Position numbers and translations under genes: made by a program. Source: Bacteroidaceae bacterium (GTDB lineage Bacteria; Bacteroidota; Bacteroidia; Bacteroidales; Bacteroidaceae). Taken from it: a DNA stretch of 64,000 nucleotides. The notes beneath the pieces are model-generated. The model saw nothing but the letters and a program-made list of their open reading frames with translations, searched no databases and had not been told where the DNA came from. The stretch is taken from the NCBI GenBank assembly GCA_017647225.1, contig JAGCLA010000015.1, positions 1-64,000 of the forward strand, read 5' to 3'. Below, piece by piece: positions 1-64,000 of this stretch (within the stretch, counting starts at the first letter, position 1; every line of letters starts with the position of its first letter).

Positions 1-132
1 CTTACTTTACACTTAAATTCTTCGTCAGATAAACCGACAAAGACCGTTGTACTGCTTGTCTGTATGGAATGGTTTCAAGGATCATCTTGCTCTCAAGAAC
101 TGCGCTACCGCGTTCATTTCCGAAAGCGAGTG
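1..132 (-). other. Probable rRNA operon leader (16S gene would lie off-window)
   Basis: The roughly 130 bases after the promoter are GC-richer than the AT-rich DNA upstream. They contain GCGCAGTTCTTGA and, further on, ACAGACAAGCAGTACAA. As I recall, Bacteroidales 16S operon leaders carry similar GTTCTTTGA and ACAGACAAGTAGTACAA stretches ahead of the mature 16S. The window begins abruptly here, which would suit a contig broken at a repeated rRNA operon. A 27-codon ORF (ATG at 85, stop at 2-4) fits inside but looks incidental. No 16S sequence is inside the window, so the call rests on recalled similarity. Confidence 0.5.
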
Positions 133-163
133 CAAAGGTAGGGCAAATAATTGAAACAGACAA
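133..163 (-). promoter_or_regulatory. Strong sigma-RpoD-type promoter reading off the left edge
   Basis: On the minus strand TTG (163-161) is followed after exactly 20 bases by TACCTTTG (140-133), a full match to the Bacteroidetes TTG-N19-21-TAnnTTTG promoter consensus. It drives transcription toward position 1. The downstream sequence looks like an untranslated leader rather than the start of an ordinary gene. Confidence 0.75.
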
Positions 164-558
164 GCTATTACAGCAATAAAAAATGAACTTTTTTTAAGTT
201 TTTTTCAACATCACTAATTCTCAATAAGTTACAAAAGAGAAAAAATATAAAAAAAATCGCAATTTCACATGGCAAACCCCAAAAGCAGGAAACAACAAAC
301 AAAAAACGGCATTAAAAGAGAGAATAAACCCTAACATCAAAAACGCCTGCAAAAGCCAAATAAAATTAAAAGTTCGCCATAATTTACCTATTAGATATAT
401 ATTTTATGTAATTTTGTAAATTGTAATAATATAAAATAATATATATAGCCTCGGTTCAATGCCGTTCATCACCTCTTGCAGGGACTGCTTATTGAAAGGT
501 TGAAATTTGAACCGACAGCCATATTAACCAAAGATAAAGCGTTGTTTTACATTAAGGA
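164..558. other. Gene-free divergent intergenic region
   Basis: AT-rich stretch between the leftward promoter and the DUF5686 gene. It holds a probable rightward -7 element, TAATTTTG at 409-416, with no convincing -33 partner, followed by a leader of about 140 bases. The leader contains a 9-bp inverted repeat (TCGGTTCAA at 451-459, TTGAACCGA at 507-515). No ORF of note is seen. Confidence 0.6.
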
Positions 559-3144
559 ATGAAAGCTAACCTTATATATATATGCATTGCATTACTCATG
601 TTAATGCCCACTACCCTCCTTTCGCAGGAAAAGGCGGAGAGAGTGCGTATATATGGCAACATACACGATGCAGTAACAGATGACGCTTTACCCTACACTT
701 CGGTCAGAATAAGAAACACCACGCAAGGTTGCAGTAGCGACAATAATGGCAATTTCTCATTCTACGCATCGCTTAACGACACGCTTATAATAAGCAGCAT
801 CGGCTACAAGGAGTTATGCATTCCTCTTTCTCCAAAGACAAAGATGCCTTTACGCATATCAATGCAAGTGATAGACTATGCTTTGAGCGAAGTAACCATA
901 AAGCCAAAAAAGGAGAGGTACAGCAGAAAAGACAACCCAGCCGTAACCCTTGTCAAGAAAATCACTGAACAGAGGGACAACAACTCCATAAACAACAAAC
1001 CGTTCTACAGCAGAAAAAGACACGAAACATTAAACATTGCCCTCAACAACTTCGACGGCTCAAGCAACAAAATTGGAAAGAAGCTTAAATTTCTTGAAGA
1101 ATACATTGACACATCACTAATTTCAGGCAAGCCTATCCTCAACGTTTCTGCGCGCGAAATAATAGGAACCGATTATTACAAGAAAGACCCCAAACGTGAG
1201 AGAAAACATGTAATCGCACGCAACAGGAACGGCATCGACGACGGATTCAGCAGTGGCGAAATCGACGGGCTTTTCGAAGAGGTATTCAAGGACATTGACA
1301 TATTCCAGGACAATATTTCAATCTTCAGGAATAAATTTGTAAGTCCATTATCAAAGCTCGGCCCAAGTTTCTACCGTTATTATATAATGGACACTGTCGA
1401 GATAGACGGAGAGAAATATACCGACCTCACATTCGCTCCGTTCAATGCCGAATCGTTCGGTTTTACAGGACACATATACGTTTCAACAGACAGTTCGCTA
1501 TTCATAAGGTCCATAGACATGACCGTTCCGCAGGATATAAACATGAACTTTGTGGAGTACATGAACATAACACAGTCATTCAGCAGACTGAATGACGGCA
1601 CCCGCATGCTCGACAACGAAAAACTCGTATGCGAGCTGAAGGTTGTCAGTGCTACCAACGGATTCTATGCCCACCGCAATGTGGCATACGCCGACTACAA
1701 ATTCGAAACAGACGAACAGGCGCTTAAAATCCTCGATTCCCCAATGGAGGTTGTTGAAGATGAAAACTCCTTGAACAGGGACAAGGAATTCTGGAGCGCG
1801 AACCGCATAAGCACCGTGAGCGAAAAAGAGCAATCGGTCAAAAGCATGATGGAAAAACTCCGTGCCAACCCCTGGTTCTATTGGAGCGAGAAATGCGTTT
1901 CGTTCCTCTTCACCGGCTGGGTGCCTTTGCGCAAGTACGACCCACCCGTATTCTACGGACCCGTAAACACCACATTCAGCTACAACGGACTCGAAGGATT
2001 GCGATTGAGAGCAGGAGCCATGACATCGGCCTACCTCAACCCTCACCTGTTCGGACGTTTTTATGTCGCATACGGTTTTAAGGACAACAAATTGAAATAT
2101 ATGGGAGAGCTCGAATACTCTTTCAAGAAGAAGAAAGAGCACGCCAACGAATTCCCCATTCATTCATTACGCCTACACTACGTGCACGACATATTCCAAT
2201 ACGGACAGGACTATCTTTATACAAACAAGGACAACTTTGTATTAAGCCTTAAACGAGGCAACGACAATAAAATCGGATATGTAAGAAAGGCAGAACTGAC
2301 CTACACGCACGAGCTACACAACCATTTTTCATATAAACTGACTCTACGAAACCGCATTGACATAGAGAGCCGTTTCATAAAGTTTGAACGCGCACAGACC
2401 ATCAACGACGAAACGACAATAACATCTATACCCAAGCTAAACCAATCGGAAGTAGAACTTACCCTGCGTTATGCTCCGGGTGAGAAATTCCTGCAATCGA
2501 AATGGAACAGACGTTCACTCAAGCCCGAAAAGCCGGTCTTCACGCTATCCCATAAAGTAGGCTTCAAAGACATATTGGGCAGCGACTTCAATTATCATCA
2601 CACCGAGGCAAGATTCCAGAAGCGTTTTTGGTTTTCGGCATTCGGCTACACCGACTGCATACTCAAGGCCGGCAAAATATGGAACCAGGTCCCATATCCT
2701 TTGCTTATAATTCCAAACACAAACCTTTCATATACAATTCAAAAAGAATCGTACTGGTTAATGAACCCAATGGAATTCTTTACAGACCAATATGCATCGT
2801 GGGACGTTTCGTACCACATGAACGGATTATTGTTCAACAGAATTCCACTTATACGCAAGCTGAATTGGCGCGAAGTAATAACATGCCGTGGAATGTTCGG
2901 CCATTTGAGCGAGAAGAACAGGCCCGACCCGCTAAACACAGGAGTCCTGTATAGGTTGCCATACGAAAACAACGACTACAGCAACCACTACCTGAAAAGC
3001 TCACTTCCATACATTGAAGCAAGCATCGGTATAGAGAATATCTTCAAAGTGTTGCGTGTAGATTATGTAAGACGATTTACATACACCGACCTGCCGGGGA
3101 TAAGCAAATGGGGAATACGAATAGAGTTCCACGTACAATTCTAA
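559..3144 (+). CDS. DUF5686 family outer-membrane protein with carboxypeptidase-regulatory-like domain
   Basis: Predicted 861-residue surface protein. Residues 1-22 form a signal peptide (hydrophobic core, then LLSQ-E). Residues about 28-110 are a CarboxypepD_reg-like beta-sandwich with the usual GxIxDxxTxxxLPYxSV and NGNFSF landmarks. The rest matches the general shape of DUF5686: alternating-hydrophobicity strands and a terminal Phe (EFHVQF), as expected of a beta-barrel outer-membrane protein. The family is common in Bacteroidetes and has no settled function. The gene is single; its stop lies 5 bases from the stop of the convergent clostripain-family gene and no clear terminator separates them. 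The leader upstream carries an inverted repeat. Confidence 0.85.
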   Translation: MKANLIYICIALLMLMPTTLLSQEKAERVRIYGNIHDAVTDDALPYTSVRIRNTTQGCSSDNNGNFSFYASLNDTLIISSIGYKELCIPLSPKTKMPLRISMQVIDYALSEVTIKPKKERYSRKDNPAVTLVKKITEQRDNNSINNKPFYSRKRHETLNIALNNFDGSSNKIGKKLKFLEEYIDTSLISGKPILNVSAREIIGTDYYKKDPKRERKHVIARNRNGIDDGFSSGEIDGLFEEVFKDIDIFQDNISIFRNKFVSPLSKLGPSFYRYYIMDTVEIDGEKYTDLTFAPFNAESFGFTGHIYVSTDSSLFIRSIDMTVPQDINMNFVEYMNITQSFSRLNDGTRMLDNEKLVCELKVVSATNGFYAHRNVAYADYKFETDEQALKILDSPMEVVEDENSLNRDKEFWSANRISTVSEKEQSVKSMMEKLRANPWFYWSEKCVSFLFTGWVPLRKYDPPVFYGPVNTTFSYNGLEGLRLRAGAMTSAYLNPHLFGRFYVAYGFKDNKLKYMGELEYSFKKKKEHANEFPIHSLRLHYVHDIFQYGQDYLYTNKDNFVLSLKRGNDNKIGYVRKAELTYTHELHNHFSYKLTLRNRIDIESRFIKFERAQTINDETTITSIPKLNQSEVELTLRYAPGEKFLQSKWNRRSLKPEKPVFTLSHKVGFKDILGSDFNYHHTEARFQKRFWFSAFGYTDCILKAGKIWNQVPYPLLIIPNTNLSYTIQKESYWLMNPMEFFTDQYASWDVSYHMNGLLFNRIPLIRKLNWREVITCRGMFGHLSEKNRPDPLNTGVLYRLPYENNDYSNHYLKSSLPYIEASIGIENIFKVLRVDYVRRFTYTDLPGISKWGIRIEFHVQF

Positions 3145-3149
3145 GAGAA

Positions 3150-4430
3150 TCACCACCCCGCTTCGTCCCAGCCTGCGGCATGATACCATTCCGTAGCTCT
3201 GAAATTCTGATTAAAAGAGTGATTGGCCGTTTTGTCCTGAGGGAAATAGGCCGAAACAGCACCACAATCACCGCCGACAGTAATCATTCTTCTCGAAAGT
3301 GCCGACCACACTGTTCTTGAGTTAGAAACCATTATATATGGTACAGCCTTGTCAAAAGCAATTTTCCATTGCATATATTCCGTTTCGTCCAAAAACTTTA
3401 GCATAACCGAATTAAGGTCGTAATAAGAGGGATAAGAGGGAGCCTTTTCCGGAACATAAGCAAGAGAGGTCGAATAATCATTAACGGCACTTGCTCCAAA
3501 ATACTTATTCACATATTGGAATGTAACATTTGCAAGCTCCTGCAAACAAGATGTACGCACTGCAGAGAGCACAACAGCAGAATAGATATTGTCGTAAGCA
3601 ATTTTATATTCGGCCATAACATCCTCGACACTGCAAGAGTGATTCAAGAATTTTGGGACAACCTCATCATAAGGAGCGCCGTAGGCAGGAATTTCGGCAG
3701 GCGAGCCAATTATCCAATCTGCAACATCGCGCAAAGCATAGGCCACCTCAATGCCCTGCATAAGGCAGGCATCGAACATCAGCCTGTCAACCTTCAACGG
3801 CAGACGTTCCAACAATTCAGCGAGTTCATCAACCTCGATAGTCCTTACAATCTCGTCGGAATAGCTGTTTTTACCATTATCGATACCTATAATACGGCTC
3901 GGCGCACTTTTCTTGCTATAAGGAATCCAGCCGTCGGCATGCGAGCCCATGACAAGGTCAAACGCCTCTGTCGGATAATCTTCAAAAATCAAATCCAACA
4001 CCTGACCAAGAACAACTGTATCACTTGAACAGACATCCTCTTCAAATGTATATACAACATTCTCTATAAGTTCCCCTTTATGTGGATGATATTGATATAA
4101 AGCCGGAAGACGCTCAGTATCACTATTATCGAAATAGACAAACAGGCGTACGTCGTCGGACAATGCATACGCACCGTCCTTTATTTCGGCAAAATCCTTG
4201 GATAAGTCGGAAGATATACTGTTCTCCGCCATAAGATACACCAAAAGCGTACGGGACACAGTATCACCTTTTATAAAAGGTGTTATAGCAGGCAGTTCTA
4301 CCGAATTGCCATCGGAATCAGAATTAGGATTACGCTCGTCCCCACCGGCAGCACCGCCGAACTCATCGCACCCAGCAAAGAGCAGCACTGTCGAAAGAAA
4401 GAAGAAAAGTATTTTACGCAATGCCGCCAT
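3150..4430 (-). CDS. Clostripain family (peptidase C11) lipoprotein
   Basis: 426-residue exported cysteine peptidase. The N-terminus has a hydrophobic stretch ending LFAGC, with Cys21 as the probable lipidation site, then a low-complexity Gly/Asn/Asp linker. The C11 fold is recognisable from LLVYLMAENSIS near residue 62, the catalytic His164 in MGSHADGW and Cys222 in FDACLMQG. Family members cleave after basic residues, often after self-processing; specificity here is not readable. The start codon lies one base after the stop of the upstream 132-residue gene, so the two are almost certainly cotranscribed. Alternative: a C11-like protein with another role, but both catalytic residues are present. 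Confidence 0.88.
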   Translation of the reverse strand: MAALRKILFFFLSTVLLFAGCDEFGGAAGGDERNPNSDSDGNSVELPAITPFIKGDTVSRTLLVYLMAENSISSDLSKDFAEIKDGAYALSDDVRLFVYFDNSDTERLPALYQYHPHKGELIENVVYTFEEDVCSSDTVVLGQVLDLIFEDYPTEAFDLVMGSHADGWIPYSKKSAPSRIIGIDNGKNSYSDEIVRTIEVDELAELLERLPLKVDRLMFDACLMQGIEVAYALRDVADWIIGSPAEIPAYGAPYDEVVPKFLNHSCSVEDVMAEYKIAYDNIYSAVVLSAVRTSCLQELANVTFQYVNKYFGASAVNDYSTSLAYVPEKAPSYPSYYDLNSVMLKFLDETEYMQWKIAFDKAVPYIMVSNSRTVWSALSRRMITVGGDCGAVSAYFPQDKTANHSFNQNFRATEWYHAAGWDEAGW

Positions 4431-4431
4431 A

Positions 4432-4830
4432 TCAAGGCTTTACAAACTTGAACCTGTCACCAAGATAACGCACAGTCATATTATCCTTTTCAATCAGACG
4501 CTTTCTGATTTTCGCCTCTTTCTGTTCGAGTTTATGACGCTTCTTTTCAAAATATATAACAGATATACGCCCCGGCATATTCTCCTCAAAATTCATATAA
4601 TCCTTCAACTGGTAAGCATAGTATTGGCGATGAGGTAAAAGATCATTTACCAAAACCACATTATCAAGTTCTTGGATTTCGGTAAAATAGGCAATGGTAT
4701 CAGAAAATGAGATTGATGCACCCCAGATATATACCGGCAACGCCTTTTCGTTCTTATCATTCTTCTTGTCACGTGCAAAACCAACAGCCGCGACAAAAGC
4801 AAAGAGGAATATAAATATAGCTTTTCTCAT
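4432..4830 (-). CDS. Small secreted protein of unknown function, paired with the C11 peptidase
   Basis: 132 residues with a clear signal peptide (MRKAIFIFLFAFVAAVGFA, then a charged RDKKNDKNEK stretch). The mature part has one predicted alpha/beta region and a very basic helical stretch around residues 93-115 (KKRHKLEQKEAKIRKR). I do not recognise the family. It is the first gene of a two-gene unit with the clostripain-type peptidase, one base apart, so it could be a partner, inhibitor or chaperone of that peptidase; this is inference. A minus-strand -7-like element, TAATTTTG, lies at 4852-4859, about 20 bases before the start, without a recognisable -33 box. Confidence 0.7.
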   Translation of the reverse strand: MRKAIFIFLFAFVAAVGFARDKKNDKNEKALPVYIWGASISFSDTIAYFTEIQELDNVVLVNDLLPHRQYYAYQLKDYMNFEENMPGRISVIYFEKKRHKLEQKEAKIRKRLIEKDNMTVRYLGDRFKFVKP

Positions 4831-4917
4831 AGGATATTCAATTTACGACAGCAAAATTAAGAAAATATCAACATTAAAAAAATTATACAAGAACTTTTAA
4901 CAGCCTTATAAAAAGCA

Positions 4918-4942
4918 ACGGGCCACGCAAAACGTGGCCCGT
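4918..4942 (-). terminator. Rho-independent terminator of rpoD
   Basis: 10-bp perfect stem (4918-4927 with 4933-4942) and 5-base loop. On the minus strand it is followed by TGCTTTTTATA. It lies 19 bases past the rpoD stop. Confidence 0.9.
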
Positions 4943-4960
4943 GTAAAATAAATCCGCAAA

Positions 4961-5824
4961 TTATCCCAAGTAAGATCTTAGCAATTTGCTTCGCTGATTC
5001 TGTTTCAAACGACGAATAGCTTTTTCTTTAATCTGACGTACACGCTCGCGTGTCAAGCCAAAACGATCACCGATTTCTTCAAGCGTCATCTCCTGCATTC
5101 CGATACCGAAGAACATTTGGATAATTTCCTTCTCTCTTTCGGTCAATGTAGTAGTTAGCGCACGGTTAATCTCGCATGACAAAGACTCATTAACCAACGA
5201 ATTGTCGGCCATTGGAGAATCATCATTTACAAGGACATCAAGAAGGCTGTTATCCTCACCATCAACGAATGGTGCATCAACAGAAATGTGTCTTCCTGAA
5301 ACCTTCAACGAGTCAACGACTTTATCAACCGGCAAATCCAACTGGTCTGCAAGTTCCTCTGCTGACGGACGACGCTCATTTTCCTGTTCAAATTTTGAGA
5401 ATGCCTTACTGATTTTGTTCAACGAACCTACTTGGTTCAAAGGAAGGCGCACGATTCTCGCTTGCTCTGCAAGAGCCTGAAGAATTGATTGTCTGATCCA
5501 CCAAACAGCGTAACTGATAAACTTGAAACCACGTGTTTCGTCAAATTTTTCCGCAGCTTTGATAAGACCGAGATTACCCTCGTTTATAAGGTCGGGCAAG
5601 CTTAGTCCTTGGTTCTGATACTGTTTAGCTACTGAAACGACAAAACGCAGATTGGCTCTTGTCAATTTTTCCAACGCTCTACGGTCACCTTTTCTGATTT
5701 TTTGGGCGAGTTCTACCTCTTCTTCAACAGTAATGAGTTCCTCGCGACCAATCTCCTGTAGATACTTGTCGAGCGATGCGCTTTCGCGGTTTGTGATACT
5801 TTTTGTAATTTTTAATTGTCTCAT
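4961..5824 (-). CDS. rpoD: Primary RNA polymerase sigma factor
   Basis: 287-residue housekeeping sigma factor of the short Bacteroidetes type, lacking region 1.1. Region 1.2 starts at [16 protein letters not shown]. Region 2 carries [20 protein letters not shown] and the -10-binding [15 protein letters not shown]. Region 3 follows. Region 4 holds the helix-turn-helix ([19 protein letters not shown]) and a basic C-terminus. In this phylum the protein reads TTG and TAnnTTTG promoters, which agrees with the promoters listed in this window. The gene stands alone with its own consensus promoter and terminator. Identity is near certain from length and motifs. Confidence 0.97.
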
Positions 5825-5850
5825 TGTGCTTCTGGTACAATTTCAATTTG

Positions 5851-5881
5851 CAAATATAACGTTCTAAATTCGCAAAAACAA
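5851..5881 (-). promoter_or_regulatory. rpoD promoter
   Basis: Minus strand TTG (5881-5879), 20-base spacer, TATATTTG (5858-5851). The -7 element is about 27 bases before the rpoD start. Full match to the Bacteroidetes consensus. Confidence 0.8.
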
Positions 5882-6264
5882 CAAAGTAGGGGTTAAAAGT
5901 TCAAAAAAAATAAAAACCAGCCTCCATATTAACTCAAAAATGAAAAATCAACCATGCAAGAGGCGGCGGCCACCACCGTAGCACGCACCGCAAGTGCAAG
6001 TTTAACCTACACCACTCTGCTCAATATAAAGTGAAATACAAAAGCAGAAAAACACTTTATACCGGTTGACACACTTTGGGAAAGAGCAATATGAAAGCTG
6101 GCAAAATTTCTTTTAGCATGTTTACACCACTATAGAGTATTACAAATAGAAAATACAACAAAGAGAAGTGTTAAAAAAGGTTAATAAAAAGATAAATATA
6201 AAATAAACTTCAACAGCATTTTCCAAAAACGTTCCGAAACAAACAAATGCTATTATATAAAAGA
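5882..6264. other. Gene-free region with a GC-rich island
   Basis: About 380 bases between the rpoD promoter and the terminator of the GEVED gene. Most is AT-rich, but 5957-6003 is markedly GC-rich (AGGCGGCGGCCACCACCG and nearby). On the minus strand two short open stretches lie in different frames: a 20-codon ORF starting with MLKEILPAF and, further on, an ATG-less stretch reading VKLALAVRATVVAAASC. They could be the wreck of a gene or part of a structured RNA. No complete gene is supported. Confidence 0.4.
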
Positions 6265-6290
6265 GGTGCGACCGAAATTTCGGTCGCACC
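6265..6290 (-). terminator. Terminator of the fucosidase-GEVED operon
   Basis: Perfect 26-base palindrome (13-bp arms centred on AAATTT), followed on the minus strand by TCTTTTATAT. It lies about 30 bases after the stop of the GEVED gene. Confidence 0.88.
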
Positions 6291-6321
6291 ACGCATGCTA
6301 TTTTACAAACCTTACAAGAGG

Positions 6322-8715
6322 TTATTTAATCAGACATTTACGTCCGTCTATTATAACGATACCGGGCTTAAGAGGTCCTTCCAATTTCTGTCCAAGCAGA
6401 TTATACACTCCCTTAGGGGCTTTATTTTCTTCGACAACCACTTCTTCAACTGCAGTCACCTTATCCAAATCTATATTAGGATTCTCAAGAATATACATTA
6501 CCGAGCCATGGTCGTCCCATGTCCAGTTGCGTACAGCAATCTGTGCTTCATTTGTTACAACACAAGCAAAATTTGTTGAAGAATCGCTATAGCCACCACC
6601 CGCATGGAAGCCAAAAGTACCGTCGCCATTGTCGCGTATATTATCCAACGCAGTCTTTTCGGCAGTGAACTTATAATCACGGCCATCACGGGTTACATAC
6701 TCCTGCTTTGCAGGCTGAAAGAGGTAATACTTGCCATCTTCCTGAATAATCTGCCAAACGACGGTCAAATCAAAAGGGTCAACAGGCGACTTGTATATGT
6801 CCACAACCGCCTGGTTTGACGGAAGGTTGTTAAAAGAAGACACTGTCAAGCCACGCAAACTGAGATATGTATCAGTAATTGTTGTATTCCAAGCAAGATA
6901 ACCCTCACCGCTCTTGGCCTTGATTTGATAGGCAGCATTGTTCTTCAATTCGCTAAGTGAACTTATCTGACGACACTCTTGAATCTTGTTATATTCAACT
7001 TTGACTACCTTATTTTTGGCATCCAACGATATTTCGGTAACATAACCTTCAACATTGATTGCAGCAACCTCTTCAACAGTAAAGAACTGGGTTACTTCTA
7101 TTGTCTCTCCCGACTTGTATTCCTTGCCGGCATACACAATACCGCCTTCCACATCTCCATCAACACTGACTGTATATTTATAAGACTGCTGCATATCACC
7201 CTTGATGCTCACATAGGCACCACGTATATATTCTGCAGGAATTGTATATGTACCATCTTCAGCAATTGCAGACTTTGAAACATTTACCAATATCCAATTA
7301 GGATTGCCGTTCTCGTCAAGCTGCTCTATCGCATTTACATTATAACCGTACTTGAGGTCAAATCCGTTCTGTATAAAGCCAGGTGCAGGAACATCCTTAA
7401 CCTTCAATGGCGCGGCATAATTGGTTTGATAGCCCTGCAATGGACTCTCATCCGAGGCCAAGACAATATCACCGTTGAGCTGAGAAGCACTTACCGACAC
7501 CTTGTCGCCATGCACATCAAGCATCAAATCGACATATCCTCCACCATCAGCAATGATAGTATTTGCGCCGGCAGGGTCAACACTGTTCCAATCGACTTTG
7601 TAACGCATACGATAGAGACCGGCAGGTGTATTTGCAGGGATTGTAAACGCAGGTACACCACTTCCGATTGTATTACCATTGGCAGCTGTTGTACCGTCGC
7701 TCTTGTACCATGTCTGACCAATCTGTATAGCGTTATAGCTGACAATTTCACTGCCTGCAGCGGGTGTTCCATTGTCATTTATAGTGTACTCGAATTTACC
7801 GTTGTTGTTCCAATCGACATATACATAAGCACTCATCCAAGTACCGGTATAGTTGAAAGTTGGCTGCACCTGAGTACCTGCCTTAGCCGAGAAGACGCTT
7901 ACTGTGGTATTGTCTGTATAAACCTTTCCACTGGCAGTCGCCGATGTGTATGTCACACCCGAAGAAACGAGACCGACACTGTTGAGAGAACGGTCTGAAC
8001 GGGTTTTTGTTGCATCCTTATCATAGGTAAGGGCATACTTGTCGGTAGAGAAACGCTTGTCAGGGTTGTTGTCAATGACAATCTCATCGAAGTATGCAAC
8101 CCAGTCTGCATTGTCGGCATGAGCAGAGCGTACATCGGGAACGAGAACCAATGAATAGATATCGATACCGCTGTTGGCATTTTCCTCCTTTGAATAAGAG
8201 AAGCCCTTGAAGCTAACCACAACATCCTGCCAGCCATCTTTTGGAGTGAGATTGATATTTGTAACAGCCCAGAACTGCTCTTCCTCTCCGGTTTGCCAAT
8301 TCCAGCTTTCCTCGATTCGTTTACCCAAACCGATTACCATAAAACGGCTATCGGCAGGTTTATCCTTGAGGTGGGTCATAATGTGGATATACTGCAACTG
8401 CTTTGTCATACGGATAGGTTCCTTAAGGTCTATTCTGACACCAAAAGTATTACTACCGAAACGGCTACGTTGTAGAGCCAAAACCTTACCTGTTGCATTT
8501 GGAGCCATACCCATAATTTCGTCCACCGAGGTATCGGGGTTTGCGGTTACTGCAGCATTTCCGCTGAGGACACCTGTACGGAATGGGCTCTCTTCCCACT
8601 TATCATAAACAGATATTGATTTATAATCGTTACTGTCAAATGTTATTGTTGTTTGCGCTGAAGAAGCAATGCTTAAAAACATCAACGCAGCCGAAAATAA
8701 TATATTCTTTTTCAT
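6322..8715 (-). CDS. Secreted GEVED-domain protein with C-terminal sorting-type tail
   Basis: 797-residue secreted protein. Residues 1-20 are a signal peptide ending SSAQ. Residues about 22-225 form a beta-rich N-terminal part that could bind carbohydrate. A GEVED-like domain follows at about 245-400, with the tell-tale VDWNNNGKFEY and the later MRYKVDW. The last 30 residues (starting GVYNLLGQKLEGP, ending GRKCLIK) resemble the tail found on many exported Prevotella and Bacteroides proteins, thought to direct secretion or surface anchoring. It lies 34 bases downstream of the fucosidase in the same orientation and before a strong terminator, so it probably works with that enzyme on a glycan or glycoprotein. 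No catalytic motif is recognised. Confidence 0.78.
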   Translation of the reverse strand: MKKNILFSAALMFLSIASSAQTTITFDSNDYKSISVYDKWEESPFRTGVLSGNAAVTANPDTSVDEIMGMAPNATGKVLALQRSRFGSNTFGVRIDLKEPIRMTKQLQYIHIMTHLKDKPADSRFMVIGLGKRIEESWNWQTGEEEQFWAVTNINLTPKDGWQDVVVSFKGFSYSKEENANSGIDIYSLVLVPDVRSAHADNADWVAYFDEIVIDNNPDKRFSTDKYALTYDKDATKTRSDRSLNSVGLVSSGVTYTSATASGKVYTDNTTVSVFSAKAGTQVQPTFNYTGTWMSAYVYVDWNNNGKFEYTINDNGTPAAGSEIVSYNAIQIGQTWYKSDGTTAANGNTIGSGVPAFTIPANTPAGLYRMRYKVDWNSVDPAGANTIIADGGGYVDLMLDVHGDKVSVSASQLNGDIVLASDESPLQGYQTNYAAPLKVKDVPAPGFIQNGFDLKYGYNVNAIEQLDENGNPNWILVNVSKSAIAEDGTYTIPAEYIRGAYVSIKGDMQQSYKYTVSVDGDVEGGIVYAGKEYKSGETIEVTQFFTVEEVAAINVEGYVTEISLDAKNKVVKVEYNKIQECRQISSLSELKNNAAYQIKAKSGEGYLAWNTTITDTYLSLRGLTVSSFNNLPSNQAVVDIYKSPVDPFDLTVVWQIIQEDGKYYLFQPAKQEYVTRDGRDYKFTAEKTALDNIRDNGDGTFGFHAGGGYSDSSTNFACVVTNEAQIAVRNWTWDDHGSVMYILENPNIDLDKVTAVEEVVVEENKAPKGVYNLLGQKLEGPLKPGIVIIDGRKCLIK

Positions 8716-8749
8716 AAGTCTTCTATTTTAATTATCGTGTCGATGTTTC

Positions 8750-10285
8750 TTAATATACATTCAAATTAGAGAGCAAAGGACAAGCACGGCTATCCAGGAT
8801 TGTTATACGCAGTTTCTTTGCACTGTAACCGTTGCCATAACTTTCAGCAGTCTTTCCGTTCAAAGGAATAATACGCTTGTAACCGACTGTTGTTGTCTGC
8901 ATGCCAGGACAAAGTTCTGTCCAAGAATTGCCATCAGTACTGTATTCAATCTTGAAATCCTTAATGCGCTGACCCAAAACAACTGGTTCCTGCATAACAA
9001 GATAACGTATTGTCTGAGGATTGTCCCAAGTGAGTTCTATAGTCGCTGTAAGACTTTCGTCATTTGTACCCCAATATGTTTCCTTATTGCCGTCTGTAAG
9101 GTTGGCAACTGCATATTTTCCACCGGTACGTGTCTCGCTGACCTCGATTTTTGCACTCTTTGCATAATCTGTAGCAGCAGTACTCTCGTCAAGGCCATAT
9201 ACAGGAACAGCCAAACGCTCGTGCAACATCTTACCCAATTTAGTCAATTCGTTCACGGTATTGTCGGGAAGAATACCATACTGGTTAGGAGGACAGTTGA
9301 GGATAAGGGTCGCATTGCGTCCTACTGTCTCAAGATACATCTGGAAAAGACGCTCAGCACTCTTCATAGACTCGCCCTGATGCCAGAACCAGCCTGCGCT
9401 TGTTGCCTTGGCATCACTCTCGCCCGGATTCCAGAACCAGCCGTCGATATCACCCTCTTCACGAACAACAGTTTCAGAGAGGTAATCGGTCATGGCCCAG
9501 TTTGTCTCGCCGGCATAACCCGATTCGTTACCAATCCAACGTGCTTCGCCACCTACACCCCACATGATACAGTTTGGAGCAATGCGGTGTACGCGTGTAC
9601 GCAAGTTAGGCACATCGTAGTAGATTTCAGGGTCGATATCGCGGTTACCGCCTTCACCACCATAGTGTCCGTCACCACCACGTGCGCCGTCGAACCACAT
9701 CTCGAACTGATCAGAGCCATATTCTGCCAACTCCTCGCACTGTTTCAAGAACACCTCGGTAACATATGTATCTTTACCATAATGTGCCGAGTTGCGGTCC
9801 CAAGGAGAGATATAGAAGCCATACTTCATATTATGCTTACGGCTTGCATCAGCAAAGAGTTTAGGAATGTTTGCATTGCGACCATTCTCATTACCGGCAT
9901 TCTTGATACTGTGTTCTGTTGTAGCTGTTGGCCACAAGCAGAAGCCGTCGTGATGCTTTACAACGGCAATACCGCCATTCATACCGGCAGCCTTGACTGC
10001 TGTAACCCACTGTTCAGGATTAGGCTTCGCCAAAGGTGCGTATCTTGACTCTGCTTCATTACCATAACCCCACTCCAAACCGGTAAATGTGTTCATACCA
10101 TAGTGGAAGAAAGCATAAAACTCTGTTTCGTTCCACAAGAGCTGTCTATCACTGGGCACGGGATGCACCGGTGCCGGTACATTGTCGGGGTTTGCAGGAG
10201 CTTCATTCTTCAGCTGCAACTGCGCCGATGCCCCGAAAGGAGCAATCATTCCCAAGAACAATAAAGAAGTGAATAATTTTTTCAT
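8750..10285 (-). CDS. Alpha-L-fucosidase, GH29, with C-terminal discoidin-like domain
   Basis: 511-residue exported glycosidase removing alpha-linked L-fucose from glycans. Signal peptide at 1-21 (ending GASA-QLQ). GH29 landmarks: FYAFFHYGMNTFTGLEWG near residue 56, KHHDGFCLW at 110-118, and EMWFDGA with the probable nucleophile Asp199. The C-terminal part (about 375-511) looks like an F5/8 type C (CBM32-like) sandwich, with WGTNDES and FKIEYSTDGNSW. Export fits periplasmic or surface action. It is first in a two-gene unit with the GEVED protein. The 170-base upstream region carries a 14-base A run and no clear consensus promoter, which may mean dedicated regulation. Confidence 0.92.
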   Translation of the reverse strand: MKKLFTSLLFLGMIAPFGASAQLQLKNEAPANPDNVPAPVHPVPSDRQLLWNETEFYAFFHYGMNTFTGLEWGYGNEAESRYAPLAKPNPEQWVTAVKAAGMNGGIAVVKHHDGFCLWPTATTEHSIKNAGNENGRNANIPKLFADASRKHNMKYGFYISPWDRNSAHYGKDTYVTEVFLKQCEELAEYGSDQFEMWFDGARGGDGHYGGEGGNRDIDPEIYYDVPNLRTRVHRIAPNCIMWGVGGEARWIGNESGYAGETNWAMTDYLSETVVREEGDIDGWFWNPGESDAKATSAGWFWHQGESMKSAERLFQMYLETVGRNATLILNCPPNQYGILPDNTVNELTKLGKMLHERLAVPVYGLDESTAATDYAKSAKIEVSETRTGGKYAVANLTDGNKETYWGTNDESLTATIELTWDNPQTIRYLVMQEPVVLGQRIKDFKIEYSTDGNSWTELCPGMQTTTVGYKRIIPLNGKTAESYGNGYSAKKLRITILDSRACPLLSNLNVY

Positions 10286-10458
10286 TGTGTTAATAGTAGT
10301 TAGTTATAAAATATCATTCAAATCAGAACACCACACAAAAAGGCATAGTATTCATTTCACAAAGAAAAAAAAAAAAAATAAACTACAGACATTTATTGCA
10401 ATTATTTATATAAATAAATAGCGCAATAAGCATTTTTAACCAAAAAAAAGCTATTTTC

Positions 10459-11202
10459 TTAAGTTAAAATATTCAAGACAACAGATAGAGCCTCCATATA
10501 AGGAGTTAAAGATTTTTTGCACAAATGGACACCCTTGTCACTATGCAAATCTCCATTAACAGGAACGCATAAAGAAAGAGCCGGAATGCCATAATCGTTA
10601 TAATCCCACGACTCGTCAGGCTCGGCATCGTGTTTGAATTCATATTTTACCCCGACAGAATCAACTGTTTCCACTATTCTATGGGCTGTAAGCAAATCTA
10701 CGCCAAGGTCATTCTCCAAGGCAAGACACGCACCGCCTTCCCAGCCTGTATTGGTAACATCAAGAACAACTGCAAATTTTATTACGCAACCCATTCTCCC
10801 AAGAGCAAGCACCGTTTGCACCGCACCCTGCGAATCATGTTCTTCATCACCGGTAAATGCGACTACCACATTGTCGGGCAATGCGCCTTGAAGCATCAAA
10901 GACAATATGGCGGCATTAGTGAGGCTGTTATCAAATGTTCCGCGCAAGAACTCACCTTCATCACGACAAAAGCAAGCCTCGTAAAGAGAATCGGCATGCG
11001 ACGACACAAGCACCACCGTATCACCCTCGCAGATGTTGCGTTTGGAGTAAAGACGCACTAAGGGTTCATTTACAACAAGTTTATAGTCGGTCGTTTCAAG
11101 AAGTTTTTCGATAACCGATATACGGTTTGTTACGGTAAAAACCTCGCCATTATCGCGGCTATCGGTTGTAACGACATTCAGAAGCTCTACGAAATCATTC
11201 AT
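10459..11202 (-). CDS. M28/M42-type zinc peptidase-like protein
   Basis: 247-residue cytoplasmic protein of the co-catalytic zinc aminopeptidase superfamily. Visible landmarks: VSSHADS (first metal His and Asp), an Asn-bearing GTFDNSLTNAA, FTGDEEHDSQG (catalytic and metal Glu), VLDVTNTGWEGG, and a late His in GDLHSDKG. Metal residues therefore look complete, but the protein is shorter than classical M28 or M42 enzymes (about 300-350), lacking a large insert. The start overlaps the end of the upstream IMPACT-family gene by 8 bases, indicating translational coupling in the unit serC, IMPACT gene, peptidase. Substrate unknown. Confidence 0.7.
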   Translation of the reverse strand: MNDFVELLNVVTTDSRDNGEVFTVTNRISVIEKLLETTDYKLVVNEPLVRLYSKRNICEGDTVVLVSSHADSLYEACFCRDEGEFLRGTFDNSLTNAAILSLMLQGALPDNVVVAFTGDEEHDSQGAVQTVLALGRMGCVIKFAVVLDVTNTGWEGGACLALENDLGVDLLTAHRIVETVDSVGVKYEFKHDAEPDESWDYNDYGIPALSLCVPVNGDLHSDKGVHLCKKSLTPYMEALSVVLNILT

Positions 11203-11827
11203 TCTCTCCGGGTTTTTCGATACGCAAATCGTTCTTGCTTGCTATGACAAGTTTTTCGTAACGCTCCACAAGACGTGGCAAACGCGACAGACGCATCGAC
11301 AGGCGAACCATGCAGTCATTATCAAAAACCTGCTCCACGACCTTCGGTTCCTCTTCTTTGACAATGCGCAACACCTCATTGAGCAGAGGATATGAGAATT
11401 TAAGGATTATCTCACCGTTTATTGTTTTTTCGACATGTCCGACAGCCTCAAGAGCCTCTGCCGCCGCTGCGCGATAAGCCACTATAAGACCGCTTGTTCC
11501 AAGCTTGACACCTCCGAAATAACGTACCACGACAACAAGAACATTTGTCAGTTCCTTGCTGTGTATCTGCCCGAGAATAGGTTTTCCTGCAGTGCCCGAA
11601 GGCTCGCCATTATCGTTGGAACGCTCGTTTTCGCCACGTTCGCCAAGACGGTAAGCATAGCACACATGGCGTGCATCGTAATACTTTTTCTGGTAGAATT
11701 CGATATATTCCTTTACCTGTTCAATTGTTGTCACAGGTATTGCAAAAGCAAGAAATTTACTACGTTTTTCGGTATATATTGCCTCGCCCTGCTGTTCTAT
11801 CGTTTTATATATATCCTGTTCAAGCAT
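11195..11827 (-). CDS. yigZ: IMPACT family protein (YigZ-like)
   Basis: 210-residue protein with the N-terminal IMPACT domain (residues about 15-120). It shows the family signature NDNGEPSGTAGKPIL and GVKLGTSGLIVAYRAAA, then a smaller ferredoxin-like C-terminal domain (DUF1949 position). The yeast and mammalian relatives act on translation control through GCN2, but the bacterial role is not established. It follows serC after 3 bases and overlaps the next gene by 8 bases, so the three form one transcription unit. Identity as the family is firm; function is not. Confidence 0.88.
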   Translation of the reverse strand: MLEQDIYKTIEQQGEAIYTEKRSKFLAFAIPVTTIEQVKEYIEFYQKKYYDARHVCYAYRLGERGENERSNDNGEPSGTAGKPILGQIHSKELTNVLVVVVRYFGGVKLGTSGLIVAYRAAAAEALEAVGHVEKTINGEIILKFSYPLLNEVLRIVKEEEPKVVEQVFDNDCMVRLSMRLSRLPRLVERYEKLVIASKNDLRIEKPGENE

Positions 11828-11830
11828 CTT

Positions 11831-12895
11831 TCATCTTTTTGCAAAACTTCTCATACAATCAACAAGAGCTTCAACTCCCTCCAACGGCATGGCATTATAG
11901 CATGAAGCCCTGAAACCGCCTACCGAACGGTGTCCTGTGATTGCAACGACTCCACGCGAAGCACAGTACTCGACAAACGATTGTTCAAGTTCCTCATATC
12001 CCGGAGCCATAACAAAATCGATATTCATATATGAGCGGTCTTCGCCATCAACCGTCGCGCAGAACATCTTGTTGGCATCAATCTCACCATACAGAGTTTC
12101 GGCACGCTGCAAGGCACGACGCTCCATTTCGGCCACGCCACCCTGTTCCTTTACCCAGCGTAAATTACATAGAGCCGTGTAGATTGGTAATGTAGGCGGA
12201 GTATTGAACATTGAGCCGTTTGCTATATGCACCGAATAATCGAGAATCGACGGAATGGTACGCTCCACCCTGCCCAACGCACTCTCTTTGACAATGACGA
12301 ACGACAACCCCGATTGAGCCAGATTTTTCTGCGCCCCACCATATATGCAATTATATTTGGAAACATCGACCCGACGCGAAAGTATGTCGGAGGACATGTC
12401 GGCAATCAGCGGTACAGGAGAATCCAAGTCGCTATGCAGCTGCGTTCCATAAATGGTATTGTTTGATGTAACATGCAGATAATCGGCATCGGCAGGTATT
12501 TCAAAACCTTTTGGAATATAATTAAAATTCTTGTCGGCCGATGATGCAACCTCAACCACCTCGCCAAAAAGTTTTGCCTCCTTCATAGCTTTTGAGGCCC
12601 AGGTACCGGTGTTCAGATATGCAGCCTTGCTTTTAAGAAAATTAAACGGCACCATACAGAAATGCATACTCGCTCCTCCGCCAAGAAAAAGCACTTCATA
12701 CCCTTGCGGCACATCAAGCAATTCCCTCAACAGGCTGCGTGCCTCTTCAAGAATAGGCTTGAATTCAGCCGAGCGGTGGCTCAATTCCATCAACGACAAC
12801 CCCATGCCCTGATAGTCGAGCACGGCAGAGGCTGTTGCCTCCACCACCTCACGTGGCAGCATCGATGGCCCGGCATTAAAATTAAACTTTTTCAT
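11831..12895 (-). CDS. serC: Phosphoserine aminotransferase
   Basis: 354-residue PLP enzyme converting 3-phosphohydroxypyruvate and glutamate to O-phosphoserine in serine synthesis; it also serves vitamin B6 synthesis in some bacteria. N-terminus [11 protein letters not shown] is the class V aminotransferase SerC signature. The PLP-binding Lys190 lies in [12 protein letters not shown], and the C-terminus carries [17 protein letters not shown]. Length is normal. It leads a three-gene unit and has its own promoter. No serA homologue lies beside it in this window. Confidence 0.96.
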
Positions 12896-12928
12896 TTATG
12901 GCAAGATAGTATTCCTTATATCAATGTG

Positions 12929-12960
12929 CGAAGATACGCATTTTACTCCAAACAGTACAA
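12929..12960 (-). promoter_or_regulatory. serC promoter
   Basis: Minus strand TTG (12960-12958), 21-base spacer, TATCTTCG (12936-12929). This is a slightly relaxed -7 box (TTCG for TTTG), 33 bases before the serC start. The same TATCTTCG form recurs ahead of other genes here. Confidence 0.6.
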
Positions 12961-12980
12961 TGCCGTTCCTACAATTTTAC

Positions 12981-14312
12981 TCATTTCATTCGCAGAGGCT
13001 GGACAAGAGTCTTTACTCCTTTAATTTTTTGCCCCTCTACAGCCTTAATAACGGCACGCATACGGTTAAGTTTTACGGCAACATACGAATAGTTGTCAAA
13101 AACAAGGATTGTGCCCACCTCGTCGGAACGCAAACCGCCTTTTTTCATAAAGAAACCGGCAAGGTCGCCACGACTCAATTTATCGCGTTTGCCCTTACCA
13201 ACATAAAGGATTGCCCATTCGGGATTTGCAGGCAAGGTATTACGTTTAGGCAAAGCATATTCTTCAAGATTCTCAGGAACAAATTCGGGCAATGCCTTGT
13301 TCTCAAACGAGAAGAGATAGACAGCACCATCGGCGTCCCAACGTGCTGTACGTCCGTTGCGATGAGTAAATGTCTCGGCGGTCAATGCGCGCTGATAATG
13401 CACTACATGCTTCACGTCCTTTATATCAAGGCCACGGGCTGCGAGGTCTGTGCTTATAAGGATATTCGAGTTACCACATTTAAAACGGAAGAGTGCAAGC
13501 TCGCGCTGTTTCTGTTCGAGCGCACCATGATAGGCGACACAATTCATCGACAGCCTTGTAAGATATTTATAGACCTCCTCCACCGTTTCTCTGAAATTAC
13601 AGAACACAATCACAGGCTCGCCATTAAACGAGCAAAGCAATGAAAAGAGATTTTCAAGACGCTTTTCGGGAGTTGTCGTAACGGTATAGAACGATGTGCG
13701 GACTACAGGTTGCTCATTACCAGCCCTGAAATCGAGTTTTTCGACATCGGCAGTAGCAAATTCGGGTATTTCGGGAGCGTCGGTAGCCGACAGAAGGAAA
13801 CGAGATTTCGCACAGGACAACTTCTCGACAAGTTTCTGCATCTCCTCCTGAAAACCCATTTCAAGACACTTGTCAAACTCATCTATCACCAGCAACGAAC
13901 ACTTGTCAACGGCAAACGAGTCGTGGTTCAGATGGTCGAGCAGACGTCCCGGAGTACCTATCACCACAGCCGGCGCAGCACCACCGAGAGAAGCAATTTC
14001 CTGCTCCAAAGGACGACCGCCATAGAACGCCACAGCATGAAAAGGAGTGATCATTGCACGCCACACCTCAAACACCTGCTTTGCAAGTTCGCGCGAAGGC
14101 AACACAACAACAGCTTGTACCTTTTCGCAAGAAGCATCAAGCCTCTCAAGCAACGGCAACAGAAAAGCAATTGTCTTTCCCGTACCCGTAGGAGAGAGAA
14201 GCACCATACTGTCATTTTTACGGCAATGGGTTATTGCCGCCTGCTGCATGGCATTGAGTTCCTTTATACCCAATTTCTCCAATGCCATATCCTGTATTCT
14301 TGTTATTTCCAT
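12981..14312 (-). CDS. DEAD-box-type RNA helicase with DbpA-like C-terminal domain
   Basis: 443-residue ATP-dependent RNA helicase. Motif I is PTGTGKT (41-47), motif Ia PSRELA, motif II DEFD (144-147) in place of DEAD, motif III SAT, and motif VI HRNGRTAR. Residues about 365-440 resemble the small RNA-binding domain of DbpA (WAILYVGKGKRDKLSRGDLAG), which in that protein targets 23S rRNA during 50S assembly. A ribosome-assembly role is therefore plausible. The DEFD variant keeps both acidic residues needed for ATP hydrolysis. The gene diverges from grpE and is separated from serC by 85 bases containing the serC promoter. Confidence 0.88.
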   Translation of the reverse strand: MEITRIQDMALEKLGIKELNAMQQAAITHCRKNDSMVLLSPTGTGKTIAFLLPLLERLDASCEKVQAVVVLPSRELAKQVFEVWRAMITPFHAVAFYGGRPLEQEIASLGGAAPAVVIGTPGRLLDHLNHDSFAVDKCSLLVIDEFDKCLEMGFQEEMQKLVEKLSCAKSRFLLSATDAPEIPEFATADVEKLDFRAGNEQPVVRTSFYTVTTTPEKRLENLFSLLCSFNGEPVIVFCNFRETVEEVYKYLTRLSMNCVAYHGALEQKQRELALFRFKCGNSNILISTDLAARGLDIKDVKHVVHYQRALTAETFTHRNGRTARWDADGAVYLFSFENKALPEFVPENLEEYALPKRNTLPANPEWAILYVGKGKRDKLSRGDLAGFFMKKGGLRSDEVGTILVFDNYSYVAVKLNRMRAVIKAVEGQKIKGVKTLVQPLRMK

Positions 14313-14619
14313 AGTCCAATATAAATCGTATTCAGCCCAAAGACCCGTTTCGTTACCGCTTTGTACTTTGCTTGCATTGTTTCGGCTGTTCGTAGTTTCC
14401 CGAAGCCAAAAGATTCAAATAATCACAACCTTTTCGGTTATATTCAGCGAAATTAACCATTCTGTGCCAATAACCGAAACGAATACGACAAAAATTATAT
14501 TTTCTGCCATTTTGGCACTACTTGTTACATAAAAGAGGTTATCTTTGCAGAGTTTTTCTGCCAAAAACCTATTGGCAAGCTATTTGTTATAAACAAAACA
14601 GAAAAAACAGTTGATTTTT
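14313..14619. promoter_or_regulatory. Divergent control region between helicase and grpE, with inverted repeats
   Basis: 307 bases without a gene. A -7 element TATCTTTG at 14540-14547 points toward grpE. Upstream lies a 10-bp inverted repeat (TTTCGGTTAT at 14432-14441, ATAACCGAAA at 14470-14479), and just after the -7 box is TGCCA/TGGCA (14559-14563, 14573-14577). Three copies of a TTCTG-(TG)-CCA motif recur at about 14460, 14502 and 14557. These may be operator sites for heat-shock control; no CIRCE element is present. Confidence 0.45.
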
Positions 14620-15207
14620 ATGAGCGAAAAAGATAAAGAAATTCAGGAAGAGAACAACAATGTCAACATCGACGTTGAGAATGTAGATGCAGCAAACGAA
14701 GAGGGCGCAACAACAGAGCAGGAAAATGTAGAACTGACAGCCGAAGAGCAACTACAGAAAGAGCTTGACGAAGCGAACGGAAAAATAGCATCACTCGAAG
14801 ACAAATACCTGCGTCAGGTTGCAGAGTTTGACAACTACCGCAAACGCACAATCAAGGAAAAAGCCGAACTCATCAAGAACGGTGGCGAGCGTGCAATCGA
14901 ATCTATTTTACCTGTGCTCGATGACTTTGAACGTGCATTGAACAACATGGCAAAAGATGAGAACGCGGCTGAAATACTGACAGGAATAGAGCTTATATAC
15001 AACAAGTTCGTCGGTATCCTGAAACAAAACGGCTTGCAGAAAATTGAAACGGCAGGAGCTGAATTCAACACCGATTTCCACGAAGCGATAGCATTGATTC
15101 CGACTCCTGACGAAAGCCTCAAAGGCAAGGTCTTGGATTGTGTTCAGGCCGGTTATACATTAAACGACAAAGTAATACGCCACGCAAAAGTTGCTGTCGG
15201 CGAATAA
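14620..15207 (+). CDS. grpE: Nucleotide exchange factor GrpE
   Basis: 195-residue co-chaperone that releases ADP from DnaK. The acidic, disordered N-terminus (to about residue 50, rich in Glu and Asn) is followed by the long dimerising helix (LDEANGKIASLEDKYLRQVAEFDNYRKRT) and the beta-rich C-terminal head ending TLNDKVIRHAKVAVGE. The ATG at 14620 is preferred over a TTG nine bases earlier because the protein then begins MSEKDKE. dnaJ follows after 9 bases, an operon for the DnaK machine; dnaK itself is not in the window. Confidence 0.95.
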   Translation: MSEKDKEIQEENNNVNIDVENVDAANEEGATTEQENVELTAEEQLQKELDEANGKIASLEDKYLRQVAEFDNYRKRTIKEKAELIKNGGERAIESILPVLDDFERALNNMAKDENAAEILTGIELIYNKFVGILKQNGLQKIETAGAEFNTDFHEAIALIPTPDESLKGKVLDCVQAGYTLNDKVIRHAKVAVGE

Positions 15208-15216
15208 TTATAGAAT

Positions 15217-16365
15217 ATGGCAAAACGAGATTACTATGAAGTGCTTGGCGTTGACAAAAATGCGTCAGCAAACGACATAAAAAAGGCATACCGCAAACTT
15301 GCGATACAATACCACCCTGACAAGAACCCAGGCGACAAAGAGGCTGAGGAGAAATTCAAGGAGGCAGCCGAGGCATACAGCGTACTGAGCGATGCCGACA
15401 AAAAGGCACGTTACGACCAATTCGGTTTCGAAGGCGTAAGCGGAGCGGGAGCAGGCGGATTCAGCGGTGCAGGCATGGACATGAACGATATTTTCTCAAT
15501 GTTCGGAGATATCTTCGGTGGCCGTGGCGGATTCGGAGGCTTTGGCGGTTTTGGTGGCGGCAGCGCCGGCCCACAGAAACATCGCGGCAGAGACCTTCGT
15601 GTAAAAGCCAAGCTCACATTGCAAGAGATTGCCAATGGCACCACAAAGAAATTCAAACTGAAGAAATATGTCGCGTGTACACATTGCAATGGCAGCGGAG
15701 CAAACGGAAATTCATACGAGACATGCCCTGAATGTAAGGGAACAGGCCGTATAATACGTACACAGCAGAGTTTCTTCGGCATGATGCGCAGCGAGGTTGC
15801 TTGTCCGCACTGTAACGGAGAAGGTAAAATAATCAAGGACAAATGTAACCACTGTAATGGCGACGGAATTGTTTTGGGTGAAGAGGTTGTTGAAGTACAG
15901 ATTCCTGCAGGAGTTGTTGAAGGCATGCAGCTATCAATGCGTGGCAAGGGTAACGCCGGAAAGCGCAATGGCATAAACGGTGACCTGCTCATCGTTATCG
16001 AAGAGGAGAAACATCCCGATCTCATACGCGACGAGAACGACTTGATATACAGCCTTTTGCTTGACATTCCGACAGCCACATTGGGTGGATTTGCTGAGAT
16101 ACCGACAATAGACGGCAAGGCAAAAGTAACCATAGACCCGGGCACACAACCAGGCAAAGTGCTACGTTTGCGTGGCAAAGGTCTTCCCACACTCAACGGA
16201 TACGGCAAGGGCGATATTGTTGTAAACATAAGCGTATATATTCCCGAAACACTTTCCAAAGAGGAGAAAAAGACGATAGAAATCTTCAGGGAGTCGGACA
16301 ACTTCAGACCGACCGAAAGTGTCAAAGAAAAGATATTCCGTCGTTTCAAAAGTTTTTTTGACTAA
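15217..16365 (+). CDS. dnaJ: Chaperone DnaJ
   Basis: 382-residue type I Hsp40. J domain with HPD at 33-35, a long Gly/Phe-rich segment (about 70-118, repeats of GGFGGF), and four zinc-binding CxxCxGxG repeats starting at Cys154, Cys170, Cys196 and Cys210. The C-terminal substrate-binding domains follow. All eight zinc cysteines are present. It stimulates DnaK ATPase and binds unfolded clients. Second gene of the grpE-dnaJ-folC unit. Confidence 0.97.
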
Positions 16366-16377
16366 TAAGATAAGGAT

Positions 16378-17661
16378 ATGACATACGACGAAACAGTCAC
16401 ATATCTATTCAACTGCGCACCGCCCTTTCAGCAAGTAGGCGGTGCTGCTTACAAAGAGGGGTTATCGACAACCATAAAATTCGACGACCATCTCGGTAAT
16501 CCTCATAAAAAATTCCTTACAATCCACGTTGCCGGAACAAACGGCAAAGGTTCGACATCGCACACACTCGCAGCCATTCTACAGGAGAGTGGATACAAGG
16601 TGGGACTTTACACATCGCCACACCTTATCGACTTCAGGGAACGCATGAGAGTAAACGGTGTGCCTGCAAGCAAAGAGTATGTAACCGGGTTTGTCGAAAA
16701 GCATAGAGCCTTTTTCGAACCGTTGCAGCCGTCGTTCTTCGAACTAACAACAGCCATGGCATTCAACTACTTTGCCGAGCAGAACGTTGACATTGCAATA
16801 ATAGAGGTCGGGCTAGGCGGACGACTCGATTGCACCAACATCATAACTCCGCAGCTCTGCATAATAACAAACATAAGTTTCGACCACACACAGTTCCTCG
16901 GCAGCACATTGCAGGAAATTGCAGGCGAAAAGGCTGGAATAATAAAAAGCAACATTCCTGTAGTTATAGGAGAAACAACACCTGAAACAAAAGATGTTTT
17001 CACACGCAAGGCGAACGAGGTTGGTGCACCGATATTTTTTGCCGAAGAGGAGAAGCAACTGCTCGATGCCACTCCGCTTGAAAACGGATATGAATACCAT
17101 TCCAAAGAGTATGGAACATTCACGGGCGAGCTTGGTGGAGATTATCAAAAGAAAAACACCAACACCCTGTTGTCTGCAATAAACATTTTACGCGACAAAG
17201 GCTTTAAGATAACCGAAAGCGCTGTGCGAAAAGGTTTTACAAATGTATGCACACTCACAGGTTTCATGGGACGTTGGCAGAAGATTCAGGACACTCCACG
17301 TGTTGTTTGTGATGCAGGGCACAATATCGGCGGAATCAGCTACATAACGGAGCAACTGTCAAGAGTAAACTGCAAGCAGTTGCGCATAGTGTTCGGCATG
17401 GTCAGCGACAAGGACATCACAAACGTACTGAAGATGATGCCGACAGATGCAACATACTACTTTACACAGGCAAGCATAAAGCGCGCCATGCCTTCGAACG
17501 ATTTGAAAGAGTTGGCTGCAAAATTCAATTTGCAAGGGAACAGCTACCCGAATGTGAAAGCGGCATTGGACGCTGCGATGTCCGACAGCTCGGCCGAAGA
17601 TTTCATATTTGTAGGTGGCAGTTGTTTCATTGTTGCCGACCTGCTCTCCGCGCTGAAATAA
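16378..17661 (+). CDS. folC: Folylpolyglutamate / dihydrofolate synthase
   Basis: 427-residue Mur-ligase-family enzyme adding glutamate to folate (and probably to dihydropteroate). P-loop GTNGKGS at 53-59, family block VGLGGRLDCTNI at about 142-153, HTQFLG, and the C-terminal ligase part with CDAGHNIGG and FGMVSDKDI. Length is normal. It follows dnaJ after 12 bases and ends before a strong terminator, so it is cotranscribed with chaperone genes. Folate polyglutamates would serve MetH, also in this window. Confidence 0.94.
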   Translation: MTYDETVTYLFNCAPPFQQVGGAAYKEGLSTTIKFDDHLGNPHKKFLTIHVAGTNGKGSTSHTLAAILQESGYKVGLYTSPHLIDFRERMRVNGVPASKEYVTGFVEKHRAFFEPLQPSFFELTTAMAFNYFAEQNVDIAIIEVGLGGRLDCTNIITPQLCIITNISFDHTQFLGSTLQEIAGEKAGIIKSNIPVVIGETTPETKDVFTRKANEVGAPIFFAEEEKQLLDATPLENGYEYHSKEYGTFTGELGGDYQKKNTNTLLSAINILRDKGFKITESAVRKGFTNVCTLTGFMGRWQKIQDTPRVVCDAGHNIGGISYITEQLSRVNCKQLRIVFGMVSDKDITNVLKMMPTDATYYFTQASIKRAMPSNDLKELAAKFNLQGNSYPNVKAALDAAMSDSSAEDFIFVGGSCFIVADLLSALK

Positions 17662-17686
17662 TTACATTATTTTTCTTTTTTTATAC

Positions 17687-17722
17687 AATATCCCCGGCAC
17701 TCCGACGATTGCCGGGGATATT
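17687..17722 (+). terminator. Terminator after folC
   Basis: 13-bp perfect arms (17687-17699, 17710-17722), GC-rich core, then GTTAATTTTTTATC. Closes the grpE-dnaJ-folC unit. Confidence 0.85.
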
Positions 17723-17806
17723 GTTAATTTTTTATCTCGATTTCCTTTGAGATAATATGATTTTTTATTTTATTTGCCGGAGAATAGCTATTTAACCAAA
17801 TATAAT

Positions 17807-18889
17807 ATGAGTTGTACTGAAAATATCTCGCAGTTAAAGGCTGCCGATTTCAAGAAAACCATCGGCGGCAAAGAAACAGCACTCTACATTTTGAAGAACA
17901 ATAAGGGGTGCGAAGTTGCAATAACAAACTACGGTGGTGCCATATGTAGCATCATGGTTCCCGACAAGAACGGCAATTACGCAAACGTAATTCAGGGACA
18001 CGACAGTATCGACAACCTTTTGAACAGCCCGGAGCCTTTCTTGAGCACACTCGTAGGCCGCTACGGAAACCGTATCTGCAAAGGTAAGTTCACTATCGAC
18101 GGCAAAGAATACAACCTTGCCATCAACAACGGCCCCAACCACCTGCATGGCGGCCCAACTGGTTTCCACGCAAGAGTATGGGATGCAGAGCAGATCGATG
18201 CCCAGACACTCAAGTTGCACTACTTGTCAGCAGACATGGAAGAAGGTTTCCCCGGCAATCTTGACGTAACAGTCGTTTACACATTCACAGACGAGAACGA
18301 ACTCAAAATCGAATATACAGGAACTACCGACAAGAAGACCATCGTCAACCTTACAAGCCATGGTTTCTTCTCATTGTCAGGTATCGCAAATCCTACAGCA
18401 ACAATCGACAATCTCATTTGCGAAATCAACGCAGATTTCTTTGTGCCAATCGATGACACATCTGTTCCTTACGGTTGCATCGCACCTGTCAAGGGTACAG
18501 CATTCGACTTCACCACTCCAACAGAGGTTGGTGCACGCATCGATGCTGACGAAGAGCAGATCAAGCATGGCGCAGGTTACGACCATTGCTATGTATTGAA
18601 CAAGAAAGAGGTTGGCGAATTGAGCTTTGCCGCAAAAGTTACTGAGCCTGTAAGCGGCCGTACTATGGAAGTTTACACAACAGAACCAGGCGTGCAGGTT
18701 TACACATCGAACTGGCACAGCGGTTTTGCGGGCGCACACGGAGCTACATTCCCCAAGCGCAGTGCAATCTGTTTCGAGGCACAGTGCTTCCCCGACTCTC
18801 CTAACCGCGCTCACTTCCCAAGCGTAGTACTTTGCCCCGGTGAAGAGTACAAGCAGGTTACTATCTACAAGTTCGGTGTAGAGAAATAA
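17807..18889 (+). CDS. galM: Aldose 1-epimerase (galactose mutarotase)
   Basis: 360-residue enzyme interconverting alpha and beta anomers of galactose or glucose, feeding galactokinase. Landmarks: GRYGNRICKGKF, the catalytic His region NHLHGG, YDHCYVLN with another His, and the late Glu in ICFEAQCFPDSPN. The ATG at 17807 is chosen because an upstream in-frame extension of 11 codons adds nothing of the family. It is first in a galM-MFS-galK operon ended by a strong terminator; codon choice (many GGT, GTT, AAC) suggests high expression. Confidence 0.95.
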   Translation: MSCTENISQLKAADFKKTIGGKETALYILKNNKGCEVAITNYGGAICSIMVPDKNGNYANVIQGHDSIDNLLNSPEPFLSTLVGRYGNRICKGKFTIDGKEYNLAINNGPNHLHGGPTGFHARVWDAEQIDAQTLKLHYLSADMEEGFPGNLDVTVVYTFTDENELKIEYTGTTDKKTIVNLTSHGFFSLSGIANPTATIDNLICEINADFFVPIDDTSVPYGCIAPVKGTAFDFTTPTEVGARIDADEEQIKHGAGYDHCYVLNKKEVGELSFAAKVTEPVSGRTMEVYTTEPGVQVYTSNWHSGFAGAHGATFPKRSAICFEAQCFPDSPNRAHFPSVVLCPGEEYKQVTIYKFGVEK

Positions 18890-18938
18890 TTATTAATTCG
18901 GAAACATAAACATTAATAATAATTAAAACAAAAAAATC

Positions 18939-20213
18939 ATGAGTAATCAAAAGAAACAATGGGGAGCTATCATAGTTATGATTGCACTCTTCGCAATGAT
19001 TGCCTTTGTGACAAACCTCTGCTCACCTATGGCAAACATCATCAAAGCACAGGGAGACATTCCTGAAGTTCTTGCACAGATCGGTAACTACGGTAACTTC
19101 GTTGCATACCTTATTATGGGTATCCCTGCCGGTATGCTTATCTCTAAGTTCGGTTACAAGAAGACTGCACTTATCGGTTTGACAGTAGGTATCATCGGTA
19201 TCCTCGTGCAGTGGGCAAGCGGTTTGCTCGATGCAAAGGAAAGCCTCGGTCTTGTATTCGGTGTATATCTTATCGGTGCATTCATCGCAGGTTTCTGTAT
19301 GTGTATCCTCAACTGCGTTGTAAACCCAATGCTTAACCTTCTTGGTGGTGGCGGTAACAGCGGTAACCAGCTTATCCAGCTCGGTGGTGTATTCAACTCT
19401 TCAGCAGCTGTTGCAGTTTACATCATCATGGGTGCACTCATTGGTGAGATTTCAAAGGACACAGCTATCTCTGACGCAACTCCTGCGCTTATGATTGCTC
19501 TTGCAATCTTCATTATTGCATTTGTTGTTATCCTCTTTACAAAGATTGAAGAGCCAGAGCAGGCTCCTGTACAGGTTAGCCTTATCAAGGGCGCATTGAA
19601 ATACCGTCACTTCACACTCGGTATCCTTGCAATCTTCCTTTACATGGGTATTGAAGTAGGTGTTCCAACATATGTAAACATGTACCTTGTAAATACACCA
19701 GAGTTGGGTATTTCTGCTGCTACAGCAGGTCTTATCGTTGCAGTATATTGGTTCATGATGCTTATCGGCCGTTTCGTTGGTGCAAGTATCGGAAGCAAGG
19801 TTTCAAGCCGTACAATGATTACTGCAGTTTCTATTGCAACATTGGTACTTGTAGCATTCGGTATGTTCTCTAACCCTGAAACAACCGTTAGTGTACCGGG
19901 TATTGACTGGGCTAAGATGGAACTTATTTCAGCAAAGGTTCCTGTTGGTATCTTCGCATTCCTTTTGGTAGGTCTTTGTACTTCAGTTATGTGGGGTGGT
20001 ATCTTCAACATGGCTGTTGAAGGCCTTGGCAAATACACAGCTGTTGCATCAGGTATCTTCATGACAATGGTATTCGGTTGCGCAGTTATGCTCGCTATCC
20101 AGGCACAGGTTGCAGAAATGACAGATTACATGACAAGCTACTGGGTTGTAATCTTCTGCGCTGCTTACCTCTTGTTCTATGCACTTGTAGGTTCAAAACC
20201 AGCAAAGAAATAA
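18939..20213 (+). CDS. Sugar MFS transporter (FHS type), probably galactose or glucose
   Basis: 424-residue inner-membrane permease with about 12 hydrophobic segments and almost no soluble insert. N-terminal blocks IPAGMLISKFGYKK (the loop 2-3 signature) and CVVNPMLNLLGG are typical of the fucose/glucose-galactose H+ symporter group. It lies 49 bases after galM and 43 before galK, so uptake of galactose is the natural reading. Family membership is firm; the precise sugar is inferred from context. Confidence 0.88.
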   Translation: MSNQKKQWGAIIVMIALFAMIAFVTNLCSPMANIIKAQGDIPEVLAQIGNYGNFVAYLIMGIPAGMLISKFGYKKTALIGLTVGIIGILVQWASGLLDAKESLGLVFGVYLIGAFIAGFCMCILNCVVNPMLNLLGGGGNSGNQLIQLGGVFNSSAAVAVYIIMGALIGEISKDTAISDATPALMIALAIFIIAFVVILFTKIEEPEQAPVQVSLIKGALKYRHFTLGILAIFLYMGIEVGVPTYVNMYLVNTPELGISAATAGLIVAVYWFMMLIGRFVGASIGSKVSSRTMITAVSIATLVLVAFGMFSNPETTVSVPGIDWAKMELISAKVPVGIFAFLLVGLCTSVMWGGIFNMAVEGLGKYTAVASGIFMTMVFGCAVMLAIQAQVAEMTDYMTSYWVVIFCAAYLLFYALVGSKPAKK

Positions 20214-20256
20214 TAAACGCTAATAATTATTGTTTAACAACATAAAACTTATAACT

Positions 20257-21411
20257 ATGGATATAGAATTTGTAAGAAGCCGCTTTATCAAGCATTTCGA
20301 CGGTACAACAGGAAGCATCTACGCATCTCCGGGTCGTATTAACTTGATTGGTGAGCACACTGACTATAACAACGGTTTCGTATTCCCCGGTGCAGTAAAC
20401 AAAGGTATCATGGCTGAAATCAAGCCAAACGGTACAGACAAGGTTTGCGCATACTCTATCGACGAGAAGGACTATGTAGAGTTCGGTTTGAAGGAGGAAG
20501 ATGCACCTCGCGCATCATGGGCAAAATACATCTTTGGTGTATGCCGCGAAATGATCAAGCGTGGCGTTGACGTAAAAGGTTTCAACACTGCATTTGCAGG
20601 TGATGTTCCCCTCGGTGCAGGTATGTCTTCATCAGCAGCACTCGAAAGCACATACGCATACGCATTGAACGATTTGTTCGGTGACAACAAAGTTGACAAG
20701 TTTGAACTTGCTAAGGTTGGTCAGGCTACAGAACACAACTATGTTGGTGTAAACTGCGGTATCATGGACCAGTTCGCAAGCGTATTCGGTAAGGCAGGTA
20801 GCCTTATCCGTCTTGACTGCCGTTCATTGGAGTATCAGTATTTCCCATTCAAGCCACAGGGTTACAAACTCGTTCTTTTGAACACATGCGTTAAGCACGA
20901 ACTTGTAGGTTCACCTTACAACGAGCGTCGTTTGAGCTGTGAGCGTGTTGCTGAGGTTATCAAGGCAAAACACCCTGAGGTTGAATCTTTGCGCGATGCA
21001 AGCTTCGAACAGCTCGAAGAGGTTAAGGCAGAGTTGAAACCAGAGGATTACAACCGTGCTAAATATGTTATCGGTGAGGTTGTTCGCGTACTCGACGTTT
21101 GTGCAGCTCTTGAGGCTGGCGACTACGAAACTGTAGGTAAGAAGATGTACGAGACACACTTCGGTTTGAGCAAGGACTACGAGGTAAGCTGCGAAGAACT
21201 CGACTACCTTGTAGATGTTGCTATTGACTGCGGTGTTACCGGTTCACGTATGATGGGCGGTGGCTTCGGTGGTTGCACAATCAACCTTGTAAAAGAGGAG
21301 TTGTATGAAGTATTCATCGAAGAGGCTGAGAAACGTTACAAAGAGAAATACGGTAAATCTCCAAAGGTTTACGACGTAGTAATCGGTGACGGTTCACGCA
21401 AGATCTGCTAA
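20257..21411 (+). CDS. galK: Galactokinase
   Basis: 384-residue GHMP kinase phosphorylating galactose at C1, the first committed step of the Leloir pathway. Three GHMP motifs are present: GRINLIGEHTDYNNG, the phosphate-binding PLGAGMSSSAALE, and the C-terminal GSRMMGGGFGGC. ATG at 20257 gives the normal family start MDIEFVRSRF; an in-frame codon at 20230 would add only nine residues. Last gene of the galactose operon. galT and galE are not in this window. Confidence 0.97.
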   Translation: MDIEFVRSRFIKHFDGTTGSIYASPGRINLIGEHTDYNNGFVFPGAVNKGIMAEIKPNGTDKVCAYSIDEKDYVEFGLKEEDAPRASWAKYIFGVCREMIKRGVDVKGFNTAFAGDVPLGAGMSSSAALESTYAYALNDLFGDNKVDKFELAKVGQATEHNYVGVNCGIMDQFASVFGKAGSLIRLDCRSLEYQYFPFKPQGYKLVLLNTCVKHELVGSPYNERRLSCERVAEVIKAKHPEVESLRDASFEQLEEVKAELKPEDYNRAKYVIGEVVRVLDVCAALEAGDYETVGKKMYETHFGLSKDYEVSCEELDYLVDVAIDCGVTGSRMMGGGFGGCTINLVKEELYEVFIEEAEKRYKEKYGKSPKVYDVVIGDGSRKIC

Positions 21412-21434
21412 TATACGGTAGAAAATAAATCCAG

Positions 21435-21468
21435 AATGGCGCAATCTTCCGATTGCGCCATTTTTTTT
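21435..21468 (+). terminator. Terminator of the galactose operon
   Basis: 12-bp perfect stem (21435-21446, 21451-21462) with a 4-base loop, then a run of eight T. Textbook intrinsic terminator. Confidence 0.95.
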
Positions 21469-21548
21469 GTTATCAACCTGTGAAAACAGCAACCTTGCCG
21501 CTCTTTGCTGATGTAATTTTGTTCCGGAATCATTAAAAAATATTGACT

Positions 21549-22454
21549 ATGGAAAACAATTACGAAGAGTTCTTCTGTTCAGAGGACCCGCAGGAGATTG
21601 AAAAAGAGAAAAACAAACGCAGCATTCTGCATTCGTTATTACCCAATCTGATGGGAGGTAAGGAGGACAAGACAAACTATGTGCTGATAAATTATGGAAC
21701 AGGCAACAGTGTTATGAATTGGAGGATAATGCCCGATTCGAGTAAAAACAACAGAAAAAATGATGTTACTGTTGAAGCAAATAAAAAAAGCTATAACTTT
21801 GACCCATGGAAGCGCGAAACAGAGATTGACAGCCTGATGCGCCACAATCCGAACAAAAAGGAAAGGTACGACAAAGATGAGTTTGAATATATAAACAAGA
21901 GCAAGTTCAATTCGGTTATTGGCAACAGTTTTGACTTTGAGGGCGGTTACTCAAACAACAAATATGACCGTGGCGGAGAGACAAATTATGGTATCACCAA
22001 AATATTCATGGAACAATACAAGAAGGCTCTTCCCGGAGGTAAGGTTAAACCGATAAAGGAAATAACCAAAGAAGATGCCTACAACATGTATAATGCCATG
22101 TGGAACCAGCATAATTTGGGCTATTTAAAAGATAAAAGCATTGCAGTTCTGTTGAACGACTACATGATCAACTCCAATGAATGGGAAGTAGCGAAGAGAG
22201 TGCAGGAAATTTTGAACAAAAAAGGGCATGAAATAAAGGTTGACAGAATCATTGGTCCAAAAACAATTGAGGCGATAAACAAAACCGATAGAAATTGGCT
22301 GATTGAAGAGATATTAATGGACAGATATAAAAATTACAGAAAACAGGTAAAAAACGAACATTTGCAGATTCACAATTATAAAGGATGGATAAACAGGCTG
22401 AATAAAATTGCTGAACTTGTTGGTTCCGGAACACGTTTTCCTGTAGAATATTAA
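21549..22454 (+). CDS. GH108-type muramidase with unassigned N-terminal extension; candidate toxic effector
   Basis: 301-residue predicted peptidoglycan hydrolase. Residues about 120-210 match the glycosyl hydrolase 108 (lysozyme-like) core: FDFEGGYSN with probable catalytic Glu131, then DRGGETNYGIT (140-150) and LLNDYMINS. Residues about 212-290 match the peptidoglycan-binding partner domain (GPKTIEAIN, GWINRLNKIAEL). The first 115 residues are hydrophilic, of no family I know, and there is no signal peptide, so export would need a phage lysis route or a contact-dependent system. By eye the gene is AT-richer than the galactose operon beside it. A membrane-anchored gene follows 14 bases later. 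Alternative: relic phage endolysin, but no other phage gene is nearby. Confidence 0.8.
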   Translation: MENNYEEFFCSEDPQEIEKEKNKRSILHSLLPNLMGGKEDKTNYVLINYGTGNSVMNWRIMPDSSKNNRKNDVTVEANKKSYNFDPWKRETEIDSLMRHNPNKKERYDKDEFEYINKSKFNSVIGNSFDFEGGYSNNKYDRGGETNYGITKIFMEQYKKALPGGKVKPIKEITKEDAYNMYNAMWNQHNLGYLKDKSIAVLLNDYMINSNEWEVAKRVQEILNKKGHEIKVDRIIGPKTIEAINKTDRNWLIEEILMDRYKNYRKQVKNEHLQIHNYKGWINRLNKIAELVGSGTRFPVEY

Positions 22455-22468
22455 ACAGCACCAAGTTT

Positions 22469-22999
22469 ATGAAAAAGGGACTTCTTACATTTTTCGGATT
22501 ATTTATTGTGGTTATTGCAATAATAGCATTCTACAAGCCCAATGAGCCAACGAATGACGAAAGCAACAAGCAATCACCATTCGTCGGTGCATGGGATTGG
22601 ATTGAAAATTCAGCCGAAACACATACATTCAACATCAGGATTGGAGAGAGGAACGACTCATTGCTATTCAGTATAAGCGGTGTTTTTTACGGAGGTCTTA
22701 AAATACATTCATCACCGAGCGACCTTGATTGGAATGATATAGCTATTGTAAAAGTTCCAATTCCTAAAAACAAAATAGTCAAAAGCAAGATAGCCGAAAC
22801 ATTATCAAATTTCTATTTTGACCCCGAGAGAATGGGTGTTTACAATGATGTATCATTCGAATTGCTCAACGACACTACTATGCTCTTTATACTCCCCGAC
22901 AACAAAGGATATTGGCCCGACACCGCAATAATGCTTCGTAGGGACAGAATAAACAGAAAATTCTCGAACGAAGAGGAAGAATTGCTGTACAGGGAATAA
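22469..22999 (+). CDS. Membrane-anchored periplasmic protein of unknown family; candidate immunity protein
   Basis: 176 residues. One N-terminal transmembrane segment (about residues 4-21) with only two Lys before it, then a polar linker and an extracytoplasmic domain of mixed beta character (GAWDWIENSAETHTFNI and later SFELLNDTTMLFILPD). This topology places the domain on the same side as peptidoglycan, where it could bind and block the muramidase encoded just upstream. I recognise no family. The two genes share orientation, a 14-base gap and a closing hairpin. Immunity function is inference from topology and linkage only. Confidence 0.65.
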   Translation: MKKGLLTFFGLFIVVIAIIAFYKPNEPTNDESNKQSPFVGAWDWIENSAETHTFNIRIGERNDSLLFSISGVFYGGLKIHSSPSDLDWNDIAIVKVPIPKNKIVKSKIAETLSNFYFDPERMGVYNDVSFELLNDTTMLFILPDNKGYWPDTAIMLRRDRINRKFSNEEEELLYRE

Positions 23000-23030
23000 G
23001 AACAATTACTATATTATCGCTTAAAAGAGA

Positions 23031-23069
23031 ACTAAGCCCGGTCAAAAATCACTTTGGACCGGGCTTAGT
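23031..23069 (+). terminator. Hairpin after the muramidase pair
   Basis: 13-bp perfect arms (23031-23043, 23057-23069) with a 13-base loop. The following GTTCATATATA is only weakly T-rich, so termination may be partial. Confidence 0.65.
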
Positions 23070-23092
23070 GTTCATATATAAAACATTTTTTG

Positions 23093-23100
23093 TACTTTCG
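23093..23100 (+). promoter_or_regulatory. Probable -7 element of the sulfatase gene
   Basis: TACTTTCG, a relaxed TAnnTTTG, 19 bases before the ATG at 23120. It sits inside an in-frame 5' extension of the sulfatase ORF, which argues against any upstream start. No -33 box is clear. Confidence 0.4.
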
Positions 23101-23119
23101 CTGTACAAAACAGACCTAT

Positions 23120-25909
23120 ATGAAAAACCTGAATCTCGGAATGCTTGCTTTCGCAACATTGCCCGGTGCATTAGTTGCCCAAGAGACAACCGAAGCTGAA
23201 GCATACCTTAAATCACGTCCTAATGTAGTGATGATATATGCCGATGACCTTGGATTCGGCGACCTTGAATGCTATGGAGCCATAGGTGTAAAGACACCGA
23301 ATGTCAACAAACTGTCCGACAACGGTTTGCGCTTTACAAACGCCCATGCCGTAGCTTCTACAAGCACACCATCGCGTTATTCGTTGCTTACAGGAGAATA
23401 CCCGTGGAGAAAACAGGGAACCGACGTTGCCGCCGGTGATGCAGCTATGATTATATCACCCGACCAATATACAGTAGCTGACGTTTTCAAGGAAGCTGGT
23501 TACACAACTGCAGCATTCGGCAAATGGCATCTTGGATTAGGAGCCGAGACTGGAAAGCAGGATTGGAACGCACCAATAACACCGGCTTTGGCAGATATAG
23601 GTTTCGACTATTCATACATAATGGCAGCAACAGCCGACAGAGTGCCATGCGTGTTCATAGAGAACGGTGCTGTGGCAAACTATGACCCGTCAGCACCAAT
23701 TTATGTCAGCTACAATAAGAATTTCGAGGGTGAACCAACAGGAGCGGATAACCCAGAACAGCTTTTCAATCTGCAGTCGAGCCATGGACACAACAACTCT
23801 ATTATCAACGGTATTGGACGCATAGGCTACATGAAAGGCGGAGGAAAGGCTCTTTGGAAGGACGAAGACATAGCCGACAGCATAACCGTCCACGCTGTAG
23901 ATTTCATAAAGGAAAACAGCGACAAGCCATTCTTTATGTACTTTGCCACCAATGACGTTCACGTTCCGCGTTTCCCCCACCCGCGTTTTCGTGGACAGAG
24001 CGAAATGGGCTTGCGTGGCGATGCCATTGTCCAATTCGACTGGAGTGTCGGCGAGATTATAAATACCCTTGAAGAAAAGGGATTACTCGAGAACACATTG
24101 ATTATACTCACCAGCGATAATGGCCCGGTACTTGACGACGGATATGTTGACCAGGCCGAAGAACTTGTGGGCGACCACTCTCCTACCGGCGGATTGCGTG
24201 GCGGAAAGTACAGCGCATTCGAAGGCGGTACACGCGTTCCGTTCATAGTCCACTGGCCCGCCATGATAAAAGAACAATCTGTCAACAACTCGCTTGTTTC
24301 ACAGATAGACTTCCTCGATGTTATGGCAACAATTGCAGGTGTCGGCAACGGAGCATCACTCTCTACCGACGGACAGCCCGAAGAGGCCGGAACATGGTTC
24401 GGCAACAAGAAGCAAGGACGTCCCTTCGCTATCGGCATGGCACAGAACCACACCCTGACACTATGCACAGGAGATTGGAAATATATCGAACCCAAAGGCG
24501 GAGCAGCAATGATTCCTTGGGGACCAAAAATTGAAACGGGCTACTCAACCAACCCACAGTTGTTCAAGCATGTCAATGGCGAATTCGACGAAACAAGCAA
24601 TAAGGCAAACGAAAACACAGCCATAGTAAATAATTTGGCAAATGAACTTGAAAAAATAAGAAACAGGAAATATCAGGACATTACCATTATTGCCGAACCG
24701 GGAGAAGCCATTGACCTGACACAGTATTTTGGCGAAGCAGACGGTGCTGTTGTCAGCGGAGATTTCATAAGTGGAAATGCGACAGACATCAGCAGAATAG
24801 TCATAAGAGAAGATGCTGCCGATGGTTCACACATCGGAGTTGTTTCAATGGCCGACGGCACAATATACATATTTACAGTAATAATCAACCCTGCATATAA
24901 TGGTGCATACCACATAATGTATAACGACAAGCCCCTATTCATTGCATACAACACCACTCACGACAACAGCAAGAACGAGGGATATAAACTGATTTCACCC
25001 GACCACTATTCAACATCGGCCAATGGTAATGAGATTTTCATTGTAAAGCCATCGGGTACAGGATATATTTTATCGATGCAAGGCAAAGTGCTCAAAGAGC
25101 CAAACCTCAACAGTTGGGGACACATAATGTTCTCTGACAATGAGAGTGAAGCCGGAATATATCTGTTCGAAGAAACATCAACTGCCGACACATACAAAAT
25201 CCGCAGCAGCAGCGACGGCATCAACTATATGAACATATACAAAGAGCACGGTGTAGTTGGCAACGACAAAGCAGGCAAAGCAGGCTTGGCAACATATACG
25301 ATTGAAGCGGTCGCCACCTTTCCGCTAAACTTGGAAGCTGACGGCACAGCAGCAGTTTGCCTCCCGTTCAATGTCGTTCTGCCTGAAGGTGTGTATGCAT
25401 ACGATATAACGGCGACCGATATCGAGCTCAACAATAACGGATATGTCTGCACCATGAAAGTGGTAGCAGCTCCCGGCGAGATACTCAAGCGAGGTACTCC
25501 TACAATCATCAAGGGAGGTGAAGGAACTGTACGTCTTGCCATTACAATGTCAGACTACGAGGCAAAAGGTTCGCTTACCCAATCACTTTTGAAAGGCAAC
25601 ATGGTGGAAAGCAAGATCTCACAGAACGAAGGTACGAGAAAATACATATTCACCACCGAAGGTGAAAAGAGCATGTTCAAGCCGTTAGACGGCACAAAAG
25701 AGATTGCAGCAAACCTATGTTGGTTGGAATGCAGCATAGAACAGGCTGGCAATATGACCATTAACTTTGGGAGCAACACTGGCATAGACAAGACAGGCAC
25801 TACCCTACAGAACAACAGCAGAAAGATATACAACATTGCAGGAGAGCGTCTGGAAAGCCCACAGAAAGGTGTCAATATCATCGACAACAAAAAGGTACTT
25901 ATAAAATAA
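23120..25909 (+). CDS. Secreted serine-type sulfatase with a long C-terminal extension
   Basis: 929 residues; signal peptide 1-20 (ending ALVA-QE). Sulfatase domain about 33-515: metal Asp42 and Asp43 in YADDLGFGD, and the formylglycine motif STPSR (82-86), where Ser82 would be oxidised by an anaerobic maturase as usual in Bacteroidetes. TSDNGPV supplies further metal ligands. It removes sulfate esters, probably from host glycans. Residues about 516-900 (some 385 residues) are beta-rich and of no domain I can name. The last 28 (KIYNIAGERLESPQKG then II..KK.LIK) match the tail of the GEVED protein. No SusCD genes are adjacent. Start chosen at the signal peptide Met. Confidence 0.88.
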   Translation: MKNLNLGMLAFATLPGALVAQETTEAEAYLKSRPNVVMIYADDLGFGDLECYGAIGVKTPNVNKLSDNGLRFTNAHAVASTSTPSRYSLLTGEYPWRKQGTDVAAGDAAMIISPDQYTVADVFKEAGYTTAAFGKWHLGLGAETGKQDWNAPITPALADIGFDYSYIMAATADRVPCVFIENGAVANYDPSAPIYVSYNKNFEGEPTGADNPEQLFNLQSSHGHNNSIINGIGRIGYMKGGGKALWKDEDIADSITVHAVDFIKENSDKPFFMYFATNDVHVPRFPHPRFRGQSEMGLRGDAIVQFDWSVGEIINTLEEKGLLENTLIILTSDNGPVLDDGYVDQAEELVGDHSPTGGLRGGKYSAFEGGTRVPFIVHWPAMIKEQSVNNSLVSQIDFLDVMATIAGVGNGASLSTDGQPEEAGTWFGNKKQGRPFAIGMAQNHTLTLCTGDWKYIEPKGGAAMIPWGPKIETGYSTNPQLFKHVNGEFDETSNKANENTAIVNNLANELEKIRNRKYQDITIIAEPGEAIDLTQYFGEADGAVVSGDFISGNATDISRIVIREDAADGSHIGVVSMADGTIYIFTVIINPAYNGAYHIMYNDKPLFIAYNTTHDNSKNEGYKLISPDHYSTSANGNEIFIVKPSGTGYILSMQGKVLKEPNLNSWGHIMFSDNESEAGIYLFEETSTADTYKIRSSSDGINYMNIYKEHGVVGNDKAGKAGLATYTIEAVATFPLNLEADGTAAVCLPFNVVLPEGVYAYDITATDIELNNNGYVCTMKVVAAPGEILKRGTPTIIKGGEGTVRLAITMSDYEAKGSLTQSLLKGNMVESKISQNEGTRKYIFTTEGEKSMFKPLDGTKEIAANLCWLECSIEQAGNMTINFGSNTGIDKTGTTLQNNSRKIYNIAGERLESPQKGVNIIDNKKVLIK

Positions 25910-25957
25910 AAAAGATGGGGTTCACTTCATTTCTTATTGAGCACCCTCTTTTATTTT
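25903..25957. terminator. Probable bidirectional terminator between sulfatase and tex
   Basis: Imperfect hairpin: AAAATAAAA (25903-25911) pairs with TTTTATTTT (25949-25957), with an inner GGGT/ACCC. It overlaps both stop codons, and A/T runs flank it on both strands. Confidence 0.45.
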
Positions 25958-28070
25958 AGACGCCACGCATTGAAAGCGATATTCTCTTCCTCTTCAAATC
26001 CACCTCTATCACCTTTGCCATAACCTGCTGTCCGAGCTTGACGACATCACTGGGTGAAGAAACGAATTTATCGGCAAGCTGAGATATATGGACAAGTCCG
26101 TCCTGATGCACACCGATGTTCACAAATGCTCCAAAAGCCGTGATATTGGTTACAAGACCGGGCAAAATCATTCCCACACGCAAATCCTCAATCTCGTACA
26201 CATTAGGGTCGAATGCAAACACTTTTGCCTGCTCACGAGGGTCGAGTCCGCGTTTGTTCAGCGAGTCCATAATATCGGTAAGTGTAGGCATACCCACTTT
26301 ATCATTGATGTAGTTGAACAAGACCACTTTTTTACGCAACTCACCGTCTGTTATAAATTCCTTGAGCGACACGCCCAGATCCTTTGCCATAAGTTGCACT
26401 ATAGCATACGATTCGGGGTGTACGGCTGTACTGTCAAGCAAATTGTCGCCATTGAGAACACGCAAGAAACCTGCGGCCTGCTCAAAAGCCTTGTTACCCA
26501 GACGAGGCACTTTAAGCAAATCCTTACGCGAGCGGAAATCACCGGCTTCGGCACGATATTTCACTATATTTTCGGCAAGCGAAGGGCCTAATCCTGAAAT
26601 ATGGGTAAGTATCTGTTTCGTTGCAGTGTTAAGGTTCACTCCTACCTTATTCACACAACTCTCGACAACGACATCAAGACGCTCTTTCAATTTTGTCTGG
26701 TCAACGCTATGCTGATATTGCCCTACTCCAATTGAGCGAGGCTCTATTTTTACAAGTTCAGACAGAGGGTCTATAAGACGACGTCCTATAGAAACCGCAC
26801 CGCGAACGGTAACGTCTTCGTTCGGAAACTCCTCACGTGCCACAACCGATGCCGAATAGACCGAAGCGCCGTCTTCATTGACCGAGAATATATCAATGCC
26901 ATATCCTGCCTTGCGTATAAAATCCTCGGTTTCGCGACCGGCAGTACCATTACCGATGGCAAATGCCTCAATGGAGTATTTCTGAACGAGAGAAGATATA
27001 ATTTCATACGTACCCTCTCGGTCGTTCTGTGGAGGATGAGGATATATTACCGTGTGGCAGACAAGGTTACCCTGCGAATCAAGCACCACCACTTTACAGC
27101 CCGTACGGAATCCCGGGTCAATGGCAAGCACCCGTTTCTGTCCCAACGGTGAAGACATGAGCAACTGACGCAGGTTCTCGGCAAAAACGGCTATCGCCTC
27201 ATCATCGGCACGTTGCTTTGACAAGTTACGCGTTTCGTTCTCAATTGAGGGGGCAAGCAAGCGTTTGTATCCGTCGGCAACAGCCTGTTCCATATATTCG
27301 CGTGAAGGCGAGAAACGCTTTACAAAACGACGGTTAAGTTGCTCAAGAGCCTCTTCCTGTTCTATATCTATTGACACACGCAGATACCCTTCCTCTTCGC
27401 CACGCATGATTGCAAGCAGACGATGCGACGATATACGCGCAATCTTCTCCTGCCAGTCGTAATAATCGGAGTATTTTATGCCATCACCCTCTTTACCTTT
27501 TATGACCTTTGAGGTAATGACACCGAAACGTGTAAACAGACGACGTATTGCCGCGCGTGCGCCCTCATCTTCCGACACACGTTCTGCAATGATATCACAT
27601 GCACCGGCTATAGCATCGTCAATTGTCGGGACATCTGCATTTATAAATGTACGCGCACGTCCTTTAACGTCGTTCACCTGTTGCATGAATATCATGTCGG
27701 CAAGCGGTTCAAGACCACGTTCCTTTGCCATTGTAGCGCGTGTGCGACGTTTAGGCTTATAAGGCAGATAGATATCTTCAAGTTCAACAGCGTCGAAACA
27801 GTCGTTTATGCGTTTCCTCAGTTCCGGAGTGAGTTTGCCCTGTTCCTCAATAGTGGCTATCACTGTTTCCTTACGTTGCATGAGAGTCTTTAATTTCTCA
27901 TACATATCCTTTACATTACCCACAGCCACCTCGTCCATAGAGCCGGTAGCCTCCTTACGGTAACGCGATATGAAAGGTACGGTAGCACCCCCGTCGAGCA
28001 AGTCAATGACATTCTTTACTTTGTCTGGAGCAAAACCCAGCTCCTTTGCTATAATATTTACAAGCATCAT
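25956..28070 (-). CDS. tex: Tex family RNA-binding transcriptional accessory protein
   Basis: 704 residues. Helical N-terminal region with the family block FISRYRKEATG, a YqgF-type RNase-H-like domain (ALAIDPGFRTGCKV region, residues about 320-450), helix-hairpin-helix segments (ISGLGPSLAENIV, LLKVPRLGNKAFEQAAGFLR), and a C-terminal S1 RNA-binding domain (GMILPGLVTNITAFGAFVNI). Tex associates with RNA and transcription complexes; its exact job is unsettled. ATG codons at 28070 and 28067 are equally possible. A minus-strand TATCTTCG -7-like box lies at 28096-28089. Single gene, divergent from tkt. Confidence 0.95.
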   Translation of the reverse strand: MMLVNIIAKELGFAPDKVKNVIDLLDGGATVPFISRYRKEATGSMDEVAVGNVKDMYEKLKTLMQRKETVIATIEEQGKLTPELRKRINDCFDAVELEDIYLPYKPKRRTRATMAKERGLEPLADMIFMQQVNDVKGRARTFINADVPTIDDAIAGACDIIAERVSEDEGARAAIRRLFTRFGVITSKVIKGKEGDGIKYSDYYDWQEKIARISSHRLLAIMRGEEEGYLRVSIDIEQEEALEQLNRRFVKRFSPSREYMEQAVADGYKRLLAPSIENETRNLSKQRADDEAIAVFAENLRQLLMSSPLGQKRVLAIDPGFRTGCKVVVLDSQGNLVCHTVIYPHPPQNDREGTYEIISSLVQKYSIEAFAIGNGTAGRETEDFIRKAGYGIDIFSVNEDGASVYSASVVAREEFPNEDVTVRGAVSIGRRLIDPLSELVKIEPRSIGVGQYQHSVDQTKLKERLDVVVESCVNKVGVNLNTATKQILTHISGLGPSLAENIVKYRAEAGDFRSRKDLLKVPRLGNKAFEQAAGFLRVLNGDNLLDSTAVHPESYAIVQLMAKDLGVSLKEFITDGELRKKVVLFNYINDKVGMPTLTDIMDSLNKRGLDPREQAKVFAFDPNVYEIEDLRVGMILPGLVTNITAFGAFVNIGVHQDGLVHISQLADKFVSSPSDVVKLGQQVMAKVIEVDLKRKRISLSMRGV

Positions 28071-28214
28071 ATACCAACATTTATATAGCGAAGATAATAT
28101 AAAGACAGCTGATAACCTTAAAAAAAACCTTTATAAATCTTAACTTCACAAAATAATTTATAATCAAGTGGAAAATCGTTATTGAAATATGTTCCACATT
28201 CAAACAAAATATAC

Positions 28215-28222
28215 TATTTTTG
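28215..28222 (+). promoter_or_regulatory. Probable -7 element of tkt
   Basis: TATTTTTG, matching TAnnTTTG, about 70 bases before the tkt start. A TTC at 28192-28194 sits 20 bases upstream, a weak -33 candidate. Confidence 0.5.
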
Positions 28223-28291
28223 TAACAAATTACGGTAAAGAGTATTCTTATACATAATAAAAACAATACCCTACTAACTATAATAGCAGAT

Positions 28292-30304
28292 ATGAACAGC
28301 AAGCAACTGATGAACAAGGCGGCGGACAACATACGTATTCTCACCGCAGCAATGGTTGAAAAAGCGAAATCAGGTCACCCTGGCGGTGCTATGGGTGGTG
28401 CCGATTTTATCAATGTCCTCTACTCGGAATTTTTAGTACATGACCCTGACAACCCATTGTGGGAAGGACGTGACCGTTTCTTCCTCGATCCGGGCCACAT
28501 GTCACCAATGTTATATTCAGTTCTTGCTCTCCAGGATAAATTCACCATGGACGAACTCAAGCAGCTCCGTCAATGGGGAAGCGCAACTCCGGGACACCCC
28601 GAAGTGAATTTTGCGCGCGGAATTGAAAACACATCAGGTCCTCTCGGCCAAGGACACACATATGCAGTAGGTGCAGCTATCGCAGCAAAGTTCCTTGAGG
28701 CTCGTTTGGGCGAAGAGGTTCTTGGTCACACCATCTACGCATTCATTTCGGACGGTGGTATTCAGGAGGAGGTATCACAGGGTGCCGGCCGCATGGCAGG
28801 TTACTTAAAGCTGAACAACCTCATCATGTTCTACGATGCAAACCAGATACAGCTTTCAACTCGCTGTGACGAGGTAATGTTCGAAGACACTGCAAAGAAA
28901 TACGAAGCATGGGGTTGGAAGGTAATCACTATCGACGGTAACGATTGCGACGCTATACGCGCAGCTCTCATCGAGGCTAAGGCCGAGAAAGAACGCCCTA
29001 CCCTCATCATCGGCAACACAGTAATGGGTAAGGGAGCACGTCGTGCCGACGGCAGCAGCTACGAATTCGACTGCGGTACACACGGTGCACCTCTCGGTGG
29101 CGATGCATACATCAACACAATCAAGAACCTTGGCGGTGATGTTGAGAACCCATTCGTATTCTTCCCTGAAGTTAAGGAGTTGCACGACAACCGTCTTGCC
29201 GAACTCCGCAAGATAGTTGCAGAGCGCAAGCAGGCTAAAGCGGCTTGGGCAGCTGCAAACCCGGAAAAAGCACAGAAACTCGAAGATTGGTTTGCAGGCA
29301 AGCAACCAGCCATCGATTGGAATGCTATCGAGCAGAAAGCTGATTCTCCAACACGTAACGCATCGGCTACAGTTCTCGGCATACTCGCTGAAAACTACGG
29401 TAATATGATATGTTCATCAGCCGACTTGAGCAACAGCGACAAGACCGACGGTTTCTTGAAGAAGACCCACGCTTTCACTCCTGGCGATTTCAGCGGTGCG
29501 TTCCTACACGCCGGTGTATCGGAATTGACAATGGCATGTCTTTGCATAGGTATGGCATTGCATGGTGGTGTCATTGCGGCATGCGGTACATTCTTCGTGT
29601 TCAGCGACTATATGAAACCAGCCATTCGTATGGCAGCGCTTATGGAACTTCCTGTCAAGTTCGTTTGGTCACACGACGCATTCCGCGTTGGCGAAGACGG
29701 CCCTACACACGAGCCCGTAGAGCAGGAGGCACAGGTACGCCTTATGGAAAAGGTAAAGAATCACAGTGGCAAGAACTCAATGCTTGTTCTACGTCCTGCC
29801 GATGTAAATGAGGCAACACAAGCTTGGAAGCTCGCTATGGAGAACGACAATACTCCAACAGGTCTTATCTTCTCACGTCAGAACATCAACAACCTCCCCG
29901 AGGGTACAAAATACGAAGATACAGCCAAGGGTGCATACGTTATCGCAGGCAGCGACGAGGATTACGACGTAATTCTTCTTGCATCAGGTTCTGAGGTTTC
30001 TACACTTGTTGACGGTGCAAGACTTCTCAAAGCCGACGGCATCAAGACACGTATCGTTTCAGTTCCTTCAGAGGGATTGTTCCGTACACAGTCTAAGGAA
30101 TATCAGGAGAGCGTTCTCCCTGCAGGAGCAAAGATTTTCGGTTTGACAGCAGGTCTGCCTGTAAATCTCCAGGGTCTTGTAGGTGCTAACGGTAAAGTAT
30201 GGGGATTGGAGTCATTCGGTTTCTCTGCACCTTACAAGGTACTTGATGAGAAACTCGGCTTTACTGCAGAAAACGTGTATAACCAGGTAAAATCAATGTT
30301 ATAA
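28292..30304 (+). CDS. tkt: Transketolase
   Basis: 670-residue thiamine diphosphate enzyme moving two-carbon units between pentose phosphates and glycolytic sugars. N-terminal GHPGGAMGGADF, cofactor region ISDGGIQEEVSQGAG then ANQIQLST, the central pyrimidine domain (GVSELTMACLCIGMALHGG), SHDAFRVGEDGPTHEP with catalytic His residues, and a C-terminal domain. The TPP loop reads SDGG where many transketolases have GDGC, a form I believe is common in this phylum. rpiB starts on the last base of the tkt stop, so the two are translationally coupled. Codon choice suggests high expression. Confidence 0.96.
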   Translation: MNSKQLMNKAADNIRILTAAMVEKAKSGHPGGAMGGADFINVLYSEFLVHDPDNPLWEGRDRFFLDPGHMSPMLYSVLALQDKFTMDELKQLRQWGSATPGHPEVNFARGIENTSGPLGQGHTYAVGAAIAAKFLEARLGEEVLGHTIYAFISDGGIQEEVSQGAGRMAGYLKLNNLIMFYDANQIQLSTRCDEVMFEDTAKKYEAWGWKVITIDGNDCDAIRAALIEAKAEKERPTLIIGNTVMGKGARRADGSSYEFDCGTHGAPLGGDAYINTIKNLGGDVENPFVFFPEVKELHDNRLAELRKIVAERKQAKAAWAAANPEKAQKLEDWFAGKQPAIDWNAIEQKADSPTRNASATVLGILAENYGNMICSSADLSNSDKTDGFLKKTHAFTPGDFSGAFLHAGVSELTMACLCIGMALHGGVIAACGTFFVFSDYMKPAIRMAALMELPVKFVWSHDAFRVGEDGPTHEPVEQEAQVRLMEKVKNHSGKNSMLVLRPADVNEATQAWKLAMENDNTPTGLIFSRQNINNLPEGTKYEDTAKGAYVIAGSDEDYDVILLASGSEVSTLVDGARLLKADGIKTRIVSVPSEGLFRTQSKEYQESVLPAGAKIFGLTAGLPVNLQGLVGANGKVWGLESFGFSAPYKVLDEKLGFTAENVYNQVKSML

Positions 30305-30738
30305 TGAAAAAAATAGGACTTGCAAGCGACCACGCAGGCTATCCCTTGAAAGAACAGGTTAAGGAATGGCTTACAGAGATGGGGTACGAATTTGTTGACT
30401 TCGGTACAAACAGTACAGAGAGTTGCAACTACCCCGAATTTGCACACGCACTTGCCGAAGCTATCGAGAATGGCGAGTTTGCGACAGGTATCGCAATTTG
30501 CGGTACAGGTAACGGTATCAACATGACCCTCAACCACCACAAAGCTATCCGCAGCGCACTATGCTGGATGCCTGAAATTGCAGCACTTGCACGCCAGCAC
30601 AACGATGCAAACGTAATGGTAATGCCCGGTCGATTCATCGCAACCGACAGCGCAAAAGAGTGTGTTGAAACATTCTTGAACACTCCATTTGAAGGTGGTC
30701 GCCATCAGGCACGTATCGACGCAATTCCTGTAAAATAA
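30304..30738 (+). CDS. rpiB: Ribose-5-phosphate isomerase B
   Basis: 144-residue RpiB/LacAB fold protein interconverting ribose 5-phosphate and ribulose 5-phosphate. Landmarks: GLASDHAGYPLKE at the N-terminus, ICGTGNGINMTLNHHKAIRSALCW with the phosphate loop, and HNDANVMVMPGRFI. Normal length. Overlap TAATG with tkt gives a two-gene non-oxidative pentose phosphate unit. Confidence 0.96.
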   Translation: MKKIGLASDHAGYPLKEQVKEWLTEMGYEFVDFGTNSTESCNYPEFAHALAEAIENGEFATGIAICGTGNGINMTLNHHKAIRSALCWMPEIAALARQHNDANVMVMPGRFIATDSAKECVETFLNTPFEGGRHQARIDAIPVK

Positions 30739-30763
30739 TATATACATTATATAATAAGGAATC

Positions 30764-30795
30764 AAAGCATCTGCCTTTGGGCAGATGCTTTTTTA
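30764..30795 (+). terminator. Terminator of tkt-rpiB
   Basis: 12-bp arms (30764-30775, 30780-30791), 4-base loop, then a T run ending TATATA. Confidence 0.92.
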
Positions 30796-30899
30796 TATAT
30801 ACGCATTTGCGCTTTGTCCTTTTTTCGCCCCAAAAGAGAGCCAATATAAACAAACAATGTTCAAATAGTGCATATTTTTAGTTAAATAAAGACTATCAC

Positions 30900-30930
30900 T
30901 TCTTTACATTGCACAAACAACATACTTTTG
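30900..30930 (+). promoter_or_regulatory. Promoter of the FadL-type porin gene
   Basis: TTC (30900-30902), 20-base spacer, TACTTTTG (30923-30930). The -7 box is a full match and the -33 box is degenerate. It is followed by a leader of about 55 bases. Confidence 0.6.
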
Positions 30931-30986
30931 TGCAACAAACAAGAGAATGAGTAAATAAAAGACTCAGAAACTTAAATTATTTAACT

Positions 30987-32408
30987 ATGAAAAAAATTAT
31001 CACAACTATTGCATTATCTGCAATTGCATTCACATCATTTGCAGGTGGATTATTGACAAACACAAACCAGAGCGCATCGTTCGTGCGCAACCCGGCACGT
31101 TACGCATCACTTGAAACAGATGCTATCTACTTCAACCCCGCCGGAACAGCATTTTTTGAAAAAGGCTGGAGAGTTTCGGCAAACTGGCAGATGGTATGGC
31201 AAAACCGTGACATTACAAGCCACATCGACAACAAGCAGTATGGCGCGAAGATTTACGTACCCGTAATGCCTTCTCTGTTGGCTTCGTATTCGACAGGCAA
31301 GTGGAGTTTCAGCGGTTTCTTCGGCATTCCCGGCGGTGGCGGTAATTGCAGTTTCAACAGCGGCTTACCGATGTTCAATCAGCTCGGCAACGGCTTCAAG
31401 GAGCTATTACCAATTTTGGCAGGAGCTCAAGCTACAGGCGATGCCTATTCATCATTCAAATCAACACAGTATGTATTCGGTCTTCAGTTAGGTGCCGCAT
31501 ACCGAATCCTTGACAACCTGTCGGCATACGTTGGTGTTCGTGGCAACTACACAACAGCAACATATAATGGTGGTATTTACTTCGATGCCATGAGTGCAAA
31601 CGGAGCAACAAAAGTATCTCCGTTGTCACTTGACCTCGCACAGAAAGGTATTTCGGTAACTCCAATCATCGGTATCGACTACAAGGTCGGTAATTTCAAC
31701 TTTGCAGCAAAGTATGAGTTCCGTGCCGTTACAAACCTGAAGAACAACACCAATAACCTCTATATCTTTGGCGAGAACTACAACAGTGGCGTTGCAAAAG
31801 CAGGAGAGAAATTCAGTACACCTGTATATCAGGCAGTATATCAGCAAGCATTGGCACAAGGTGCTCCTGCAGATTATGCCGACCAGACAGCAAAGAGCAC
31901 AGTACAGGAAGTAGCAGGCAAATTGGGTATGCTCTCAACACTTGAGAACGGAAAGAGATTGAGAAACGACACTCCTGCATCATTGTCTTTGGGTGCATCT
32001 TGGCAGGCTACATCATGGTTGAAGGCTATGGTCAGTGCAAACTACTATTTTGACAAGAATGCAACCGTAGAATCACTCCTTGGCGGTGCAAACAACAACA
32101 TCAACCTCGCACATGACACATACGAAGTTGCCGGAGGCCTTGAGTTCAATGTAACAAAGAACCTTCTGCTCTCTGCCGGTGTGCAGTACACAGACTTCGG
32201 TATAACAAATGAATACACAAGCGACCTCAGCTTCGTAAACGATTCATTCATGACCGGTCTTGGCGGTAAGTACAGCATAAACGAGCATTGGGACATCAAC
32301 GCAGGTTTCTGTTTTGCAATCTACCAGAAGGACAAGAACACATTGAAGGCTGCTACATACGAACGCGACACATATAATGCAACTATCGGAGTTGACTTCA
32401 AATTCTAA
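30987..32408 (+). CDS. FadL/OmpP1/TodX family outer-membrane transporter
   Basis: 473-residue beta-barrel protein for hydrophobic compounds. Signal peptide MKKIITTIALSAIAFTSFAG. The mature N-terminus NTNQSASFVRNPARYASLETDAIYFNPAG is the family hatch signature (the NPAG block). The barrel ends in FKF, the expected terminal aromatic. Family members pass long-chain fatty acids or aromatic hydrocarbons; substrate here is unknown. Single gene with its own promoter and a strong terminator. Confidence 0.93.
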   Translation: MKKIITTIALSAIAFTSFAGGLLTNTNQSASFVRNPARYASLETDAIYFNPAGTAFFEKGWRVSANWQMVWQNRDITSHIDNKQYGAKIYVPVMPSLLASYSTGKWSFSGFFGIPGGGGNCSFNSGLPMFNQLGNGFKELLPILAGAQATGDAYSSFKSTQYVFGLQLGAAYRILDNLSAYVGVRGNYTTATYNGGIYFDAMSANGATKVSPLSLDLAQKGISVTPIIGIDYKVGNFNFAAKYEFRAVTNLKNNTNNLYIFGENYNSGVAKAGEKFSTPVYQAVYQQALAQGAPADYADQTAKSTVQEVAGKLGMLSTLENGKRLRNDTPASLSLGASWQATSWLKAMVSANYYFDKNATVESLLGGANNNINLAHDTYEVAGGLEFNVTKNLLLSAGVQYTDFGITNEYTSDLSFVNDSFMTGLGGKYSINEHWDINAGFCFAIYQKDKNTLKAATYERDTYNATIGVDFKF

Positions 32409-32426
32409 ATCCAACATACATTAAAC

Positions 32427-32462
32427 AAAAAATCCTTAGAATTCAGGTTCTAAGGATTTTTT
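32427..32462. terminator. Bidirectional terminator between the porin and the ribE unit
   Basis: 15-bp perfect arms (32427-32441, 32448-32462) with A and T runs built into the stem, so it can serve both converging units. Confidence 0.9.
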
Positions 32463-32480
32463 ATGCTTAGGAAAATGCTT

Positions 32481-33062
32481 TTAGCAAGTTGCCATTCCGC
32501 CACCCATATTAGGTATGTTCACCTGTTCAAATTTATATCCGAGGCGTTTAAGCTCGACAGCCGCACCTATGCGGAACATCACCTTCACCACACGTGCATA
32601 TACATGGAATGCCATTGGTGATTGAGGCTCTATTCTCTCACGACGGATAAGTGTCAACGCCGTTTCACCCAAGCGACGCATCATATCCTCAATGTTACGC
32701 GCCTCTTTCGATTCAAGATGAAAACCGATGACGTCATGAACTATATGCTCATCCATATCATCAAATCCTTGTCCGCCATAATACGACTTATACTCATCCT
32801 TGCAATGGGTAGTCCAATCGCTATCCCATTGATGAGCCACAGCCATACCAATATAACCAGCCCATGCAATAGCTACTGTCGGATAATCGGCTATATTGGG
32901 AACAGCGTCAGCCATATATTCAGGAGCAAGTTCGTTCCAGCGTGAATCAATATCGTCAGTCGCAAGCAGAGTACCGTCAAGTATTCCGTATTGCTTGCAT
33001 AATCTCAGAAGCTCTTCAGTTATGCGACTCTCAAAATTCTCAAGATATACCTTATTTACCAT
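32481..33062 (-). CDS. Conserved-looking protein of unknown function, last gene of the ribE unit
   Basis: 193 residues, soluble, no signal peptide or membrane segment. Mostly helical; contains AWAGYIGMAVAHQWD and DEHIVHDVIGFHLESKEA, with several His residues that could bind metal, and ends GGGMATC. I do not recognise the family. It starts 9 bases after the NifX-like gene, so it belongs to the permease-ribE-NifX-like unit. A role in metal or cofactor handling is guesswork from the neighbours. Confidence 0.7.
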   Translation of the reverse strand: MVNKVYLENFESRITEELLRLCKQYGILDGTLLATDDIDSRWNELAPEYMADAVPNIADYPTVAIAWAGYIGMAVAHQWDSDWTTHCKDEYKSYYGGQGFDDMDEHIVHDVIGFHLESKEARNIEDMMRRLGETALTLIRRERIEPQSPMAFHVYARVVKVMFRIGAAVELKRLGYKFEQVNIPNMGGGMATC

Positions 33063-33071
33063 AATTCATTA

Positions 33072-33425
33072 TCAATGATTTCCACAATCGTGATGATTGC
33101 ATGTTTCTCCGTTATCCACGATATTGCCCGCAATATAATTCTTCACCAACTCGTCAATATCACCACTACAGCCACGAATAACCTTTATATCGTGGCTCTG
33201 AAGCACATTTTTTGCACCCTCGCCCATGTTGCCGGCAAGCATCACCTGCACACCCTTCTGACGCAACACAAGCACAATACCCGATTTACAACCACAGCCC
33301 TGAGGTGAGGAAAGAATCTCCTTCATCTTTATTTCGCCGTCATTGATTGTAAAAATCGTATAATGGTCGCAATGTCCGAAGTGATTGTCAACCACTCCTT
33401 CTCTTGTAGGAACTGCAATTTTCAT
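33072..33425 (-). CDS. NifX/NifB-like iron-molybdenum cluster-binding domain protein
   Basis: 117-residue protein of the dinitrogenase iron-molybdenum cofactor fold. Landmarks: MKIAVPT at the start, DNHFGHCDHYTIF (typical HFGxxxxF block), CGCKSG, and VMLAGNMGEGAKNVL. The C-terminal tail CNHHDCGNH is a further metal-binding cluster. No nitrogenase genes are present, so this is likely one of the widespread small relatives in non-fixers whose function is unknown. It lies 5 bases after ribE and 9 before the 193-residue gene. Confidence 0.85.
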   Translation of the reverse strand: MKIAVPTREGVVDNHFGHCDHYTIFTINDGEIKMKEILSSPQGCGCKSGIVLVLRQKGVQVMLAGNMGEGAKNVLQSHDIKVIRGCSGDIDELVKNYIAGNIVDNGETCNHHDCGNH

Positions 33426-33430
33426 ATCCT

Positions 33431-34030
33431 TTATTTCTTTATCATTCGTGCTATATACTTGCCAATTATATCGAACTCGATATTCACCGTTGTCCCAACC
33501 TCTATGGTGTGGAAATTGGTATGCTCATAGGTATAAGGGATTATCGCAACCGAGAAGGTGTCATCAGTCGGTTCGCAGACCGTGAGGCTCACACCATTGA
33601 CAGTAACCGAACCTTTATCGACTGTCATATAACCCTTTGCAGCCATTTCATCATCCTTCTTGTAACGGAATGTATAGTACCAACTACCATCAGCATCGCG
33701 CAACGATATACATTCAGCAGTTTCATCAACATGTCCCTGAACGATATGACCGTCAAGACGACCGTTCATCATCATACTACGTTCCACATTTACCTTATCA
33801 CCCACCTTCAGCAAACCGATATTTGAACGCTCAAGTGTCTCGGTCATGGCAGTAACAGTATATTCATCACCTGTAATATCCACGACTGTAAGACACACAC
33901 CATTGTGTGCCACACTTTGGTCAATTTTCAGTTCACCTACAAACGAACAGGTCAATGTCAAATGCAAGTTACCCTGCTCACGCACAAGACGGCGTACCGT
34001 AGCAAATTCCTCAACAATTCCTGAAAACAT
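33431..34030 (-). CDS. ribE: Riboflavin synthase
   Basis: 199-residue enzyme dismutating two lumazines to riboflavin. Two tandem lumazine-binding repeats: the first from MFSGIVEE with SVAHNGVCLTVVD, the second with KGSVTVNGVSLTVCEP. Normal length. It follows the purine permease after 11 bases, so expression is tied to purine uptake, which makes sense because GTP is the riboflavin precursor; this link is inference. No FMN riboswitch is recognised upstream. Confidence 0.95.
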   Translation of the reverse strand: MFSGIVEEFATVRRLVREQGNLHLTLTCSFVGELKIDQSVAHNGVCLTVVDITGDEYTVTAMTETLERSNIGLLKVGDKVNVERSMMMNGRLDGHIVQGHVDETAECISLRDADGSWYYTFRYKKDDEMAAKGYMTVDKGSVTVNGVSLTVCEPTDDTFSVAIIPYTYEHTNFHTIEVGTTVNIEFDIIGKYIARMIKK

Positions 34031-34041
34031 AATACTTTTTA

Positions 34042-35340
34042 TTATTTATCAATAATTAGAAATTTAAGTATAAACAAGATGGCAAGAACACACATTACCG
34101 GAGTAAGTTTCTTAAACTTGCCACACAAAAGATTCAACACAACATATGAAAGCATTCCAAGCATGATACCGTTTGAGATTGAGTAAGAAAGAGGCATCAT
34201 TATAATACAGATAAATGCCGGAATAGACTCACAATAGTCATCAAATTTAATTTTCCTTATAGGTTCAAGCATGAGCAAACCCACAATAACAAGAGCCGGT
34301 GTTGTTGCAGCCAACGGTATTGAAAGGAAGAGTGGCGAGAAGAACAATGCAACGACAAAGCAGATTGCAATTGCAAACGCTGTAAGACCGGAACGTCCTC
34401 CCTGTGCCACACCCGCGGCACTCTCAACATATGTTGTAGTTGTTGAAGTACCAAGTATCGCACCGGTTGTTGTTGCAATAGAATCGGCCATAAAAGCCTC
34501 TCTTATACGATATATACGTCCCTTCTTGTCGAACATATTTGCCTTAGTACATACGCCAACAAGTGTTCCTACAGTATCAAAGATATCGATAAACAGTAGA
34601 GTAAATACAACAACAAGCATATCTATGGTAAAAACCTTATCAAACTGAAACTGACAGAATATTGGCTCTATCGATTCAGGTATCGAGATAATGCCCTTAA
34701 ATTCGGTAACACCCATAGGAATACCTATTATCATAGTGATTATGATACCAAGCAACATTGCAGCCGGTACATTCAGAGCATACAAGACTCCGGTAATTAT
34801 AATACCGATCAATGCAAGCAGCGGAGAACCAGATGTTACATCTCCAAGTGCAACAAGCGTTGCATCGTTATTTACGATAAGCCCACTACTCTTCAAACCG
34901 ATAAAAGCAATAAAAAGCCCGATACCTGCACCGATAGCATATCTCAAGTTCATAGGTATCGCATTTACAATTGCTTCGCGCACATTGGTGAGAGTAAGAA
35001 CAACGAATATCAATCCCTCAATAAGCACAGCCGTCAGAGCAAACTGCCACGAGTATCCCATTCCAAGACATACTGTATATACAAAGAATGCATTAAGCCC
35101 CATTCCCGGCGCCAATCCAAAAGGCAATTTTCCCCAGAATGCCATTACAAGACATCCTACAACAGCAGCTAATGCAGTTGATGTAAACACGGCCCCTCCC
35201 GGCATTCCTTCCAATTCGCTGAACATAGCCGGATTCACAGCCAGGATATATGACATCATAAGGAATGTTGTAATACCTGCTATAAATTCCGTTTTGATTG
35301 TTGTCTGTTTAGGATCAAAACCAAACAACTTCTTAAGCAT
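34042..35340 (-). CDS. NCS2 family purine permease (AzgA type)
   Basis: 432-residue inner-membrane transporter with about 12-14 hydrophobic segments. N-terminal FGFDPKQTTIKTEFIAGITTFLMMSYILAVNP is the AzgA/PbuG (adenine, guanine, hypoxanthine) subgroup signature, supported by GLAPGMGLNAFFVYTVC and the DIFDTVGTLVGV block. Start at 35340 gives the usual MLKKLFG; an ATG at 35352 would add four residues. First gene of a four-gene unit ending at 32481. Its promoter overlaps the end of glnN. Confidence 0.9.
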   Translation of the reverse strand: MLKKLFGFDPKQTTIKTEFIAGITTFLMMSYILAVNPAMFSELEGMPGGAVFTSTALAAVVGCLVMAFWGKLPFGLAPGMGLNAFFVYTVCLGMGYSWQFALTAVLIEGLIFVVLTLTNVREAIVNAIPMNLRYAIGAGIGLFIAFIGLKSSGLIVNNDATLVALGDVTSGSPLLALIGIIITGVLYALNVPAAMLLGIIITMIIGIPMGVTEFKGIISIPESIEPIFCQFQFDKVFTIDMLVVVFTLLFIDIFDTVGTLVGVCTKANMFDKKGRIYRIREAFMADSIATTTGAILGTSTTTTYVESAAGVAQGGRSGLTAFAIAICFVVALFFSPLFLSIPLAATTPALVIVGLLMLEPIRKIKFDDYCESIPAFICIIMMPLSYSISNGIMLGMLSYVVLNLLCGKFKKLTPVMCVLAILFILKFLIIDK

Positions 35341-35506
35341 ATATAACTTCATCTATTATTTTCTATTATTTCAATATAAATTTACCAACAGCAGACATCG
35401 CACCAAAGTCCAGAGCATTAAAGTCAAGAAATTATTCTCTTCACCAATATTCAACCCACTATGCAACAAGACATTGCGTTAAACAAAGCGCTGTCCGAAA
35501 TTTATG

Positions 35507-35538
35507 CGAAAATAGCAAATTCATTAAACAATAAACAA
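35507..35538 (-). promoter_or_regulatory. Promoter of the purine permease-ribE unit
   Basis: Minus strand TTG (35538-35536), 21-base spacer, TATTTTCG (35514-35507). The -33 box lies in the last codons of glnN. A leader of about 160 bases follows; I see no purine or FMN riboswitch in it. Confidence 0.5.
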
Positions 35539-37707
35539 CAATTCTCTATACTTTGGCAATGTCCACAATTCGTTATCGACAACAAGTTCAAGCTGGTCGA
35601 TATGATAACGGATAGACTCAAGCATAGGAGCAATTGTGTCGTGATAAGCAATAGCCTTGTCACGTTCGCTTGCAATGCGGTTGGCAACCTTACGACGTTC
35701 AACCATTTCATCGACGAGACGACGTATTTCTGCAACATGCTGTGCCATCTGTTTCACAAGTTCGATATTCTCGGCAGACAAACGGTCGCCTTCGGCCTTA
35801 CCAATCACCTGCTCCATCTTTATAACGTTATCGAGAAGCGAACTCTGATATTTGGTCGCAGTAGGAATGATGTGGTTAAGAGCAAGATCGCCAAGCACAC
35901 GTGCTTCAATCTGGATTTTCTTGGTATACATTTCCCACTTGATTTCGTTACGCGCACGAAGCTCTGTTTCGGTCATGACATCCATATCGCGGAACATCGC
36001 AACGCTCTCCTTGTCAAGATAACGGTCAAATACGATAGGAGCACTCGCCTCACAGTCAAGACCACGACGCATTGCCTCACGTCGCCACTCTTCGCTGTAG
36101 CCATTGCCGTCGAAACGCACCGGCTTGCTGTATTTGATATATTTACGGATAATTTTAACAAGCGCGTCCTCTTTTGCCTCACCCTTCTCGATAAGAGCAT
36201 CGACCTCACGCTTGAAGATGGTCAGCTGTTCAGCCATAGCCGTATTAAGAGCAATCATCGCCGAAGCACAGTTGGCCTCAGAGCCTACTGCACGGAACTC
36301 AAAGCGGTTACCGGTAAAAGCAAAAGGCGATGTACGGTTACGGTCAGTATTATCAATCATCAATTCAGGGATTGACGGTATATTCAAACGCAGTTCGCGC
36401 TTGCTCAATATCTTCACTACATCATCGGTTGTTTCCATATGGTCAAGCACCGATGACAAGTGCGAGCCGAGGAAGCTTGAAATAATTGCCGGTGGTGCTT
36501 CCGCTGCACCAAGACGATGCGCATTGGCAGCAGACATGATACTTGCTTTAAGCAAACCGTTATGACGATATATTGCAGCAAGTGTATTTACCACGAATGT
36601 AATGAAACGCAGATTATCCTTGTCGTTCTTACCCGGAGCCATCAGCAACACGCCGGTGTCTGTACCGAGCGACCAGTTATTGTGTTTACCCGAACCGTTG
36701 ACACCCTTGAATGGTTTTTCGTGCAACAGCACGCGGAAACCATGACGGCGTGCCACCTCTTTCATAAGAGCCATGATAAGCATATTATGATCGACAGCGA
36801 GGTTACACTCCTCATATATAGGTGCAAGCTCAAACTGGTTCGGTGCAGCCTCGTTATGGCAGGTCTTTGCAGGGATACCAAGTTTCATTGCCTCTATCTC
36901 GAGTTCTTTCATAAAGGCAGCGACGCGCTTTGGTATAGAGCCGAAATAGTGGTCCTCGAGCTGCTGATTCTTTGCACTGTCATGCCCCATAAGAGTACGG
37001 CCTGTAAGCAAGAGGTCAGGACGAGCAAGAAGCATACCCTCATCAACAAGAAAATACTCCTGTTCCCAACCGAGGAAAGTAGTAACCTTCTTCACATTCT
37101 TGTCAAAATAACGACAAACGTCTGTAGCCACCTTGTCAACAGCACGCAACGATTTCAAAAGAGGAGCCTTGTAGTCAAGCGCTTCACCTGTATATGAAAT
37201 AAATACTGTCGGAACACAAAGAGTATCATCTATAAGGAACGCAGGCGATGTCGGGTCCCAAGCACTGTATCCGCGCGCCTCGAAGGTACTTCTTATACCG
37301 CCATTTGGGAATGACGAAGCATCGGGCTCCTGCTGCACGAGCAATTTACCTGAAAACTCTTCGAGAATACCGCCTTTACCGTCATGCTCAATAAAAGCAT
37401 CATGCTTCTCTGCGGTTGTTTCTGTAAGAGGATGGAACCAGTGAGTATAGTGTGTTGCACCGTTTTCCACAGCCCAGCGTTTCATGCCTTCGGCAACGCT
37501 GTCTGCAATAGAACCATCAAGCGGAGCATCGTTGTCAATAACATCTATAAGCTTGTTATATACCTCTTTAGAGAGATACTTGAACATTTTCTCACGATTG
37601 AACACTTTCACTCCATAATACTCCGACGGACGCTGTTCGCAGTCGGGAACTTCGACAGCCTTTTTTCCAAAAGCAGCTGAAATAACCTCAAATCGTAGTT
37701 TTGACAT
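35524..37707 (-). CDS. glnN: Glutamine synthetase type III
   Basis: 727-residue GSIII, the large dodecameric form typical of Bacteroidetes, making glutamine from glutamate, ammonia and ATP. N-terminal GSIII-specific domain, the catalytic blocks FIEHDGKGG and FLGWEQEYFLVDE, the nucleotide region NGSGKHNNWSLGTDTG, and the long helical C-terminus. It is the main ammonia-assimilation enzyme in such bacteria. Single gene with a near-perfect promoter. Confidence 0.96.
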   Translation of the reverse strand: MSKLRFEVISAAFGKKAVEVPDCEQRPSEYYGVKVFNREKMFKYLSKEVYNKLIDVIDNDAPLDGSIADSVAEGMKRWAVENGATHYTHWFHPLTETTAEKHDAFIEHDGKGGILEEFSGKLLVQQEPDASSFPNGGIRSTFEARGYSAWDPTSPAFLIDDTLCVPTVFISYTGEALDYKAPLLKSLRAVDKVATDVCRYFDKNVKKVTTFLGWEQEYFLVDEGMLLARPDLLLTGRTLMGHDSAKNQQLEDHYFGSIPKRVAAFMKELEIEAMKLGIPAKTCHNEAAPNQFELAPIYEECNLAVDHNMLIMALMKEVARRHGFRVLLHEKPFKGVNGSGKHNNWSLGTDTGVLLMAPGKNDKDNLRFITFVVNTLAAIYRHNGLLKASIMSAANAHRLGAAEAPPAIISSFLGSHLSSVLDHMETTDDVVKILSKRELRLNIPSIPELMIDNTDRNRTSPFAFTGNRFEFRAVGSEANCASAMIALNTAMAEQLTIFKREVDALIEKGEAKEDALVKIIRKYIKYSKPVRFDGNGYSEEWRREAMRRGLDCEASAPIVFDRYLDKESVAMFRDMDVMTETELRARNEIKWEMYTKKIQIEARVLGDLALNHIIPTATKYQSSLLDNVIKMEQVIGKAEGDRLSAENIELVKQMAQHVAEIRRLVDEMVERRKVANRIASERDKAIAYHDTIAPMLESIRYHIDQLELVVDNELWTLPKYRELLFIV

Positions 37708-37787
37708 TTTATTTTGTTTTTAATATTTTTACTTCACAATCAAGCTCAACAATTTTATTGACTTTTTGTAAAATTATAAAATCAATA

Positions 37788-37818
37788 CAAATATAACACC
37801 ATTAACGAACAGAACAAA
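37788..37818 (-). promoter_or_regulatory. glnN promoter
   Basis: Minus strand TTTG (37818-37815), 19-base spacer, TATATTTG (37795-37788). Full match to both consensus boxes, with a leader of about 80 bases. Confidence 0.8.
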
Positions 37819-38110
37819 GATTTTTAGAAAAAAGGAACGCATTTCCGAAAGAATTTTCATTCAAAGAAGATATTTTTAATAAAAAAGGAAGTAAAAACAA
37901 GTCAAAAATTCAAAACACAGTACCATTTTACAAAAAACGTCGCAAAAACACCCTTTTATCATTTTGACAGCGAAATATAAGTTTTTACTTACTTTTTGCA
38001 ACAACCATATATCTTCTTTTCTCAACTCGCCACACCTGTTACGGCACAAACAAACGGAACAAGCCAAATATTCTCTAAAAAAAATACAGAAAAAACTTCT
38101 ATGGAATAAT
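37819..38110. other. Gene-free AT-rich divergent region
   Basis: Between the glnN and nagA promoters. Strongly A/T-rich with many A runs (GAAAAAAGG, AAAAAAGGAAG). No repeat, RNA gene or convincing ORF is seen. Confidence 0.6.
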
Positions 38111-38118
38111 AATTTCAA

Positions 38119-38126
38119 TAATTTTG
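38119..38126 (+). promoter_or_regulatory. nagA -7 element
   Basis: TAATTTTG, full match, with a degenerate TTC at 38097-38099 (19-base spacer). A leader of about 50 bases follows. Confidence 0.55.
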
Positions 38127-38179
38127 TAGAATAAAAGGAAACAGAAAAGGACAAACACATACAATTAACCACAAATATT

Positions 38180-39343
38180 ATGCTCAAGCAAATTATCAAT
38201 GCCAAAATCCTGACTCCTCAGGGCTGGCTGAAAGACGGATCGGTTATCATGAGAGATAACAAGATTCTGGAGGTAACAAACTGCGACCTTGCTGTTATTG
38301 GTGCAGAAGTTGTTGATGCCAAAGGTATGTACGTTGTACCCGGCGGTGTAGAGATTCACATTCACGGTGGTGGCGGTTGCGACTTTATGGAAGGAACAGA
38401 AGAGGCTTTCCGTGGAGCAATCAAAGCTCACATGAAGCACGGAACAACAAGTATCTTCCCTACCCTTTCTTCATCAACAGTACCAATGATTGAGGCTGCT
38501 GCTGAAACATGTACCAAATTGATGGCAGAGCCAAACAGCCCGGTACTTGGTCTTCACCTCGAAGGACACTACCTGAACATGGCTATGGCAGGCGGTCAGT
38601 TGCCCGAGAACATCAAGGATCCCGATCCAAACGAATACATTCCACTTGTTGAGAAATGGAACTGTATCAAACGTTGGGATGCCGCGCCTGAGCTACCCGG
38701 TGCAATGCAGTTCGGTAAATACATCACATCAAAAGGCATTCTTGCTTCTGTAGCACACACACAGGCAGAATACGATGACATTCACTCTGCACGCAAGAAC
38801 GGTTACACCCATGCAACCCACTTCTACAATGCAATGCCTGGTTTCCACAAACGTCGCGAATACAAGTATGAGGGAACGGTTGAGAGTATTTACCTACACG
38901 AAGACATGACAGTTGAGGTTGTTGCCGACGGCATACACGTACCTCCAACAATTCTCCGTCTTATCCACCGCATAAAGGGTGTTGAGCGTGCATGTGTCAT
39001 AACCGACGCTCTTGCATGTGCAGCGAGCGACAGCACAACAGCATTCGACCCACGCGTGATAATCGAAGATGGCGTTTGTAAGCTTGCTGACCGCACAGCA
39101 CTTGCCGGTTCTGTAGCAACTATGGACCGTCTTATCCGCACATTGGTACAGAAAGCTGAAATTCCTTTGGAAGATGCTGTACGCATGGCTTCTGAAACAC
39201 CTGCAAAAATCATGAATGTATATGACCGCAAGGGTTCATTGTTGAGAGATAAGGATGCTGACTTGATGATTCTCGACGACGATTTGAACATACGCGCCGT
39301 TTGGGCTATGGGTAACCTTGTCGAAGGAACATACACTCTCTAA
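38180..39343 (+). CDS. nagA: N-acetylglucosamine-6-phosphate deacetylase
   Basis: 387-residue amidohydrolase converting GlcNAc-6-P to glucosamine-6-P, for amino-sugar use or cell-wall recycling. Metal motif EIHIHGGGGCDF, Glu in LEGHYLN, His in SVAHTQAEYDD, the block THFYNAMPGFHKR, and the catalytic Asp in VITDALA. The LEGHYLN form differs from the LEGPF found in E. coli; I believe the divergent form is usual in Bacteroidales. Stands alone between its own promoter and terminator; nagB is not nearby. Confidence 0.92.
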   Translation: MLKQIINAKILTPQGWLKDGSVIMRDNKILEVTNCDLAVIGAEVVDAKGMYVVPGGVEIHIHGGGGCDFMEGTEEAFRGAIKAHMKHGTTSIFPTLSSSTVPMIEAAAETCTKLMAEPNSPVLGLHLEGHYLNMAMAGGQLPENIKDPDPNEYIPLVEKWNCIKRWDAAPELPGAMQFGKYITSKGILASVAHTQAEYDDIHSARKNGYTHATHFYNAMPGFHKRREYKYEGTVESIYLHEDMTVEVVADGIHVPPTILRLIHRIKGVERACVITDALACAASDSTTAFDPRVIIEDGVCKLADRTALAGSVATMDRLIRTLVQKAEIPLEDAVRMASETPAKIMNVYDRKGSLLRDKDADLMILDDDLNIRAVWAMGNLVEGTYTL

Positions 39344-39365
39344 AAAACAGAGAACATATCAAAAT

Positions 39366-39402
39366 AACCCGCCGATGCTTACAATATGAGCATCGGCGGG
39401 TT
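39366..39402 (+). terminator. Terminator of nagA
   Basis: 14-bp perfect arms (39366-39379, 39389-39402), GC-rich, then GCTTTATA. Confidence 0.85.
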
Positions 39403-39485
39403 GCTTTATAGGTACAAATTACAATAATTCTATATATATTAAGTTTTTTTGTTAAAATTAAAGTGTCAAAAGCAATGCAAAAAGT

Positions 39486-39493
39486 TATCTTTG
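39486..39493 (+). promoter_or_regulatory. -7 element of the M3 peptidase operon
   Basis: TATCTTTG, identical to the grpE -7 box. It is 66 bases before the ATG. No clear -33 box. Confidence 0.5.
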
Positions 39494-39558
39494 CTGTTAG
39501 ATATGTAAAAGCGATATTATAATTGTCTTATTTTACATAACAGCAAAGGAAAACAATC

Positions 39559-41643
39559 ATGAGCAAGTTGAACAATAAGGAAAACATCATATCAGGCAAT
39601 CCGTTATTAGAGCATTATGGAACTCCATTCAATGCGATTCCTTATGACCGTATAACATTAGAGCACTATATTCCGGCCATAAAAGAAGCCATTAAAAAGG
39701 AGAACGACATTATCGACTCCATTTGCAACAGCAATGAGGTTGCCACATTCGAGAACACTATAGTCGAGCTCGACCGTTCAGGCTTGCTGCTTGGCGAAAT
39801 CACAGGCGCATTCAACGCTCTGGCAAATGCCCGCAGCAATGACGAAATCCTTGCCATAGAAGAGGAGATGGAGATGCTTTGTACATCGCATCACAACGAC
39901 ATTTCACTCAACGAAAAGCTGTTTGCAAGAATAAAAGAGGTTTACAATGGCGACACCTCCATGCTCGACACAGCACAGAAGCGTCTGTTGGAGCAGACAT
40001 ACTCTTCGTTTGTACGCAACGGAGCCAACCTTACAGGTGCCGACCGTGAAGAGTTCCGCAGACTGACAGAACGCCTGTCGATACTTGCGATAAAATTCCA
40101 GGAGAACAGCATCAAAGACACCGATGCCTTCACGTTGCATATAACAGATATTGCCGATGTGGACGGTTTGCCCGAAGATGTCATAGAGGCGGCAGCAAAC
40201 AATGCGAAAGAGAACGGTAAAGAGGGTTGGCTTTTTACATTGCACCGCCCCAGCTACCTGCCGTTCATAACATTCTGCAAGAACCGCGAACTGCGCAGAC
40301 AGATGTATATGGCATACAACACAATAGGTTCAAAGGGCAACAGCTACGACAACAGGGAGATAGTAAAAGAGATTGTAAACACCAGATTGCGACTTGCCCG
40401 TCTTTTGGGGTATAACACATACAGCGATTATGTTCTTTCTGAACGCATGGCACAGAACACCGACGCGGTATTCTCATTGCTCGGCAAACTGACATGGTCG
40501 TATCTGCCCGTCGCACGCAACGAAATAGAGGAAATCAAAGAGGTGGCAAAAATAGCCGAAGGAGAAGATTTCGAATTCAAGCCTTGGGACTTTGCCTTTT
40601 ACAGCGAAAAGTTGAAAGAGAAGAAGTACTCCCTGAGCGACGAGATGACACGCCCCTATTTTGAACTGAACCAGGCGATATACGGCATGTTCTACCTTGC
40701 CACACGCCTATATGGCATCACGTTCAAGCAGAATCATGATATTCCGCTATTCAACCCCGATGTCAAGGTTTGGGAAGTATACGACTACGACGGCACATAC
40801 CTCGCACTACTCTATTGCGATTTCTATGCACGCAAAGGCAAACACGCCGGAGCATGGATGGACTCGATAAAGCCACAATACAAGGAGGCTGACGGCACAG
40901 ACCACCGTCCTCACGTGACACTATCGACCAACTACCGCAAACCTATGCCGGGCAAGCCTACATTGCTTACTTTTGACGAAGTAAACACCTTGATGCACGA
41001 ATTCGGCCATTGTCTGCACGGCATATTCTCCGACGTGAGATACGCAAGCCAATGCAGCCCCAATGTTCTATGGGACTTTGTGGAGATGCCGTCACAGATA
41101 ATGGAGAATTTTGCAACAGAAGAGGAACTGTTGAAGCATTTCGCATTCCACCACATCACAGGAGAGAACATGCCGAAAGAGATGCTTGACAAGATAAAAG
41201 AGGCACGCACATTCAACACAGGCTACCAATGTGTGCGTCAAGTCGGCTTAGGACTTATTGACCAGGCATGGCACAACATACAGCAACCTTTCGAAGGTGA
41301 TGTATTGGAGTACGAGCACTCTGTAACAGCAGCCTTGAGAGTAATGACACCAGAAAAGACAACCGGTATAACCACACACTTCGGGCATATAATGTCAGGA
41401 GGATATGCTGCCGGATATTACAGCTACAAATGGGCCGAGATGCTCGATGCAGACGCATTCGCACTATTCAAGGAAAACGGTATCCTGGATATGAAAACAG
41501 CGCAATCGTTCAGGGACAACATTCTTGCGAAGGGCGACAGCGAACACCCAATGACACTATATGTAAAGTTCAGAGGACACAAGCCACAGGTTGAGCCATT
41601 ACTTGAACGTGACGGAATAAAGACCATTTGCCCACACCTATAA
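39559..41643 (+). CDS. dcp: M3 family metallopeptidase (peptidyl-dipeptidase Dcp type)
   Basis: 694-residue zinc peptidase, helical throughout. Zinc motif HEFGH at 480-484 (within LMHEFGHCLHGIF), preceded by the family block PGKPTLLTFDEVNTL. The downstream FVEMPSQIMENF carries the third ligand Glu. No signal peptide, so probably cytoplasmic degradation of short peptides. The choice between Dcp and oligopeptidase A specificity is not readable. It leads a tight four-gene unit (gaps of 7, 6 and -1 bases) with a lipoprotein, dCMP deaminase and S41 protease. Confidence 0.92.
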   Translation: MSKLNNKENIISGNPLLEHYGTPFNAIPYDRITLEHYIPAIKEAIKKENDIIDSICNSNEVATFENTIVELDRSGLLLGEITGAFNALANARSNDEILAIEEEMEMLCTSHHNDISLNEKLFARIKEVYNGDTSMLDTAQKRLLEQTYSSFVRNGANLTGADREEFRRLTERLSILAIKFQENSIKDTDAFTLHITDIADVDGLPEDVIEAAANNAKENGKEGWLFTLHRPSYLPFITFCKNRELRRQMYMAYNTIGSKGNSYDNREIVKEIVNTRLRLARLLGYNTYSDYVLSERMAQNTDAVFSLLGKLTWSYLPVARNEIEEIKEVAKIAEGEDFEFKPWDFAFYSEKLKEKKYSLSDEMTRPYFELNQAIYGMFYLATRLYGITFKQNHDIPLFNPDVKVWEVYDYDGTYLALLYCDFYARKGKHAGAWMDSIKPQYKEADGTDHRPHVTLSTNYRKPMPGKPTLLTFDEVNTLMHEFGHCLHGIFSDVRYASQCSPNVLWDFVEMPSQIMENFATEEELLKHFAFHHITGENMPKEMLDKIKEARTFNTGYQCVRQVGLGLIDQAWHNIQQPFEGDVLEYEHSVTAALRVMTPEKTTGITTHFGHIMSGGYAAGYYSYKWAEMLDADAFALFKENGILDMKTAQSFRDNILAKGDSEHPMTLYVKFRGHKPQVEPLLERDGIKTICPHL

Positions 41644-41650
41644 GAGAAGT

Positions 41651-42079
41651 ATGAAAAAGATATTAAACACAGTCGGCAAATCATTCGTGCTGCTTGTTGT
41701 GGTACTGACAATGACAACCTGCAACACCACCGATGACATAAATGCCATATTCCGTGGCCACACATGGAACCTGACATACATAAAAGAACCCGACATTGAA
41801 CGTTTCCCAAAAGACAAGCAATACAGCATCAGTTTCAAGAACGACAATTTTGAAGCCAACATGCCTAACGGGGCAACAATAAAAGGGAAATGGCATGCCG
41901 ATGGCAGCAAGAACCGCACATTCAGCTGCACACAGATGAGGGTTGAGGGTAATATCGCCGATGATGTAATCGCATCAAGCATATACAATATCCTCATCAA
42001 TGCAAAGAACTATGATGGAGATACAAACTGGTTACATATAATAAAGGACAAAAACACTTACATGCAATTCTATAATTGA
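41651..42079 (+). CDS. Small lipoprotein, META/DUF4847-like
   Basis: 142 residues. Signal peptide ends TMTTC with Cys24 as probable lipid site. The mature part is a small beta-rich domain (HTWNLTYIKEP, then ATIKGKWHADGS, FSCTQMRV), the pattern of META-type lipoproteins. I recall a DUF4847 lipoprotein between the M3 peptidase and the deaminase in other Bacteroides, so the assignment is partly contextual. Function unknown. Confidence 0.7.
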   Translation: MKKILNTVGKSFVLLVVVLTMTTCNTTDDINAIFRGHTWNLTYIKEPDIERFPKDKQYSISFKNDNFEANMPNGATIKGKWHADGSKNRTFSCTQMRVEGNIADDVIASSIYNILINAKNYDGDTNWLHIIKDKNTYMQFYN

Positions 42080-42085
42080 TAAGCT

Positions 42086-42517
42086 ATGGAGAACAAAGAT
42101 AAACAACAGGAACTTGACAAGCGTTATATGCGCATGGCAGCCATTTGGGCAGAGAACTCATACTGTGTACGTCGCAAGGTAGGCGCACTTATAGTAAAAG
42201 ACAAGATGATAATATCAGACGGTTACAACGGCACACCGGTAGGCTTTGAGAACATATGCGAGAATGACGAAGGATTTACAAAACCATACGTTCTGCATGC
42301 CGAGGCCAACGCCATAACAAAAATTGCACGTTCAAACAACAACAGCAACGGAGCAACACTTTATGTAACCACATCGCCATGCATTGAATGCGCCAAGCTG
42401 ATTATCCAAGCCGGAATAATACGTGTCGTATATGGCGAAGAGTATCATATAATGGACGGTATAGAACTGCTTCAAAGAGCCGGTGTAGAAGTGGTATATC
42501 TTAAAAACTACCAATAA
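42086..42517 (+). CDS. Deoxycytidylate (dCMP) deaminase
   Basis: 143-residue zinc enzyme making dUMP from dCMP for thymidylate synthesis. Zinc motif HAEANAI (His71, catalytic Glu73) and PCIECAKL (Cys99, Cys102). The block SYCVRRKVGALIVKD and the substrate loop GYNGTPVGFENICE are typical of the dCMP rather than cytidine group. It overlaps the S41 start by one base. Confidence 0.92.
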   Translation: MENKDKQQELDKRYMRMAAIWAENSYCVRRKVGALIVKDKMIISDGYNGTPVGFENICENDEGFTKPYVLHAEANAITKIARSNNNSNGATLYVTTSPCIECAKLIIQAGIIRVVYGEEYHIMDGIELLQRAGVEVVYLKNYQ

Positions 42518-44124
42518 TGAAACGACATACAGGCATTATTGTTGTCATCTGCCTGCTCGGTGGCTTTTTCATCGGTATGCAGATGGCCAACAACAAGAAT
42601 ACCATAATAATCAACAATACAGACAACAAGCTGTGCGAGATGCTCGACATAATACAAAGCAATTATGTTGACAGTACCGATATTGATTCTATAATAGAGT
42701 TGAGCCTCCCAAAGATAATTTCGGAGCTTGACCCACATAGCGTATATATACCACAGAAAGATGTCGAAGCAACAAATTCCGACCTGCAAAGCAGTTTCAG
42801 CGGTATAGGAATACGCTTTACAATCCAGGAGGACACCATACACATCAGCGATGTCATACGTGGCGGGCCTTCGGAAAAAGTAGGCATACTCGCCGGTGAC
42901 CGTATAATAAAAGTCAACGACACGCTGTTTGTCGGCAAAGATGTATGCACCAACGAAACTGCAATAAAAAAGCTCAAAGGCCCCAAAGGCAGTTTTGTAA
43001 AGATAGGTATAGAACGTTACGGCGAAAAAGAGTTGCTCGACTTCAACATACGTCGTGATGAGATACCTGTTGAAAGCATCGAAGCCACATATATGATAAA
43101 CGACAAATGGGGTTATGTCCAGATAGAGCGTTTTGCAGAAAACACATTCGCCGAGTTCATACACGCCTTGGCAATGTTTATCAGCAACAATGCGCAAGGA
43201 ATAATCATTGACCTCAGAGGCAACGGAGGAGGTTATATGGGAGTCGCAACCGAAATAGCCAACCAGTTCCTCGGCAAAGACGACATTATAGTATATACAG
43301 AGGGGGAACATAGCAGAAAGAGCATAGAAAGAGCCAACGGATACGGGATGTTCCAGGAGACACCCCTGGTTGTACTTGTTGACGAGACATCGGCTTCGGC
43401 AAGCGAGATTATAGCAGGAACAATACAGGACAATGACCGAGGCACGATTATCGGACGACGCACATTCGGTAAAGGACTAGTGCAGCAGCCATTCGATTTC
43501 AACGACGGTTCAATGATGCGCCTGACCATAGCACGCTACCACACCCCATCGGGACGTTGCATACAGAAGCCTTATACAAAAGGTGAAAAAGAGGAATACG
43601 AAAAAGACCTTCTCGAAAGATACAACAGAGGAGAATTCTTCTCGCAGGACAGCATACACCAGAACGAAGAGCTGGAATACAAGACACGCAAAGGCAGGAC
43701 GGTATATGGTGGAGGCGGTATTATGCCCGACATATTCATCTCAAGCGACACTACCGACATGACATCATATTCACAGGAAGTGTTCACAAGAGGACTGATA
43801 TCACGTTTTGCAATGCAATACAGCACCCACAACCGCCAAGAACTCGCCAAACACAGCGGATATGAAGAATTGGTACGCTATCTTGACACACAGCCCATAT
43901 TGGAAGAGTTTGTAGAGTACGCAACAAAAAAAGGACTCAAAAGACGCAACAACCTCATAGCCAAATCAAGAAACATACTGACACGTTCATTGTATTCGAA
44001 TATAATATATCAGATGCAAGGAATGCTTGAATATGTAAAATACATAAACCTCGAAGATCCTGCAGTGCTGAAAGCCATAGAGGTTCTTGAGAATAACGAA
44101 TCATTCCCACAAGCAACAAACTGA
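42517..44124 (+). CDS. S41 family C-terminal processing protease
   Basis: 535-residue exported serine protease. Residues 7-22 form a signal anchor. A PDZ domain spans about 92-170 (FSGIGIRFTI, GDRIIKVNDTLF). The protease core carries DLRGNGGGY, the serine block SASASEIIAG (292-301) and the catalytic Lys319 in TFGKGLVQ. The C-terminal 150 residues are charged and helical. Such proteases trim periplasmic proteins near their C-termini. The start overlaps the dCMP deaminase stop (TAATG), so it is translated from the M3 peptidase operon. Confidence 0.93.
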   Translation: MKRHTGIIVVICLLGGFFIGMQMANNKNTIIINNTDNKLCEMLDIIQSNYVDSTDIDSIIELSLPKIISELDPHSVYIPQKDVEATNSDLQSSFSGIGIRFTIQEDTIHISDVIRGGPSEKVGILAGDRIIKVNDTLFVGKDVCTNETAIKKLKGPKGSFVKIGIERYGEKELLDFNIRRDEIPVESIEATYMINDKWGYVQIERFAENTFAEFIHALAMFISNNAQGIIIDLRGNGGGYMGVATEIANQFLGKDDIIVYTEGEHSRKSIERANGYGMFQETPLVVLVDETSASASEIIAGTIQDNDRGTIIGRRTFGKGLVQQPFDFNDGSMMRLTIARYHTPSGRCIQKPYTKGEKEEYEKDLLERYNRGEFFSQDSIHQNEELEYKTRKGRTVYGGGGIMPDIFISSDTTDMTSYSQEVFTRGLISRFAMQYSTHNRQELAKHSGYEELVRYLDTQPILEEFVEYATKKGLKRRNNLIAKSRNILTRSLYSNIIYQMQGMLEYVKYINLEDPAVLKAIEVLENNESFPQATN

Positions 44125-44135
44125 TACAAAACATT

Positions 44136-44165
44136 GAGGCCTGCTAAATCTCTTTAGCAGGCCTC
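44136..44165. terminator. Bidirectional terminator between S41 protease and mutarotase
   Basis: 13-bp perfect arms (44136-44148, 44153-44165) and a 4-base loop. The plus side is followed by GATTTATATAG then a T run. Confidence 0.88.
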
Positions 44166-44190
44166 GATTTATATAGCTTTTTTTCAGCTA

Positions 44191-44574
44191 TTACTTGTAA
44201 AGATGAAAAATACGCTCCATCATCTGCCACTTGTCATTTGACGAAGCACCTTGGGCTGCAACCTGGAATTCAGCCATGTAGTCTTCCCACTCCTGCTGAC
44301 GAGGTAAAGTCGAAAGACGCGCCATGGATTTGTCCCAATCGAAATCGACAGGAGCTTCCACAATCATGAAAAGGCGAGTTCCAAGAAGATATATCTCCAT
44401 TTCAAGGATACCCACTTCCCTTATACCTTCGATTATCTCGCTCCATGCTTCACCCTCGCTGTGACGGCGACGGTATTCGGCAATGAGTTCCGGATTATCT
44501 TTCAAGTCAAGTGTCTGACAGAAACGCTTTACAGGCCCATCGTACTGCTGTACTCTATAACCTTCATTCTTCAT
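44191..44574 (-). CDS. rhaM: L-rhamnose mutarotase family protein (RhaM/YiiL-like)
   Basis: 127 residues (130 if the ATG at 44583 is used). Family blocks: KRFCQTLDLKDNPELIAEYRRRH, EVGILEMEIYLLGTRLFMIVEAP, and WEDYMAEFQ. Such enzymes interconvert anomers of rhamnose or related deoxysugars; given the fucosidase elsewhere, fucose is possible too. About 20 extra residues precede the usual family start. It follows the SPOR lipoprotein gene in the same direction, and no rhamnose or fucose catabolic gene is adjacent. Confidence 0.85.
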   Translation of the reverse strand: MKNEGYRVQQYDGPVKRFCQTLDLKDNPELIAEYRRRHSEGEAWSEIIEGIREVGILEMEIYLLGTRLFMIVEAPVDFDWDKSMARLSTLPRQQEWEDYMAEFQVAAQGASSNDKWQMMERIFHLYK

Positions 44575-44607
44575 CTGCTCCATAACAGAAACTTTTTCAT
44601 CAATATA

Positions 44608-45096
44608 TTACTTGTTATACAACAACCAAGCCTTTTGGAAATCGACATTGTTTGGATGCGCAGCCTTAAACTGGGCACGGCTTGCAGCAGCAGCCTCTTT
44701 TGTGTCGTAAGATGCACATATCACACGATACATTCCTGTTTCGGGATTCTGAACAACGATAGCCGAATATCCCTCACCTACAAGCTGGTTGCGCAACTTG
44801 TCTGCATTATCCTTTGTAGAGTAGCTGCCACAAACAACACTAAAAGCCTTCAAAGCACCCTCGTTACCTGAAGCAACAACCACCTTTTCAGTACGGTAAG
44901 ATGTATCCTCTGCATTACCCTTTGTTGTAGATGAAGCTACAGGAGCAATCTCTACAGCATCGCTCTGCTGACCCTGACCTTCGGCCAAACGTGCCTGCTC
45001 ATAAGCATCTTTATAAGCACTGTCCTTTGATGACTTACATGATGAAACGGCAAAAACAGAAGTGATAGCCAAAGCAATAACAAAAAACTTTTTCAT
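44608..45096 (-). CDS. SPOR-domain lipoprotein
   Basis: 162 residues. Signal peptide ends VSSC with Cys20 as probable lipid site. A polar linker rich in Ala, Gln and Ser follows. The C-terminal SPOR domain lies at about 83-155 (KAFSVVCGSYSTKDNADKL, then YRVICASYDTKEAA), a fold that binds glycan strands stripped of stem peptides at division sites. It is therefore likely to sit at the septum or cell wall. A full-consensus promoter precedes it; the mutarotase follows downstream. Confidence 0.9.
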   Translation of the reverse strand: MKKFFVIALAITSVFAVSSCKSSKDSAYKDAYEQARLAEGQGQQSDAVEIAPVASSTTKGNAEDTSYRTEKVVVASGNEGALKAFSVVCGSYSTKDNADKLRNQLVGEGYSAIVVQNPETGMYRVICASYDTKEAAAASRAQFKAAHPNNVDFQKAWLLYNK

Positions 45097-45144
45097 AATT
45101 TTATAAATACAATTAATTAATATTCACTTTTTTATAACATAAAG

Positions 45145-45176
45145 CAAAGTTACTAATAATGCGTCACAACATCAAA
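45145..45176 (-). promoter_or_regulatory. Promoter of the SPOR lipoprotein gene
   Basis: Minus strand TTTG (45176-45173), 20-base spacer to TAACTTTG (45152-45145). Both boxes match the Bacteroidetes consensus. Confidence 0.75.
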
Positions 45177-45266
45177 GAAAGTCCGTTTATTTAATGAAAA
45201 TTCACATAAAAATCCTATTTAGCCCTACTTATTGAATTATAGAGGTCTATTTTTAAAATAATTCAG

Positions 45267-45274
45267 TAAATTTG
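45267..45274 (+). promoter_or_regulatory. -7 element of the M64 peptidase gene
   Basis: TAAATTTG, full -7 match, 38 bases before the ATG. No -33 box is evident. Confidence 0.45.
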
Positions 45275-45311
45275 TACAGTTATAGAGAACCTTAAATATG
45301 ATTATTCCCCA

Positions 45312-46628
45312 ATGAAAAAGTCACTCATAATTACAGCCTTAATCATCGTACTATCATCGTGTGCCACAAAAAAAGAGATTATATCATATACAAACAGCAC
45401 CGAAATTTCATACTACGACTGCTTTACAGGCAACACAATGCGATTCGATTTCCACCATGCAGGAAACAGCACGGAGGAGATGTACTATTTCGACAAGGTT
45501 ATCCGCGAAGGAGCTTGGGCAGGTTCAGAAGTTTCGCTTATAAACCCCTTTGATTACGGAGAACAGATGTTTCGCATAATCGACAGCGCAACAGGCAATG
45601 TAATATACAAGAACAACTACTGTACCCTGTTCAACGAGTGGCAGACAACTCCTGAAGCGACAATCAAAGAGCGTTCGTTCCCTGAAAGCGTCATATTCCC
45701 GGAACCGAAAGAGAATTTCATTATCGAGTTCTATGCACGCAACAAGACAAGCAAAATCTGGGAAAAGAAATACACACAGGAAGTCGATGTCAAGAGTTAT
45801 CACATCGTTCCCGGAAAGAAACTTTACGAGAGCAAAGATATTCATATTGGCGGTAACATTGCCAATAGTCTTGACATTGTACTATTACCAGACGGTTTCA
45901 CATCGACAGAAAAGGATAAATTCATTGATGCATGCCAAATGTGGTGTGATGCGCTATTCAGATATTCTCCATTCAGTGAAAACAGACATCGCATAAACAT
46001 ACGTGCAGTTTGGGCACCGTCAAAAGAAAAAGGTATAGACAAGCCCGGTGCAGGCAAATGGGTTGACAACCTGCTTGATACACATTTTTATACATTTGAC
46101 AGCGAACGTTATCAGATGACCGAAGAGTTCCAGAAAGTACGTGACATTGCATCGTGCGCACCATACGAAAGCATATTCATACTAACCAACACCGACAAAT
46201 ATGGTGGTGGAGGAATATATAATTTCTACGGACTCGGTTCAGCCGGCAATACAGGACGTACCGGCGAGGTATATGTACATGAATTCGGTCATTCACTTAT
46301 GGGACTTGGTGACGAATATATTGAATTGGGAAATACTGTAAGCGCACTCTACCCCGAAGGTAAAGAACCATGGGAGGCAAACCTCACACGCTTTGTAAAG
46401 TTCGAAGGCAAGTGGGAAAAGGATATAGCCGAAGAGACACCTGTTCCAACACCAATCGTTCCAGGCTCGACAGAAAAAGATTGGGTAATAGGTGCATACG
46501 AAGGAGGAGGTTACCTGGAGAAAGGCATTTATCGCGGATGGCCCGAATGTATGATGAAAGCCCTCACCGATTTCTGCCCAATATGCCAAAAAGCAATAGT
46601 CAAATATCTCGACTATATATGCAAATAA
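45312..46628 (+). CDS. M64 family (IgA-peptidase-like) metallopeptidase lipoprotein
   Basis: 438 residues. The N-terminus ends its hydrophobic stretch at LSSC, Cys17 being a likely lipid site. Residues about 25-160 form a beta-sandwich N-terminal domain usual for the Bacteroidetes members. The M64 catalytic part has IVLLPDGFTSTEKDKF near 190 and the zinc motif HEFGH (323-327) followed by LMGLGDEY. The name comes from a clostridial IgA protease, but most homologues have untested targets. Surface or periplasmic localisation is likely. Single gene closed by a strong hairpin. Confidence 0.92.
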   Translation: MKKSLIITALIIVLSSCATKKEIISYTNSTEISYYDCFTGNTMRFDFHHAGNSTEEMYYFDKVIREGAWAGSEVSLINPFDYGEQMFRIIDSATGNVIYKNNYCTLFNEWQTTPEATIKERSFPESVIFPEPKENFIIEFYARNKTSKIWEKKYTQEVDVKSYHIVPGKKLYESKDIHIGGNIANSLDIVLLPDGFTSTEKDKFIDACQMWCDALFRYSPFSENRHRINIRAVWAPSKEKGIDKPGAGKWVDNLLDTHFYTFDSERYQMTEEFQKVRDIASCAPYESIFILTNTDKYGGGGIYNFYGLGSAGNTGRTGEVYVHEFGHSLMGLGDEYIELGNTVSALYPEGKEPWEANLTRFVKFEGKWEKDIAEETPVPTPIVPGSTEKDWVIGAYEGGGYLEKGIYRGWPECMMKALTDFCPICQKAIVKYLDYICK

Positions 46629-46667
46629 AACAAGATGTAGCACCTTTGAGGGTGCTACATCTTGTTT
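46628..46667. terminator. Bidirectional terminator after the M64 gene
   Basis: 17-bp perfect arms (46628-46644, 46651-46667) with a 6-base loop and T-rich ends on both strands. The convergent lipoprotein gene ends 27 bases later. Confidence 0.9.
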
Positions 46668-46693
46668 ATCGTAAAAGCGGTTTTACACCGACA

Positions 46694-47569
46694 TCAATAT
46701 GTCACAACAGTTTTTCGCCCTGATGACTCTGTAAAGACGACAGGACGGCCACTCTCATCAAATTCCCATTTTCCCATAACAGTCTCGCCGGTGTCGGTTT
46801 TTACAGGTTCTCCAACGGGAAGATGCTTGCCTGTAGAGCCCAAAAATCCAAAAGCTGCCAACTGGTATGCGGCATAATATGGCGATGCATTAGGAACAAG
46901 CTCTTCCTCTACTCCCCAATAGCCCAAATAACCCGAAAAATCGAAATTGGTATTGTTTTCTCTGCTTAAATAGTTATATTTATTACCATTGGCTGTTATA
47001 AGCGAACCGTCATAATCGTCCTCTACATTATATCCTGTCACATTGTTGTCCCTGTCGCGTGTTATCTCGTAACGACGGCCACCGTCGGCATAAGCTGCAG
47101 TCAACGTTTGTCCCGAATAGACAAAATCCAAAGCCGAGTAACTGCTCAACAAGCCGGTCTTGGGGTCGAAGACACCTTCATCTGTACCATCATAGGTTCT
47201 GTTCTTGGCCGGATATTTAGGATATTCAAACGACACGGTATAAACGACATCGATATCATTATCCAAATAATAATACTTTGCCACAGAGGTTCTCTTGCCC
47301 TGATATGTGCCTTCCCATTTGTCTTCGGCATAAAATGTTATATTGGAAGAGACCTCCTTGATACGTTTATGCGCATCATACTTGAATTTATGCTCCCAAG
47401 AATACTCATTGCCATTATATACACTCGTCGTTTTCAGAGATTTGACCATAAAGGCACCTTTTCTTGGCACATAGGGCGATTTGGCATCGTCGGCATCATA
47501 GCCATGATACTCGCCACAAGCGACAAGTATAAACGAAACAAGCAACAACAGCAGCTTTGTCTTTTTCAT
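46694..47569 (-). CDS. Lipoprotein of DUF4595-like type, function unknown
   Basis: 291 residues from the Met at 47569, which gives a clean signal peptide ending FILVAC (Cys18); an upstream Met adds five residues. The mature protein is a series of beta-strand repeats (YDAHKRIKEV, FEYPKYPAKN, YEITRDRDNNVTGY, WEFDESGRPV) like the YD-type lipoproteins numerous in Bacteroides and Prevotella. A minus-strand TATCTTCG lies at 47611-47604. No catalytic feature is seen; surface role is likely. Confidence 0.72.
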   Translation of the reverse strand: MKKTKLLLLLVSFILVACGEYHGYDADDAKSPYVPRKGAFMVKSLKTTSVYNGNEYSWEHKFKYDAHKRIKEVSSNITFYAEDKWEGTYQGKRTSVAKYYYLDNDIDVVYTVSFEYPKYPAKNRTYDGTDEGVFDPKTGLLSSYSALDFVYSGQTLTAAYADGGRRYEITRDRDNNVTGYNVEDDYDGSLITANGNKYNYLSRENNTNFDFSGYLGYWGVEEELVPNASPYYAAYQLAAFGFLGSTGKHLPVGEPVKTDTGETVMGKWEFDESGRPVVFTESSGRKTVVTY

Positions 47570-47728
47570 ATTGCAGTTTTTCATATATATACGATTCTAT
47601 ATGCGAAGATAGTTCTTTAACTCCATTATAAAAAGCCTTTTCGGTTAATTATATTTTTTTAGTGTTATAACAATCCGTTACGACAACCACAGCATAATGG
47701 AGTTTGTTTCATTACAAAACATTGTATT

Positions 47729-48622
47729 ATGGCATTTATCGATTATTACAAAGTTCTTGGTGTGGAAAAGAACGCCACGCAGGAGAATATAAGAAAAGCT
47801 TACCGCAGACAGGCAAAAAGGTATCACCCCGACATCAACAAAGACGACCCGCAGGCTAAAGAACGCTTTCAGGAGATAAACGAAGCCAACGAGGTTCTCG
47901 GTAACCCCGAAAAACGGAAAAAATATGATGAATATGGCGAAAATTGGCGAAATGCCGATGAATTTGAGGCTCAACGTAGCCAATACCGCAACAGTTCAAA
48001 CGGCGGTTACGATTTCGGTGGTTTTGGAGGCTTCGGAGATTTCAGCGGCAGCGAAGGCAACGCCAGCGGATTCAGCGACTTCTTCGAACAACTGTTCGGT
48101 GGCGGATTCAGCCAGCGCAACACCAAGAAAGGCAAAGACTTGCAGGCTACCCTATCAATAACATTGCAAGAAGCTGCAACAGAGCACAAGCAGACTTTCT
48201 CCATAAACAACGAAAATATACGTATAACAGTCCCGGGAGGAATACGCGACGGGCAGAAGATAAAAATCAAAGGACGTGGTGCATCGTTGAACGGGACACG
48301 TGGCGACCTTTACATCACATTCAGGATAGAGCCTGACAAAAACTTTACGCGCAACGGAAATGACCTATACACAACAATAAATGTTGACCTATATACATTG
48401 CTTATGGGAGGTGATATTACAGTGCCTACCCTTACAGGAAGTGTCAAGGTAAATATAAAACCGGACACACAACCCGACAGCAAATTAAGATTACGCGGAA
48501 AAGGCATGCCCGAATACAAGAAATCCGACATTTTTGGCGACCTTATCGTAACGATTAAAGTTGTATTGCCAAGACTTAATGAAAAGCAGAAAGAATTGCT
48601 CAAGAAAATTAAAGAAGAATAG
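47729..48622 (+). CDS. CbpA-like DnaJ-family co-chaperone
   Basis: 297-residue type II Hsp40. J domain with HPD at 33-35, a Gly/Phe/Ser region (about 90-130), then the two C-terminal substrate-binding domains ([36 protein letters not shown]). It lacks the zinc-binding cysteine repeats that the other DnaJ in this window has, the hallmark of CbpA-type partners. No cbpM-like modulator gene follows. Confidence 0.92.
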
Positions 48623-48676
48623 AATGAATATGACAAGCCATGTAGAATCCCGCATATTCGTTCACCCTACTCTACT

Positions 48677-49141
48677 CTAATTGTTCATCACGACATACAG
48701 GTTAAGATACCCTGCAAACATAAGCCAGAGCATATAAGGTATGTTAATGATGGTTGCCCACTTATTCTGTGTATAACACCCTGCGGCATACAGCACCACG
48801 AACATGAAAAGGACAACAAGAATAGCGAAGCCAAGAACAGGCGACTGCATATAGAAAAAACAGAAGCTCCACACCAGATTAAGCACAAGCTGAACAATGA
48901 ACAACAATACAAGCATCCACGAATACATGGAGTGCGTATTCCATACAAGCCCGGCAGATATGCCCATTAACAGATAAAGCACGCTCCACACAATTGAGAA
49001 GACAATCCCCGGAGGAGTCAACGGCGACTTGACAAGAGTCGGATACCATGCAATCATCGCTTCGCGTTGCAAAAGCATAGAGATATAACCCACAAGGAAT
49101 GATATAAGTACAAACTGTAGAATTGGAACGAATGTTTTCAT
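48677..49141 (-). CDS. tspO: TspO/MBR family membrane protein
   Basis: 154 residues from the Met at 49141, with five hydrophobic segments. The block WYPTLVKSPLTPPGIVFSIVW is the family signature, followed by WSVLYLLMGISAGLVW. TspO proteins bind porphyrins and are implicated in tetrapyrrole or stress control. The ORF could start 15 codons earlier, but that would run into the upstream terminator hairpin, so the later start is preferred. Confidence 0.92.
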   Translation of the reverse strand: MKTFVPILQFVLISFLVGYISMLLQREAMIAWYPTLVKSPLTPPGIVFSIVWSVLYLLMGISAGLVWNTHSMYSWMLVLLFIVQLVLNLVWSFCFFYMQSPVLGFAILVVLFMFVVLYAAGCYTQNKWATIINIPYMLWLMFAGYLNLYVVMNN

Positions 49142-49162
49142 GCTATATGTCAAATATAAAAA

Positions 49163-49188
49163 GAGTGACTGCAACATTACAGTCACTC
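49163..49188 (-). terminator. Terminator of the 5'-nucleotidase-DUF456 unit
   Basis: 9-bp perfect arms (49163-49171, 49180-49188). On the minus strand it is followed by a T run (TTTTTATATTT). It lies just upstream of tspO. Confidence 0.85.
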
Positions 49189-49226
49189 ATATAAACATTC
49201 TTTCCAAACAAAAGTTCGTTAAGATA

Positions 49227-49715
49227 TTATGGGAAAATTATATGCCACGCTTTAACCAAAGTCATGACAAAGAGAGTAACACCATAAATCAATTTCATAC
49301 CTGTTGTAAGCATAAAAGCCATGAATGTCATACCTGCCACTTCAAAAGCCTTTTCCTTAGGAGTTTCCACATACAATTCCCCAAGGAATGCACCCAGGAA
49401 CGGGCCGATGATAACTCCCAACGGGCCTGCGAAGAAACCCAACAACAGACCTATTGTCGCTCCCCACATACCGGCCTTTGAGCCACCGTATTTCTTGGTA
49501 AACCACACAGGAGCTATATAATCGAGCACTGTTATCACCACAGCAAAGACACCGGCAATTACCAGCTGCAATACACTTATGTCGTTTCCATCACAAAGCA
49601 ACAATAGCAACAAAGCGGCGAAGCTGATGGGAGGACCGGGCAATACAGGCAGTACTGCTCCTAAAAGTCCGACAAAAGCGAGCAGAGATGAGAGTATTAT
49701 ATATACGTATTCCAT
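49227..49715 (-). CDS. DUF456 family membrane protein
   Basis: 162 residues, four to five hydrophobic segments, with the family Gly/Pro-rich blocks GAVLPVLPGPPISF and TKKYGGSKAGMWGATIGLLLGFFAGPLG. Function is not known for the family. Met at 49715 (MEYVYII) is preferred to one five codons earlier because it does not overlap the upstream gene. It follows the 5'-nucleotidase after 11 bases. Confidence 0.88.
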   Translation of the reverse strand: MEYVYIILSSLLAFVGLLGAVLPVLPGPPISFAALLLLLLCDGNDISVLQLVIAGVFAVVITVLDYIAPVWFTKKYGGSKAGMWGATIGLLLGFFAGPLGVIIGPFLGAFLGELYVETPKEKAFEVAGMTFMAFMLTTGMKLIYGVTLFVMTLVKAWHIIFP

Positions 49716-49726
49716 AATTGCAATTA

Positions 49727-50677
49727 TCAATTATCCTCGTTATCCTTTTTCTTGTTGTTTACAACTTCATTTATCTCAGAACCTGAATAGTATGGCACTT
49801 TACCTGCAGGAACATATTTGCTTGAAGAAGAGAGGTGGGTATCCTGGTCATCAAAGAAAATATGCGCACCGAAGGCCTTCAACAGTTCGTCCTTTCGCAA
49901 GCCACCTAGAAAATATGCCTCATCGACATATACTCCCCATTTACGCAAAGTCTTTATCACGCGAAAGTGCGATGGAAGGCTGCGTGATGTAACAATGGCA
50001 AGACGCAGAGGAGATAGTTCAATCGATGTTGGCAAAGACTCCTGTATCGATGAAAGTTTCTTCAAAAGGTTGGCAAAAGGGCCCTCTTTCAAAGGAACAT
50101 CGGCATTCTCTTTCTCATATTTGTAGAACGCATCAAAGCCCTCTTTCTTAAATCGGCACTCCGACTCGTCCGAGAAAATCACAGCATCGGCGTCGAATGC
50201 AATTTTCACACGGCTGTCCTCTGGGTTGAAATCGGTAGGAGGAGCATAGATAAGCGCCGAGGCACATATTCCCGAATCCATGACACGCTGCACATCACCT
50301 TCGTCCTTTGAGAGGAACAAATCGATAGAGAATGCCTTCAGATATTTCGAGAGTGATTCACCGCCGGAGAGAGCCACGCGTGTGATGTCAAGCCCATACA
50401 TATCGAGCGACTTGAGCATGCGCATTCCTGTCTCAGGGCTGTTACGCGACATAACGACAACCTCAACGATAGGACGGTTAGCCTGCTTGTTGAGTTCGAG
50501 CAGACTCTTTACAAGATAAAATGCAGTACCACGTTCAAGAGGCTCATCTTCGTGTTCCTCCTGATATTTGCGGTACTTTGCCACACCATGCTTTTCAAAT
50601 ATTTCATTTTCAGCCTCAAGGTCGAACAACGCACGCGACGAAACACCTATAACCAATCGGCCATCAAGATTTTCCAT
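49727..50677 (-). CDS. 5'-nucleotidase (PF06189 type)
   Basis: 316 residues, cytoplasmic. Landmarks: VIGVSSRALFDLEAENEIF near the N-terminus, VVVMSRNSPETGMRMLKSLDMYGLDITR, and VIFSDESECRF and IFFDDQDTHL, which supply acidic residues of a HAD-like site. The family is known from cytosolic 5'-nucleotidase I relatives acting on nucleoside monophosphates. The C-terminus is a Lys/Asp/Asn-rich tail. It heads a unit with DUF456 and has a full promoter. Confidence 0.88.
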   Translation of the reverse strand: MENLDGRLVIGVSSRALFDLEAENEIFEKHGVAKYRKYQEEHEDEPLERGTAFYLVKSLLELNKQANRPIVEVVVMSRNSPETGMRMLKSLDMYGLDITRVALSGGESLSKYLKAFSIDLFLSKDEGDVQRVMDSGICASALIYAPPTDFNPEDSRVKIAFDADAVIFSDESECRFKKEGFDAFYKYEKENADVPLKEGPFANLLKKLSSIQESLPTSIELSPLRLAIVTSRSLPSHFRVIKTLRKWGVYVDEAYFLGGLRKDELLKAFGAHIFFDDQDTHLSSSSKYVPAGKVPYYSGSEINEVVNNKKKDNEDN

Positions 50678-50720
50678 ATATCTTTATTTTTTCTGTTTCC
50701 TAAAAATGATACATATTCTG

Positions 50721-50751
50721 CAAAAATAAACCATTTCTCACCAAAAGACAA
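50721..50751 (-). promoter_or_regulatory. 5'-nucleotidase promoter
   Basis: Minus strand TTG (50751-50749), 20-base spacer, TATTTTTG (50728-50721). Full consensus match. Confidence 0.75.
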
Positions 50752-50814
50752 TAGTAAACAAGAAAATAATCGTTCTTAAGAGGAAAGTAAACCATGTATA
50801 TCGTTAAAAAACAC

Positions 50815-50822
50815 TATCTTCG
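50815..50822 (+). promoter_or_regulatory. -7 element of the HAD phosphatase gene
   Basis: TATCTTCG, the relaxed -7 form seen ahead of several genes here, 34 bases before the ATG. Confidence 0.45.
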
Positions 50823-50855
50823 CAAAGTATTACAAAAGAAAAGAAACATTAATAA

Positions 50856-51482
50856 ATGATAAAGGATATTGTATTTGATTTTGGCGGAGTCCTGACACTG
50901 CTTGACACAAACGAAGCATTGAACCGTTTCAAAGCACTTGGTGTAGAAAATCCCGAGGAATATATAAATCCATATTGCCAAAACGGCCCGTTCTTCAAAG
51001 TCGAGAATGGCGATATCACTGCCGAAGAGTTCTGCAAGGAGCTTGAAGAGATATGCCACAGAAGCATAAGCTTCGAAGATGCCAAGCATGCATGGTGCGG
51101 TTTTCTTGTAAGCGTACATGAGGATTTTCTCGAATACCTGCAACAATTACGCACACGTTACCGACTTTCAGTTCTCAGCAACACCAACCCGTTCATACAG
51201 AGCTGGGCACGTACTCCCGAATTCACGAGCAAAGGAAAATCGCTTGACGACTATTTCGACATGCTGTTCCTGAGCTACCGCATGGGAGCCTCAAAGCCCG
51301 GAGAGGAGATATATCGCAAAATGTTGCTCGAAGGAAATATGAAAGCCGAAGAAACACTGTTCATTGATGACAGCACAAAGAATCTAGAAACAGCACGCCG
51401 ACTTGGGATAAACACATTAAAAGTCGAGAACGGAGAAGATTGGCGACCGATACTCGATAAAATCCTCATGGCAGACAGATAA
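50856..51482 (+). CDS. HAD family hydrolase (phosphatase)
   Basis: 208 residues, HAD subfamily IA. Motif I FDFGGVLT at residues 7-14 (the second Asp is replaced by Gly, as in the YihX-like group), motif II LSNTNPF, motif III Lys in GASKPGEEIY, and motif IV FIDDSTKNLETAR. Likely a sugar-phosphate phosphatase; the substrate is not readable. Single gene diverging from the 5'-nucleotidase unit. Confidence 0.9.
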   Translation: MIKDIVFDFGGVLTLLDTNEALNRFKALGVENPEEYINPYCQNGPFFKVENGDITAEEFCKELEEICHRSISFEDAKHAWCGFLVSVHEDFLEYLQQLRTRYRLSVLSNTNPFIQSWARTPEFTSKGKSLDDYFDMLFLSYRMGASKPGEEIYRKMLLEGNMKAEETLFIDDSTKNLETARRLGINTLKVENGEDWRPILDKILMADR

Positions 51483-51536
51483 CCCCAAAGAAACATCTTT
51501 TTACATTTTTTATATGTGAAAGCAAATAATTATAAG

Positions 51537-51571
51537 TATTTTTGCAACAAAATTGCATAAAACAATTTTGC
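51537..51571 (+). promoter_or_regulatory. -7 element and leader palindrome of the S9 peptidase gene
   Basis: TATTTTTG at 51537-51544 fits the -7 box. Directly after it CAAAATTG (51548-51555) and CAATTTTG (51563-51570) form an 8-bp inverted repeat spaced by seven bases, near the expected transcription start. It could be an operator or a protective 5' stem. Confidence 0.45.
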
Positions 51572-51614
51572 TTGTATTTTTATGCAACCTATTCGTAAAA
51601 ACAAAAAACAAGAT

Positions 51615-53741
51615 ATGAAAAGAAGTATAGCAATTATGGCAACTATGGCAATCACAAGCATAGCAATGAGTGACAATGTCCAGGCACAGACAGAGCAGGC
51701 AGAAATCATAGGTAAATCTTCGATAACAATCGAAGGCGGTTTGATGACTCCCGAAGCACTTTGGGCAATGGGTCGTGTAGGCGATGCAGCCGTATCACCC
51801 GATGCAAAGAACATTGTCTATGGAGTAAGTTACTATAGTGTAGAACAGAACAAGAGCCACCACACACTCAACATAATGGGTGCAAAAGGCGAAAACGACA
51901 CCAAACTGACAACAACTGCGTCGAACGAGACATCACCGGCATGGATAAAAGGCGGCAACAAAATTGCCTACCTTTCAAATGCAAGCGGTAGCAGCCAGGT
52001 ATGGGAGATGAACCCCGATGGCACAGAACGTCGCCAGCTCACCAACGACAACAGCGATATCGAAGGCTTCCTTTTTTCGCCGGACGAAACAAAAGTTATA
52101 CTTGTAAAGCGCATCAAAATCAAGCCAACCACAGCCGACATATACCCCGACCTGCCATTGGCAAAGGGATTCGTTGTTGACGAACTCATGTATAAGCATT
52201 GGGACGAGTGGATTACAGACGCTCCCCACCCTTTCATTGCCGACTTTGACGGTAACAGCATCAACGAAGGCACAGACATGCTCGAAGGCACAACATACGA
52301 CTGTCCGAATCGTCCGTTCAGCGGTACAGAACAGCTTGCATGGAGCAACAACTCAAAGAAAATCGCCTATTCTTGCGTAAAGAAGACAGGCAAGGAGTAC
52401 ACAGTAAGCACCGACACCGACATATACCTTTATGACACAGAGAGCGGAGAAACGACCAACCTCTGCAAGCTCGATGCAGCACGTTCGAACTACGGTTATG
52501 ACACCACTCCGCAATTCTCACCCGACGGCAACAGCATTGCATGGTTGAGCATGAAACGCGACGGCTACGAGAGCGACCAGAACCGCCTTTGCATTATGGA
52601 TTTGGCAACAGGCAAGCAAAGCTACATCACAGGCATGCCCGATGCAAACGGTTACACAGCATTCGACAGCAATGTCGATAGCTACTGCTGGGCGCCCGAC
52701 AGTAAGAGCCTCTATTTCACAGGCACATGGCATGGAACAACACAGGTATATAACATCACTCTCAAAGGCAAGCTGACAAAGATGACCGAGGGCGATTACG
52801 ACTACCAGACAGTGAGAATGATTGGCAAGGACCTGTTGCTGACACGTGTTTCGATGAGCGCACCTGCCGACATATATACAATGAAGGCAAAAGCCGGTGC
52901 CGAAGTAAAACAGCTCACAAACGAAAACAAACACATCTTTGACCAGATAGCTATCGGCAAGGTTGAAGCACGCTGGTGCAAGACAGCCGACGGCAAAGAC
53001 CTTCACTCATGGGTAGCATACCCTCCACACTTTGACCCTGCGAAGAAGTATCCTACATTGCTATTCTGCGAGGGAGGCCCACAGACACCTGTAAGCCAGT
53101 TCTGGAGTTTCCGCTGGAATTTGCAGATTATGGCAGCCAATGGATATATAGTCATTGCTCCAAACCGCAGAGGCTTGCCGGGATTCGGTCTTGCATGGAA
53201 CGAGGAGATAAGCACCAACTATGGCGGCAACTGCATGAGCGACCTCCTCACAGCCATAGATGACATTGCCAAAGAGCCATACGTTGACACAGAGCGTTTG
53301 GGTTGCGTGGGTGCAAGCTTCGGTGGTTATTCGGCCATGTGGCTTGCCGGACACCACGAGAAACGCTTCAAGGCATTCATTGCACACGACGGTTTCTTCA
53401 ACATGGAACAGCAGTATTACGAAACAGAAGAGAGCTGGTTTACAAATTGGGATTTAGGCGGTGCTCCATACGAAGACAAAGAGGATGTAAAGCGTTCTTA
53501 CGCAAACTCACCACACAAGTTCGTTGACAAATGGGATACCCCGATACTTCTCATTCACGGCGACCGCGACTACCGTATATTGTCGTCACAGTCTATGGCT
53601 GCGTTCAATGCGGCGCGCCTGAGAGGTATTCCTGCAAAGTTGCTCTTGTTCCCCGACGAGAACCACTGGGTACTCAAGCCACAGAACGGTATCCTCTGGC
53701 AACGCACCTTCTTCGGTTGGTTAGACAAGTGGTTGAAATAA
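51615..53741 (+). CDS. S9 family (prolyl-oligopeptidase type) exported peptidase
   Basis: 708 residues with a signal peptide ending DNVQA. The N-terminal half is a beta-propeller of TolB/DPP type (PDGTERRQLTNDNSDIEGF; PDGNSIAWLSMKRDGYE). The C-terminal alpha/beta hydrolase carries the nucleophile in GASFGGYS, the Asp in HGDRDYRI and the His in DENHWVL. It probably releases di- or tripeptides in the periplasm. The ATG at 51615 is chosen because it starts the signal peptide; an earlier ATG at 51582 adds a charged stretch. An MFS transporter follows after 27 bases. Confidence 0.92.
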   Translation: MKRSIAIMATMAITSIAMSDNVQAQTEQAEIIGKSSITIEGGLMTPEALWAMGRVGDAAVSPDAKNIVYGVSYYSVEQNKSHHTLNIMGAKGENDTKLTTTASNETSPAWIKGGNKIAYLSNASGSSQVWEMNPDGTERRQLTNDNSDIEGFLFSPDETKVILVKRIKIKPTTADIYPDLPLAKGFVVDELMYKHWDEWITDAPHPFIADFDGNSINEGTDMLEGTTYDCPNRPFSGTEQLAWSNNSKKIAYSCVKKTGKEYTVSTDTDIYLYDTESGETTNLCKLDAARSNYGYDTTPQFSPDGNSIAWLSMKRDGYESDQNRLCIMDLATGKQSYITGMPDANGYTAFDSNVDSYCWAPDSKSLYFTGTWHGTTQVYNITLKGKLTKMTEGDYDYQTVRMIGKDLLLTRVSMSAPADIYTMKAKAGAEVKQLTNENKHIFDQIAIGKVEARWCKTADGKDLHSWVAYPPHFDPAKKYPTLLFCEGGPQTPVSQFWSFRWNLQIMAANGYIVIAPNRRGLPGFGLAWNEEISTNYGGNCMSDLLTAIDDIAKEPYVDTERLGCVGASFGGYSAMWLAGHHEKRFKAFIAHDGFFNMEQQYYETEESWFTNWDLGGAPYEDKEDVKRSYANSPHKFVDKWDTPILLIHGDRDYRILSSQSMAAFNAARLRGIPAKLLLFPDENHWVLKPQNGILWQRTFFGWLDKWLK

Positions 53742-53768
53742 AACAAAGAAAATTAAACAAACAATACT

Positions 53769-55289
53769 ATGACAACAACACAAAAAATTCAAAAAAGACT
53801 CAATGACTCAAAGGCGATGCGTTGGAGTGCGCTTATCATAGTGTCATTCACAATGATGATGGCCTATTTCTTTACCGACGTAATGGGGCCTCTTGAAGCT
53901 CCCCTTACAACAAAAGGCAAATTGGTATATTTCGAAGACGGTACATACCTTGCAGCCGATTCACTGATGAAAGTCAGTTCCGTTACAAGCGAGGACGAGA
54001 TTGTTGTAGGCAACACCTACATTGCAGAATATACAAATGAGAACGGAGATACCGAGTGCAAAGAACTTACCGTTTCGTCAACAATCAACGGTCTTGGCTG
54101 GTCAAACGGCGATTATGGTATATTCTCTGGAGCATACGGATATATCAACGTATTCCTCTTCATGCTCTTCTTCGGTGGACTTATCCTTGACAAGATGGGC
54201 GTACGCTTCACCGGAGTAATGAGTACAGGACTCATGTTCCTTGGTGCTGCAATCAAATGGTATGCCGTTGACAACGGCTTCAGCGGTGAACTCTTCGGCT
54301 TGCCTACACAAGTTGTTGTGGCATGTCTTGGTTTTGCCATTTATGGTATGGGTGCCGAGATTGCAGGTATTACCGTGACAAAGGTCATTGCAAAATGGTT
54401 TACAGGCCACGAAATGGCACTCGCCATGGGTTTGCAGGTAGCTCTCGCACGTGTAGGTACAGCATGTGCCCTATTCTTCGCGTTGCCTATAGCACAGAGC
54501 GCAGGAGCAGTTTCAGCACCTGTAATGTTCGGAGCATCGGCATTGTGCATCGGTTTGATTGCATATATCGTTTATTGCGTGATGGACAAGAAACTCGACA
54601 ACTCCATTGCAAACGACAATATCGCAACAGAGAGCGAGGAGCAGTTCAAGTTCAGCGACCTCAAGGTCATTTTCTGCAATCAGGGTTTCTGGCTGATTAC
54701 CTTCCTTTGCCTCATATTCTATGCAGCAGTATTCCCATTCCTCAAGTTCGCAACCAACCTTATGATTATCAAGTATGGTGTAAGCCCTGACCTTGCAGGT
54801 ATGATTCCGGGCCTGTTGCCATTCGGTACAATGTTGCTGACACCGCTGTTCGGTTCATTGTATGACAAGATGGGTAAGGGTGCGACATTGATGATTATTG
54901 GTTCTGTATTGCTGACCATTGTGCACATACTCTTTGCAATGCCATTGCTCAACGTATGGTGGTTCGCAGTTATCATTATGATACTTTTGGGTATAGCTTT
55001 TTCACTTGTACCATCGGCAATGTGGCCTTCAGTTCCAAAAATTATCCCGATGAAACAGCTTGGTTCGGCATACGCAATCATATTCTACATTCAGAATATC
55101 GGTTTGTCTATGGTTCCCGTACTTATCGGTAACGTCATTGCAGCCAACACTGCAAACGGCACAACCGACTACACCATGCCGATGTCAATCTTCGCACTCT
55201 TCGGTGTAATAGCAGTGGTAATTGCAACACTGTTGAAGATTATTGACAAGAAGAAAGGTTACGGCCTCGAAAAGAGCAACATCGAATAA
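53769..55289 (+). CDS. MFS transporter with an enlarged first periplasmic loop
   Basis: 506 residues, about 12 transmembrane segments. Between TM1 (about 18-36) and TM2 (near 120-140) there is a soluble insert of about 80 residues rich in Thr, Glu and Asp, longer than in usual MFS proteins. LILDKMGVRFTGV matches the loop 2-3 signature. The broader pattern resembles nitrate/OFA-like groups but the subfamily is not certain. It is cotranscribed with the exported S9 peptidase, so uptake of peptide products is a fair guess. A strong bidirectional terminator follows. Confidence 0.85.
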   Translation: MTTTQKIQKRLNDSKAMRWSALIIVSFTMMMAYFFTDVMGPLEAPLTTKGKLVYFEDGTYLAADSLMKVSSVTSEDEIVVGNTYIAEYTNENGDTECKELTVSSTINGLGWSNGDYGIFSGAYGYINVFLFMLFFGGLILDKMGVRFTGVMSTGLMFLGAAIKWYAVDNGFSGELFGLPTQVVVACLGFAIYGMGAEIAGITVTKVIAKWFTGHEMALAMGLQVALARVGTACALFFALPIAQSAGAVSAPVMFGASALCIGLIAYIVYCVMDKKLDNSIANDNIATESEEQFKFSDLKVIFCNQGFWLITFLCLIFYAAVFPFLKFATNLMIIKYGVSPDLAGMIPGLLPFGTMLLTPLFGSLYDKMGKGATLMIIGSVLLTIVHILFAMPLLNVWWFAVIIMILLGIAFSLVPSAMWPSVPKIIPMKQLGSAYAIIFYIQNIGLSMVPVLIGNVIAANTANGTTDYTMPMSIFALFGVIAVVIATLLKIIDKKKGYGLEKSNIE

Positions 55290-55302
55290 AAGAGATAACA
55301 GA

Positions 55303-55342
55303 AAACGAGAAAGACCTGCCAAACGGCAGGTCTTTCTCGTTT
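55303..55342. terminator. Bidirectional terminator between the MFS gene and the 59-codon ORF
   Basis: 18-bp perfect arms (55303-55320, 55325-55342) with a 4-base loop. It touches the stop codon of the minus-strand ORF and closes the plus-strand unit. Confidence 0.93.
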
Positions 55343-55521
55343 CAGTTGAGAACCAATTCCCTTATATCGCCTTCGATATTCTTCTGCACTTTGAAATTCC
55401 TTGCGAAATTCTTTATAAACTCAAGCGAAGCAACACAAGGCTTTGGGAATTTTTCGTTTTTCAGAGCCTGTCTGATGACAGAGCCGTCAATTCTGAATTC
55501 AGGAGTAGAAGTTTTATCCAT
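55342..55521 (-). CDS. Small protein of unknown function (59 residues)
   Basis: Short minus-strand gene in what otherwise looks like a 360-base gap. ATG at 55521, stop TGA at 55344-55342. It begins MDKTSTPEFRID, continues with VIRQAL, LPKP-like FPKPCVASLEFIKNFARNF, and ends RELVLN. The composition is amphipathic helical with a basic middle and no membrane segment. A -7-like TAAGTTTG lies about 6 bases upstream of the ATG, and the gene ends exactly at the shared terminator. No overlapping gene competes for this DNA. Family not recognised. Confidence 0.65.
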   Translation of the reverse strand: MDKTSTPEFRIDGSVIRQALKNEKFPKPCVASLEFIKNFARNFKVQKNIEGDIRELVLN

Positions 55522-55592
55522 AGGCCGACAAACTTATAGGTTGTTAATTGTTTTAGTCTTTATTATATAAACGTACCAATTTTATAAATAGT

Positions 55593-55627
55593 ATATGCCC
55601 CGAAGATTTTTTTTCTTCGGGGCATAT
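55593..55627 (-). terminator. Terminator of the ECF sigma factor gene
   Basis: 13-bp arms (55593-55605, 55615-55627) with an A/T loop of nine bases on the minus strand. The following sequence is only moderately T-rich. Confidence 0.7.
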
Positions 55628-55653
55628 ATTGTTTCATGTAATAAATCTCCTGA

Positions 55654-56250
55654 TTATTCCAATGCCAACGATATGCACTTCTCTGCGGCAATACGACGCA
55701 TGTTAAGCACCGCATAACGCATACGGCCAAGAGCAGTATTGATGCTCACTCCCGTCATGTCGGCAATATCCTTGAACGACAAGTCCTGATAGTAGCGCAT
55801 GAAAACGACCTCACGCTGACAGTCGGGCAATTCGTCGATAAGCGCACGAACATCCTTCAAAACCTGTTCGTTGACCATTCTGTTCTCTATATTACCTTCA
55901 GAAAGCTTTGCATCGTTAAGAATGTCGTACTCCATTTCGTCATTTGAAACGGTATTCTCATTTCTTTCAACACGGAACTGGTCGATAACGAGGTTATGGG
56001 CTATGCGTGTTATCCATGCCGAGAACTTGCCGTCGTTCTGATAACGGCCTTGCTGCAAGGTTGTAATAGCCTTGACAAAGGTCTCCTGAAAGATATCCTC
56101 TGCCACCTCGCGTGAGCGTACCAAGAAATATATGTAGTTGAACAACCTGTCCTGATGACGATTCAACAAAGTATCAAATGCTGAATTATTGCCTTCCAAA
56201 TAAAGTGTGACCAACATATCATCGGTCATCTGCTTTAATTTATCCATCAT
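55654..56250 (-). CDS. ECF-type RNA polymerase sigma factor
   Basis: About 198 residues from the ATG at 56250 (or 56247). An upstream in-frame extension is hydrophobic and does not look like sigma sequence. Region 2: LLNRHQDRLFNYIYFLVRSREVAEDIFQETFVK and GKFSAWITRIAHNLVIDQFR. Region 4: CQREVVFMRYYQDLSFKDIADMTGVSINTALGRMR. No anti-sigma gene is adjacent, unlike the FecI/FecR pairs of polysaccharide loci, so it belongs to the stand-alone group. It diverges from the SIMPL gene. Confidence 0.93.
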   Translation of the reverse strand: MMDKLKQMTDDMLVTLYLEGNNSAFDTLLNRHQDRLFNYIYFLVRSREVAEDIFQETFVKAITTLQQGRYQNDGKFSAWITRIAHNLVIDQFRVERNENTVSNDEMEYDILNDAKLSEGNIENRMVNEQVLKDVRALIDELPDCQREVVFMRYYQDLSFKDIADMTGVSINTALGRMRYAVLNMRRIAAEKCISLALE

Positions 56251-56515
56251 GTCTTCTTTTATTAAAATTGAAGTAGAGATGTTTCTATAGGCAATTATTT
56301 TTACAGGTTTATAGATAAAATGTTTTAATATCAGCCACAAAGGAAAGAAATAAATAATTAAAATCCAAACATTTGATAAAAAAAGTGACATTTCACACAA
56401 TATAGACAACCGTAATCCGTTGCCTCATGCAATGTTTTTTATGCAAAAAGAGAGATCTTCACAACCTGTCAATATCATTTTTTACTATATTCGCGTTATA
56501 TATAAAAAAGGAACT

Positions 56516-57232
56516 ATGAGCGAGAACAAAACAAGTTGCAGTTGCAAGAAGTCATGCACAGGCATAGCAGTAATGATTGGCCTTATAGTATTAGGCATGT
56601 TTATAGGAAAAGGATTGAAGGCCATTGCCTTTCAGGACCAGTATGTAACAGTAAAAGGACTTGCCGAGCGCGATGTCATGGCAAACAAGGTTGTGTGGCC
56701 ACTACCCTACAAATGTGTCAGCAACAACATGCAGGAACTTTACGACGATATTGAAAAGAACAAGAATATAGTATTGTCGTTCCTGAAGGAAGGTGGTATC
56801 AGCGACAATGAGATAATAATTTCAGCACCGGCTGTCACCGACCGTCTTGCACAAAGCTATGTCCCCGACAATGTAAAATTCCGTTATCAGGCCGAAGCCG
56901 TTATCACAGTCATATCGCCACAGGTTGAAAAGGTCATTGAACTTATGGGCAAACAGATAGAACTGATGAAAGACGGTGTCATAATAAGTGACGAATATAA
57001 CTATCAGACACAGTTCGAATATACAGCACTGAACGACATCAAGCCCGAAATGGTGGAAGAGGCGACACGTAATGCGCGTGCCGTGGCACAGAAGTTCGCC
57101 GAAGACTCAGACAGTAAACTCGGTAACATCAAACAGGCCTCACAAGGACAGTTCAGCATAAGCAGTGATGAGACAACCCCACAAATAAAGAACATACGAG
57201 TAGTAACAACCGTAAAATACTCATTAGAGTAG
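56516..57232 (+). CDS. SIMPL-domain (DUF541) membrane-anchored protein
   Basis: 238 residues from the ATG at 56516. The first 18 residues are polar with four Cys (CSCKKSC region), then a transmembrane segment (about 19-40) and the SIMPL domain with VTVKGLAERDVMANKVVWPL and a C-terminal block ending IRVVTTVKYSLE. The family is periplasmic and of uncertain role; the E. coli member affects oxidative stress. The N-terminal Cys cluster is unusual. Confidence 0.88.
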   Translation: MSENKTSCSCKKSCTGIAVMIGLIVLGMFIGKGLKAIAFQDQYVTVKGLAERDVMANKVVWPLPYKCVSNNMQELYDDIEKNKNIVLSFLKEGGISDNEIIISAPAVTDRLAQSYVPDNVKFRYQAEAVITVISPQVEKVIELMGKQIELMKDGVIISDEYNYQTQFEYTALNDIKPEMVEEATRNARAVAQKFAEDSDSKLGNIKQASQGQFSISSDETTPQIKNIRVVTTVKYSLE

Positions 57233-57245
57233 CAAGCATTGGATA

Positions 57246-57291
57246 TTAAACGAAGAGAAGCACCATAATTATGGTGCTTCTCTTCGTTTAA
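57246..57291. terminator. Bidirectional terminator, 46-base perfect palindrome
   Basis: 23-bp arms (57246-57268, 57269-57291), perfectly complementary, with the innermost A/T bases forming the loop. It sits between the convergent SIMPL and DedA genes. Confidence 0.92.
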
Positions 57292-57304
57292 TGGATAAGT
57301 ATGT

Positions 57305-57937
57305 TTATTTTTTCTTGAATCCCTTATATATAAGGTAAGCTACTACCGCAACGGCAATAACCACAAACACAAGACCTATCTCACTGCTATATTCTTTCAC
57401 CTTTGTCATTACAGCCTCTTCGCTCTGCATACCGGGAATATAGGCCATATAATATCCGAGTGCTGCAAGAATCACATTCCATATACCGGCACCAATTGTT
57501 GTATATAGCATGAAACGTCCTATTCCCATACGTGCAAGACCTGCTGGGATTGAAATGAGCTGACGCACAACAGGCACCAGACGACCTATCAGAGTCGAAA
57601 TCACACCATGCTCATCGAAATAGGTTTCAGCCTTTTGTACTTTAGCCTCGTCAATAAGACACATGTGACCGAAACGGCTGTTGGCGAACTTATACACAAT
57701 TGGACGACCGAACCAAAAAGCTATATAATAGTTAATCAATGCACCTATCAGCGCACCAACAGTTGCAAAAACGACAACGAGGATAACATTCATTTCGCCG
57801 CCCACGGCCGCTTTCCATGCAGCAGGAGGCACTACGGCTTCTGACGGAAAAGGAATGAAAGAACTCTCTATTGCCATAAAAAGAGTTACGGTCCAATAGT
57901 TAAGGTGGTCAAGACAAAACTGTATCAATGATTCCAT
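57305..57937 (-). CDS. DedA family membrane protein
   Basis: 210 residues, SNARE-associated (VTT) fold. Blocks ESSFIPFPSEAVVPPAA, NYYIAFWFGRPI, and GRLVPVVRQLISIPAGLARM are typical. Recent work links some DedA proteins to undecaprenyl-phosphate or phospholipid flipping and to membrane potential. It follows the P-type ATPase by 58 bases and precedes the palindromic terminator. Confidence 0.93.
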   Translation of the reverse strand: MESLIQFCLDHLNYWTVTLFMAIESSFIPFPSEAVVPPAAWKAAVGGEMNVILVVVFATVGALIGALINYYIAFWFGRPIVYKFANSRFGHMCLIDEAKVQKAETYFDEHGVISTLIGRLVPVVRQLISIPAGLARMGIGRFMLYTTIGAGIWNVILAALGYYMAYIPGMQSEEAVMTKVKEYSSEIGLVFVVIAVAVVAYLIYKGFKKK

Positions 57938-57995
57938 AAAGTTTTATTTTTGTTTGTTTTTTAATTTAGCTTTTACCAGCTCGCAATTCACTTAA

Positions 57996-60668
57996 TTATT
58001 TTCTGCTGAAAAGACGTATAATCTCTCCAATCCATAGCACCAGCGATGTTGATGCAATTATAACACCCCAACTTGTCAAAGACAATGGAACAACATTGAA
58101 CATTTCTCCTCCGAATGTCACTATCAAGAACTGTCCTATAACAATAATAGCACACACCGACAGGAATGTCTTGTTTCCGGACAATCCCTTGAAAGCCGAT
58201 TGTCCTGTCATATAAGCCTTTGCGTTGAACATATTCCAGAACTGCAACATCACAAAGAAAGTAAAGAATTCCGACTGTTCATATTCAGTCAATCCACCAC
58301 CTTGATTGAACCACATCAAAAGAGCTATCTGTATTGCGACAAATATAGCACCGACCACAAATATATTCCATGCCATAGACTTTGTGATTATAAAATCACC
58401 GTCAGCCCCACTCTTACGCGGACGTTCCTTCATCACAGACCAGTTTGGAGGCAACGAAGCCAATGCTCCGGCAGCAAAGGTGTCCATGATAAGATTAACC
58501 CACAGCATCTGTGTAATTGTAAGTGGTGATTCAGTACCGATAAGCGAGCCAAGCATAACTATTATACATGCCGCAACATTGATTGTAAGCTGGAACAACA
58601 AGAAACGTTGGATATTCTTGTATAGCGAACGTCCCCACATTACAGCACGCGCAATGCTTGTGAACGAATTGTCGATGATGGTTATATCACTTGCCTCCTT
58701 TGCAACCGATGTTCCGTCACCCATAGACAAACCTACCTGTGCAGCTTTCAATGCAGGAGCATCGTTTGTACCGTCACCCGTAACAGCCACGACAGCATCC
58801 TGTTCCTGCAACAACCTTACAAGGCGTTGCTTGTCCATAGGACGCGCACGACACATGATTTTAAGCCCCATGACACGTTTTGCAGCCTCATCGTCGGGCA
58901 AAGCCTCAAACTCCGGACCTGTAATGACAGCATCGGCAGGAGTATCCTTGTCGCATATTCCTATCTGACGACCTATCTCACGCGCAGTACCCGGAGTATC
59001 TCCTGTAACTATTTTCACATCAACACCTGCCTGCAAGCAACGTGCAACGGCTTCGGGCACGTCGCTACGCACAGGGTCCGAAATAGCCACAAAGCCTACA
59101 AAAGTCAAATCGGTTTCGTGCAGACGACCATCTTTATACGGAGCCACATTGCTTTCGTCATCAATAATCTGATATGCAAAACCAAGAGTACGCATAGCCT
59201 TGCTCTGATATTCAAGCAATTTTACCTCTATCGCTTCACGATGTTTGGTAACAGTGCTTGTACCATTCATTGTCATTATATTATTACAATGAGCAAGAAC
59301 AATCTCAGGCGCACCCTTTACATAAAGCACCTTTTTACCGAGCAAAGGCGAATCCACAACCGTTGCCATATATTTGCGTTCAGTTGAGAATGTAAGCTGG
59401 CTGAGCACCTTTGCACCTTCACGCAACTGAAGATAATCAGCACCTTGTTTGTCAAGCCACAACAGAAGAGCAGCCTCGGTTGGATTACCGATAGTCTTGA
59501 CTTCGCCGTTCTCCTTATCAAGATTCGCAGTTGAATTGACAGCAATACCCTCCTTGACAATTGCACTTGCTGCACCTTCGGCAAGCGCCTGCGCGTCAAG
59601 TGCAAAGAAATTCGTTTCGTGCACCTGCATTTTGTTTTGTGTAAGTGTTCCGGTCTTGTCGGTACAAATGACTGTTGTTGCACCCATTGTTTCGCATGCA
59701 TGCATTTTACGGACAAGATTATTGGTCTTAAGCATACGGTTCATGCTCAATGCAAGACTGAGTGTTACCGACATTGGCAAACCTTCAGGAACTGAAACAA
59801 CAATGAGAGTCACCGCTATCATAAAGCTGTTCAACAATGTTGATATAATATCCATTGTGCTGAATGATGCATCCTGAAAAAACAGTTTCAACGACAACAA
59901 GACAAATGTAACGGCAGCAACCACATAACCCACCTTGCTTATCACACCGGCAAGACGTTTGAGTTGTATCTGTAACGGAGTTTCGAGTGTGTTGTCGATT
60001 AAAGCACCTTGATTTACCTTACCATATTCCGTTGCATCGCCTACAAGGTCAACGCACATTATTCCATGACCATCGACAACAGTAGTACTGCGCAGAACCC
60101 TGTTCGAAGGATATGTAGCCTCATCATCGAATTCAGCCTCAACAGTAGTTTTTGATATTACCGGCTCACCTGTGAGGGTCGATTCGTTTATCTGTAACGA
60201 GTGGCTTTCGAGCAATAAACCGTCGGCAGGCACCTCGTCACCTGTATTCAGCATGACAATATCACCGACAACAATTTCTTTGCGAGGTACTTCCTGTACC
60301 TTTCCGTTACGCATTACGGTAACCATTATGTCGTCATTGACTGTATTGAGTATTTCAAAGGCACGAGCAGCCTTTACCTCAAAGAAGAAACCGATTGTAG
60401 TTGCAAGAACTATTGCAAAAAATATACCTATCGGTTCAAGGAAAGCCGAAAAGCCTTCCTGTTCAGGGCCCCAGCAGTGAACACCCGAAATGACCATTGA
60501 CAGCACCCATGCAAGCAGAAGTATGCGTATTATAGGGTCTTCAAACTTTTCTACAAACTGTTTCCACAGCGACACCCTTTCAGGTGGTGTAAGGACATTC
60601 TCGCCAAAAAGACGGCGACTTTCGGTAACCTGCTCCGAGGTCAAACCTGTAATTTTCTTTTCAGACAT
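57996..60668 (-). CDS. Calcium-translocating P-type ATPase (PMCA type)
   Basis: 890-residue IIB-type pump expelling Ca2+. Actuator TGEP at 166-169 (TGES in most relatives), ion-site PEGLP at 294-298 with Glu295, phosphorylated Asp337 in CTDKTGT, the nucleotide domain with KGAPE, the hinge VTGDGTNDAPALK, and about ten transmembrane segments ending in a basic tail (GEIIRLFSRK). Bacterial PMCA-like pumps are widely found in Bacteroidetes. It starts 11 bases after metH ends. Confidence 0.94.
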   Translation of the reverse strand: MSEKKITGLTSEQVTESRRLFGENVLTPPERVSLWKQFVEKFEDPIIRILLLAWVLSMVISGVHCWGPEQEGFSAFLEPIGIFFAIVLATTIGFFFEVKAARAFEILNTVNDDIMVTVMRNGKVQEVPRKEIVVGDIVMLNTGDEVPADGLLLESHSLQINESTLTGEPVISKTTVEAEFDDEATYPSNRVLRSTTVVDGHGIMCVDLVGDATEYGKVNQGALIDNTLETPLQIQLKRLAGVISKVGYVVAAVTFVLLSLKLFFQDASFSTMDIISTLLNSFMIAVTLIVVSVPEGLPMSVTLSLALSMNRMLKTNNLVRKMHACETMGATTVICTDKTGTLTQNKMQVHETNFFALDAQALAEGAASAIVKEGIAVNSTANLDKENGEVKTIGNPTEAALLLWLDKQGADYLQLREGAKVLSQLTFSTERKYMATVVDSPLLGKKVLYVKGAPEIVLAHCNNIMTMNGTSTVTKHREAIEVKLLEYQSKAMRTLGFAYQIIDDESNVAPYKDGRLHETDLTFVGFVAISDPVRSDVPEAVARCLQAGVDVKIVTGDTPGTAREIGRQIGICDKDTPADAVITGPEFEALPDDEAAKRVMGLKIMCRARPMDKQRLVRLLQEQDAVVAVTGDGTNDAPALKAAQVGLSMGDGTSVAKEASDITIIDNSFTSIARAVMWGRSLYKNIQRFLLFQLTINVAACIIVMLGSLIGTESPLTITQMLWVNLIMDTFAAGALASLPPNWSVMKERPRKSGADGDFIITKSMAWNIFVVGAIFVAIQIALLMWFNQGGGLTEYEQSEFFTFFVMLQFWNMFNAKAYMTGQSAFKGLSGNKTFLSVCAIIVIGQFLIVTFGGEMFNVVPLSLTSWGVIIASTSLVLWIGEIIRLFSRK

Positions 60669-60679
60669 TATTCTTTATT

Positions 60680-63418
60680 TTACTGTTCAAACAAATTCAG
60701 TTTATTCCTGCGCGCTTCATCGAGTGAACGCAAAGGCTTTTCAGCTCTTACGGCAACGCTGTTGCGCAACACCTCCTGCTCTGCCCTCAAAGCAGCAACA
60801 AAAGCATTGCGTTTCTCTTCACCGCCAAGCAGTTCGGCAGCAACGACAACATTCTGCGACACATCCTTGACATGTATCACCGGTGCAGAATAGTGCGGTG
60901 CTATTTTCAACGCTGTATGCAACGGACTTGTTGTCGCTCCGGCTATCATTACGGGAATATCCAGCCCCTGCGTCTCCATCTCCTTGACAACAGAAACCAT
61001 TTCGTCAAGCGACGGAGTTATAAGACCGCTAAGGACAACAATATCGACATTGTTGCGTTTTGCTTCCTCGATGATACGTTCCTGCGGCACCATGACGCCA
61101 AGGTCTATTACATCGTAGCCATTGCACCCCATAACCACTCCTGCGATATTTTTTCCTATATCGTGAACATCGCCCTTGACAGTTGCATGCAGCACCTTAC
61201 CGGCCGATTGCTTCATCTCATTACGTTCACCCTCGATAAGAGGTTGCAGAATGGCAACAGCCTGCTTCATTGTACGCGCTGTCTTTACCACCTGCGGAAG
61301 GAAGAGCTTTCCTTCGCCGAAGAGGTTACCGACAATCCCCATACCGTCCATAAGAGGCCCGCCTATCACGTTCACCGCCGTACCATATTTTTCAACAGCC
61401 TCGGCAAGGTCACATTCAAGGTAGTCGCCTACGCCTTTCAACAAAGCCCATTCAAGACGTTTCTCAACAGGCTCACCACGCCACGCATCGTCGGTGGCAG
61501 ACTGTGTAGCCACACCCTGTTCCTTCAATTTGTCGGCTACGGCAATAAGGCGTTCCGTTGCGTCGGCACTGCGGTTAAGGATTACATCTTCCATAACCTC
61601 GCGGACATCGGCAGGAATATCGTTGTACTGTACCTGTGACTGCGGATTGACAATTCCCATATCCATACCTGCCGAAATGGCATGATAAAGGAACACCGCA
61701 TGTAAAGCCTCACGCACATAATTGTTTCCTCTGAACGAGAACGAGAGATTACTTACGCCTCCACTCACATGCGCACCCTGCAGATTTTCCCTTATCCATG
61801 CAGTTGCCCTGATGAAATCATAGCCATAGGCCGCATGTTCATCGATACCAGTTGCCACAGCAAGGATATTGGGGTCAAAAATTATCTCGAAAGGCTCAAA
61901 GCCTGCCTTTTCGGTCAGCAAGCGGAAAGCCCTTTCACATATTTCCACTTTGCGGCTGTAATTCGTAGCCTGACCGTTCTCGTCAAAAGCCATTACCACC
62001 ACCACTGCTCCCAAACGTCTTGCCTCAACAGCACGCTGAACAAACAGTTCTTCACCCTCCTTGAGGGAAATGGAGTTTACGATTGCCCGCCCCTGAATAC
62101 ATTTCAAACCGGCACGTATCACTTCCCAGTCCGACGAATCGACCATAAGCGGGATACGTGAAATTTCAGGTTCTCCGGCAAGCATATTCAGGAAATTGAC
62201 CATTTCGGCCTTTACATCAAGCAAGCCGTCGTCCATATTTATATCGAGTACCTGCGCACCGTCTTCAACCTGCTTACGTGCAATTTTAAGTGCTTCGGTA
62301 TAGTTTTTCTCATTTATCAGCCTCAAGAACTTACGTGAACCGGCAACGTTGCAACGTTCTCCTACATTCATAAAGTTCGACGAGCTGTTCAGCACTACCC
62401 TTTCGAGGCCCGACAGCCATAGTTCCGAAGGCTTTGTCGCAGGAACACGCGGAGCAACACCTTCAACAATCGCAGGGAACAGAGCTATATATTCATCGGT
62501 TGTACCACAACAGCCACCGACGATATTAACAAGCCCCTCATTTACATACTCGCGTATAATCTCAGCCATTTCAGCCGGTGTCTGGTCATACTCGCCAAGC
62601 TCATTCGGCAACCCGGCATTGGGATATACGCTTACACAAAACGGTGCGATTTCGGAAAGACGTTTAAGGAACGGTTTCATCTCCCTTGCTCCAAACGAGC
62701 AGTTCAAGCCCACCGACAGGAGATTACGTCCGGCAACAGAAGCAAGGAATGCCTCTATTGTCTGTCCCGACAGGATTCGTCCTTGAGTATCGGCTATCGT
62801 AAACGAAAGCATGACAGGCACTTCGCGTCCTGTAACAGCCATAGCCTCATCAGAAGCATAAAGCGCAGCCTTCGCATTGAGAGTATCAAAAATAGTTTCG
62901 CACAAAAGCACATCGACGCCACCCTCAATGAGTGCAATCATCTGTTCCTTATAAGCATCGACAAGTTCGTCGAATGTAACATTGCGGTATGCAGGATTTT
63001 CCACGTCGGGGCTCATTGAGCAGGTACGTGATGTAGGCCCTACCGAGCCGGCAACGAAGCGTGGTTTTTCGGGAGTCGAATAGTTGTCGGCAACCTCGCG
63101 TGCCAACTGCGCGGCACGACGGTTTATCTCGCCACACAAAGCCTCGCATTTATATTCCGACTGCGATATTCTGTTTGCATTGAATGTCGATGTCTCAATT
63201 ATATCGGCACCAGCAGCAAGGTATTTAGTATGAATTTCGCGTATGACATCGGGGCGTGTAAACACCAATATGTCGTTATTGCCTTTGAGCAACACAGGAT
63301 GCGCGGCAAACCTCTCGCCACGAAAATCCTCTTCGCACAAAGCATATCTTTGTACCATCGTACCCATTGCTCCGTCGAGCACGAGTATCCTATTCTTCAG
63401 CAGACTTCTTAAATTCAT
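60680..63418 (-). CDS. metH: Cobalamin-dependent methionine synthase without reactivation domain
   Basis: 912 residues. Homocysteine domain (1-320) with zinc Cys240 in NCSFGA and Cys303/Cys304 in GGCCGTTDE. Methyltetrahydrofolate domain (about 345-620). B12 cap and Rossmann parts (about 640-880) with axial His752 in [10 protein letters not shown]. coli MetH continues for about 330 residues with the AdoMet reactivation domain; here the protein ends after the linker [15 protein letters not shown]. Reactivation must then come from a separate protein or be unnecessary. Start at 63418 matches the family; 17 extra codons upstream are doubtful. No cobalamin riboswitch is seen. Confidence 0.93.
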
Positions 63419-63494
63419 ACTATTTCCTAAAAACACAACTCTATCCCTGCCGAACAAAGGATAGAGCATATAAAAACAATAATAGCCGAAATGG

Positions 63495-63956
63495 TCAATA
63501 ATCTTTTCTTATCCTGTCCATTTCGCGTTTGTCATCACGTTCCTTTATCGATTCACGCTTGTCATATTCATGCTTACCGCGTGCAAGAGCAATCACAAGC
63601 TTGGCAAGTCCTTTTTCATTTATAAAAAGGCGCATTGGAACAATTGTAAAACCGGGGTTCTTCACCGCCTGTTTCAATTTACGCAGCTCCTTGCGTTCGA
63701 GCAACAGCTTACGGTCGCGACGCGCAGAGTGATTATTGTACGAGCCATAAAAATACTCGGCCACATGCATATTCTTCACCCACAGCTCGTCGGCGATGAA
63801 TGTGCAGTAGGTATCGACAAGGCTCGCTTTCGACTGCCTTATCGATTTTATTTCGGTGCCTGTAAGTACAATGCCTGCGGTATATGTCTCGTTGACGATA
63901 TAATCGAACGTGGCACGACGGTTCTTTATATTAACATTGGAAACTCTCTTGTCCAT
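63495..63956 (-). CDS. smpB: SsrA-binding protein SmpB
   Basis: 153 residues, trans-translation factor binding tmRNA. Family blocks: [57 protein letters not shown], and a basic C-terminal tail ([21 protein letters not shown]). Start at 63956 gives MDKRVSNVN. metH follows 76 bases downstream, perhaps on one transcript. The tmRNA gene is not in this window. Confidence 0.96.
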
Positions 63957-63965
63957 AGTATTCAA

Positions 63966-64000
63966 TTAACGCGCAGGGTTGGCTATGTCGCCCACCATAA
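63966..64000 (-). CDS. C-terminal end of an unidentified gene (partial)
   Basis: The last 35 bases, read on the minus strand, form an open frame reading MVGDIANPAR and ending TAA at 63968-63966, nine bases before the smpB start. The spacing suggests a gene running in from beyond the right edge in the same unit as smpB. Too short to identify. Confidence 0.4.
   Translation of the reverse strand, partial: MVGDIANPAR

What the first reader, a model, noticed from the sequence alone, without database searches (positions are those of the whole stretch)
21549..22999. Candidate effector-immunity pair: GH108 muramidase with membrane-anchored partner
Seen: a muramidase with intact catalytic Glu131, no signal peptide and a 115-residue unknown N-terminal region, followed 14 bases later by a 176-residue protein with one N-terminal membrane segment and a periplasmic domain. 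Known: antibacterial peptidoglycan hydrolases delivered by type VI or similar systems are encoded beside periplasmic immunity proteins, and the extra N-terminal domain can serve as a delivery adaptor. Inference: this orphan pair is such a module. It is flanked by terminators on both sides and lies between housekeeping operons, as a small inserted cargo would.
Basis: partly seen in the sequence, partly recalled or inferred. Interest (0 to 1): 0.75.

Follow-up and report, generated by a model that had tools for sequence, protein, structure and literature searches.

The report
Phage-particle-linked toxin and immunity pair
A gut bacterium carries a gene for a cell-wall-cutting enzyme, probably a toxin, with its probable protective partner, under the same kind of promoter as the genes of a tamed virus-like particle, which suggests (not yet shown) that the particle, rather than a known secretion machine, carries the toxin to rival cells.

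Summary
In detail: a GH108 muramidase gene without signal peptide (21549-22454) and, 14 bases on, an exported-looking partner (22469-22999). The effector-immunity reading is supported; the type VI reading is not. The first ~50 residues are a module, found strongly only in this genus, shared by proteins with four different C-terminal classes whose exported neighbours differ class by class. One pair of species shows a tip swap: 81% identity over residues 1-189, then no similarity. The window pair is a low-GC insert between galK and a sulfatase gene that adjoin directly in four relatives. Four T6SS or contractile-injection markers were absent from the 37 or 44 genus genomes searched, with positive controls elsewhere. 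Instead, most effectors share a promoter, GCAAC(C/T)-N19/20-TAnnTTTG, 27 bp before the window effector. The same element precedes a phage-like gene set (terminase, P22-like portal, capsid-like, holin-like and tail-like proteins) present in this genome, split over separate loci, without stops and under purifying selection; in related viral contigs it is one cluster. Best explanation: a polymorphic antibacterial toxin-immunity pair in one regulon with a domesticated, gene-transfer-agent-like particle, perhaps its vehicle. Toxicity, particle formation and loading are inferred. Lysis-enzyme and bacteriocin readings remain open.

The parts
21437..21468 (+). hairpin and T-run after galK (left edge of the inserted unit)
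   Evidence: read from sequence; a similar hairpin follows galK in the empty sites
21489..21521 (+). regulon promoter GCAACC-N19-TAATTTTG, 27 bp before the effector ATG
   Evidence: only match of the pattern in the 64 kb window (ten shuffles gave 0 to 2, so its place and not its number is telling); 19 of 21 effector genes have it at up to 2 mismatches
21549..22454 (+). effector gene (301 aa), GH108 muramidase without signal peptide
21549..21698 (+). N-terminal ~50-residue module shared by proteins with different C-termini
21699..21893 (+). variable linker (about residues 51-115)
   Evidence: alignment
21894..22175 (+). GH108 catalytic domain (about residues 116-209); Glu131 codon 21939-21941
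22200..22400 (+). PG_binding_3 domain (residues 218-284)
22469..22999 (+). partner: proposed periplasmic immunity protein (176 aa, N-terminal membrane segment)
23031..23069 (+). hairpin after the partner (right edge)
   Evidence: read from sequence

Best explanation
The pair is one member of a polymorphic toxin-immunity family that belongs to one regulon with a domesticated phage particle. Shown: a shared N-terminal module with exchangeable C-terminal domains and class-matched exported partners; insertion at a variable site; a promoter element shared with phage structural genes; those genes intact, split over separate loci and present in this same genome. Inferred: when the regulon fires, the toxin is made in the cytoplasm together with P22-like particles, the N-terminal module attaches it to (or loads it into) the particle, holin-driven lysis frees the particles, and the particle puts the muramidase into the periplasm of a neighbour, where it cuts peptidoglycan. 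The partner, held in the periplasm of kin, binds and blocks it. My own step estimates: toxin-immunity pair 0.85; one regulon with the phage-like genes 0.75; carried by the particle 0.4.
For: N-terminal module in 25 of 44 genus genomes at E<=0.01, 24 of them at E<=3.3e-10; in 393 genomes of the order the window's own match is the only strong one. 23 distinct full-length effectors fall in four C-terminal clusters: 12 GH108, 5, 3, and 3 DUF6973. Next gene exported in 19 of 23. In 13 neighbours compared, similarity occurs only within a toxin class and never between classes. Tip swap G023:C52 against G003:C38. Effector broken while the partner ORF stays (G017, G007, G006); three tandem partners and no effector in 10,978 bases of G036's contig (L136). 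Empty galK-sulfatase junction in 4 of 30 galK loci held; G010 has a different promoter-bearing pair beside galK. Promoter: 14 of 21 effectors by the strict rule against 2 of 363 other ORFs; 259 matches against 43 for the reversed pattern in 44 genomes. Phage-like set: terminase, P22-like portal 3.6e-34 in this genome, capsid-like protein, with the element or variants of it in this genome; capsid dN/dS 0.03-0.05 in 4 of 4 pairs.
Against: No direct evidence for toxicity, particle formation or loading. The N-terminal module shows no similarity to the proteins of the phage-like loci (no match at E<=1) or to phage records (best E 0.4). Of 40 regions read around promoter matches, 17 show neither an effector nor a phage-like gene, so the pattern alone is not specific. 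Two of 21 effectors lack the element and several have it with mismatches; the own locus A operons have weaker forms (GCAAAC, or TT at the start of the -7 box). dS is near saturation. The rows of the promoter test are related, not independent. Four of 23 effectors show no exported neighbour: L028 has none within 400 bases, L089 none in the 276 bases seen, L017 and L022 lie at contig ends. Pfam found no family for the terminase and none over its cut-off for the capsid-like and holin-like proteins.
Confidence: 0.55

Rival explanations
1. Lysis enzyme of the particle: the GH108 protein is the endolysin that opens the producer cell, and the partner is a periplasmic brake on it.
For: Locus A has a holin-like and, by my reading, an Rz-like gene, and I saw no endolysin in it; GH108 proteins include phage endolysins; the promoter is shared.
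Against: GH108 of this group is patchy: 20 of 61 genomes matched the full query, at least two of these by the N-terminus only. The same N-terminus carries three other C-terminal classes, with other partner families. Partners persist without effectors. A tip swap is not expected of a dedicated endolysin.
Confidence: 0.2
2. Colicin-like bacteriocin: the toxin is freed by lysis and enters rivals on its own through an outer-membrane receptor recognised by the N-terminal module.
For: No injection machine found; partners look exported, as known for pesticin and colicin M (recalled; only a search listing seen); no signal peptide.
Against: The conserved N-terminal module is only ~50 residues, short for both receptor binding and uptake (inference); the promoter shared with capsid genes would then mean only a shared lysis trigger.
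Confidence: 0.2
3. Orphan T6SS or eCIS effector, as first proposed.
For: Enzyme class and exported partner fit; mobile T6SS can be missed in metagenome-assembled genomes (general knowledge).
Against: Four markers absent from the 37 or 44 genus genomes searched, with positives in G055/G052.
Confidence: 0.03
4. Plain prophage remnant: a phage endolysin with a neighbour of no special role.
For: The catalytic domain is about 31% identical to Bacteroides phage endolysins.
Against: The 15 phage matches listed (of 153 records) start at residue 116 or later; exchangeable tips and class-matched partners.
Confidence: 0.02

Closest known systems
Polymorphic toxin systems (PMC3482391, start of abstract in a search listing)
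   Same: constant N-terminus, exchangeable C-terminal toxin, adjacent cognate immunity, tip exchange
   Different: the N-terminal module gave no credible Pfam or NCBIfam hit in the proteins scanned and was found strongly only in one genus of those searched
MuF polymorphic toxins of temperate phages (PMC5576092, passages)
   Same: toxins tied to a phage head; the paper hypothesises delivery with the injected DNA
   Different: no MuF hit; here the toxin genes lie apart from the phage genes and are linked by a promoter element, and the partners point to a periplasmic target
Gene transfer agents (PMC12946183, passages)
   Same: phage structural genes in several operons dispersed in the host genome, intact
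   Different: a Bacteroidales case, with toxin-immunity genes under the same promoter element; packaging of host DNA untested; the passages I saw name no Bacteroidota GTA
TtsA/Sen1395 muramidases of type 10 secretion (PMC6996933, passages)
   Same: catalytic domain followed by a peptidoglycan-binding domain (weak PDB match to Sen1395, 6v3z, E 0.15)
   Different: TtsA is 180 residues (passages), without an extra N-terminal module; no holin gene beside the window gene
T6SS peptidoglycan hydrolase effectors with periplasmic immunity (recalled)
   Same: enzyme class and partner location
   Different: no T6SS marker found in the genus

Membership tests
Polymorphic toxin system | shared N-terminal module with unrelated C-terminal domains | tested here: met
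   four C-terminal clusters in 23 effectors
Polymorphic toxin system | exchange of the C-terminal tip at one site | tested here: met
   L043 against L049: protein similarity stops at residue 189/190; DNA homology from the upstream flank ends about 40 bases before that point
Polymorphic toxin system | cognate immunity gene next to the toxin | tested here: met
   exported neighbour in 19 of 23, families follow the toxin class (13 compared); protection itself not tested
Polymorphic toxin system | toxic to bacteria lacking the immunity gene | not testable with these tools
   needs expression
T6SS effector | T6SS in the genome or lineage | tested here: not met
eCIS cargo | contractile sheath and spike genes | tested here: not met
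   tube family PF06841 uninformative because no control rang
Gene transfer agent (the phage-like set) | phage structural genes dispersed over several host loci | tested here: met
   loci A and B on different contigs in G000, G029, G033, G036; contiguous in viral contigs L327-L329
Gene transfer agent (the phage-like set) | no integrase or phage replication genes | tested here: inconclusive
   none noticed by eye beside the loci read; no family search for them was made, and 1.365 of 2.133 Mb of the own genome was read
Gene transfer agent (the phage-like set) | intact genes under purifying selection in a lineage | tested here: met
   no internal stops in the 17 gene copies compared; capsid dN/dS 0.03-0.05 in 4 of 4 pairs, terminase 0.07-0.08 in the 2 of 4 pairs not saturated, holin and portal pairs saturated
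Gene transfer agent (the phage-like set) | packages host DNA and transfers it | not testable with these tools
   needs particles
MuF toxins | MuF domain | tested here: not met
   no such hit for the effector
Holin-associated muramidase / type 10 secretion | NCBIfam NF040573 cut-off and adjacent holin | tested here: not met
   47.5 bits against a cut-off of 240; neighbours are galK, partner and sulfatase

The most novel reading that the evidence does not exclude
A Bacteroidales genus with relatives in the ruminant gut has tamed a P22-like phage into a dispersed, gene-transfer-agent-like particle and arms it with interchangeable cell-wall toxins that carry a particle-targeting N-terminal module; the particle injects them into the periplasm of rivals, and kin are protected by periplasmic immunity proteins.
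Probability: 0.38. Interest if true: 0.93.

Novelty: new variant of a known kind. Interest (0 to 1): 0.8.

Why it matters
If true, phage capsids, and not only contractile tails, have been recruited as toxin carriers between Gram-negative bacteria, in a gut genus where I found no T6SS marker. It would give a Bacteroidota gene-transfer-agent-like element, a reason for a lineage to keep it, and a short exchangeable address tag that can be tested directly. Even if the toxins only share a lysis trigger with the particle, the promoter gives a practical way to find effectors: two ORFs were picked out by it before I recognised them, one then matching DUF6973 at 1.4e-16 (L121), the other effector-like by eye and by its fused partner (L147).

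Tried and rejected
T6SS-iii, eCIS and phage sheath, tube and spike markers: absent, or for PF06841 uninformative because no control rang. Anti-phage defence: no PADLOC match at E<=0.01 for 6 proteins. Double-glycine leader at the MGG of the N-terminus: rejected because the GG is not conserved. Known relative in PDB for the module or the partner: nothing convincing by sequence. Synteny guess that the tail-fibre-like locus C follows transketolase in this window: wrong, other genes are there. Named relatives: the muramidase as query found none; the partner profile found 20 loci, all titled Bacteroidaceae or Bacteroidales metagenome-assembled genomes, those with a host in the title being ruminants. 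Three promoter matches with a GCAACC...GTTGC palindrome look like another regulon (L209, L215, L224) and are counted among the 17 regions with neither effector nor phage-like gene. The likeness of two C-terminal classes to zinc peptidases and papain-type hydrolases is my reading of motifs; no family matched over its cut-off.

Rows dropped before counts. One search printed 30 rows: 3 repeats of one ORF, 2 chance-like (L064, L068), one fragment (L016) and the deleted G017 effector (L086) were dropped to give 23. In one search, 11 of 372 background ORFs met the strict rule; 7 of these were effector or GH108 ORFs that my filter had missed and 2 (L121, L147) turned out effector-like, so I dropped those 9 rows to get 2 of 363; the 14 of 21 is my count from the printed list under the same rule. 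The 40 regions were chosen by me from the truncated list, mostly GCAACC with a 20-base spacer; the places in the own genome were not listed there. My count of the 40: 17 phage-like (15 clear, L188 and L207 by weaker similarity), 4 effector, 2 with only an effector remnant or partner (L187, L197), 17 neither.

Full report
1. The observation. Window 21549-22454 encodes a 301-residue protein with GH108 and PG_binding_3 domains in its C-terminal part, and 22469-22999 a 176-residue protein with a hydrophobic N-terminus. Glu131 is invariant in the 16 aligned sequences. G+C is 0.373 and 0.384 for the two genes against 0.463 and 0.467 for galK and the sulfatase gene.

2. The N-terminal region is a module. 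Searching 61 genomes with the whole protein gave, beside GH108 homologues, matches of only residues ~3-66 to the starts of other ORFs. With the first 74 residues, 17 of 61 genomes matched at E<=0.1. A profile of 18 such N-termini matches 25 of 44 genomes of the genus at E<=0.01, 24 of them at E<=3.3e-10. Among 393 genomes drawn from the order only the window's own match is strong; ten other genomes match between 2.2e-4 and 0.0091 and were not followed. No PDB chain matches credibly (best E 0.27).

3. Four toxin tips, matched partners. The 23 distinct full-length effectors cluster by their last 170 residues into 12 GH108, 5 with a conserved SE-x-I/F-H-x-x-QD-like motif, 3 with a Cys/His/Asp pattern like papain-type hydrolases, and 3 DUF6973 (the second and third label are my reading). 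The next gene encodes an exported protein by a simple hydropathy and lipobox rule in 19 of 23; of the other four, L028 has no neighbour on the strand within 400 bases, L089 none in the 276 bases seen, and L017 and L022 lie at contig ends. Thirteen neighbours, eleven of these effectors and two of DUF6973 effectors with another N-terminus, were compared with each other: similarity occurs only within a toxin class (GH108 4 of 4 linked; second class 3 of 3; third 2 of 2), never between classes; the two DUF6973 neighbours L021 and L023 did not match each other. At one site in two species (L043, L049) residues 1-189 are 81% identical and the rest shows no similarity; the DNA homology, which runs through the upstream flank, ends about 40 bases before that point. 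Partner ORFs outlive effectors: in G017 the muramidase has lost its middle, in G007 and G006 it is broken. In G036 three tandem partners stand without any effector-like ORF in 10,978 bases of the contig (L136). L147 carries a partner that, by eye, fuses two immunity-type domains. These are marks of polymorphic toxins under reciprocal attack.

4. A variable insert. galK was found in 35 of 44 genus genomes at the cut-off used, and 30 loci were held. In four (G033, G023, G035, G020) galK is followed directly by the sulfatase gene, 89-92% identical to the window's, so the pair is absent; in the 25 others beside the own one no sulfatase was found in the 1.5 kb flank or less. In G010 a different effector-partner pair with the same promoter lies beside the 3' end of galK. 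In G022 a 98% identical partner fragment lies before the same sulfatase gene. A second shared site: the G036 triple partner follows a protease-like gene that in the own genome is followed by the decayed GH108 gene (by eye).

5. No known injection machine. PF17541 (TssC) 0 of 37 genus genomes, PF17642 (TssD) 0 of 44, PF04717 (spike) 0 of 44, PF04984 (sheath) 0 of 37; G055 rang for the first three and G052 for spike and sheath. PF06841 rang nowhere and says nothing. The genus genomes are 55-98% complete, so absence in any one is weak, absence in all is not.

6. A shared promoter. Upstream of 19 of 21 effector ORFs, GCAAC(C/T) and TAnnTTTG stand 19 or 20 bases apart, with at most two mismatches, 12-38 bases before the ATG; L100 and L017 lack it. 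TAnnTTTG is the usual Bacteroidetes -7 element (recalled); the other half is not the usual -33 TTTG. In the window the pattern occurs once, before the effector; ten shuffles of the window gave 0 to 2, so the place and not the number is informative. By a strict rule 14 of 21 effectors and 2 of 363 other ORFs have it (the rows are related, so the Fisher value of 1e-18 is not a true probability). Genus-wide there are 259 matches against 43 for the reversed pattern.

7. The rest of the regulon is phage-like. Of 40 regions read around such matches, 17 hold phage-like genes, 4 effectors, 2 an effector remnant or a partner only, and 17 neither. The phage-like ones belong to: locus A, two divergent operons with a terminase large subunit (phrog_2, 4.2e-21; no Pfam family; 38% identity over its whole length to a gene of Bacteroides phage BF1-TP2 that the record calls tail spike but whose note names Terminase_6C), a capsid-like protein (phrog_26635 of unknown function, 2.9e-21; SU10_MCP 0.004, below cut-off; DUF5309 protein in BF1-TP2), a holin-like protein (PF05105 0.0029, below cut-off), a small Rz-like lipoprotein (my reading), and a 950-970-residue protein (phrog_32516 of unknown function, 1.4e-52); locus B, with a P22-like portal (PF16510, 3.6e-34, own genome) and a 1500-1640-residue protein with an LPD23 domain in one copy (1.1e-10); and loci C, D, E with fibre- or tail-like proteins (D has GDSL lipase domains).

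8. The set is in this genome. In the 1.365 of 2.133 Mb read, locus A lies on contig C45 (capsid-like protein 85%, terminase 76% identical to G031) and locus B on C2, between ligA-like and ATP-synthase-like genes by eye. Their upstream regions hold the element or near variants (GCAAAC-N20-TATCTTTG; GCAACC with TAATTTAG; divergent copies with TTCCTTTG or TTCTTTTG; read). Of six pattern matches in that DNA, four precede effector or phage-like genes (window; C22 GH108; C3 DUF6973 effector; C2 locus B) and two lie inside other genes.

9. Domesticated, not a plain prophage. In BF1-TP2 the terminase gene is followed by the portal gene, and in three IMG/VR contigs (two of them nearly the same) with 62-64% identical capsid-like proteins, portal, terminase and capsid genes are contiguous. 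In the genus, A was seen in 8 genomes and B in 5, on different contigs in the 4 genomes where both were seen. G036 and G015 share the flanks of A. The copies compared have no internal stops, and capsid dN/dS is 0.03-0.05 in 4 of 4 comparisons, with dS of 2 or more. This is what a gene-transfer-agent-like element looks like; whether it packages host DNA is untested.

10. How it would work. The toxin has no export signal, its class attacks peptidoglycan, and the partners are exported, so it should reach the periplasm of the target from outside. P22-type podophages push capsid-stored ejection proteins through the envelope (recalled), so a particle of this type could place a protein there. This step is inference. 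The rivals, a lysis enzyme with a brake, and a bacteriocin freed by the same lysis, share much of the evidence and are given 0.2 each.

11. Literature. Searches for GTA with Bacteroidetes and terminase (14 of 14 listed) and GTA with Bacteroidales/Prevotella (12 of 15 listed) showed me no paper on a GTA of Bacteroidota in titles and starts of abstracts; [quoted passage not shown] MuF toxins (PMC5576092, passages) are the nearest precedent for phage-head polymorphic toxins. A Bacteroidetes class of polymorphic toxins with an N-terminal TANFOR domain exists (PMC7073777, listing only); I did not compare it. DUF6973 is named in no paper held.

Noticed in passing
L031 7327-7944 (own genome C22): Second GH108 gene with the same promoter but without the N-terminal module, with a two-residue deletion in the DRGGET motif and no partner; looks decayed. 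The same site in G036 (L136) holds three partners.
   Followed up: partly
L248 17068-17986 (own genome C3): Second effector type in the own genome: DUF6973 protein (1.4e-20) with a different N-terminus (PSIFEIATAYE) and a lipoprotein-like neighbour, under the same promoter.
   Followed up: partly
L238 5740-11022: 1760-residue tail-like protein with DUF4886 and GDSL lipase domains near a promoter match; possibly a glycan-trimming tail fibre.
   Followed up: no
L209, L215, L224: Promoter-pattern matches with a GCAACC...GTTGC palindrome before cation-efflux-like or TolC-like genes; probably a different regulon that overlaps the pattern.
   Followed up: no
L200 and L201: Promoter matches before a small protein with a GIY-YIG-like motif and before an ATPase-like protein; could be further regulon members.
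   Followed up: no
L009, L010, L011, L012: A divergent GH108 branch whose partner is a 311-322 residue lipoprotein made of two fused partner domains.
   Followed up: partly
L064: Weak match of the N-terminal profile (E 2.2e-4) to an ORF in another family of the order; may be chance.
   Followed up: no
L228 7907-14866: Tandem array of three similar large lipoprotein genes (MKIKNLFSMLAM...) beside locus B.
   Followed up: no
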